Shown here in pieces: positions 1 through 64,000 of a stretch of 64,000 bases of DNA. The stretch lies in NCBI GenBank assembly GCA_020091685.1, contig CM034606.1, positions 35,049,874 through 35,113,873 on the forward strand. Direction: 5' to 3'. A model generated the notes under the pieces. That model searched no databases, was not told the origin of the DNA, and saw only the letters and a list, made by a program, of their open reading frames with translations. The stretch's first letter is position 1. Every line of letters begins with the position of its first letter. The stretch comes from Lutjanus erythropterus (taxonomy: Eukaryota; Chordata; Actinopteri; Lutjaniformes; Lutjanidae). The position numbers and the translations under genes were made by a program.

Positions 1-600
1 CACCAGCTAGTCTTCCTAGGGTCTGAAACCAGTTCATCATATTCATCATATATAGAAAATACCATATCTGTGTTAGTTCATCATGTGTGCACCTCTAATT
101 GTGTTAAATTAAGAAAGTGATCCTTTAACTTTTCTTTGTTCATTCATACAGTGGAAGTACATGGAGTGAAAATACAGTGCACATAACATTTTACTTTGGT
201 AGCATATGCAGTAAATAATTTATTTTACAGCTGCTGTGAGAAATTTATGGTGCCCTGAGGTGCAAAAGAAAAAAAATGAACAACAGAAGAAATAAACTTA
301 TAATAACATAAGATAGCAAGAAACAAATCATTGACAAAACAAATCCACAAAATGCAAACACATATTGTTGATTGACATAAAGTCAACTGTTTCATTTCAT
401 ATGGATAATTATTGATAAGAGAGACTTTGCCAATCCAGACCAATCAAAAGACAACACAACTTATGCATTTTCAAAGACCAGATGGAATAAGGAGCAGCTT
501 AATAAACTGCCTGATTTCATGGCAGCTTTTATAAAAAGTTGCAGGAACAAGTGAAAATTGCAAAAGAAAATTTGGATTATTTTTTCATTTAATTCATTAA
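1..600. other. Intronic sequence of rnf166, no gene seen
   Basis: AT-rich sequence upstream of the L1 fragment. Because rnf166 exons lie downstream on the plus strand and its RING-encoding exons are not in the window, this is inferred to be intron. No splice-bounded exon was recognised. The last part may still belong to a decayed portion of the L1 element, because the L1 reading frame opens immediately after a stop at 598-600. Confidence 0.45.
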
Positions 601-1820
601 AAATTAAAGGCTGAATGTGTGACAAGGTGGAAAAGAATAGAAATAGGGACAATAGACACTGAAGTACGAAATCTAATAACACATAAAGGATTATTGAACA
701 AATTAGGTAATCAATTGGATGTAATAACCAAAACTACAGTTGAAATATGGAATACAGTTGTTGAAAGGTATAAATTGGAGAAAGAGACCAAAATTCTGAG
801 CTGGTTTGCATTTGATTCTAGGTTTGTACCTGGTAGGAACGATAACGGGTTCAAGGAATGGGTGAAAAAAGGCATCACTGCAATATGCACAGTGGTTGAA
901 CGGGGTAAGCTGCAGAGTTTTGAAAAGTTAAGGGATAAATTTGGATTTGATGAACGCGAACGATATCAGTATTTACAAATGAGGGATTATTATGAGAAGG
1001 AGATAAAAACTGACAGAGACAATGAAATTATTGAGGTATTCCGGAAAGCTTATGAGGGGGGAAAATGCAGAGTAGTCTCAGCTCTATATAGAAGTTTGAT
1101 GTCATATAGAAAGACTTCCTCTCTTTACATAAAAGAAAAATGGGAAAAGGAGCTGAAGGAACAAATAACTGAGGAAGAATGGTTTAATATTTGTAAAATG
1201 CAGTGCACGTCCACTAGCTCTAGGATTTGGAGAGAATTCAATTGGAAAAATATGATCAGATTTTTTATAACTCCAAAGATTAGGAAGGAACTGGTGTTTA
1301 ACCAACAACCATGTTGGAGATCATGTGGTCACATGGATGTGCATCATACACACATATTTTGGTCTTGCCAAAAGATAAAAGGATACTGGGATAAGATATG
1401 GTGGGGTTTAAGAAAAATAATAGGATATGAGATACCCAAAACATGCAAGATACTCTACTTGGGAAATCTGACACAAAACACAATACAAAAAGAGGATGAG
1501 TACCTTGTAAAAGTACTGTTAATGGCAAGTAAAAAAGCAATTACAAGATTATGGTATAAAGTGGAACCACTGACAGAGGAGCAGTGGATGTGCATTGTGG
1601 AAGAGATATTTGTAATGGAGAAACTTACACATAAACTGAGATTACAAGAGGCACAATTTAATGAAAAATGGACTGATTATAGAACACAAGAAGAGGACAC
1701 CACCACCACCGCTGGTGACATTGACATAAGGATAACTGCTTGATGATGTATGTATGTTGCGCCCTGACAATGTAATTATAGAAGGACAATTTTCAATAAA
1801 ATATAAGTTAAAAAAAAAAT
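601..1820 (+). mobile_element. 5'-truncated L1-type LINE, C-terminal part of ORF2
   Basis: One uninterrupted frame runs from 601 to the stop at 1741-1743, about 380 codons, with no ATG at its start, so the element is cut at its 5' end. The protein looks like the region after the reverse transcriptase domain of fish L1/Tx1-like ORF2. It has the block RFFITPKIRKE, then a CCHC-like cluster (CWRSCGHMDVHHTHIFWSC) typical of the LINE zinc knuckle, then WDKIWWGLRKIIGYE. A short 3'UTR follows, with AATAAA near 1795 and an A-run at about 1810-1819. It lies in the sense orientation inside an rnf166 intron. The intact frame suggests a fairly recent insertion or one of the better preserved copies. It cannot be active without the reverse transcriptase and endonuclease portions. 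Confidence 0.85.
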
Positions 1821-1912
1821 CAAAGGCATCTTGTTCCAGGGAGAATGAAATCACACTCCTTCTAAGTGAGTATTCTAACTAACCTTACCAAAAATGACAA
1901 AAATCTACTTTA

Positions 1913-1956
1913 TTTGAAGAAGAAGAAGAAGAAGGAGAAGGAGAAGAAGAAGAAGA
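1913..1956. repeat. (GAA)n microsatellite
   Basis: Purine-rich GAA/GGA triplet array about 90 bases downstream of the L1 poly(A) tail, in the same rnf166 intron. Confidence 0.8.
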
Positions 1957-2403
1957 GCCCCAAAGAAGCAGAACCTTTTGGAGCTCAAGCTCAGTCAAAA
2001 CAGAGAAAATTATAAAAGTGCACAGAGCATTGATAAGTGTCAGCAACAATGACAAATGTGTTCTTGTCAGTATGCGAGACAAAACAAAAAATGAATCAAA
2101 AAAAAGTGGTGAATACAAGGCTGCAAGGTTGCACAGAATTCAGGGGATTGGTTGAATTTGCTGAACTTCCTGGAGGGACTGTAATGTCTGTTTTTACACG
2201 AATCTGTTCAGCTTGTAGGTTAACCAGATATAACAAGTTATGATTGAAATATAAATGATGTTGGAGATGTGGATGAAGTATGAACAGCTGATGAGTCTGA
2301 CTCAGTTAGATCCTCTGTGATGATGACACCAAATAAAACTAATGAGGCTGCTGTGACAAAATGGAACGTTTAATATCGTGTTCTTGTATTCTTGTGTTCT
2401 CAG

Positions 2404-5400
2404 GTGGCTCTGGTAAAGATGAGGTCCCACATTGCTTCCTGTTCTAAAGTCCAGGAGCAGATAGCCAACTGTCCCAAGTTTGTCCCCGTGGTCCCCACCT
2501 CCCAACCTATACCAAGGTACACACACTCTGAACGCTGCTGTGCTCAGCTGACTGAAAAAACAACATATGTTCCCGTTAGCATTTTCACATTATGTTCATA
2601 ACACTCTCCAGCCGCTCTGAAATGCCTCAGCAGTCGAGAACAGGCAAAATCCCTCCACAGCTCCTATGAGTCTCAGCCACAGAGGCCATCAGAGCCTCGC
2701 TGGAGCTCTGAGTTGTTGTATTTAAACTAAATGATCATGTTTTGTTGTTTATTCCTGGTTAAAATTACAGGATGCTCACATTTTGATGCCCAGCGCAGGA
2801 AAAGATGCTCATTTATTTTGTATGGACAGAAAAGCCCAGTTTCATGTTTCAGTTTAAAGAAACTCTCTGTGGGAAAACACAGACGGCAGTTTGAAAGCTG
2901 CACTGTGTCTCTATAACTCTGCAACCCAGGACAGACTGAATATATTTCATTCTTTATGTATTAGGGCAGAATGATTTAGAAAAAATATCTTGTTTTGATC
3001 ATTTTGACTGATATTGCAACTGTGATATTAGAAGCAATGATCATTTTTACATCATTATTCTTGTTGTGATTGAAAAACATGTTAAAATGACTGTGGTGTG
3101 ATGTGTTTTGGAGGAATCTGAACCAAATGAACACATTCATTCATTTAAATGTTTTTTGACACATTTTGTCTTTAACAAACACTGTAGCAGAAAGCCAAAT
3201 TGCGATGTTGATACATTTCTGGGTTAATCGTGCCGCCCTAATATGTATGCTGACTCGCTTTATTACAGACACTTGCTAACTCACAAATGAAATATATGTA
3301 TGTGTGTGTCTTTCTCCCATATGTAGCAATATTCCTAACCGGTCAACATTCGTGTGTCCGTTCTGTGGAGCCAGAAACCTGGACCAGCAGGAACTGGTGA
3401 AGCACTGTATGGACAACCACCGCAATGACCCTAATAAAGTGGTAAGAGGACATTACAAGAAGAAGTTCCCAAACCTTTTCAGCTTGAGTGCCAAAACAGA
3501 AATTTGATGTCTCCTCTTGACCCAAACTTTCCACATTAGGGACAAGCCTGTGAGGACAGAATGTCAGTCGCAACTAGTAAGATCACATCAGCAATCACAG
3601 CTAACACTGACAAGTAATGTTAGCTAGCTATCTAGCAGCACTCTAGTCACCAGCTAGCGGACACATGAAACAGACAGTTCCAATGCTACACAAACAAACA
3701 CATGACAGGCTGTCAAAACACCGTCTCTTCAAAGTCTCTTCTCTGCACAGGAAAAGTTCGTTTCAGTTGCTCTGAAGTGAGAGTGCTTTTTCTGGAGATG
3801 TCTGTCCAATTAACATCATTTTTAAGCTGTCATTACTGAGCCCGTCCCCACATAAAACACACTGAGGCCTCTCATCTGCAGTTTGAATGGCTCTGATGAA
3901 GCCGACGTTGTATTTTCTTTTCGTTGTGTTTTCACTTTGACATCATGCATGTGATGGAGCATGAGGGAGTCATAAAAGTCACACTCGACGTTACCTCAGC
4001 CAGAGCGCATGGACATGTTTCCTGTCCAGGTTCGTGTGAAGACAGAGAGGGGTGGGGTGGGGTGGCTGCCGCTTTACCATCTGTTTCCTCATTTTAATGA
4101 GGAAAATAAATTCGCATATCAGAACATTGTTATGTCTTTTACTCTGTCAATTGGTGACCCAATAAAAATGCATCCATGACCTATGTTTGGAAACTCATGA
4201 TCATCAGTTAGCAGAAGTGCTTCCACTCTGTCTTTATTGTGTGAACATTTTCACAAACCTGGAACAACATTTACCCTTTTTTCAATAAAGTTTTGGGGGG
4301 CAGGAGTGTCATCTGAACTCACACTGCACACAAAACTCAGATCCAACTGTCAAACTAGACAGTGCTGATCAAATATAGATCAAGATTCTGTTACCACATC
4401 GCCTGTTTCTCAAATAAAATGTTTTCAGAAACACATTTTATTGACTGTTTTGTTGTGAAACTACAAAGATTGTAACCAGGTTGTAGCCATTCTGGCTCTC
4501 TCTTAGAGAAGGGAACCCCAGACCTGTGAAAGATCTTGCGAGAGGGATCGTTTTAACCCCAATTATGATCTTTCCTCAACCATAACCAGCTGTTGTCTGT
4601 CTCTAAACCTTCCAGGATCTTAAACAAAGCATCGTCGCATCCAGAGTTTGCTCCTAGACATGACCATTTCCTGAAAGTCAGATCAAACTATCAGACTGAT
4701 CAGTGCAGATCAGAAACAGATCAATATTCTGTTACTACATTGCCGACTGTTACGCAGGGAAGACCAGGAGCTGTATGCATGCTCATGCATGAGCATGCAT
4801 ATGTGGCTGCCCTAAATAATGACAAAGACCAAGGGAAGTGATGTCATTCTCTGCTCAGGAAGGCAATAATCCACTGTATCTTAACAACAGCTCTGTAGCT
4901 GACTTTAAAGAACCAGATTTGTGTGGAACCATGTGGGGCAGGTTCAGATAAGGTCAGCAGAGTGAACACATCTGTGACGGTGGTTTTTATCCAAATCACA
5001 AAAGTAGTCAAAGCCTGCTGTTCAGTTCAGTTCACTGTTTGATTGACGTACACGTGTGTCTGTAGGTGTGTCCGGTGTGTTCAGCCATGCCATGGGGAGA
5101 CCCCAGCTACAAGAGCTCCAACTTCCTCCAGCACCTCCTCCACAGACACAAGTTCTCTTATGACACCTTTGTTGTAAGTTTTTTTTTTTTTTCTTTTTAA
5201 AACACTTATTCTTGAGAACTGGGACAAACCAAGGGAGTTTTGAGGGGTTTTGATTTTTAATCTTCAATTCTGCTGGAAAATATATTTTAAAATATCAAAC
5301 TTTTGGTTATTATGCCTCCGCCCGCCGAAGGTGCCGGGCCAGAGGCATACTGTTCTCCAGTTGTCTGGCCGTACAAGATTTGGTGCAAATCCGTCCTTCC

Positions 5401-7032
5401 GTCTGTCCGTCACAGATTTTTGTTTGCGCAATAACTTTTGAACGGGTGGACGGATTTGCACCAAATCTTGTGTGCTAACACTCTATAACAGGTACATGAA
5501 CTGATTAAATTTTGGAGACCAACGCTTTCGAGGTGGCCGCAAAATGGCCACCTGACAGACCTGTCTCTAAAAACACATTTATGCCAATAACTTGGTCAAT
5601 TTTAAAGCTTTTTTATATTTGACTTTGATATATTTTTGAATAACTATGTTGGATACTATTAGGTAATAAAGGTAATAGCTCTTTCCTTGCAATCTTTTCT
5701 CATTAACTGTATACTGTATCAATAGAGCCATAATTCTCAAACTCCTGGGACACTTGCAAATAGGATTTATAATGAATCAATCAGGTGTAGGGAACACAAA
5801 AAGTTACAGTTGTATGAAACTGTTGCAGGCGGAGGCATCAGAATCGAAGCTTTAGTGTTGACTTCTACCTGTTTTCATTAAACCTTGTAACAGACCAACC
5901 TCCCAGTGCAGCCATTCTCAAACTTGTGAATCTGCTGTGACCAAAACTTGATCACAACTGTGATCAACATGCATAATTAATCATATCAGTGACAAAATTT
6001 AGGATATGTTCTGGCGTGAATGTGACGGGTCACCAAATACAGTGTAACACCTGTTAAACCAGGTCAAATAAATGAAGAATAACACAGAATTTTAATCCCA
6101 TGTCTTAGTTTTATCAGTTCTGATTACGTTTATAAAATGAATCATAAATATCTACTGCCATTTTCAAACTAAAAGTTGAAACTTAAAAAAGTTTTACTTA
6201 TTTTTCATGACCTCTCACTGATCAAGGGAATCTGCATTATAGTGATTAAATTTTTTATTAAATATAGACAGAGTTGACAGTGTTACTTTTTTCATTTCAT
6301 ATCACAGTCATAGTGAGTAACCATTTTATTTTTTTAAAATAAGAAAAATCAAAATACACATTTTTAAACCATAATTCTTATTTAGCTTTGATTTAGAAGA
6401 GCTACAGAGTCGACATGTTATGATTGAGACACATCTGATAGAAATATTGAATTCATTTGTCAAAAAATATAAAGTTTACCAGTGTTTGAGCAGTATTCCT
6501 GCCTTTTCTAAACCAGGAAGTGAGACAGGGGTCCTGAGGGTATAGCTAACACTATTTATGCCTGTTTAAATCATGTTTTTGTAAAAATCTGACAGAATTG
6601 ATAGAAGAAAATAGATTTTAAAACAAAGATAATTATAATAGCACATTTCTACACCTATGTTATCAGTAGGTATTGTTAGTTTTAGATTTTCAAGGCTTTT
6701 AACACATTTTTAAATTGAAATAAATGTGTATTCTTGTCTGGGACGAGGCTTTTTTCTGGCACAGAGCAAGTTTAGAAATTAAAAAAAAAAAAAGCAAACC
6801 AAAACATTTCAGAAATTACATATATATCATACATATATAAATTGTTAAAGAAGAAATTTTCACCAAAAAAATGTGTTTTTTTTGGTAGGACATGAGTGAA
6901 ATATTCTCTGTTTATTATCGTGTGTTATGCAGTGACTAGAAGAGGTTTATTTTTGTGTTTTGTCAGGACTACAGCATCGATGAAGAGGCAGCACTGCAGG
7001 CAGCTCTGGCACTGTCACTGGCTGAAAACTGA
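2404..7032 (+). CDS. rnf166: RING finger protein 166, last four coding exons (E3 ubiquitin ligase, partial)
   Basis: Coding exons are 2404-2516, 3327-3441, 5066-5173 and 6967-7032 (TGA at 7030-7032), all with AG/GT borders and phases that join exactly. They give the last 133 residues. The first exon has [16 protein letters not shown] and [12 protein letters not shown]. The second has a C2H2-type finger, [18 protein letters not shown]. The third has a further [11 protein letters not shown]...HLLHRH zinc-binding segment. The last encodes [18 protein letters not shown], a ubiquitin-interacting motif. This order matches RNF166, an E3 ligase linked in mammals to xenophagy and antiviral signalling. 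The related RNF114 has the same layout but diverges in these segments. The RING-encoding exons must lie left of the window. The nearest clean AATAAA downstream is 9199-9204, but the true 3' end is uncertain. Confidence 0.93.
2962..3240. mobile_element. hAT-type MITE in rnf166 intron
   Basis: A 279-bp element starting TAGGGCAGAATGATT and ending AATCGTGCCGCCCTA, so the ends are imperfect inverted repeats. It is flanked by an 8-bp duplication, TTATGTAT on the left and ATATGTAT on the right (7 of 8 match), the size made by hAT transposases. A sibling lies at about 58388-58668. Confidence 0.7.
3442..5065. other. rnf166 intron, no further gene
   Basis: Intron between the second and third exons seen. 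It contains two related stretches (about 4316-4405 and 4659-4752, both with CAGATC...GATCAA...ATTCTGTTAC) and a perfect 28-bp palindrome at 4774-4801. No other exon was found. Confidence 0.6.
4774..4801. repeat. Perfect 28-bp palindrome
   Basis: The sequence reads identically on both strands with no spacer. It is built of nested ATGCAT and GCTCATGCATGAGC units, and base pairing stops at 4773/4802. Confidence 0.9.
5309..5839. mobile_element. MITE with ATGCCTCCGCC inverted ends
   Basis: The left end ATGCCTCCGCC (about 5311) and the right end GGCGGAGGCAT (about 5828-5838) are exact inverted repeats around some 530 bp of non-coding DNA. The interior has a second inverted pair, CAAGATTTGGTGCAAATCCG and CGGATTTGCACCAAATCTTG, near 5368 and 5452. 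It is inserted in rnf166 intron 3. The related downstream copy at 9525-10065 lacks it. Confidence 0.7.
6180..6815. repeat. rnf166 intron segment with a second copy at 9600-10065
   Basis: Long matches to the downstream segment include ACCATAATTCTTATTTAGCT, GAGACACATCTGATAGAAAT and GCAAACCAAAACATTTCA, in the same order and orientation. This makes it one half of a local duplication. Confidence 0.8.
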
Positions 7033-8004
7033 CAACAGTCACACCACCATCATCATCATCATCCTCATCCACTCCACTGTCACTGCACTGCTGCTGCTCC
7101 TCCATGGCTCAGAAGGTATCATCCAGCCAACAGACACACCTGACCCAGCCAGACTCACACTGTCTCACACTCCATTTTTCACGGCAAGGATGTTTTGTGT
7201 TGGTGGAGCAGTCAAGCTACAAAACAAAAGCAGAAGTTTGGAGGTGTCTTCTCTGCTTCATTTCGATTCGGTGATTTGAAGACAAAGTGGATCCAGATGA
7301 GCTACGTTAAAAACGCGTCACACATTGACTTTAAAAATCCCAACTACAGCATGGGAACAGTCTGTCCTCTCCATCTGGACCTCTGCAGCATGAAGGGCTA
7401 CCTCGTCAGAAAAAAGCCTCATCTTTGAAGCCCGCTGACTCTGAAAACCCTCATCAGTGGTTCAGGTCACTTTGCTTGGAAATCCTCACTGTGAGCGACT
7501 TGGTCGATGTTCAGTCTGAGAAATAGTGAGCGGCGACACCGGCTCCACAGAGCGGGGATCAAGTTCGAACAGGCAAATTCATTTTTTTGAGAAGTTAACA
7601 TACAGAAGCTAGTCCACAAGGCCTAATTAGGAAACATTTTACAAAGGTAAGCTGATAACATTCTAATATAAAACACAATGAATCAATCGCTCCTCTGCTC
7701 ATCAGTTGATTTGTTGAGTTTTGCACTCAGCAGATCGAACAAAATCTATCAGTTAGAAAAGCAGCACTGTCAGGCTTGTTGACTGTGTACACAGGTTTGT
7801 CCTGTTCTTCAGCTCTGTAGGACGTGACAGGCCTTCAGGAGACTTGTTGACTGAGCTGCTCGTTGTGTGGTTTTACAGTAACAAGTCCATGTCATCTTCT
7901 AACAGTCACAGTCAAGAGGTTAGAGGTGAGGATCTCCCATAGGTGGCGTCAGAGCATCACACAGGGAAAGGCTACAATCATATGAATTTTCATGTTGCAA
8001 AAGA
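7033..8004 (+). other. rnf166: Probable rnf166 3'UTR or flank
   Basis: Moderate-complexity sequence directly after the rnf166 stop codon, with no reading frame resembling a protein. Part is expected to be 3'UTR, but no clear poly(A) signal falls within it. Confidence 0.4.
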
Positions 8005-8790
8005 AATCTTGATAACACCTTCTAAGAGGGTCTATGTCTATAATACATTAGAAACACATTCATAGAACATTATAATATATCTATAAGGCTTTATAAAACA
8101 ATTTGTAAACATTTGTAATCATGCATGACAACTTCTAAAAAGGTTTATAAAGTATTCTAAGTGGTGGACTTACAATATTACATGTTCACCATTCATAATG
8201 CTTTATAACTCCTCACATAGCACATTGTTAGTCTTACAACAACTTTAGCCAGTGATAAGGACACATAGAGAACTGCTCTAATGTTTCATAACAAATTAAA
8301 AATTTAAATTTCTAAGATGGATTAATGTCTTATGAACATCAATAATACACCGTAGCGTGACTTTCTCAGCTCTAAGTAGGGTGGCACCACTGTATAAGGT
8401 TATTAGCAATTGTGTGACCATTTTGGCAAGGAGCTATAAAGCATTATGAATGCTGAACTTATAATATGTTATGTACACCACCTCTTATAACACTTTATAA
8501 ACCTTCATATAAGTGCTGAACCTATGATACTTGATGTCCGCCACCACTTATAAGAGGTTATAAGCCTTCTTATAAGTGTTAAACCTATAATACATAATGT
8601 CCATCACCACTTGTGATATGTTATATAACTTGTGAGTTAAGCACTTATAAGACATTATGTCCAGTACTTATAATACTTTGTAAACTTAATATAGAAATGT
8701 CTAAATAGTTTTATTAAGCCTTATACATGCATGTAGATGTCTCATAAATGTGTTTATAATGCATTATAGTCACACCCTTCATAGAAATCT
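8005..8790. repeat. AT-rich palindromic repeat (TTATAATGCATTATA family)
   Basis: Starts near GATAACACCTTCTAAGAGG and ends near CACACCCTTCATAGAAATC. The interior repeats variants of CTTATAATACATTATGTCCACCACTTATAA. Similar sequence occurs at 41750-42215 and at the right end of 38586-39632. It is probably a non-autonomous DNA transposon; I cannot assign the superfamily. Confidence 0.6.
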
Positions 8791-9524
8791 CCTTGCTCCT
8801 CTATTATCTGTCCTCATAGTCTCACTGACTGAGCTAATCTGGCGGTCCACACTACTGCATGGACGTGTTATGAATGTTCTGCCTGCACTGTTCATGTTTG
8901 ACACGGCTCTTGTGACAGACAGACGTTCAGACTCTGGAGAGGACGCACAGACTGACAGTTGTCTCTGTAATATTAGACTGAGAAGACTGTCCTGTATTGT
9001 ACATCTGCTGCAGAACATGTGTGACTATATGATAAAGTGAGGTATAAATACTATACACACAGATCACAGGAATATTTTAAAATATTACAATCAAAACAGT
9101 GACATTAATCAAAAGTAAGCTCACCTTTAAGTTGTATTGATTTTTATCTTGTTCTATTTTATTGTTGTTTTCTATGCACACAGAAATGGAATTTGTTAAA
9201 TAAACCACTTAGGAAGCGAAGTACACGTTTCGAAGGTGATGGACTGAAATGATTCTCCTCAGATTTCTATCAGCAGCTGGAGGAAAATACTGGTTTGTCT
9301 TGAGGCTGAAATGTTCTAGAAACTGTTTTTGATGAGATTGATGATATCTGATATGGCTGGTAAAGGGACATACCGCCCAGATCAGTCTCTTTAATGACCT
9401 CTACCTTCTCAGTCCTGTTACTGGCAGCTTTGTGCATACTGCTGCACCACAGCACTGTGGAACCACAGGCCTCAGTCTCTCCTGATGTGTCTCCCCAAAA
9501 TAACCTGTGTTTTATGTTTGCCAC

Positions 9525-10065
9525 TCACTCATTCTTGAGAACTGGGACAAAACCATTTTACTCTTCAGTGGCTATTAAATCTTGTAACAGACCAACCTCC
9601 TAGAGATTACATTTTTTTATTAAATGTAAACGTCAACTCTGTCAGATAGAAAATCTACCAGGGTTGACAATGTTCCATTTTTGTCATTTCACAGCATAGT
9701 CATAGTTTTTTTTAATTTAATCAAAATACACATTTTTAACCATAATTCTTATTTAGCTTTGATTTAGAAGGACTACATGTTGACATGTTATGGTCGAGAC
9801 ACATCTGATAGAAATATTGAATCAGTTTGTCTAAAAAATGAACAGTCTTCCTGCCTTTTTTAAACCAGTAAGTGAGACAAGGGTCCTTAGGGTATAGCTA
9901 ACCATTTTATGTCTGATTAAATCATGTTTTTGTTAAAAAATTGAAAGGATTTTAACACATTTTTAAATTGTCTGAAGTTGTGAATTCCTGTCTGAGATGA
10001 GGCTGTTTTTGTTTAGAAATGACAAAAATGAAAGCAAACCAAAACATTTCATAAACTACTAATAA
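9525..10065. repeat. Partial duplicate of rnf166 intron 3
   Basis: Begins with ATTCTTGAGAACTGGGACAA, matching 5207-5230. It continues with CTTGTAACAGACCAACCTCC, matching 5885-5905, and then with the long match to 6230-6810. The MITE present in the intron copy is absent here, and so is the intron stretch of about 5905-6235. Confidence 0.8.
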
Positions 10066-12060
10066 TCATCTCGGGGAGACTTAAGCCTAATTTATACTTT
10101 CCACATTCATCTGACAAAGTATAAATTCCATCTTGTGTCCATGTCTGTGAGAGTCTGTAAACTGTCTGCGCCAACAAACACATCTGTGTGTGCAGACACC
10201 CTCTGTCTGTGTCCACATCTGTTGTGGACTTCATAAACTGTAGACATGACAGCTTCAGATCAGTGTGGACTGTTGTGGAAGCGTCCCCTGGGCGCTGTGA
10301 TGGCAGTGTGACAGGACATGGTCAGTCTTGATGTCAGATGCTAACGGCAGGTTGTCAGACTCTGCAATATATCGTCCTCTCTGGAGGGAGCAGCATCGTC
10401 CTAATAATCAGGTTTTCATTACTGTTGTCGACATTCAGTGCACTTTGTTGTCTTCATCAGTGGACTGCAGCAGTTTGTCAGAAGCTGAAAGCACGCTGGG
10501 GTCCGTTGACCCGGCTGGACTTGGAAGTGTTGAAGCGGACAGAGCTGTCAGAGACAGACACACTGACAGGCTGACGTCCAAACCTGAGGGAAAAGCTGAG
10601 TGTGGGACTGATCATCCTGTTTACTGTGATGTTGAACTTGTTGAACTAAATATTTTTTGTCATCATTCTGACATGGCAACACCAACATCTGATAAAAATA
10701 CTGGAAGCTCAGCTGTAGCTCATCATTACTGTCCGTCCCAGCTTCACTGAAGACAGCAGCAGAGACTTAAAGAGGCGACAGACGGTCTTTGAACAGATCA
10801 AACTGCACCCGTGAAGGAAGGGTCATTTGTCTCGTCCATAACAGCCCAGAAAGCCAATAATACCATCCTGAACTCCATCATATGTTAACATTTACAATAA
10901 ACCACACTCACCATCACCCTGAAAAAGCAAAGACTGACAGCTCCTATTTTTTATTCATGTGAATATTTGCACTTCTCAACATTTTTTTCTACCAGATCGA
11001 TGTGTGGATATTAGTTGGAAAAACATCAGACAGGATGCGAGCGCTGGATCGAGGTCTGACCTCCGTCTTACTGCTATCTGCTTCTTCAGCTCTCGCTCCA
11101 AGGAATATTTTTATGATCCATCTGCCAAGATAGAGGAGTATAAAAAGATATATTTTTGGAAAACGTCTCCGTTTCAAACCACTGGACTAATATCAGACAT
11201 GGGTCGGGGACAATGAAGTCGTCACACTTGAATTGCTGTTAACACACATACGCACATACACACACATGAAACTTGTACAGGACTAGAGAGAGTAACTGGT
11301 TTAATACAGATGTTTTTCTATAGTGTAACCAATAGATGGCAGTCTTATTCCAGACATGCAGAGCCATACTGAGACACACACACACACACACACACATACA
11401 CGGAGTCATGCTTTCTATGGAGGCAGTTTGTAGAGAAACAGAAGAATAATCTTGGGTAATGTTTCCACAGGAGGATACATTCATCATTTGCACTTTACTT
11501 CACTCAGTTTTTTAAGGATAGTTGGAAATCTATTTGTATAATCTCAACAATTGTTTAATGATTTTGCTATTAAATTTCATTGTGTTTTGTTAAAAAAGGA
11601 TCTTGTAAATTGTAAAAGGTGTCAGGGGTTTGGAGGTATTTGATAGGAGATGTACCATTAGTTCTGTTTGTGTGACAAAACATTCAAATATTTGTTGACT
11701 GAATACTTAATTTAAATGGGCAGCATGTGCCATTTTTTTTCTTCCAATAGTGTGTTGTGGTCTGAATCATTTGGATTGACTGAGAATGTTCTTTATGCAA
11801 CACCAGAGCTGACAGGATGCAGCCACAGTAAACACAGAGGAGAGGGAGGAAAAACCAACAGTCATTGTGTGATCAGTGGTAAAGGAGGGAAAGATTCCCA
11901 TGTTTATGATGTATGAACATTTCCATCAGCTGATGATTCAGTGCAGCTGTGTCATTACACAGGGTTACAAATATTTTGCATTGACATTATAGATTTACAT
12001 GCTTTAAAACTGAGTTTAGTTACCACAAACGATGGAAAATGTGTCACTTTTCATGTGGAT
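10066..12060. other. Intergenic, no gene recognised
   Basis: Unique-looking sequence with a short (CA)n at 11373-11396. A 140-codon open frame at 10328-10750 has no recognisable domain and looks like chance. No splice-bounded exon was found. Confidence 0.4.
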
Positions 12061-12066
12061 GTCCAG

Positions 12067-12823
12067 TCAGAAGAGGTGAGAAGTTACTAAGCACAAATAC
12101 TTTGCTATTGTGCTTAAGTAGATTTTTCAGGTATCTGTACTTTACTGAGTATTTTACTTGTACTCCCTACATTTGAACACAAATATCTGTTCTTTCTGCC
12201 CACACATTTGCAAAACAGGCTTGTTACTTTAGTTTTAATGCATTTCAGAATATTTAGCATAATTATTTTCTAAGCTGCCTTCCCACAATCAAAAATTGAT
12301 TTCAACCTAAATGGATGGGACAGTAACACACTCAGAAAAGAGAATTTCTTGGTGTATCCATTGTTGTGTATCACGCATGACACATGTAATGAGATCAAAA
12401 TGTTGTAAGACTAAGAAAAGAAGAAAAAAGACTAAAAACAATGTAAAAAGACAAACAAAACAAAGATATAACAAGAAAAAAAATAAGTAAAGCACGTAAC
12501 AAGATGAAAAACAATGTAAAAGATGTAATTAGACAAAAAAGATGTAACAAGAATATAACAATAACATAACCACTATGTAAAAGATGTAATGACTGAATGA
12601 CGAATCAAAACAAAAAATACGTAACAGGATGAAACAGAGAGGCTCAACTGGAGAAAAGGTGAGGGTCACTTAGGTAGTAGTCCTCAGTTCAGATGACTAC
12701 TTTATACTTTGTGTAATTTGAGTACATTTCAGAGCCTGCACTTTAACATTTTTACTGCTTTTCCATAAGTGTCTGTACTTCTACTTAAGTACAGAATGTG
12801 TGTACTTTTTCCACCTCTGCAGT
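12067..12823. mobile_element. Non-autonomous transposon with GGTGGAAAGTA-type ends, containing a degenerate minisatellite
   Basis: The left end AGAGGTGAGAAGTTACTAAG and the right end GTACTTTTTCCACCTCTGCAG are imperfect inverted repeats of the fish element otherwise seen at 44132-45074 and 46108-46573. Inside, 12370-12630 is an array of variants of GATGTAACAAGA and AATGTAAAAGA. Confidence 0.65.
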
Positions 12824-14157
12824 CAGTCAGATGAAGCAAACAATCCCTCAGTGCTGCTGTGTTGACAGAAAAAGTTCTTCTACTGGCAGGTCTGTTACTT
12901 TTCCTGCATCCACTGATGTGAGTATTTTTGTCACTTAATGCTACATTTTGTCCAACACATTACGGCAACAGGGGTGTGAACATCAGAAGCTCAGCTGCAG
13001 TGCATCCAGGTACATGTAGGCACTCTACATGTTTTCTTGATCAATAGAGCAACACTGAGGAATGTCTTGCTTCACCTGACCATCAACACTGACTGGACAT
13101 CCACATGAAAAGAGTCAAATTTTACTTTGAAATAAAAGAAAAGTTTCCCAGTTGTATTTGGTAGTTGGTTTTTCTGTCAGAATTCAGAGGGAAGTAGAAT
13201 TAAAAGGTGCATTTGGACTGAACATGATGCTGATTTTTCCTCTCATTACTGTCTCAAATTGGACTGGAGTATCTTTTCAGTCCTTTATTTTCACCTAAAC
13301 AGCTGATAACTGTGCAGACGTTAGCTGTAGCAAGCTAGCATATTATGCATCACGGCACACTGTGGTTGTTAGTCTCTGTCTGATGTCAAAATTCACCAGG
13401 ATTAAATTATTTTCCACCAGGCGACTCTTTATTTTTCTTGCGTCTGTACGGGATGAGCCTGAGTGGTTTCCTTCCTGGACAGATCTTTGCACTGACCCGA
13501 TCAGATGCTCCACTTCAAATGAGCTTCAGGTCCAGTCTGAACAACGAACAGTATTGAGGAATACTTAATGAAAAAGGTCACAGTTCTGTCCTAAATTTCA
13601 GGATTATTTCTTAATGAAAATCTTCAAATTGATCAGAAAGGGGAAAAAAAAAGTTGAACAGTGATAATATTAATCTCTAAACTATTTTTTGTTTTTAATT
13701 CTTGTCAGTGTTCCTCTTCAGTAAATTACGTGTCTTTCTCAAAATATAAAAATGGAAATCTTTCACATAAATGAGAGCTCTTTTTATATTTGAGTAGATT
13801 TCAACCTCCTTGTCTCATCTACAGTTATTTCTTCAGTTTGATGTTTTTTATATTCATGTTATAACAGCAATCTTTTATAAATGTTTGTTATCTTCTTACC
13901 TCTGTAGCAGAATTCCTTGATTCTTATTTTGTTAAGCTTTGTTTACTCATGTTTATCTGCTTCTTTCTAAACTCTTAGTTGAAGACATATCCCCAAGAAA
14001 TGTAAACGATTCTGTGTTTAATCCTTGTTTTTGTGAAACTGCTCATCACTGATGATCTTTAAAGGCAGCCGTACAGACTACAGTAGCTTTACAGTCACGT
14101 TCACGTGGACATCAGCCAAGACTGTAGAGGCTTTATAACTGGATAATAAAGACTTTC
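12824..14157. other. Intergenic, no gene recognised
   Basis: No exon-like frame, RNA gene or clear transposon end could be supported. Composition is ordinary AT-rich fish intergenic DNA. Confidence 0.35.
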
Positions 14158-14164
14158 TCAATCA

Positions 14165-14615
14165 CATTTGATGGTGCCATGCCATTGTTCTGACAGACCT
14201 TTGAAACCCTGACAGATAAATATCCCGTTGGACCAAAAGCCTGTTTGTCTGACAGCCTGTTGTCCTGAAAGCAATCGGCCACTGTTCTGAAGGCCTGTTG
14301 ATCCAAATGTCCTTATTTTAACACAAATCATGATCTTCACCTAAACCTAACTGAGTAAAATGTGACCATTTCACAAAGTTAACCACGGTTATTATTGTTA
14401 CCATGACGACAGAGGTTACCCGATGTTTGCATGTATTAAGTGTAGAAAAGGGAGAGTCAGTGCATTTTTGGAACAACTGTCCTTCAGAGCATCTGCAGTA
14501 ATGGGTATCCTAGGATAACAGCCTGTCGGACAAATTGGCTTTCGGTCCAATGAGACACTTTTCTGACTATTGGGGTTTCAGAATAACTGGCCTTTTGGGA
14601 CATTGGGCTGTCCCT
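14165..14615. repeat. Degenerate internally repetitive element
   Basis: Variants of a short unit recur on both strands, for example GTCTGACAGCCTGTTGTCCT, TTCTGAAGGCCTGTTGATCC and AACAGCCTGTCGGACAAATT. The two halves face each other around an AT-rich centre, as in a decayed foldback element. Confidence 0.45.
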
Positions 14616-16456
14616 GATTTGACGCAAATGTGGAGATGCATGAAAACTGTCTAGTTTGTAAGGATTAAAGGATTGGTGTAGATTTTCTCAAGACCATCTC
14701 AGCACAATACCCACATGCCACATGTACGTTAAAGAGTTATAAAACGCTGTGATCATAACCTCCTCTCTATAGTAGCCTAGCAGCAAGTATTACAATGCAA
14801 ACGCAAATTTAGGTGAAGCTAATATGAGGCTCCAGCAGTGTGTTAGCCAAGAGCCAAGAGCTGATGTGAAACCAGAACTTCCGGATTCTATAAGAAAATG
14901 TCATACCAAATCTCTCCTGTTGGTAGCTAAGCTACAGTAATAATTAAAAACCCACAGTATGCTACATGGCACACTTCCTGTGTTTAGATTAGGATGATAG
15001 TATTTATTTAGTTATTTAATATGATAGTATTTATATTTTTAGCAGCCTAGAACAAATGTCATTTTTCTGTCGTAGACATTGGCAGGCTAAGTGTCATGGT
15101 TCTGCAGAAGAGGCAAACCTATGAATGGGTCGCGGCTTGAACTTTGGGTAAAGAAAAATTTTGTTTCAGTTGCAAACCAAGTTTTCTGCCTCAGAATTAA
15201 TTTATTTTTTGGTTGAAACACTCCAAATGAGGTGCATGATGGTGAAAAGGAAAGGTTTTTTGTTTTGTTTTTTTAAAAAAACACTAAAACTTTGGAAGAT
15301 CCCCACTCCATTTGGCTGACTCAGATTGCTCAAGCCTCATATCAGCTTCAAAGTACGTCTTTCAGTGTACATATGACATGTGAGTGTTGTACGATGATGT
15401 ACAGGAAGGATCCAAACCTTCAAATGAAGTGACACACACACTGATAATTAGCCTGCTAAGAAGCCAGCAGGCTCATTTAGCACCAACATGCTAATGCTGC
15501 TTAATACCAGCACAGCTGTGTTTAGCCTGCTGTTACTTTACAAACCACTGTTGACTGATAGTTAAACTTCACTAGTAGAACTGTAGTCTGCTTGAACCAA
15601 GACACCAGCAGCTGGTTAACAGGGTGTCAGAGACTGATTGGACAGAACTGAGCTGAATGTGAGATGGTTTGACATGATAAAGTCTGCTTTTAAGAGCTGA
15701 AGTGATTTTCAGTCAGATATTTTTTTACATGAACCGTCTAAGCTGGTCTTTGACAGCCATATCTCCCCCTAAAGGGACACTCCGCAGATTTTACACATAA
15801 AATATAACCGTGATGATGTCATAGTGGTGTCGTCAGAGTCAGTTGGAAAACCTGTGTGACATACTGAGGATATGGAGGTTTGGCGTATTAACCAGCCAGG
15901 GGAAATGTAGGACTTTTTTGGAGATTGACCCATATTAAAGAGTAAAAGTCAGAATATCTTAGCCATGTTGCTCATATATATATATATATGTTTTTAAATA
16001 CTTTCTCTCACAATTTCTTCAACTTCATGGAAGTTCATGACTGCAGTGAGTCCTCAGAGTATCCCTGTAAAAGCAACTTTAAATTGGCCAACCAAAAAAA
16101 AAAAACCCACCATAACACAACTGAAAACCAGTCAGATGTTGTGTTAAGTTGATACTTGTACTGAAATGGTACAAAAACAAAGTAAAAGTGAAACCATGAC
16201 CAAAACCTTAACGCAATGCACAATTGCTGAATGCACAAAAATCTGGCATCACCTTACCAAAATATTCACTAAAGTACAGTTTAAAGTGCATTCAGATCAG
16301 CTGATTCAGCTGATCGCTCAGTGGTGTTTGTGTGGAAAGACAAAGATAGTTTAAGACAAATGTGTAAAGTGCAGATATAGAATTTCAGAGTCTGGCTTCA
16401 GTGTTTTTAATATGCATTCTTTCTAAACATAGTAATAATACCAATAAGCTGCTGGA
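14616..16456. other. Intergenic, no gene recognised
   Basis: Holds a short (TA)n at 15972-15990. No exon-like frame was recognised. Confidence 0.35.

Positions 16457-16517
<61 letters not shown>
16457..16517. repeat. (GAT)n microsatellite
   Basis: About twenty uninterrupted ATG/GAT triplets. It produces a spurious poly-methionine frame. Confidence 0.95.
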
Positions 16518-16944
16518 TTTGAGTTTTCCAGCTGTTACACTGCTTGGGGTTTTATCAAAACACTACTAGGATGTTTTGTAGCATTTTATTCTTTTCCCCT
16601 TAAATAAAATAAAAAATGTTGAATATATTGAAGTAGTCTTTTTTATTATTTTGTCTCAATAAATGTACAGAAACATGCGTTATTGATATCACCATGCTTA
16701 ATTTACTGCTTTATCATCCTGTAGTTCAAGGCTGTATTTATGGTAAGATTTAAGTTTTATAGCCTTTTATTTGACCTTTTACAGAGCTAAACAGTTTACT
16801 TGAAGCATTCATGTCAGGTGGGTTTGTGAGAATTGTCCTTATGAAGTAAATGTGTCTCAAATCTTGAGAAGAACTGAGCCCAAAGGAATCTGTCAAAGAG
16901 ATCTGGTTATTACAGTTAAAATAGCAAACAGAATTTTCAAAGTA

Positions 16945-18176
16945 CAACCCTGATTCAAAAAAGTTGGGATGCTGTGCAAAACATAGATTAAAACAGAATG
17001 CAATGATTTATATTCAATTGAATACAGTACAAAGAAAAGATATTTAATGTTCAAACTGATAAACTTTGTTGTTTTTTGTAAACATATACTCATATACATT
17101 GAATTTGATGCCTGCAACATGTCCCAAAAATGTTGTGACAAGAGCCTGTTTACCACTGTGTTACATCACCTTTTCTTTAAACAACACTCAGTCAGTGTTT
17201 GTGAACTGAGGACACTTATTTTGAAGTTTTAAAATGAAATTCTTTCTCATTCTTGTTTGATATACGACTTCAGGTGCTCAACAGTCCGGGGTCTCTGTTG
17301 TCATATTTTGTGTTTCATAATGCTCCACACATTTTCAATAGGAGACAGGTCTGGACTACAGGCAGGACAGTCTAGTACCTGAACTCTTTTACTATGAAGA
17401 CACGCTGTTGGAACATGTGGACAATGTGTCTTGGCGTCTTCTGGCTGAAATAAGCAGGGACGTCTCTGAGAAAGACGTTGTCTGGATGGCAGCATTTGTC
17501 GCTCCAAAACCTGTATGAACCTTTCAGCATTAATGGGGCCTTCACAGATGTGACAGTTACCCATGATGCCATCGGGCACTAACACAACCCCATACCATCA
17601 CAGATGCTGTGTTTTGAAGTTAGTGCTGGTAACAATTTGGATGGTCTTTTTCCTCTTTAGCCTGGAGGACACGATGTCCATGATTTGTGAAAACAATCTG
17701 AAATGTGGACTCATCAGACCACAGCAGACTTTTCCACTTTGTGTCAGTCCATCTCAGATGAGCTCAGGTCCAGAGAAGTCTGCAGTGTTTCTGGATGTTG
17801 TTGATATATGTCTTTCTCTTTACATGGTAGAGTCTTAACTTGCATTTGTAGATGCAGCAACAAACTGTGTTTACTGACAACAGTTTTCCAAAGTGTTCCT
17901 GAGCCCATGTAGTATCCTTTATACAATGATGTGGGTTTTAATGCAGTTTTTAATGCAGTGCTGCTTGAGGGGTCAAAGGTCACAGACATTCAATGTTGGT
18001 TTTCAGCCTTGTTCCTTACATGCAGAGATTTCTCTGGATTCTCTGAATTTTTTAATGATATTATGGATTGTGGATGGTGAAATCTATAAATTCTTGCAGT
18101 TTATGTTGAGAAACTTTGTTTCTTAAACCGTTGGACTATTTGCAGTTTTTCACAAAGTGATGAACCTCACCCCACC
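16945..18176 (-). mobile_element. Decayed Tc1-like DNA transposon (DD34E), truncated
   Basis: The right end on the minus strand is at 16945, preceded by TA (the Tc1/mariner target site), and carries an AAAAAAGTTGGGATGCTGTG end typical of a common fish family. Reading the minus strand from 18130 down gives, in broken frames, a helix-turn-helix segment (STIHNIIKKFRES), WSDESTFQI with the first catalytic Asp, FQPEDAKTH with the second, and SPDLSPIENVW with the Glu. The last piece is in the open frame 17301-17585. Several stop codons and frame changes show it is dead. The other terminal repeat is missing near 18176. Confidence 0.85.
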
Positions 18177-18179
18177 TTG

Positions 18180-19320
18180 AGGTCAATAAGCCAATTTCCA
18201 TGAGTTTCAATGAGCCTTTTGCTGCATGAATGCTTTTAATGGAGAAGACAAAAAAGAAGAAAAAGAAAGAATAATCAGAACAAAAACAATAAGCATCTGC
18301 AGCGAGCGACACTGTTTGGACCACTAAATAATTATTTGTGTTTGCAGATTTGCAGATCAAAGAAGAGTGGAGCAGAAATCTGATCTGTCCAAGTTCTAGT
18401 TATTGATAATTTTATATTAATATACTGTGCAAGATTTTTACATTTGTCAGTGATTTTTATAAAGTGATCATATGTCGGAAGTTGTGTTTTCAGCTTGTGC
18501 AGCTTCCCCCAAGTGACAAAAAAAAAAAAATAAATAAACTCTGATAATGCAGCTTTAATGGGTTAATTTCACTCCCATACAGTCTTTTCTCTCTCTGTTG
18601 TTTGTCTTTTGAGACATCCGTGTGTGAGATTTCTTTCTGGGGTAGACTTAAACGGTACGAGTTGTTCACGATATGCACATGACTGAAAAGACACACACAC
18701 ATACACACTCCTCCAGTTGCGGTGGAAAAAGAGGCGGGGGTGTAATAGCTCGGTTTGGCATAGTTGGAAATGTTATCACCTGACTGAGCTGCTTTTCCAC
18801 AGTGAGTGCACAGATATATCCAGCTCCATCTCTCCTGTCTGCATGTCTGTATGTCTCTCCACCACCACAACACTGCCTCTCTTTCCCTCTCCAGGAAAAA
18901 AAAAAAAAGTCACTCACTTCACCTATATCACCATGACCTCACACACTCATGATGTCATTGTTGAGAGCGCAGTTAGTTTAGCATTTTGAGCTCCAACATG
19001 TGGAACTCAATAGGATGCCTTAGGCTTATGATGTGCTGTTTTTACCACATGTAGACAGCAGCAGCCAGACTTTGTGTGTTCACAGCTATAACCATATTAT
19101 ACGATATATACCTATAGAAGCACAATGGTATTTTTTATTGTTTATATTAGGGGTTTCCTGGCAAACTAATTCTTGGCAAGTTTGTATGGAACTTCAAATA
19201 ATACAACCTGGTGGCATTTTTCATTAACATAAGTTTTCAGTGCACATCTCTGAGTTGAGTTGCAAAATGTTCATATTGAACATTAGTTAGTTAGTTTTAG
19301 AGAAATGATAAACATTCTTA
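18180..19320. other. Intergenic, no gene recognised
   Basis: No conserved exon or transposon end could be supported. An A-run lies at 18897-18908. Confidence 0.35.
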
Positions 19321-19329
19321 TGGTTGTAG

Positions 19330-19720
19330 TTCAGGCCCGAGATTCTCAAACTGTGGTTCATGTACCACTGGTGATCCCTCTAGTGATGCATGGAGGAATT
19401 TCAGAAATATTTTTTAAGAACCTGGTTTGTTTACTCGCCATGGGAAGTACCCCTCAGCCTGTGAAAGCAGTTGTATAATGATTATATAGGAAATAAATTT
19501 GATGATGTCATCGTGGTCATCTGAGAAGCAAGAGTTACCAGCAAGAGAAAGTCTATCAAAAACATGTTTTTGGTTCCATTATGGGGAATGTAGGATCCAA
19601 ACAGCAAATGTGGATTAATCCGCCGGTGAAAATAGTCCCCAACAAATGCACTACTTCCTTCTGTTTGAGCAACACTTGACAAAAATTACAGTGACTGTGT
19701 TGTGTTGTCAGAAAGAACTG
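19330..19720. repeat. Dispersed repeat shared with 41265-41345
   Basis: Opens with GAGATTCTCAAACTGTGGTTCATGTACCACTGG-like sequence typical of fish hAT termini. It contains AAATGTGGATTAATCCGCC and AACAAATGCACTAC, which recur at 41269-41320. Confidence 0.5.
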
Positions 19721-20106
19721 AGAGAGGAGAAACACATTTGTTGGTTTGGGTTTGGTTTTTCTTTTGTCTTATTGTGGCAGGCCTAAGAGTGTAAAAGTGT
19801 CAAGTGGAGCTTTAGAGTTGAGACTTGTATTACTTAATGATAAAAATAGTAATACTTGACTTAATAAAGACTTGACTTAAGACCTAGAGACAAAAACAAG
19901 TCCCAAGTTTTGAGCAGGTAAAAATCACAGAAAACAAATAAGTGCAACAAACAATAAATAAGTGCCAGGCTGACATTCTGTGGCCATAGATCTTGAATAT
20001 TTTATTATCTTAATTCTATACCTGTACACTGAATGTTGAAGTGTTAAAATGGTCAGCATTCATGTCACTTTGACTCATAACGCCTGAAACACAACCTTAA
20101 GACTGG

Positions 20107-20621
20107 GTTGCACCAACAAAGACAAAGATTAGTACTAATCAGAGTTTAGTAAAACTAGGTTTAAAATGAGTTATTCCAGATTTATAATTAAGCAGAGTTT
20201 TGTTGTACAATTTAAAAAATAATGTCCACTTAGTAAAGCCAAGTTTATTTTTGTAAATCAAAATAAGACAGAGTTTATTCAATACGGTGATGCTTGCTAA
20301 CCCAAATTATAATAAATGAAAAAAATAAATAAATTTGAGTGTTGTTGATACCTAATAAGTATAAAAGAGTGGTGAAAACTGACTCTTTATTCTTAAGCAA
20401 AATGTTGCATTGTTTGCTAGGTAGTTGTAAAGTTGGAAATAAAGAAGTATTATTGTTTGCTAGCTGGCTAAAAAGTACAAAAAAGGAAGTAATATTGTTT
20501 GCTAGATACCTAAAATAAAAGTTTTGGTGCAACAGAAATTAAATCTTGGTTTAGAGTAAACTGAGGTTTGAAGAGAGGGTTAAATTCAATCTTTCTTGAT
20601 TTAAAACCAGTTTGGTGCAAC
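20107..20621. mobile_element. MITE with GTTGCACCAA inverted ends
   Basis: GTTGCACCAA at 20107-20116 and TTGGTGCAAC at 20612-20621 are exact inverted repeats. The interior is AT-rich, with repeated TTGTTTGCTAG units and no coding capacity. Confidence 0.55.
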
Positions 20622-21499
20622 ATCATTTAAAGTTAAACCATGATTTAATCAGGTTTAAAAATCAATCCTTGTTGCTGCAGCCGGACCTAAATGTTCCTTC
20701 TGCTTCCCCTCATCTGACTTTATCACAGCATCTGACCTTCTCCATCCTTCAACCCTAATTAGCACACACACATACAAACACACACACACTCGCACACACC
20801 CTGTTCCACACATTGGCAGGTGTAACAGTGTCAACTGCAGAGCATGGAGGCCTGAGAGGTGAGCGACTGAATGGAAACACTCACACACTCGCTGTGGAAA
20901 ATACAACATAATCTGATTCCCATTGTGTCTATTACTCCCCCCCACAATCACACACACATACACAAACACACAGACGTTTTTTTACTGTATCCGCTGGCCT
21001 AATATCGTAGCCTAATAATAGTCCTCATGTCTTGACAGCAGCTAAATCCGGCAGCGCTGTCTTGTATTACTGACACACTGTGAGATGGAGAGCTGCCCTC
21101 ATGCCTAATATAACAGCGTTCCATGTATTTATAGGCCTGCAGGGAGTCAGAATAGCATCTGTGTGTATTGAAAATGAACCTGGCTGACTGGTTGGGAATA
21201 TTTAGACCTTGTTCCACAGACAGTTCCTATTCATAGCATTCCATTACATCACATCAGAGCCATTTTGCTGGGCAAACAACAGGTGCTCAGACTCACACTA
21301 CAGGTGTAGGGCAGGGCAAGTGTTTGCACCATTGTGACAGCAAGACTAGTGTGTTTTGCTGCTGGTGGAAAAACCTGCATCACCTTTTATTAAACTGCAT
21401 GTTGTTGCGGTGCTTTGGAAGCTCAGGCTGAGTCCTCTGCAGCGCCCATGACTCCAGCCTGCGGCCCTTGTTTTGTTGTTTTCATATTCTTACGTCTTT

Positions 21500-21725
21500 T
21501 ACATCGTTTTTGTCGAGCTAGATTTGATGTTACTTGGCTTGTTATCACCTTGTTACATTGTTTTTGTTTGGTTACATCTTTGCATCATTTTCATCTTGTT
21601 ACATTATATTTGTCTTGTTACACCTTTTACCTTGTTTTTGCTTTGTTACATCTTATACAAAATTTTTCTTACATCTTGTTACATCGTATTTGTCTTGTTA
21701 CACTTATACACTTCTTTCATTGAAG
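21500..21725. repeat. Degenerate minisatellite, CTTGTTACATC unit
   Basis: Repeated variants of TCTTGTTACATCGTATTTGT. The unit is the reverse complement of the GATGTAACAAG unit at 12370-12630, so both arrays appear to be one family. Confidence 0.6.
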
Positions 21726-22246
21726 AAATACTCTCCAGTTCTGATGTAACTGATGCTTTCACAGTGTCCATGCTAACCTCTTCAGGAGCTGCCCGTACCT
21801 GTTAGTAGGCCCTCCTAGGATGTTGATTGGCTGCACCACTTTGGGTGCAGCCTGGCAAGATGAAGTCTCATGTGATCTCACAAATCCTTTATTTCACTAA
21901 AATGTATCTTTTTATCAGTAGCCTCTCCAATTACTGTTAATGATATATTGGTATTTAGTAACTGTTGGGTGGGTGCGGTGTGAATTGTTAGGGGGGGGGC
22001 ATGCCAGAAAAAGTTTGGGAACACATGCACATCATGAGCAATGAAAAGAGTTAGAGAGACAAAATGAGTTTTAGTTAGATTTCATGTGAAACTATATTTG
22101 TTTACAATGAAATAAAGTTTGGATTTATCACCTCCAGGTTAGGTTAAAGATGATTTCCTCTCTGTGACCTCACTAACACCAGCATTTTATTTGTTTCCTC
22201 AAGCTGTCACACACTTAAACAAGTACAAAAAAAGGTTTATAAATGT

Positions 22247-22252
22247 TTTATT
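22247..22252 (-). promoter_or_regulatory. snai3: Candidate poly(A) signal of snai3
   Basis: AATAAA on the minus strand. If used, the snai3 3'UTR spans about 2.3 kb (24576 to roughly 22230) and includes the foldback element at 23067-23594. Confidence 0.35.
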
Positions 22253-23066
22253 TTTATCAAGTTGGCAAGTATTTTAATACAAAAACATACATAATACTGC
22301 AGAGTTTTAACAGAACATACAACAGGGTTTTTTTTCAGAGTTTTATACAGACAGTTTAAGATCATTTCAAACAAAATTCAGTTTCATACAGAAACAAAAC
22401 AACTGAATGAGATTCATCATAATCTTGAGGTGACTCAATACTAATGTAACTGAATACTCAGTCTGCCACTTACTTCAGCTGATGAGACAGAAGCCTGACA
22501 TATTCTTGATAAACATGTCCACCACTTGAGCGTGGTGTTCAGTTTTTTTTTCTAAAAAACACTGTATCTTTGGCACGGTAAACATCCCCTCAGCAGTTTG
22601 TTCTCCAGCGTGACCTTCCCCAGAGCTGTCAAACACACTGCTGCACCAGTAGGGGAAACTCTCTGCTATAAATCAAGACACTTGTTATTGGCACCTGTCT
22701 GTCATCATCTTGCTTCTGAAAGCAAGAAATATGGTCTCCTGTGAGCTGAAAGAAAAGAGCCTGTACAATAGCAGTTTGTTTTGGACAGGCAAGCTCTTTA
22801 TTTCCATTTTTTTTCTTGTGGTCAAGTAGACCATTTTTTTTTCTTCAGTCCAGTTGTTGGAAACACACCTAATTCAATTCATAGTGTATTTTTGTGAGAC
22901 TTAAAAATGAAGTCACCAAGAGGGAGCTAATAGACGGAGAATAAAATAGGACTCAGAAATGAACCTTGGGGGACACCATAGTCTATGTTCGAGGGGGATA
23001 AACTGAGCCAGTCACACTCATGGAGAAACATCTATTAGATACCTGACCAAACCTGAACCAGTTTAA

Positions 23067-23594
23067 AGGGACAGTTCAATTTTTTAAGTGGGGTTGTATG
23101 AGGTACATAGTCAGCATATTACTGTCAGTAGATGGCAGTCAGTGGTGTCCTGGCACTGGAGCTCAGCATTGCACTGTTGCAGACAGGGTCAGCAGAATTA
23201 TATTTAAGCCACATAAATAAAGGCCCACTTAAAAAAATCAATATCTGTTCAAGTGTACAAAGTGTGGCAGAAGCATATACATTGTATATATGAAAGGACC
23301 GCAGGATGACTGAGAAAATGTAGCGTCAAAATAAAAGGCTGCCTGGTAGCAAAGTAAAGCAGTGAAACATTTCTATAGTTAGCATATACTTGAACAGATA
23401 TTGATTTTACAGGTAAGTCTTTATTTATGTGGCTAAAAAACATGTTTTTCTACCAATCCTATCTACAACAGCTGCAGTGCTCCAGACTTCTCTCCCCTTC
23501 TACTAACTGGGACCACGATGACCACCATTACTGAAGGTAACACACTGACTATGCATAAGTCACAAACCCATGTCAACAAAACTTAACTATCTCT
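23067..23594. mobile_element. Foldback MITE with TTAA target duplication
   Basis: Flanked by TTAA at 23063-23066 and 23595-23598. Its ends are AGGGACAGTTC and AACTATCTCT. Inside, ATCAATATCTGTTCAAG (about 23237) pairs with CTTGAACAGATATTGAT (about 23390), and AGCCACATAAATAAA (about 23210) pairs with TTTATTTATGTGGCT (about 23418), giving a long hairpin. Confidence 0.7.
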
Positions 23595-23699
23595 TTAAGG
23601 CCAAATCAGTGATTTCTGTTCACTTTTCTATTCTGTGAATGAGCATATTATGATCAACTATGTGTATCATTTCTAACTTAGCCAGGTTTTCATCTCATG

Positions 23700-24020
23700 T
23701 AGCACAAAAAAAAAAATTAAAACTTTACATTAGGTCTCAATAAAAATGCATAATTAATGCATGTTTCCATGCACTACTCATGCAAATATTAGAAATGAAG
23801 ATTATTAAGATAAAAAAAATGTTGGCGCTCCAGTCAGGTGCCATTAAATCACTGCAGAAGAGGAGGGCACAGTGAGATGAGGTAATTAAAACAGCACCAG
23901 TCAAACCTCAAATGGTGCAAAACAATGTGGAAAAATGTCATGGAAATATAGCATTTATTTCTGTGTTATGTGCTTGGCTTAAAATTCCCTTGAATGCGGA
24001 ATCTAATGATTGTGCAAAAT
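23700..24020. repeat. Dispersed repeat shared with 62960-63450
   Basis: Contains TTTCCATGCACTACT, then AACCTCAAATGGTGCAAAAC. The second copy has TTTCCATCCACTACT and GACTTCAAACGGTGAAAAAC in the same order. Confidence 0.5.
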
Positions 24021-24576
24021 AATTGTGGTCAGCTCAATAATCACAGTCATGTGATCATGTGATGATTGAGACAGATCTAGTCAGGAGCATCCAATCACAG
24101 AGTGGAGAGACAAGACTCCATAAAAACTGAGACAGTCAGCGAGTGTTTGGCCTGACTGAAAATACGAATGCTGGTCAATCTATTCAGTCTTAACTCACAT
24201 CACACTTTACAGGCAATGGGAGCAAAAAGAACATCAACATACATTTATGGCTGCTTCTCACTCATTTGTGGGGTTTTCAATCTGCATTGTAAACACTTAG
24301 AAGTTAGTTTGTACACATACATACTTGGGTAATAAAGCACAAAGTTATAGATGTTAATACATAATTTTGTCAAGCTTCCTCTATAAAATCATTGGCATCG
24401 AAGTGTCATTACATGACAGCTTTTTCCAGTGCTATGGCATGTAGTTTTGTGATCCTTGGACCAAGTTATGCAAAGATCCTAGCAGGTCTTTGGTGACTGT
24501 ACCAAAGTTGGTGTTCAGTCAGTAGTGAGACTCTACTACAGAGAGGATTTTGTAGCAGGTTGAAGTTTCCAGGCTG

Positions 24577-32353
<7,777 letters not shown>

Positions 32354-32600
32354 CTTGTCGCCTCTGGTCTCGGGTGGGGTCGGTGGTGTCGGTGGTGTGC
32401 AGCTGTCGCTGGTGGTGTGAGACAGACCGGCCGTGTGGACTCACCGCGGCGGGTGAGCTGGAGAGTGTGTGTGTCCGCCTGCGGCCTCGCGCTGCATTCT
32501 CCTACTGACTCGCGACGGTCAGGTGTGAGCCAAGGGTCGCGCGGGAATTTCCATAGACACCAGTGTCGAACCAATTAGAATAAAAGGACAAGTGCAAGGG
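32354..32600 (-). promoter_or_regulatory. snai3: snai3 5'UTR and proximal promoter, CpG-rich
   Basis: GC- and CpG-rich in contrast to the AT-rich surroundings, directly upstream of the snai3 ATG. It contains a Snail-type E-box CAGGTG at 32520-32525, a CAGCTG E-box at 32400-32405, a palindromic kappaB consensus GGGAATTTCC at 32543-32552, and an inverted CCAAT (ATTGG on the minus strand) near 32571. No convincing TATA box is seen. The transcription start cannot be placed from sequence alone. Confidence 0.55.
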
Positions 32601-32709
32601 GCGGGCTCTGTGTGTCAATCAGCATACCCCAACAAAACAGGTGTATGAATGGTGATAGGCCTCACTATAGAGGCGCGGAAGCACTTGAGGCAGCTCTGCA
32701 CTGCAGAGG

Positions 32710-32711
<2 letters not shown>

Positions 32712-32750
<39 letters not shown>
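32712..32750. repeat. (CA)n microsatellite
   Basis: About 19 CA units upstream of the snai3 promoter. Confidence 0.95.
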
Positions 32751-32753
<3 letters not shown>

Positions 32754-33149
32754 GACAGCTCTCTAACACTGAGAGACAGCAGACAGACACCTTTTTCTTT
32801 ATATTTACCCAAAACATAACAGTCTTAATATGAAAAAACAGCACAGACATGCCTACTGATCAAATGAATGAACGTGTCCAGAGATGTAAATATAAGCTAT
32901 AAGGTGCAGTCACTGTGGTTTTAGTGGGGCCTTTAGGGTTGGGGGCAACAGAAGGACGGGCCCTCCAACAATATGCTGGATGGAGAGTGCAAGTGAATTC
33001 AGATTGCCACCTGGTAAATGTGCCTGTGTTCAAAGAAAAACTGTTGATTCCATTTACATCTTATACATTTGATACTACTTTTATATTTTGTATTTCACTT
33101 ATATTTGATACTCTATTGTTGTTATTCTTATGTTACTGAAAATTTTGGA

Positions 33150-33240
33150 GCAATCTGGCACAAGAATTTCCTTTGGGATTAATACAAATTCTACTTTATC
33201 TAATCTAATCTAATCTTATTTTATTTTATTTTACAGTATC
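33150..33240 (+). mobile_element. 3' tail of a CR1/L2-like LINE
   Basis: AATTTCCTTTGGGATTAATA followed by an ATCTAATCTAATCT tandem tail, the usual 3' end of fish LINEs of the L2/Rex type. The coding region is absent. Confidence 0.6.
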
Positions 33241-34180
33241 TTATCTTTTTAGTTGCAATATCAAATAAAACAGTGTAGGAATGACAGTGCTCAGTGTAAC
33301 AGGGCTTTTACAAACTATAAATATCAAGTGATTTCCTCTCATATTTCTACAATAATGATTAAAAAAATAAGGGATAAAAAATCAAACAATCCAACCATCA
33401 TCTGTGATTCCCATCTGTTGAAGTGATCTATTTTCTGCCACCTGCTGGTATGAACATCAACATCCTAGACTCTGCGTGTGTGTGTGTGGCTTGTCGTTTG
33501 CTGGTTGTATTTCTCAACGGTAAATGTGAAATAAACAGCAAATCATAAAGATCATCTTACATTTCTGTCTTTAATATGAGTGGCACAAAGATTAATTTGG
33601 TTATATATGTAGACCAGGTTGACATTGTGTGATTTGTTTCATGGACAGATGTAAGTTCAGAGAGGGTTTCAAAAGTGAGATGACACATTCACAGAGAGAA
33701 TCACATTGTTATATTTCACCTGTTTATTTGATCATATTTTAATCGTAGCCTCCTGTTTTCTGATCTGTTCCTGTTTGAATTTGCTTTTAAGGCAAACTCA
33801 GCACTTCCTCAATGTTACCTTTGTGTTGATAAATTAAGCATAATATAAAATTCCATAGCACCATTTCCATCTGCGGTATGACCATTCAGTTGTTTTCTTG
33901 TAAACAAAAATGCTTCAGGGAATGTTATATAGATGTTTCTGTATTTGTATGAGTGGTGAGGATGACATGACTGATGGAATGAGTGCTGTGGAAATTGATA
34001 TTATACGAATGTAACATGTGAGGTGCTATCATTACTCAAGTACCATACTTAAGTAGACTGTTGAGGTACTCACTGGTGAATTTGTATACAGTATCAATGT
34101 TAATACAATATTTTCATGTGTTTCATTAGATGACGAACATGATGAAATCACAACATCCTCTCTGATCCATTTTGATAACC
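33241..34180. other. Intergenic between snai3 and cyp17a1, no gene recognised
   Basis: AT-rich sequence without a supportable exon, RNA gene or transposon end. Confidence 0.35.
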
Positions 34181-34184
34181 TGAA

Positions 34185-34700
34185 AGTAACTAAGTACATT
34201 GACTGAGGTAAAGTTTGAGATGCTTGTACTTTACTTGAGTATTTACTGTATACAGTATATTCATTTTATACTTCTACTGCATCATATTTATCTGACAGAT
34301 ACAGTTGCTACTTGCCTTTTACTAAGAATTAACATAAAAAACAAAAAGCTTATAAGTTTATAAAATGCAAAGGTATTGTTTAAAGGGTCAGTTCAGCCCC
34401 AAATCAAAAATGCATATTTTCCCTGGCCAGCAATGTTATTTATCCATCTAGATTTTTGGGTGTGAGTTGCAGCATTCTGGAGAAATCAGCCATAGAGATG
34501 TCTGCCCTCTCTCCAGTATAATGGGATTAAATCATGGCACTCAAAGCACAACAAATACATTAGAAAAATTCAAAGCCAGTGTCTCTTTCCAGAAATCATG
34601 ACCGGTTACTCAAGATAATCCACAGATCTTGTTGTGAGCAGTTTCATGCAGGAACTAGTTTCTTTCTGATAGAAAGAAAGTAGGGTAGTTCTAATCTGCT
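34185..34700. repeat. Fragments of two MITE families
   Basis: 34185-34335 resembles the interior of the GGTGGAAAGTA element (GTAACTAAGTACATTGACTG, TTTACTTGAGTATTTACTG). At 34384 a TTAA-flanked AGGGTCAGTTCAGCCCC element begins, related to 40156-40663. Its right end is lost. Confidence 0.55.
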
Positions 34701-35936
34701 GTTAGCATTAGCTACACTAGCCAAAAGCCGCCTATTTTCACAGTAAACCAAAAACCTAGAGAGATTATCCTAGCAAAACCTATTTTTTCTTCTGCTGTGA
34801 AGTCATAAACACAGGAGAAAAAATATGTAGACTTGGTACCTAATTTTTAAAAATGTTCTTGGTTTTGTACTTGAACTAAGTCTTAAGTTAGTTTCGATGG
34901 TGTGCTTGAGTTCAATTCATCAAAAATACTGAGACGAAAAATTTTGCTTAAGCAGGTCCGAGAAGAAAATGCATAACTTCAGCACCTGTGATCTATAAAT
35001 CTCAAATTTACTTATTGACAGCAGCTGCCTTACAATCAGTGATTTCCCTTATTTAATAAAGTACAAAGGAGAGTTCCATGAGGAACACTGTGAAAGTTGA
35101 GAATTTCAAGGCAACTGTTTTCACTAAATTTTTAAGTTTTGTATCAAACTCAAACTCATTTTGAACTATACTTTTAAAAGATTTTTCCAAACCATAATCT
35201 TTTGTTGATACAATTTACTTTTGTTCTTAGATAGACATGAATCTTTTGAGTTTTGGAAACAAAACATTTTGTATTTCAAAAATTGTTGAGTAAACTCATT
35301 AAAGTGAAAATGAATAATGGTTAATAATGTAATATTTTCAGTTGCAACCATTTAATGGTAAATTTGAACAATTTTTGAAATACAGAATTCTTTGTGTTCC
35401 TATAACCCGAAGACTCAAGTTCATCCACAGAAGAAAACCAAATTATTAAATCAATAACTGATTACAGATTGGCAAAACCTTTTGAGCTAATTTCAAAACT
35501 TAAGAATTTGAGTTTGACTTAAATTTAGACATTTGCCTTGAGTTTTCTCAAGTTTCTTTCTTTTCTTTTTTATGGTGAACAGCTATGAACTAAAAGAAAA
35601 GCTATTTATTCCTCATAACTTTAATTGATAATTCCTATCACATTGTTCATAAAGCTGATGCAATAGTCGACACAAACTTGAGCACAGAACCAGCACATAA
35701 CTCACTGTCTAGACTTGTTAAAGGAAGGTTTTAAAATAACTTATTTTCTAACTGAGACATACTTAAGATGAAAATTGATTTTATAAATGAGGCCTCAGAC
35801 AGAAAATGAATCAGCAGCATTGTTTTCTCACTTGCCTCTCAGGGCGTCTGTAGCCTCCTCTAGCCTGAGATTATTTCGTTTAGTATTTCATGGCAGCAGG
35901 GAAAGACGTTCAGATTCTGTATATCAGACCAAAAGT

Positions 35937-35942
35937 TTTATT
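35937..35942 (-). promoter_or_regulatory. cyp17a1: Candidate poly(A) signal of cyp17a1
   Basis: AATAAA on the minus strand, 168 bases past the cyp17a1 stop codon, giving a short 3'UTR. Confidence 0.55.
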
Positions 35943-36109
35943 CATAAATAACATTCAGAACTGTTGGTTAAAATTTTGTTACATTATCAAGAAATAAATG
36001 TCATACATACAGAGAGATGTTATGTTAAGTCCAGTTCACTGCTGCCTGCATGGTGTACGTTCAGCTGAAAGAAAACAGCCCCACACTCTCAGGTCACTGG
36101 TGTTGCGTG

Positions 36110-39100
36110 TCAACATGCCTGGCTCTTCCTCTCCCAGCCTGCTCTGGGCACGGCGTTCACCTTGTACTTGGCTGGTTGGAGGACCACGCGAACTTTCCTC
36201 AAGACTGGGCAGAGAGTGGCCGGGTGGGACGGAGAGGGTGCAGCTGCAGGATCCAGGACAGGAAGAGGAAGAGCTCCATCTTGGCCAAGGCCTCGCCCAG
36301 ACACACCGTACTCCGGCACCAAACGGCAGGTAGCTGGGGACGGGATGATCAGCCCTCGCTGTTCAAGAACCGACCTGCAGAGGAGGAGCACAGGAATCAG
36401 AGTCAACACACAAGCAAAACTACAAGAATCACAGTCATGAAACCAGCATCAGTGCTGATGTCCATAGAGCTGCTACAGCACTAGCTCATATTTTGTCTGC
36501 ATGTGAAAAATATTTCAATTTTACATTTTTGTTTATTATTTTTTTAATTGATGAGTTAGATGTTAAAGAGCAGCACAAGGGAGGTCATCAGAGAAGCAGT
36601 GAGGACAAACTGCATGTGAGAATATTTTCACATCTAACACAATGAATTAAGGGTTTATTTAAACTAAACCAGAACTGGTGATTGTTGGAACAGTGGAAAG
36701 ACAAACCAAGACAGTTTTGGTGAGTTTTATTTTGTTTCTGTTGAGTTTAAATTAGTTATGTTTTGCAATGATAAAATTACTGTTTCTGTAAATGGAGTTT
36801 GGTGGCAGAGCCAGGTCGACATCCTGTTTAATATATGATTTATGGATGAAGTGACTTTCCCCCTACCCGTCTTCTCAAGACTTGAGGAAAGCTTTGCAGC
36901 TGCAGGAACACTGCAGGAGTGCAGGGCATGTTCAAGATGGTGAACTGACAGTAAGAAGCTAGGACGAGTCCTCCACTATAAGTTGATCAGCTGTTTGATC
37001 AGCCCACTGCTCTGAAACACACACTGGACTTTTAGTTCAGTTGCTGCCTGTCTCACTTCCTGCCAAACTCCATTAACAATTTTCTCAATTTAACACTTAT
37101 AAACATCTATGCATTCTACAAGATTATTAATGATTTCTTAACAGGCATGTACTTGTTCATCACACAGAGAAGTATTTCAACTTAACATGTTTGTCTCTAG
37201 CACTTTTAGTGGACGTACTTTGACAGTCGGTTATTTCCCATAATGATTACATTAAAGCCTGTTTTGCAGCAGTCTCTCTCAATACTTTACCAATTTCAGA
37301 AATTGTTGTCCCTATTAGTCACGAGACACAAAAACATGAGGAAATAGGATCCAGGTTGAAAAATGCCATTTAACAATAAAGGTACCTTTAACAAAGACAC
37401 TTGAGTGCATCTTTTCCAGGATAGAATATGGCACATCAGACAAAAGTCTCCACTCACCAGGGTCAAAGAGCTCTGGGTTTTCCATTCCTTCTCATCATGG
37501 TGCAGAGACCACAGGTTGATGATGACTCGAGTTCCTTTCCTCACTGTGAAATCCCGATGCTGCAGAGAGCATAAAGACAGAGACGAAATGGTACAGGAAC
37601 ACGGTTCTCTCAGATTTAATGTCTGCAGGTCTGAAATTCTTTTCTGTGCATGAAACAAATATTCTAAATTTTCCATCATGTCAGAGGTGAAGGATTGCCC
37701 TGAGTGTACCTGGTGTCGCTGAGGCCACATGGGGATGAAGAGGGGAGCCACGGGGCGGATCCTTAACACCTCCTGATGGTAGCCTCCAGGTAGGGCAGGC
37801 TGCCTCTGTCACTGAGCTGGGAGACCTGTCCACCCCACCTTACTGTCCAGCTCCTCCTGTATACGCTTCTGAATCTAAACACACAAAAAAACAATGTGAG
37901 AGAGAATAAAACTTTTGCTCATATATTGGCTATATGAGCACACAAGGCAAATGCCCCACCTCTCATGCACACCACTGCACCCCACCCTTACCTGTGGGTG
38001 GTGGATGAGAGCTGACTGGCCCATTTGAGCACGGTGGTGGTTGTCTCCACGCTGCTCCGAAGATGTCTCCACAGTCATGAGGTGGTCGTCAGTGAGGCCC
38101 ACAGACTCTGCACTGATCTCTGCTGTGTTGTTGTTCTCAGCGCTGCGCTTGGCTCTGAGCAGAGCGTCCAGCAGGTCCCTCTGCACGTGATCGCTGTAGT
38201 CTGCCTGCACACACACCACACACTTTTTCATTTCAAAGCAGAGGAATGTGTATGTTCAGACAGGTTGACTTGGTTGTTGAATATTATCCAATATTGTCCT
38301 TGTATTTAATATCACATATTTCCTATGCAATGTCTACTCATGAGTGCTGGATATAATGTTGTTTGATAGTTGAGAAGAGATGAACAGAGCTCCAAGATTA
38401 GAGTTGGACTGGCTCTCACCCGCTGTCCTTCTATCTGTCTGATGGTCTGTTTCATATTACTCCTCAAACTGTTTTTCATGAATTTGTACAAATGTGTGCG
38501 ATGTTACGAAGATCCAATATTAACATTTAGTTTTTGGTTTTAGGTTTTAGGTCTCAAAACCTTTATATAATGTAGGAAGATTTTTGGTAGCACTTTATTT
38601 GACATTTGACACGCTGTTATGACCATGACATGACACCTGTCATGAACATGAAATATTATTTGACCAAATACAACATTTTTTATGCTAAGTTATGCCCCAA
38701 ACAATGTCAACTTTGCATTGAAAATTACATCATTGATGAATGACACTGGTCATGGTTATGACAGTGTCATGTCAGTCTTGTGCACACTAGTTCTATCTGC
38801 AGGGCTGCCATCTGGTGCGGTATCTTAATTGCATATATCCCCTGGGAGCACCCCTCTCTTCTTCATACATGATGTTCTGCACAGCTTCAAATAAACTTCT
38901 TGGAAGTTTCTGAAAAACAATCCTGTGATTTGGCACTAATAAGAGAACAATGTTCTGATACAGTATCCAGTCATTTATTTTCAGTTTTTAAAAAGAACCA
39001 GGTAGGAACATAGAACAGCATAGCTGTTGAGTTCCAGAGAAATTCCCTTGAAAAACTGCTGAAACCTTAAATGGGTCTTTGACAGAGACCCATTTAAACC

Positions 39101-39729
39101 CAACCTTATCCTGTATATTTGTTGAATTGTATGCCTGCCTGTAAGTCACACAGCACAGGTAGACAAGTTTGTAACTTATGTATGTTCAGCTAACCTGTTG
39201 TGCACTGACTGAAGCTTCGCTCATTGCTCGAACTTTGTTGGCATCTGAAAGGGGGCATGTCAGAAAGTTTGCGAACCACTGCTCTAACTCCTGTCCCTGA
39301 CATATAATAATGTAAAGTACAAAATTATTATAATTACTAGTTTCTTTTCATTTAAGCATTATTTAATGTTTAGGAGTAGGATTAGTGTATGATAATATAC
39401 AATAATCTTTGCAAAAATTGGTAGTGGGTGACAATTATGTAATATTATTATACTTGATCTTATTTGTTATTATAAAATACTTCATACGGTGTTATGATTA
39501 ATTATTAAGCACTATGAATATTTATGAGCCCACCTATTCTATATTTATACAGTGCATTAAGCAGATTATAATGCATTATAAGTTTGTTTATAATGCTTCT
39601 AGACTTGGGAGTCATAGAAAGTGTTACCAACAGTTTTCCATTTTCCTTATAATTTTGCATTTTTTTAAGCTTTAGAGATAATAGTTACAGATTGTGGATA
39701 AATGTCACCCATAAATCTTTACCATCTTT

Positions 39730-39790
<61 letters not shown>

Positions 39791-39915
39791 ATTAGCAACT
39801 GTACCTTGTGTTTATCATATTGATTCTGTAGAAGTTCATCTCTGACTGCAACACACTGCTTTAGGAGACGCAGGTCTGCATTGGGAAAAATCTGTGACAA
39901 ACAGACAGATGTAAG

Positions 39916-39963
<48 letters not shown>

Positions 39964-42900
39964 TATACAGTGTGATATATAAAATAATCACTCTATTATA
40001 TTATCTATACACATTTTATGACTAACATAATCTCTATAATCAGTTTGTTGTCATTCTCATTCTCTTCTTTCATTCCCCCATGGTCCCTCTTATTTGAATC
40101 CAGAGTTGAGGATGATCATATTAGGATTAAATATCCCATTTTACCAAAGCATTAAAGGGACAGTTCACCCCATAATCAAAAACACATTTTTTCCCCTCTG
40201 GCATGTAGTGCTGTTTATTATCTAGATAGTTTTGGTGTGAGCTGCAGAGTTTTGGAGGTATCAGCTGTAGAGATGTCTGCCTTTGCTCCAATATAATGGG
40301 ACTAAAAGGCACTCGGCTTGTGGTGCTAAAAGTACCAAAAAATCCATTTTAAAAAAACAAAACAAAACTAGTGTCCCTTTCTTCCTCTCTGCAGTAGAAT
40401 GTACCAGAACTACTTTTTAAGTAGTTCCTACATAAAACTGCTCACAAGGTCTGTGGCTTATCTTCACCAATCAGGTCATGATTTTCAGAAAGAGAGACTG
40501 GTTTTGAATTTTTCAAATGTATTTTTTAGTGCTTTGAGCACCATGAACTGAGTGCCATTCAGTCCTATTATATTGGCTAGAAGCAACTCACACCAAAACT
40601 ATCTAGATGGAACAGCACCGAAGGCCAGGGGACAAATATGTTTTTTTGATTTTGACTGTCCCTTTAACTAACAAGTCCATATAAATTAGTATAACTGCAT
40701 TTTATACTACAAAATGTACAGTGCACAGTACATATTTGACATACATATCTTATAGGATTAATGAAGTATTAATAACATTGATTATATACTCATGATGCAC
40801 ATTTAAATGTGTTCCTGTACATCTGCTCTATGTCCTGTGTGTCCCTAAGTGTTGATGTAGTCTACCTGTAACCATGGGAAGATGTCCACCAGGCTGTCCT
40901 TTGCCACCGTGTCCACGATGCCCTGGCTGTACTGCAGCATGGACTCAAACTCAGGGTCTCCTCTGCGGTAGGACGAGTTGAAGCAGAGTGAACAGATGAC
41001 GTTGGTGACGGCTCGCGTCAGCTCAGGAGACAGATCCAGGGCCAGTCCAACGGCCGCTGCCTCAGACAGGACGGAGCACAGAGACTGAGCCTCTGCACAG
41101 ACTGAGCAGGACACAGGAGACAGAGCAGCTTCACCTACTGACATGTTTACAGTCCCTACACTCTGAAACATTAATGTATTTTTACTCTATACTGTGTGTG
41201 TATCAAAGACTCATACATCATATAATCTCACACACAGTGCCCTGCTGCCTAAATACACAACAGACCACCAAATGTGGATTAATCCGCCAATGAAAATAGT
41301 CCACAACAAATGCACTACTCCACTTTGTTAAAAAACCACAGTGTTATTTAGGAAATGTCTAAGCCTTTTTAAAGGAACAATTCACCCCAAAATCAAAAAT
41401 ACATATTTTCTACATATTTTACCAGAGAGATTCTACTAGAAAAAAAAAAAGTAGTTCTGGTAGATTCTCCTGTAGTAAGAAAGTAGTTCCTATATGAAAC
41501 TGCTCATAACAACCATGTCATGATTTTTGGAAAGAGACATTGCTTTTTTCAGATATATTCTTTGGTGCATTGAGCTCCACAGGACCAGTGCAATGTAGTT
41601 CCATTATATTAGAGAGAAGACAGACAACTTTGCAGCTGATATCTCCAAAACTCTGCAGCTCACATCAAAACAGTATAGATGGATAACAGCACCACAGGCC
41701 AGAGGAAAAATTCTGTACTTTTTAATTTTGGGTGACAACAGCATTTGAGAGTCCTGGGTTATACAGCACATTATAATGACCATAACTTCAGCCAGTTATA
41801 GAGACACATAGAGAACTGTCCCTACGCATCATAACAGATTTTATGTTTCTGAAAAGGCATAACGTCTTATAAACATCACACAATCACCAATTATCTTACT
41901 CACAGATATCATTTACATACTTAAATCTCACAAAGCCATGGTATAGGATATTATTGATGTTGTTAAGACATTATTCCATTTAAGAAATTTTGAATTTATA
42001 ATCTGTTATGATATATTATAAATGCTAAATTTATAATATATAATGTCCACCACTTAATATACTTTAGAAACTCTGTTATAAGTTGTCGTGCATAATTAGA
42101 CTTAAAAAGAGTTTTATAAAGCCCTATACATTATAAAGTATTACAAATGAGCTTATAATGCATTATAGACATTACAGACATGACATGACCTTCATAGAGA
42201 GTGTTATCCTTTACTGCCTCTGATTAGTTTTTATTTACATTACTCCCAAAGATGTGTGCCACTGTGGACAATATGAATAAGGAGAACAGAAGTAATTTTA
42301 AAATGCAAATGACAATGTCAAAAGTTAAAGGGCTGGTACACTCAAATTACAATCACATCTCAACAGTTTTTACTAGATGTTTTTTCTTTTGGTTGAAAGT
42401 CATTTTAATATAAAGGGTTTACAGTGAAGTCCAGAGTATCAGGGGCACTGTGTCTGGAAAGTATGGAAGAGTATTAGTGCCAGGCATAAGATTTAAAAAA
42501 AATGAGAGGAGGAAGAATGTTTTAATTTTGTAATTCAAGACGAAAGTTGAAATATCAGAAGTGGGAACACGTCATTGTTTTGTGAGTCCAAAGACCTAAA
42601 CTTTAGTCCAAGTCAAGTTGCAAGTCTTTTTGTGGAATTTGTCAAATGCAGGTGGGGGTGATTGCCTCTCTAGTAGCCCCATGTTAAAAAATGCTGTAAA
42701 AGTACCCTCTTTGTTGCCCCTAAGGTAGATACAACATGTTAAATGCCCCCTACAGCCCTTCTAGTTGACAAAATGCAGTAAAGTGCCTTCTAAGGTGGCC
42801 ATGTAGGGGACAAAGTGAAGCACATCACGACTTTCAGTGAGCTGGGGCCCTCATTTTTTTGCCCATGACCCTTGGACAGCCTGAGCCTGCCACTGGAGAG

Positions 42901-43651
42901 ACATATAACTATTGAGACAGTGGCATAAATCTCAGAGACAGATATCTCAGAAACTGGACAATTTAACACCACTGTAGTGAAGGGAGACAGCAAACTGTGG
43001 TACAAAATATCAGGGCTGCAATTTAAAAAAGTATATACAGATTATAAGCCTCATGTTAAGTGAGAGGAGTCATACTGGAGGAGTATAGAGGGAACTGTAC
43101 TTACTGATCTTCTCTATGGAGGCTGAGCCCTCTCCAAACATGCACAGAGCTCCATGGACTATTTTCCTGTGGAACCTCCAGGTAGGACTGTAGTCTCCAA
43201 ATGCGATGTCTTTCCCATCTCTGGTCAGGACGTCTGTGGTCACCTTCATCACACACAGGACAGGGTGGAGAAGGAAAAAATAATGAAGACGACAGCTAAT
43301 ATAGAGAAGAAGACAATGAGTTAGAAGTATACCCACAGTTCTGGGTCTTCCTGCAAATATCTTGCCCTTCTTCAGCAGGACTTCTTTGGCGTGTGTGTGC
43401 TGGTTGACGATGATGGCACAGTGGGGGCCCATCATCAGAGAGTACGTCGGTCCATATTTCTCTTGCAGCTGTTTGAACAACACATGAGGAGGGTGGGGGC
43501 TCCGCAGGCTCAGCAGGCTGCCGATCAGGGGCAGTGCCAGCAGGCTGGGGGGCTCCTGAGGGCCCCGTGCGGACGTCCTGAGCTTCAGCTGCAGCGCTAA
43601 CAAAGCCAGGCCCACAGACAGGAACACACAGAGACACAGAAACCAGGCCAT
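36110..43651 (-). CDS. cyp17a1: Cytochrome P450 17A1, steroid 17-alpha-hydroxylase/17,20-lyase; 3' half frame-broken in this sequence
   Basis: Eight exons: 43337-43651 (ATG at 43651), 43105-43243, 40866-41101, 39805-39891, 37992-38204, 37710-37874, 37458-37559 and 36110-36374 (TGA at 36110-36112). The enzyme is an ER-membrane P450 converting pregnenolone and progesterone toward androgens. Residues 1-25 form a hydrophobic anchor, followed by the [16 protein letters not shown] proline-rich hinge. [19 protein letters not shown] and [18 protein letters not shown]-like blocks are typical of CYP17. Exons 1-4 are clean. In exons 5-8 single bases are missing at many G/C runs, which breaks the frame through the I-helix GDIFGAG...ETTTT segment, the ETIR/EVLRIRP region and the heme-binding FGAG...CLGEA loop. 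Every fragment is otherwise highly conserved, so assembly error is more likely than true decay. The paralogue cyp17a2 is the main alternative; linkage to borcs7 and nt5c2 supports a1. Confidence 0.82.
38586..39632. mobile_element. DNA transposon remnant with GGTARCACTTT inverted ends
   Basis: The left end GGTAGCACTTTATTTGAC and the right end GTCATAGAAAGTGTTACC are imperfect inverted repeats in a cyp17a1 intron. The right third (TTATAATGCATTATAAG) belongs to the family at 8005-8790. The middle contains GGGGGCATGTCAGAAAGTTT near 39248, also found near 21995, so it is probably composite. Confidence 0.55.
39733..39787. repeat. (CA)n microsatellite
   Basis: About 27 CA units 18 bases from the 3' border of cyp17a1 exon 4, on the intron side. 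Confidence 0.95.
39919..39966. repeat. (TA)n microsatellite
   Basis: About 20 TA units shortly upstream of cyp17a1 exon 4 in the gene's own direction, in intron 3. Confidence 0.9.
40156..40663. mobile_element. MITE, AGGGACAGTTC family, complete
   Basis: Bounded by TTAA at 40152-40155 and 40664-40667. The left end AGGGACAGTTCACCCC and the right end GACTGTCCCT are inverted repeats. The interior phrase CTAGATAGTTTTGGTGTGAG recurs in the copies at 34384, 41373 and 48240. The TTAA target is typical of piggyBac- or Kolobok-type transposases; I cannot choose between them. Confidence 0.75.
41373..41748. mobile_element. MITE, AGGGACAGTTC family, decayed copy
   Basis: Starts after TTAA (41369-41372) with AGGAACAATTCACCCC. 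The interior matches 40156-40663, and its right end has lost the inverted repeat. Confidence 0.6.
41750..42215. repeat. AT-rich palindromic repeat (TTATAATGCATTATA family)
   Basis: Shares AGAGACACATAGAGAACTG and TAATGCATTATAGACATTAC-type sequence with 8220-8780. It ends CTTCATAGAGAGTGTTATC. Confidence 0.6.
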
Positions 43652-43800
43652 ATCCCTGACGGAGGGGTGTGGGTCAGCGGAGGCCGAGCATCACAGAGAG
43701 GAGCTGAGCAGGAGGCTGTGAGCTGCTGCAGGGCCGCGCTTTTATATCCACCTCCTTCAATGTCACAGCCTTGACTCAGGCTGAGCCAATCCAAACAAGA
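43652..43800 (-). promoter_or_regulatory. cyp17a1: cyp17a1 promoter with TATA box
   Basis: TATAAAAG on the minus strand at 43739-43746, about 90 bases upstream of the ATG. This leaves room for a 5'UTR of roughly 60 bases. Further upstream is TCAAGGCTG (43766-43774), one mismatch from the NR5A1/SF-1 consensus YCAAGGYCR, and a CCAAT at 43786-43790 on the plus strand. SF-1 control of CYP17 is well established in vertebrates. The site itself is inferred. Confidence 0.6.
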
Positions 43801-44131
43801 TAAGATGACACCTGATTCATAGAATCCTTGCAGAAAACCATGAGAGAACATATTCACATCACATGAACACTGTGAAAGTGTAGTCAGTGGTACTGTGCTG
43901 AAGTACACTTTTAGGGTCTTTGGACTTGAGTCTTACATTTTCTGCTGCAAATCTTGACAGCTGTAGTTAGTGCTTTCTTTACAGAGGAACATTTTGCACA
44001 CAAAACTTATCATCAGTTTGATACACTGGTAGACATTAAACTACCCAAGAGTAAATAAAGTAGTTCAGATCAGCTGGATCCCAAATAGCTGATCAAAATA
44101 AAACAATAATATGGTAAACAATAATTTAACC

Positions 44132-45074
44132 AGTGGTGGAAAGGAACTAAGTGCCTTTACTCAAGTATTGTACTTAAAGGGATAGTTCTCCCAAAAATTT
44201 AAATTCAGTCATTATCTACTCACCCTGTTGCCAATTTTAGTTTTTCAGTCCACAAAACACTGCTGGAGTTTCATTGGCAAACAGAACTTCAGTCAGCATG
44301 AGAGCGAGTAGATAATGACTGAATTTTCATTTTTGGGTGAACTATCCCTTTAAGTACAAATTCTAGGTATTTGTACTTTACTGAATTATTTCCATTGTAT
44401 GTAACTTTATATTCTACTCCACTACATTTCAGAGGCAGATATTTTACTTTTTACTCCACTACATTTGTCTGACAGCTTTAGTTACTAGTGACTTTTCATT
44501 ACAGATTTTTTATCCCCTTCCTGTCTAATTAAAAACCACATACCTCCAGATGTGTTGATTTTGAATGTTTGTGATAAACTGAAGGATGAAGAGATTCTTT
44601 ATAAATTGAGAAAATCCTTAAGTTCCTCCAACTAAATTAACTCTTTAAAAGCCCTCTTGGATTAGCTGGAAAATAGACAACACCACAAAGCTGACACTTT
44701 TTAGATATATGTTAGATAATTATGTTACAGACTATGACCATGATGACCATGATGCACTACTGTATATCCAACAGTATGCTATATAAAGTAGTAAAATGAG
44801 CTCTACCTTAAACATCAGCAGTAAAATGCAACACACACAAATGTAGCAGTAATATATAGTAGCAAAACACTGACAGGAACCATTTTACTACAATAAGAAC
44901 TTAGGACTTTTCATACTCTAAGTACATTGTGATGATGATACTTACACAGGCTACTGTTACTTACACAAGGCTTTAAATGCTGGATTTTTTCATGTAGTGG
45001 AGTATTTTCATAGTGAAGTATTGGTACTATGGCCTATTTTACTTAAGGGTCTAAAGTATTTCCTCCACCACTGA
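44132..45074. mobile_element. Non-autonomous transposon with CAGTGGTGGAAAG ends, carrying a nested MITE
   Basis: The left end CAGTGGTGGAAAGGAACTAAG and the right end TTTCCTCCACCACTG are inverted repeats. The interior is rich in GTACTTTACT motifs. A second element is inserted at 44178-44349. It occupies most of the cyp17a1-borcs7 intergenic space. Confidence 0.75.
44178..44349. mobile_element. Short palindromic MITE with TTAA duplication
   Basis: 172 bp, left AGGGATAGTTCTCCCAAAAA and right TTTTTGGGTGAACTATCCCT, nearly perfect inverted arms. It is flanked by TTAA at 44174-44177 and 44350-44353. Confidence 0.85.
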
Positions 45075-45560
45075 ATATAACATCATAGTAATGTGACTGT
45101 TTTAACTTTGAAAGCTAATTGCATTTCACAAATTATACTTCAGAACTTTCACTACAGCATCAAGTAAAATATTGAATATATTACTGTTACTCATAGTGAC
45201 GTGTTTGTTACACTGTGGTAGTTATGAATACGTCTCTCACCAGTGATAGTAACTTTACTGGTTAATTAACTTATTTTGTTCTCCTTTGATATGCTGTTTA
45301 TTTTTAATACTGTACATAATTTACATAGACCTAGTTAATATTTAAACAGCATCACACATTTAAATTGCATCAGCAGAGCAGATAATGCTGTAAATTAAAA
45401 GCTACAATTTAAAATGACCTATCCAATTTATTAACTGCATATGACAATGTATTTTGAACTATCATAAACTATGAAATGAGGCATGCGTAGTCTCAGTCTG
45501 GTGGACGCGTTGCTGTGTATTTTGTCCCTGCCCGCGCACCGTCATTAGCCAAAACAGAAA

Positions 45561-47314
45561 ATGGCGTCAGCTGAGTCCCAGCCGCGGTTCGGCCAGTCTG
45601 TCAAAGGTTTATTGTCCGATAAAGTGGGCTCGTGCAGCGGGGACGTCATCGCTCTGACCCGCCAGGTGCTGAAGGGATCCCGCAGTCAGGAGGTAAAACC
45701 AAACGGGTCTCTTCATGAGGAAATGACAGCTGCTGCTAACTGCTTCATCAGTAACCGGAACTACCGGAAACAGCCAGAACAGTCATTTAGTCTTCAAAAT
45801 AAAAGCCTGTCTCGGACAGCCGACAGTATTGTTATTGACTCCATCAGTAGGGATTTAATTTTGAAATTGGAGCTTTAGGTTTTATTTTCGTTAACTTGAT
45901 ACTATTAGCTACTATATTGCAGGCCAACATTAGCATGATTCAGTTCATATTTTTCTTTTCTTTTTCTTTGTAGCTAACGCTTAGTGGCGTGCAATGCAAC
46001 TAAACATTAATAATGTTGACATATTATTTTTAGTGTCAGACAACAATCATGAATTCAGTGTTGAAGATGAAGTAACATCCTCTTAGCTTTACTTTCCTCA
46101 TAGACATTGGTGGAGGAAGTATTCAGATCTTACACTTATGCAAATACTCGTTTACAAGTAAAAGTCCTGGGTTTTAAATTTTACTTAAGTACAAAAGTAG
46201 TGTTTATCAAAACATACTTAAATAACCAAAAATAAAAGTACTCATGATCCAGAATGGCTAATTTCAGAATAATATATTTGATTAATTAATTATGATTATT
46301 GATTCATTAATGTGTACATCAGCCATTTTTATTTATGTATATTCTATATAAATCATTATATACTGCTGGGTAGCTTGTAAACCTCCAAGGGATTAATAAA
46401 CTTTTGAATGATACAATAACATCATAATTCGTCTGAATAATTTCTTAATTTGTTGATTATATTTTGCACAATCAGTTTGAATCTGAGAAGTAGTAACTTA
46501 ATGATGAATTAAAATGAAATGTAGTGTAGTACAAGTATAAAGTAAAGTAAATGTACTGAGTTTCCACCACTTTTAATAAACATAAACTGTCCAGTTTAAC
46601 TGTTAAAATAAAGTATATATAATTAAAAAGATCATTGTACAGTAAAATGAACCTGCAACTATTTTTGTAATGGATTCATTGTTTGAGTCATTTTTCCATC
46701 AAACCTCTCAACTGTAAGAATTTGCTGCTTTTCTTTGTATATGATTATTTTTTAGCTTGGAACATTTTGTCTGATAAAAACAGGCAATTAGAAGACAGCA
46801 CCTCGAGCACTAGGAAATATTTTTTTTTTATTATTATTATTATTTATTTTGTTGTACTGTTTTTCTGTTTTTTTTTTAAATAACCAGTTTGGGCCCTAAA
46901 GTAAAGGCCTTATTCTTGCTAATGTCTCCTCCAGCTTCTTGGTCAAGCAGCAAGAAACATGGTGATTCAGGAGGACGCCATCCTGCACTCTGAGGATGTG
47001 AGTATGAGAGCTGTGGAGGACAACTACACACTACAACCTCAAAAATAACACGCATCTTGTCTCAACATAAACTGACCAGTTTTACAAAGATATCTAATAT
47101 GTGATAACTAAATGAATAAATAAAATTATTGTGTGTTCGGTTCACAAAATGACACAGTTCAGCATCATTATAATCTGTCTTCCAGAGTCTGAGAAAAATG
47201 TCCATCATCACTACACATTTACAGTACCAGTGAGTATCAGTCAGCTGTTTATGAGGACAAATATGTGAAAGTTTTGTTTAAACTGGAAGTGAATATTTAA
47301 TGAGTCTCTCTGTA

Positions 47315-47374
<60 letters not shown>

Positions 47375-47568
47375 ACAAAGGCAAGAGGCCATCCAGAAGA
47401 AGTGAGTCTAAACTCTACATTGTGTTGAACCAGCTGACATCAGTGTCTCAGCAGTAAGTCATAACACACACTGATGACGTTCACTGACTCTCTGTTTTCT
47501 CGTGTCTGTCCTCCAGTGTGGAGCACTCTAAAAACCTGCAGGACCAGCTGAGACACCTGCTCAAGTGA
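45561..47568 (+). CDS. borcs7: BLOC-1-related complex subunit 7
   Basis: Five exons: 45561-45692, 46935-46997, 47186-47229, 47381-47401 and 47517-47568 (TGA at 47566-47568), 312 nt for 103 residues against about 105 in human. Phases join exactly. The start ATG follows AAAACAGAAA and opens MASAESQPRFGQSVKGLL; later segments are LLGQAARNMVIQEDAILHSED, IITTHLQYQQEAIQKN and NLQDQLRHLLK. BORCS7 is a small coiled-coil subunit of BORC, which sits on the lysosome surface and recruits the GTPase Arl8 so that lysosomes move outward along microtubules. Exon 4 is only 21 nt and is preceded by a long TG microsatellite. Candidate ATTAAA poly(A) signal is at 47823-47828. The gene is head-to-head with cyp17a1, as in mammals. 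Confidence 0.95.
46108..46573. mobile_element. Non-autonomous transposon with GGTGGAGGAAGTA-type ends
   Basis: Opens CATTGGTGGAGGAAGTATTC and closes TGAGTTTCCACCACTTTT, inverted ends of the family at 44132-45074. It lies in borcs7 intron 1. Confidence 0.65.
47320..47373 (+). repeat. (TG)n microsatellite at a splice acceptor
   Basis: About 27 TG units ending 8 bases before the AG acceptor of the 21-nt borcs7 exon 4, so the repeat sits where the polypyrimidine tract would be. Confidence 0.95.
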
Positions 47569-47822
47569 CCTTGTAGCCCGACCTCAGGAGGGTCTGACCC
47601 GTGTTCAGCGCTGTCTCAGCAGGATTTGAAGCAGTTTAATGTTGCACAACATGGATAATCTGCCATATTTGTTTGTGACACACTGCTGGCTGGTACAGTT
47701 GGACTGTTTTGGCAGTGACATGCTGCAGTACACAAACACAGTGTCTGTGTTTAAGGACTGTGGGAAGTTTTTGTTTTCTTGAGTTATGTCAAATGTTTTG
47801 ATCATTTGTATTACATTAATTT

Positions 47823-47828
47823 ATTAAA
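47823..47828 (+). promoter_or_regulatory. borcs7: Candidate poly(A) signal of borcs7
   Basis: ATTAAA 255 bases past the borcs7 stop. Confidence 0.5.
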
Positions 47829-48239
47829 TACCTCGTCTGCATCACCATGACTCATCATTATGTGTATCAAATCAAACAGCACATAACTGTGTGAGTGGAA
47901 AAATGATATAAGAATCACAATCTGCTTTAGTGGCAAAATATGTGTGCACATAGAAGGAATCTGTCTTTAGTTTTGCTTAAACAGTAATAGACATACAGCT
48001 GAGAATGAGGATAACAAAGCTGAACAAGCTGGAAAGTAACTCAGTTACTTGTTTATGTACTCAATTGCTGGCCTTAAAGGATCAGTGCGTAGGATTTAGT
48101 GACATCTCGTGCTGACCTTGCAGATTGCAAACACCTCGTCTCACCCTCCCCTTCCAAACTCCATCCATGGGTGAGGAGCTGCTCCCTCTGTTTTTAACAG
48201 AAACACAAGGATTCTTATTTTCAGGTGATTATACATTAA

Positions 48240-48731
48240 ACGGACAGTTTGCCCCAAAATCAAATATACACATTTCCCCCATCCTGTAGTGCTGTTTATT
48301 CATCTAGATAGTTTTGGTGTGAGTTGTGGACATATCGGCTGTAAAGATGTCTGCCTTTTCTCCAATATGATGGAACTAAATGACACTGTAGTGCCCAAAG
48401 CGCCAAAAGAATGACATGACCCAGCTACTAAAGATAATTCACAGGCCTTGTAGTCAGCAGTTTCATGTAGGAACTGCTTTCTTTCTGCAGTAGAATCTAC
48501 CAGAACTACTCTTGAATCCTTTCTACCAGAAAAAAAGTAGTTCCTCCATGAAACTGCTCACATCAAGGTGTGTGGATCATCTTGACTAACCATTTCATGA
48601 TTTTCCTGAGTGCCATTTAGTCCTGTTATACTGGAGAGAAGACAGACATCTCTACAGCTGATATCTCCAAAACTCAGCACTACAGGACAGGGACTAAACA
48701 TGTATCTTTGATTTTGGAGTGAACTGTCCCT
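48240..48731. mobile_element. MITE, AGGGACAGTTC family
   Basis: Flanked by TTAA (48236-48239) and the decayed TTGA (48732-48735). Ends are ACGGACAGTTTGCCCC and GAACTGTCCCT, and the interior matches 40156-40663. Confidence 0.7.
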
Positions 48732-48804
48732 TTGACACAAACATTCTTATGAATATTATATTCCAATTCTGGCAGTAAAGCCCCCTAAATCTTCCACACT
48801 GGAC

Positions 48805-49100
48805 CTTTAACTACCACTCTGAGGTACTTTTACTGGAGTATTTTATTTTCTCCCACTCTATACATCTACGTCACTACATTTCAGAAGTTAAGATGATGAT
48901 AAATATATTAATGCATCAATAATTATAATCCAGTAATATATATCATTCTGAAATGGGTATTTCTGCATAATTCCTACTTTTACCTTTGATACTTTAAGTA
49001 TATTTTGATGCTAATATTTTTTGTGTGTGGTTACCATGGTAACATTTTCAATGCAGGACTTTTACTTGTGTAAGAGTATTTTTACAGTGTGGTATTATTA
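48805..49100. repeat. Fragment of the GGTGGAAAGTA transposon family
   Basis: TACTTTTACTGGAGTATTTT, CACTACATTTCAGAAG and TACTTGTGTAAGAGTATTTT match the interior of the element at 44132-45074. The ends are lost. Confidence 0.5.
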
Positions 49101-50170
49101 ATTGAGACTCAACAGTCAACTATTTTTCTCAAGAATCACCTGCAGCAGCTTTAGGTAAGCTTTCCTCCACATCTGGATTCCAGTGTGTGTATATTCATCT
49201 TTGTCATTTAGGTATTAAGAGGACTAAGACAAAAAGAAACGTGAGCACTGATGAACACTGATGAACTGGGACATGTTCTGGCAGGGACACAGAGTCCACA
49301 GGCCTTGTAGTTCAAGGATGGAGCAGAGCCTGACGGTGTGTGCTGACCAAACACACCAACATGTGTTTAAACTACCTGCTGAAGATCTATCTGGTGATCT
49401 TGGCGCTGTGGGTCACACTAGGGTACATCTGACCCAAATATATCTCTTACAGGTTTGCTTAAATTAGTATTTAAGGGCACAGTCCACAGTCTCACAGCCG
49501 CCAGTGAAGAGGACATGAAATGTCCATATTTAAAAAATATTTCTCCACAAAGGTGAGAAATTGCAGCCTGGAGTCTTTGTGCATCATCAGCTCTGACTCT
49601 TGATAAGGAGCAAAGAGGCAAACTTATCAACAGGCTGAAGGACAAACAGCTGCTTGACCCTGATGGCGTCCCTGAGGACCTGCTGCTGAGTCTTGTTACC
49701 TAACGCTGCACGTGTTCCACAGCAGCACATGTACAGTGCGCTGCTGCTGAGCTGATGAGGAGGATCCAGGACTGGACACATGAACAGAGGACATACTGGC
49801 CTTCAGAGAGAAAACAGAGCTGAATATGAAACTGCAGATCTGAGAGAAACCCTTGAAATAGCTGCATAATGGACCAGTTATCATAAGCTTAAAGGACCAT
49901 TCCAGTTTTTTTTTTTTTTAAATATTTAATCCAATGTATTACAGACAGCACACATATATTTAAACAATATGGGAAATAGTCATACTGTATCATCTCTGAA
50001 CAGGATTTTGTATAATGTCCATGTCACCCCCTCGGTAAAATTTTCTATTGAAGTGCTTGTAATAAGTTAACAGGTAATTAGGCCCTCATAAGTTGATTAT
50101 TAACATTAATATATATTAGTAAGACTACATAAGTGTTAACTGTAGCATAATAAAAATGCTTATTGTTAGA
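49101..50170. other. Intergenic, no gene recognised
   Basis: Several short open frames on both strands, none with conserved residues or splice borders. as3mt or cnnm2 exons, expected here by mammalian gene order, were not seen. Confidence 0.35.
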
Positions 50171-50174
50171 TTAT

Positions 50175-50285
50175 AGCAATAGGGTTTGAATCCAGCTCAG
50201 AACATGTCCCCTACTCTCTCCCCTCTCCTCTCCTCTCTCTCTGCAGGTGTTACTGTCCAATACAGACAAAAAAAACCCCCTGAAA
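50175..50285 (+). mobile_element. 3' fragment of a fish SINE
   Basis: GGGTTTGAATCCAGCTC resembles a tRNA-type B box. It is followed by CATGTCCCCTACTCTCTCCCC and TTACTGTCCAATACAGACAAA-like sequence, the usual tail of a common fish SINE. The A box is not recognisable. Confidence 0.5.
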
Positions 50286-50589
50286 ATAATAATACATTTG
50301 GAACATCTAACTGGATGTTTGAATAGAAATAAATCATGTTTCTTTTGTTCTGGTCAGTCAGACTGGTGCACAGTCTGCTGGACATTTTGAATGTCAGAGC
50401 CTTAATTTGCTTTTTTTCAGTGTTTTTACTGCATTAGTTAGTTCGTGAGTTTAATTTTACACTTCTACTTGGCTTTAGAAGCAAAAAGATCCCACACAAT
50501 GTCTTCTGCAAATTCAAGACTTTATCAACAACGTAATTTGACAAGGAGAGACCATTTAAATAGACAGAGTAATCCACATGGATCAATCA

Positions 50590-50720
50590 GGTCATACTAC
50601 ATTTACTTATTTATTTATTTCTCAGGGACAGTGCATATTAATGAACATTGCTATAAATATACCAGAATTAGCCAGAGGGCTAGTTTTCATCCCTGGCCAG
50701 ATGTAAAGTTGACAACCTAA
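50590..50720. repeat. Dispersed repeat (TTATTTCTCAGGGACAGTGC)
   Basis: TTATTTCTCAGGGACAGTGC, ATTAATGAACATTGC and TAGCCAGAGGGCTAG match my recollection of a frequent fish interspersed repeat. Only one copy is in the window, so this rests on memory. Confidence 0.4.
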
Positions 50721-51639
50721 AATCAAGATAAATATTTACAACATATAGTTTGAATTTGTTTGGAGTTTGAACAATTCTCTAAAAATATCCAGAAGGCAGA
50801 CAGGAGTCCTGCTGCTTTTTTATAGTTTACAGTTTTATTTTGCACAATTAAAACTCAAAAAAAGCAAAGATGTCAAATGAAATGCAGTGCAGGGAGAGGC
50901 TCTTTGAAGCCTCCACTAAATATCATTTTCACAGTTATTAAGTTATCAAAGTTATTAAGAACTCAAAAATACAGAACAATACAAAAAATATTACAAGTGA
51001 CAGCAGAAAACAGTGATAACAGTGTCCATTTAAAAGCAGAAAATGTGATGTGTACAGGAGTGTGTGTTATTATGCCGTTTCCTCTCTGATGTAAATGTGG
51101 ACCTACAGGTGAGCTCTTTCACACTTCAAACTGGATAAAAGCAGTTTAGTCCCAGACCCCGTCAGCAGGTTTAAAGTCATTTTCAGCTCTTCTCTTAAAC
51201 CTTGAGTCTAAATAACGTTCTCCCCCTGTGACAGCACGTCATCTTATCACATCCCCGAGGTCTGCCAGGATCCACGTCCAGGGACAGGAAACACCTCACA
51301 GCCTCCGCCTCTCAGGACTCCGAGACTAAACACTGTGTGTGCTGATGGCTCAGGATCATAATTATCATCCAAACATGCAAGTTGTCTTTCATATATACAC
51401 ACACACACCATGACTATTAGAAGAGCAAACGTTTCCTGTACAAGCTCATATGTTTGTGTGTTAGTCAGGTGTTCCACCACCACCAGCCTCCAGATGTGTT
51501 GAGATCATTTTCATGTTCATTAAACCAGCCGTCTTGTATAAAAGCTCCTGTCATTGTTGTTTTCCTTTGAAGAAATAGTCCCAGTTCAAACTGTCCACAG
51601 TGACTGTGATGATCCAGAGACACTGGACATTGTTTAGAG

Positions 51640-51842
51640 CAGTGATTCCCAAAAGTTGAATTTTAGTGAAATAAAGGTTGGCAGGATAGGATCACCAAAC
51701 TCTTGTTTATTTCCTCCACATAGATCATATTCATTCAACTTTGTGTCACTCTTTATTTCATCCTTGGTTTTCCACGACCCTCTGCAGTGGCTACAGGCCC
51801 ACCAGGACGGCTCACCGTTCAGTGTGGGAACAGCTGGTTTAA
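51640..51842. mobile_element. Small hAT-like MITE (CAGTGATTCCCAAA ends)
   Basis: Starts CAGTGATTCCCAAAAGTT and ends GTTCAGTGTGGGAACAGCTG, weak inverted repeats of the sort common in fish hAT elements. The interior has no coding capacity. Confidence 0.4.
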
Positions 51843-53790
51843 GGAGAGAGTCATTACTGTTGAATGTTTCAAATGCCATTTTTCACTGCTTTGTGTGGTA
51901 CAGAGGAAAATCCAGGCACCTCCACTGTACTGAGTGGAAACAGAAAGTTCAGAGATCCAGATCCAGGTCCAGGATTGGACGAACAAAACCAAAAGGATCA
52001 TGGACAGAACTACTGAAGAACAGTGTGAACAGTACCGAGTGAAGAACAGAAAATATATTATTATAATTATTGTTATATATTTGTCACAGCAGTTTGGTTG
52101 TTAACACATTCAGCTCCCTCTGCTGGGAGCTTCCTGTAAATGAGTACCATCAATATATTCCACTGTATATTTGGTTGAAGTGCTGTGAACTCATCCAGGT
52201 TAGAACAGCTCTCCTACACCCAGGAGGAGAGATGGTGACAGTCATCAAGTTTAGAAAGCTGATATAATTCTTCTTGCAAGGCCAAAACTTCACCACGCTG
52301 CTTTGTTTTTAAAGCAGAAACACTCCGGGGATTATCACTACTGATTCAGCAGGGAGATGCTGCAGACTCATGTGCCAATCACAGGTTTTCTAACAGACAA
52401 GAAAAGCTTTGATCAGGTTTTGGAGAAGAGATCCAAGTCATGGAAACACCTGAGCTGAGTTTGGTTTGATGGATGATAAGGAACAGATCACCTGACAGTA
52501 TAAAGCTCCTCCGATTGATGTGAGTGAGCACAACAATAGAACAATCGGCAATGAAAAGATGTAGAAGTGGGTGACAGAGCACAGAGCGAACAACAAACCT
52601 CGTTATCAACTAGAGCCTGATTGATATATCAGTCGACTGATAGTGGCCTATCACAGCTCTGTTTGTATTGATACCTGCCAAAATACTGTACAAACTCCAC
52701 TGATATTAGGGCTGCATATCTTTCAAAAATGACAGTACCAGTACGCTTACACTGATATCAGATTTTTTTCAGTGTACCACCTCACTCACACTTTTAAGTA
52801 GCCACTAGCAGTTGTGCTCAGTTCACTGTCATTCACTCCTTTTTCAACACAGCTGCTTGAATGCTGACCTGCACTTTTCTTCATCATCATCTTCAGTTGC
52901 AGTGTGTCTTCATTTGACCTCCTCACTATCTTAATGGCATGATTATGTAGTTGACTGATACTAAAACAAAAATACAGAAATGAAACATTAATATTTTTTC
53001 ACGTTCATCCAACTACAACTAGAGGGACTCTGTGTACTACCAGTGGTACTCGTACTACAGTGTGAGGATCTAGGCAATAGAGAGCTTCATTGATTTTTTT
53101 CAAACTTCATTTGATGTCCATCATGTGACTGAAAACCTTCCTGAAATGATCCTTCATCATTTTACACATTTATTTTTTATAAGAAACCACAGGTGTGCAG
53201 TATAGCTGTACTATTAAATATTTTGGTGGCATTTCGGCACACTGAAATGTCAAAATTGTCAAATGCATCACACCTGACTTCACCGTAACACAGTGTTGTA
53301 TGTGTTATAGCTCCTGCTGTAGCAAGCCAATCACATGTTGCATTAAACTGAAGAATGCTTGTGGTGATTGTTTTTTCTTGATCTGGGTACAAGAAGAATA
53401 AAATGAAAATGTGTAGTTTGACTGGAGAAGTTTCAATACTACTTGGTACTTTGTTATTTCAGTCGATAGCTTACAAGTATCCAGTAGTTAAGATACCCAG
53501 CTCTATCTGATCTTAACTCTGTTACAATAATACAGTTCTTTCTCTTGTTAAATTCTTATTTGATGCTTCAGTTTAAAAGGCAGCATTTTATGTATATTTG
53601 ATCCTTTTCCTTGTAGATAAGGTCAGACTGTGATCAACAGCTGGTGGCAGCTTTATGCAAGAAGGGAATCCAGTCAGCAGTGACGCATGACAACAATATT
53701 CACCAATAAATTAAATGATAAACAGAATACTGGAATTCTATCAGCTGTTTAAGGAAAAAAAAAATAAAATAAATAAAAACTCTACGAAAA
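51843..53790. other. Intergenic between borcs7 and nt5c2, no gene recognised
   Basis: Contains a stretch near 52610-52790 (GATATATCAGTCGACTGATA, TTAGGGCTGCATATC) that looks like a decayed MITE. No exon could be supported. Confidence 0.35.
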
Positions 53791-53805
53791 GATCAGATCA
53801 GAAAA

Positions 53806-53811
53806 TTTATT
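53806..53811 (-). promoter_or_regulatory. nt5c2: Candidate poly(A) signal of nt5c2
   Basis: AATAAA on the minus strand. With it the 3'UTR would run from 57141 to about 53785, roughly 3.3 kb. Nearer alternatives cannot be excluded. Confidence 0.35.
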
Positions 53812-54667
53812 AGAAACATCAGCCATAACTCAAACCGTCTCAACTGCTGCTTTTCAACATCCTTCAAAACAAAGGCAACATTTTGAAATTAAACAGAAAA
53901 AAATGTAACTTCAACACATGCATTAACCGTCAAAATAAAAAACATTCATTTGGTTCAATTTACATTTGACTACAGTATATCTGATGATCAGCCTCAGCTG
54001 ACAGTGATCACTGTCATTAAAACAAGCATGCTCCATTGTTTGACTGAGATATTTAAATCATTGTGTCTGCTCGCTGTGGGGGCGTCTGAGGACAGTCTAC
54101 TATTGCTCCCATACTCAAATAAGATAAAACATCCCAAGGTGGAATAGGGCTGATAAATGGTCAAAAAATCAGCAGTCCATCTGAGCACACGTCCAACTTA
54201 CAGCAGGATGTTTAAATGAGCTGTGAGCCACAGACAGGACAGCATTAAATATCTCTTCAGGCTAAAGAAAATGAGGCAGCTTCAACATTCAATGAAAAAA
54301 GGCTGGATTAGCCTTTAAAGGGCCAGAGTTCACCTCATCTGGATCAATACTGTGTGATCGATCACTTCAGCAGATCAAACAGGTCCCCCTCACAGGTCCT
54401 TTAAAATCAAGGCAGGAATTTAAAATCAGGTTAAAAATCAGTCAAACACACTACTGCATCCTCAGCACGTGGACAGTGTGTGTGGTGACGTTAGTGCATG
54501 AGGAGACACACCCACAGTGGGACAGTCCACATTACAGCAACATTACAGTAACAGCATGTTTACATGTTTCCAGCAGACAGCAGCACTGGAGACAGTCCTG
54601 ATTGATCAGGATCAAAGTACAGTCAGATCAGCAGCAGGGACATGTCTCTGTGACCATTTCTGCCAGG

Positions 54668-54691
54668 AGACACACACACACACACACACAC
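54668..54691. repeat. (CA)n microsatellite
   Basis: Short CA array inside the candidate nt5c2 3'UTR. Confidence 0.9.
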
Positions 54692-54889
54692 AAAGCTGTC
54701 CTAATGATTACAATACAAACACTCATGATATGCCTTCATTCTGAGACAGTTTGTCAAAATTTTACTTTTTTTTTTTAAGTCAAATGTATGAGCTAGTTCA
54801 TCAAACCTGAGAAACTAACCTCATTTCAGCTTGGCTGAAACTTCGATACTGAGTCATCATAGTTTTAAATTCCACAAATAATTAAAAAT

Positions 54890-55190
54890 TATGACAACAG
54901 GTTGGATTTAAATCAAAATTATTTTAACTTGATTCTAACTTGACATCTTGACTTAATTTTGACCTCTCAACTTTTTTTTTAACACTGTTTCATCATTATG
55001 ACTTAATTTGAACTTTTTCTTGACAATTTCACTTGTTTCTCCACATTCTGACATTTTTTCCTCAATATTATGACTTCATTCTTGACATCTTGACTAAATT
55101 TAAACTTTTCTATTAACATTTTGACTTTATTCTCGACAATTGACCTTCATTCTCAATATCATGTCTTTATTCTCAAAATCACAGAGAATA
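54890..55190. repeat. Degenerate minisatellite, TTGACTTTATTCTCGACA unit
   Basis: Recurring variants about 20-30 bases apart: CTTGACATCTTGACTTAATT, CATTATGACTTAATTTGAAC, ATTATGACTTCATTCTTGAC, TTTTGACTTTATTCTCGACA and ATCATGTCTTTATTCTCAAA. It lies in the candidate 3'UTR of nt5c2. Confidence 0.65.
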
Positions 55191-57141
55191 AATACATAAA
55201 TCTTCCCCCTCTCATTATTTTTTACTCATGCTGGACCTCTACCTCTACTCTTCCTTAAGTGTCAACTATGAAATTTAAAAATGTTAGGCATTTCAAAGTT
55301 TTGACTTTGACAGTGTCTTTTATCATTTTAACATACCTGCCAAAGTATTGTTATTGTAATCAATCTGAACTAATCGTTTTTTTCTGGGCAGAAATGAGCT
55401 TCAAGACATTTCAGCTGTCATCCATCAGATGAAAACAATTCAACACTCAAGTTCAAAATATACTTTTAACAATCATTCTCATTCACACTCACTGCTATCA
55501 ACTCAAATCGAGATGAATAAGGCAGCAACTGTTTCCAGTCCACTGTGCACGGAGTACAGTAATATCTATTTACTGTTTCAGTCATTTTCAATGCACATAA
55601 TCATAATAGACTATGTAACAGTAAAGACTTCAGAGCGCTAACCTCGACCCCAGAGACGTTTTGATTCTGTGGGATATCATGGGAAATGTGGTCCTGTTTT
55701 ACAACACAGAGAGGAAATGACTCAGTAAGAAATAAGGTGAAGTTTCTCTAAGCTGTGATATGGTTTGAGCAGTTTCCTGTTGACTTCACCTCACCTGACC
55801 ACAGCAGACAGAACAAACTCTCTGCTTCACAGAAATACTCCCCAGGAGCTGTTTTATGACTAGAGTCTAGTTTCAGCAGCTGGGTTTAATCCTATACACA
55901 AACCACAGTCAAATGTGCTGTTATTTAGTCCCCAAATTACCCAGAATTCCTTTCAAAAAACCCTAAGAAAGGATGCAACCCTGTTGCTTTTAAACACTGA
56001 GGCAGGTCGATGATAACACAAGATGATCTAAAAATATTGTCTCTTTGCTGTGCTGCATTCTGCTCTGTCAAGGTAAATAACTAACCATTTCTTCTGTTGA
56101 ATTATTATATAATCATCACATCTCTACATTTGGCCATTATTCTTCAGAAGTGGAAAAAATGTCACCTCGAAAAAACACTATGGTCCCAAAAATGCCAAGT
56201 ATGTGACTAATGCAGCTGTCTCAGATGTTTTAGGGTGGATTAATCCTTTAAGATATGTTAAGCTAGATAATTTTTGAAGTGTGCTTGCATCAGGTACTTA
56301 TCATAATCATACTGTGACTCCATGCAGTACATGGAGGTCGAAACACCCCCAGCAGTACCAGAGTAAGAAGCTAAACAGAGTACTGCTGAGGACAGGGTCA
56401 GCAGCAACTTGTATTTTAGACACTTCAAAAAAAAAAAAAGACAAAAAAAACCCCTCCAGTATTCTGTGAGATTAAACTACTGATTTTGCCAATGGAGTCT
56501 GTTTGCTTTGGAGAGAATGATACTTTGCTCATATAACAGTGATTTCCAATCAAAAAAGTCTGTCTGACAGCAAAGTAAAGCGATGAAAATATTCTGACTA
56601 TGACTGACTATGAATAAGTACCTCATATGACCACACTTCAAAACATCCAGACTATCCCTTTTAATTTCACCTCTTCACTGAAATTTTATGCGTGATTGAG
56701 TGTAAGAGGTGCTGTAGTAAGCAGCATGGCTGTGAGCTGTTTACAGTACAAATTAATAAATGCATTTTGGACTGACTGATCCCAAAACAGAAGCAGAAAA
56801 TATGTCCTCCAAGAAATCCAGCAGAACCACGAGGATCCAACAACCAGCAGCTGCTCTACCTCAGGGAGGTAGCTACCCTTGTTCAATTCTTCACTTGTTT
56901 TCATTTTCGATCTCACCAACTTATTCCACTAACAGACATGAATCTAAACTTACTTTATAATTCTCTTGGACACATACAGTTACGAGACTGTTTGGATCTA
57001 TAGTCGTCCACATCAGGACCGGCTCAGCCTGACTCAGCTGCTGCAGCCCTGCAGTTATCAATCAAACAAAAGATCATCTTAACACATGAAATCAGGTTGG
57101 GAGATCTGCACACTCCTCTGCTCTTCTCTCCCCATTTCTGT

Positions 57142-63918
<6,777 letters not shown>

Positions 63919-64000
63919 CTGTGTGAAGGAGTCAAACAGTGGAGTGGGAATGAAGTGGCTGCAGGAGACGACCTACAGCTGCAGGTTTCATATGGATGAG

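What the first reader, a model, noticed from the sequence alone, without database searches (positions are those of the whole stretch)
36110..38204. About twenty missing bases, nearly all in G/C runs, confined to exons 5-8 of cyp17a1
Exons 1-4 of cyp17a1 and all other genes in the window read cleanly. Exons 5-8 do not. At many points a run of G or C appears one base short of what the conserved protein requires. Examples are GTGGGGTGGAC where GVD is expected, ATCCCCATGTGG where IPHVA is expected, CGGTGTGTCTG where the heme loop needs VRVCLG, and TTCGCGTGG where F-G/A-V is expected. The residues between breaks are otherwise well conserved and all splice borders are intact. The exons sum to 1522 nt; adding about 20 gives a whole number of codons and a protein of about 513 residues, normal for the family. 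This favours a locally unpolished long-read consensus over a pseudogene. If real, this fish would lack the 17-hydroxylase heme site.
Basis: partly seen in the sequence, partly recalled or inferred. Interest (0 to 1): 0.75.

Follow-up and report, generated by a model that had tools for sequence, protein, structure and literature searches.

The report
Consensus errors in fish cyp17a1 exons
Half of a fish steroid-hormone gene looks shattered in this genome assembly, but the pattern of missing single letters is that of sequencing-consensus mistakes rather than of a gene that evolution has lost, so the fish most likely has a normal enzyme.

Summary
The breaks are in the sequence. Aligned to zebrafish Cyp17a1, the spliced exons (1522 nt) carry 16 frame breaks, about 17 missing nt, all in exons 5-8 (3, 5, 2, 6) and none in exons 1-4; 7 of 7 introns keep GT-AG borders. 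Ordinary mutation does not explain them. Neutral repeats of the same genome show 43 small deletions and 65 small insertions per 2438 substitutions; exons 5-8 show nearly pure loss, no stop in the aligned frame, and 78% identity to zebrafish against 75% for exons 1-4. The same signature occurs in another gene cluster of the assembly: two protocadherin exons differ by 26 substitutions and 21 gaps of 1-2 nt over 1168 nt. I conclude: uncorrected consensus error over an intact gene. Reads would settle it; none were available. Low biological interest; useful as an assembly warning.

The parts
43337..43651 (-). cyp17a1 exon 1, frame intact
43105..43243 (-). cyp17a1 exon 2, frame intact
40866..41101 (-). 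cyp17a1 exon 3, frame intact (58.9% G+C)
39805..39891 (-). cyp17a1 exon 4, frame intact
37992..38204 (-). cyp17a1 exon 5, 3 frame breaks (38072, 38052, 38017); a codon also absent near 38082
37710..37874 (-). cyp17a1 exon 6, 5 frame breaks (37832, 37818, 37774, 37736, 37725)
37458..37559 (-). cyp17a1 exon 7, 2 frame breaks (37552, 37481)
36110..36374 (-). cyp17a1 exon 8 with the heme loop, 6 frame breaks (36351, 36337, 36305, 36243, 36200, 36189) and the stop codon
36565..37373 (-). repeat-derived stretches of intron 7 (36565-36806, 36812-37140, 37201-37373), small-deletion rate at background: 2 in 739 aligned nt

Best explanation
The gene is an ordinary, intact cyp17a1 whose exons 5-8 carry uncorrected small-loss errors of the assembly's consensus. 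Shown: the breaks, their one-sidedness, the conserved residues between them, their clash with this genome's own mutation spectrum, and the same signature in a protocadherin cluster of the same assembly. Inferred: that noisy long reads made the errors and that later correction failed at these exons. A possible reason for the exon restriction, built on the Vertebrate Genomes Project account: correcting reads were drawn to a better copy of the other haplotype where the haplotypes are alike (exons), while introns, where they differ, were corrected.
For: 16 breaks in 745 nt of exons 5-8 and 0 in 777 nt of exons 1-4. Identity to zebrafish 178 of 229 residues in exons 5-8, 171 of 228 in exons 1-4. 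No stop in the aligned frame at 4 of 4 penalty settings. Neutral repeats of this genome: 43 small deletions and 65 small insertions per 2438 substitutions over 16302 nt. Mild excess in G/C runs. Same signature in protocadherin exons: 20 of 56 PF08266 matches, at 15 places, in frames under 135 aa; one pair compared, 26 substitutions and 21 gaps of 1-2 nt over 1168 nt. Published precedent: TLK1 frameshifts in a locus left unpolished (PMC8081667, passages, section 13).
Against: Repeat-derived intron 7 is at background although both neighbouring exons are damaged, which a plain unpolished stretch does not predict. Exons 1 and 3, and NT5C2 exons of 59 and 62% G+C, are clean, so G+C content does not explain the choice of exons. 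No gap (N) lies within the window or 50 kb either side. No reads, no second assembly, technology unknown. Whole-assembly quality was sampled only in part; the GPCR survey (149 of 150 matches without a stop) is biased, 147 of 1510 candidates having been scored.
Confidence: 0.93

Rival explanations
1. A true pseudogene: this fish lost Cyp17a1 and exons 5-8 decayed by mutation.
For: The frame is broken 16 times and no second cyp17a1 was found in the assembly. A cyp17a2 gene, clean over the part tested, is present.
Against: In this genome's neutral repeats small deletions run at about 1 per 57 substitutions and are not commoner than small insertions; 16 losses would bring hundreds of substitutions and many insertions. 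Residues are as conserved as in exons 1-4 and no stop lies in the aligned frame. Exons 1-4 are untouched and 7 of 7 intron borders are intact.
Confidence: 0.02
2. The exon errors came from noisy transcript reads used in correction or patching: such reads cover exons only and are often truncated at the 5' end, which would give damage in the 3' exons 5-8 and clean introns and 5' exons.
For: Damage lies in the 3' half of the transcript and seems to stop at exon borders.
Against: Not a usual assembly step (recalled). The 3' exons of NT5C2 in the same window are clean. Nothing is known here about the pipeline.
Confidence: 0.03
3. The losses are real in the DNA and arose by an unknown process that removes single bases from exons only, with the frame restored in the message or the protein not made.
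For: Losses but no decay of residues and apparent restriction to exons.
Against: No such process is known in fish (recalled). The same signature in a protocadherin array, the kind of repeated cluster where assemblies are weak, points to a technical cause.
Confidence: 0.02

Closest known systems
Frameshift errors in loci left unpolished in long-read assemblies, such as TLK1 in the Anna's hummingbird assembly (PMC8081667, passages and section 13 read)
   Same: Short indels break the frame of a real gene in an otherwise good chromosome-scale assembly.
   Different: There a whole locus was left unpolished because reads went to the other haplotype; here intron 7 between damaged exons looks clean, and neither reads nor technology are known.
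False indels in GC-rich exons of earlier assemblies, such as PCDH17 in zebra finch (PMC9516821, passages read)
   Same: False small indels in coding exons, there also in a protocadherin.
   Different: Those were false insertions in a 5' exon of an older assembly; here losses in the 3' exons, while equally GC-rich exons 1 and 3 are clean.
Zebrafish Cyp17a1 (PDB 6b82)
   Same: Best match: 793.8 bits against 522.8 for zebrafish Cyp17a2; 349 of 457 compared residues identical.
   Different: The window's frame is broken in exons 5-8; the query had X at the breaks.

Membership tests
cyp17a1 ortholog | Closer to Cyp17a1 than to Cyp17a2 | tested here: met
   793.8 against 522.8 bits
cyp17a1 ortholog | Heme-binding loop in one open frame (signature recalled) | tested here: not met
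   The loop residues are encoded on both sides of a break at 36305; as assembled the frame is broken there. This bears on the assembled copy, not on orthology.
Assembly consensus error | Small indels far in excess of what substitutions allow | tested here: met
   16 in 745 nt with residues as conserved as in exons 1-4, against 108 small indels per 2438 substitutions in neutral repeats
Assembly consensus error | Losses tied to homopolymers | tested here: inconclusive
   7 of 14 can lie in a G/C run of 3 or more; P 0.013 and 0.049
Assembly consensus error | Same signature elsewhere in the assembly | tested here: met
   Protocadherin cluster on C8, one pair compared
Assembly consensus error | Accurate reads lack the losses | not testable with these tools
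   No reads on hand
Continuous unpolished stretch 36110-38204 | Errors in introns as well as exons | tested here: not met
   2 small deletions in 739 aligned nt of intron 7, background rate; 15.9 expected at the exon rate, P 1.8e-5. Introns 5 and 6 not testable
Pseudogene | Broken reading frame | tested here: met
   16 breaks
Pseudogene | Relaxed constraint: substituted residues, stops | tested here: not met
   178 of 229 against 171 of 228 identical residues; no stop in the aligned frame
Pseudogene | Indels in the genome's own proportions | tested here: not met
   At least 15 of 16 are losses, while neutral repeats show 43 small deletions and 65 small insertions

The most novel reading that the evidence does not exclude
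The losses are real: the gene's 3' exons, and only exons, lost single bases while their residues and borders stayed conserved, so the animal either lacks Cyp17a1 and lives on Cyp17a2, or makes the protein through an unknown correction of the message.
Probability: 0.03. Interest if true: 0.85.

Novelty: not a real feature. Interest (0 to 1): 0.12.

Why it matters
Taken at face value the sequence would say that a fish lacks an enzyme of androgen and oestrogen synthesis; abstract beginnings seen in the listing report all-male development with compromised androgen and oestrogen synthesis in cyp17a1-deficient zebrafish (PMC10919652) and only 17-alpha-hydroxylase activity for Cyp17a2 (PMC9207535). 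Marking this as an error guards against a false claim of gene loss. The protocadherin cluster shows that the fault is not unique to this gene, so other gene models of this assembly need checking. The apparent restriction to exons is a small open puzzle about how assembly correction fails.

Tried and rejected
Run-length statistics of the exons as read were uninformative: 23 G/C runs of 3 or more in exons 5-8 against 26.3 expected. A tally of contracted runs by length (4 of 73 pairs, 5 of 21 triplets, 2 of 4 quadruplets, 3 of 3 quintuplets) looks striking, but I placed each loss by hand, so I rest on the calibrated test. The P of 0.002 for contracted G/C runs in intron 7 rests on the same hand placement. 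The GPCR survey is biased to intact genes. Comparing L088 with L089 at the protein level was too distant (333 of 751 residues identical) to count losses, and gave gains as well as losses; the DNA comparison with L090 replaced it. In one search a first repeat alignment with 20 loci showed single-base insertions for most copies, an effect of that alignment; with 39 loci replaced it. Listings on cyp17a1 with pseudogene and teleost (8 papers), gap filling errors (1 paper), long-read errors (12 of 75 listed) and cyp17a1 or assembly errors in fish (15 of 179 listed) held no title on this case; apart from PMC8081667 and PMC9516821, of which I read passages and one section, none was opened. A second copy of cyp17a1 was sought and not found.

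Full report
What is there. The window belongs to an assembly held as G000 (937,629,617 bases in 444 contigs; window at C16:35049874-35113873); that it is a fish is inferred from its genes. On the minus strand lies cyp17a1 in eight exons: 43651-43337, 43243-43105, 41101-40866, 39891-39805, 38204-37992, 37874-37710, 37559-37458 and 36374-36110, 1522 nt in all, with GT-AG borders at 7 of 7 introns. A query of its residues, with X at the breaks, matches zebrafish Cyp17a1 (PDB 6b82) with 793.8 bits and zebrafish Cyp17a2 (4r20) with 522.8, so it is cyp17a1 and not cyp17a2.

The breaks. I aligned the spliced exons to the zebrafish protein with a program that allows losses and gains of one or two bases. 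It finds 16 breaks, all in exons 5-8: three in exon 5, five in exon 6, two in exon 7, six in exon 8. Fourteen are single-base losses, one is a two-base loss (36243), and one (36351) lies in a variable loop; the program scores it +2, but -1 with a shorter loop gives the same frame. Penalties of 8, 12 and 16 give 16, 14 and 12 breaks, in exons 5-8 only; a lax penalty of 5 gives 21, three of them in a variable loop of exon 3 and some as compensating pairs. Seventeen nt restore 1539 nt, 513 codons; one further codon is absent near 38082. None in the 777 nt of exons 1-4 has probability 5.7e-8 at the exon 5-8 rate.

Not a pseudogene. Residues between the breaks are as well kept as in the intact half: 178 of 229 identical to zebrafish in exons 5-8, 171 of 228 in exons 1-4 (residues at breaks and gaps left out). 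No stop codon lies in the aligned frame at any of four settings with a low stop penalty. I then measured how this genome mutates when unconstrained. Intron 7 holds pieces of interspersed repeats with many copies (84 matches, 40 of 7868 candidates scored; I used 39 fetched loci). Against their consensus, 84 aligned copy pieces (49, 8 and 27 for the three repeat pieces; two arms of one locus count apart) show 2438 substitutions, 43 deletions and 65 insertions of 1-2 nt over 16302 aligned nt. Small losses are about 1 per 57 substitutions, and not commoner than small gains. Sixteen losses by mutation in 745 nt should come with hundreds of substitutions and many insertions. They do not.

Context. 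Exon 1-2 DNA occurs once in the assembly, and a search with zebrafish exons 5-8 gave 77 matches with no second cyp17a1 among them (the closest other, on C23, is cyp17a2). That cyp17a2 gene aligns over query residues 118-459 without a frame break; its first exons were not in the fetched stretch. Other genes of the window were seen as open frames but not aligned.

The same fault elsewhere. In a search for the first protocadherin domain (PF08266), 20 of 56 matches, at 15 places of the C8 cluster (21.208-21.250 and 21.328-21.353 Mb), lie in open frames under 135 aa, some split between frames inside the domain; other matches of that cluster mostly have frames of 755 aa or more, with 394 and 559 aa at two places. 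Two of the broken exons, L088 and L090, are nearly alike in their 3' halves: over 1168 aligned nt there are 26 substitutions but 21 gaps of 1-2 nt, 13 missing in one and 8 in the other; in the 5' halves the figures are 269 and 17 over 1198 nt. A ratio near 1:1 is not mutational in this genome. I compared one pair only, and there the gaps are not confined to G/C. The GPCR survey found 149 of 150 matches free of stops but is biased, 147 of 1510 candidates having been scored.

What does not fit the simple story. The repeat-derived stretches of intron 7, 739 aligned nt between damaged exons 7 and 8, carry 2 small deletions, the background rate. At the exon rate 15.9 would be expected, P 1.8e-5; counting only contracted G/C runs of two or more, P 0.002, which rests on hand placement of the losses. 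Small indels next to other differences can be hidden by alignment, and introns 5 and 6 could not be tested. Still, the errors seem to end at exon borders, and exons 1 and 3 with 58-59% G+C are clean. The Vertebrate Genomes Project paper (PMC8081667; section 13 read, other passages) says that short indels from consensus calling of long reads were the commonest errors before polishing, and that one haplotype was sometimes left at lower quality because reads aligned to the better one; its example is TLK1. If haplotypes are alike in exons and differ in introns, this could leave exons uncorrected and introns corrected. That step is my inference; the technology of this assembly is unknown.

On G/C runs. 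Of 14 single-base losses tested, 7 have among their equally good placements one in a G/C run of three or more, 2 sit in a G/C pair, 1 in an A run and 4 in no run. Against random losses in exons 1-3 treated alike, the excess has P 0.013 (share in G/C runs of 3 or more) and 0.049 (mean run length). The tie is real but weaker than stated.

Verdict. Consensus error over an intact gene, 0.93. Ordinary biology; useful as a warning about this assembly.

Noticed in passing
G000:C8:21208625-21353142 (L088, L090): Protocadherin cluster with 15 places of broken frames and an indel-to-substitution ratio near 1:1 in the one pair compared: a likely second patch of consensus error.
   Followed up: partly
G000:C8:21113223-21138671: Seven protocadherin matches exactly 4200 bp apart with identical scores: a very recent tandem duplication or a false one made in assembly.
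   Followed up: no
G000:C93:4772-7591 and C14:38201737-38204557: Two P450 matches of identical score on a small contig and on C14: a retained haplotig or a duplication.
   Followed up: no
window 36565-37140 (intron 7): Repeat whose copies elsewhere often sit back to back in opposite orientation, as in fold-back elements.
   Followed up: no
window 26450-26915: TA-rich tandem array of about 466 bp that yields spurious open frames on both strands.
   Followed up: no
window 601-1740: Open frame of 380 codons that looks like the end of a LINE-type reverse-transcriptase protein; label recalled, no search made.
   Followed up: no
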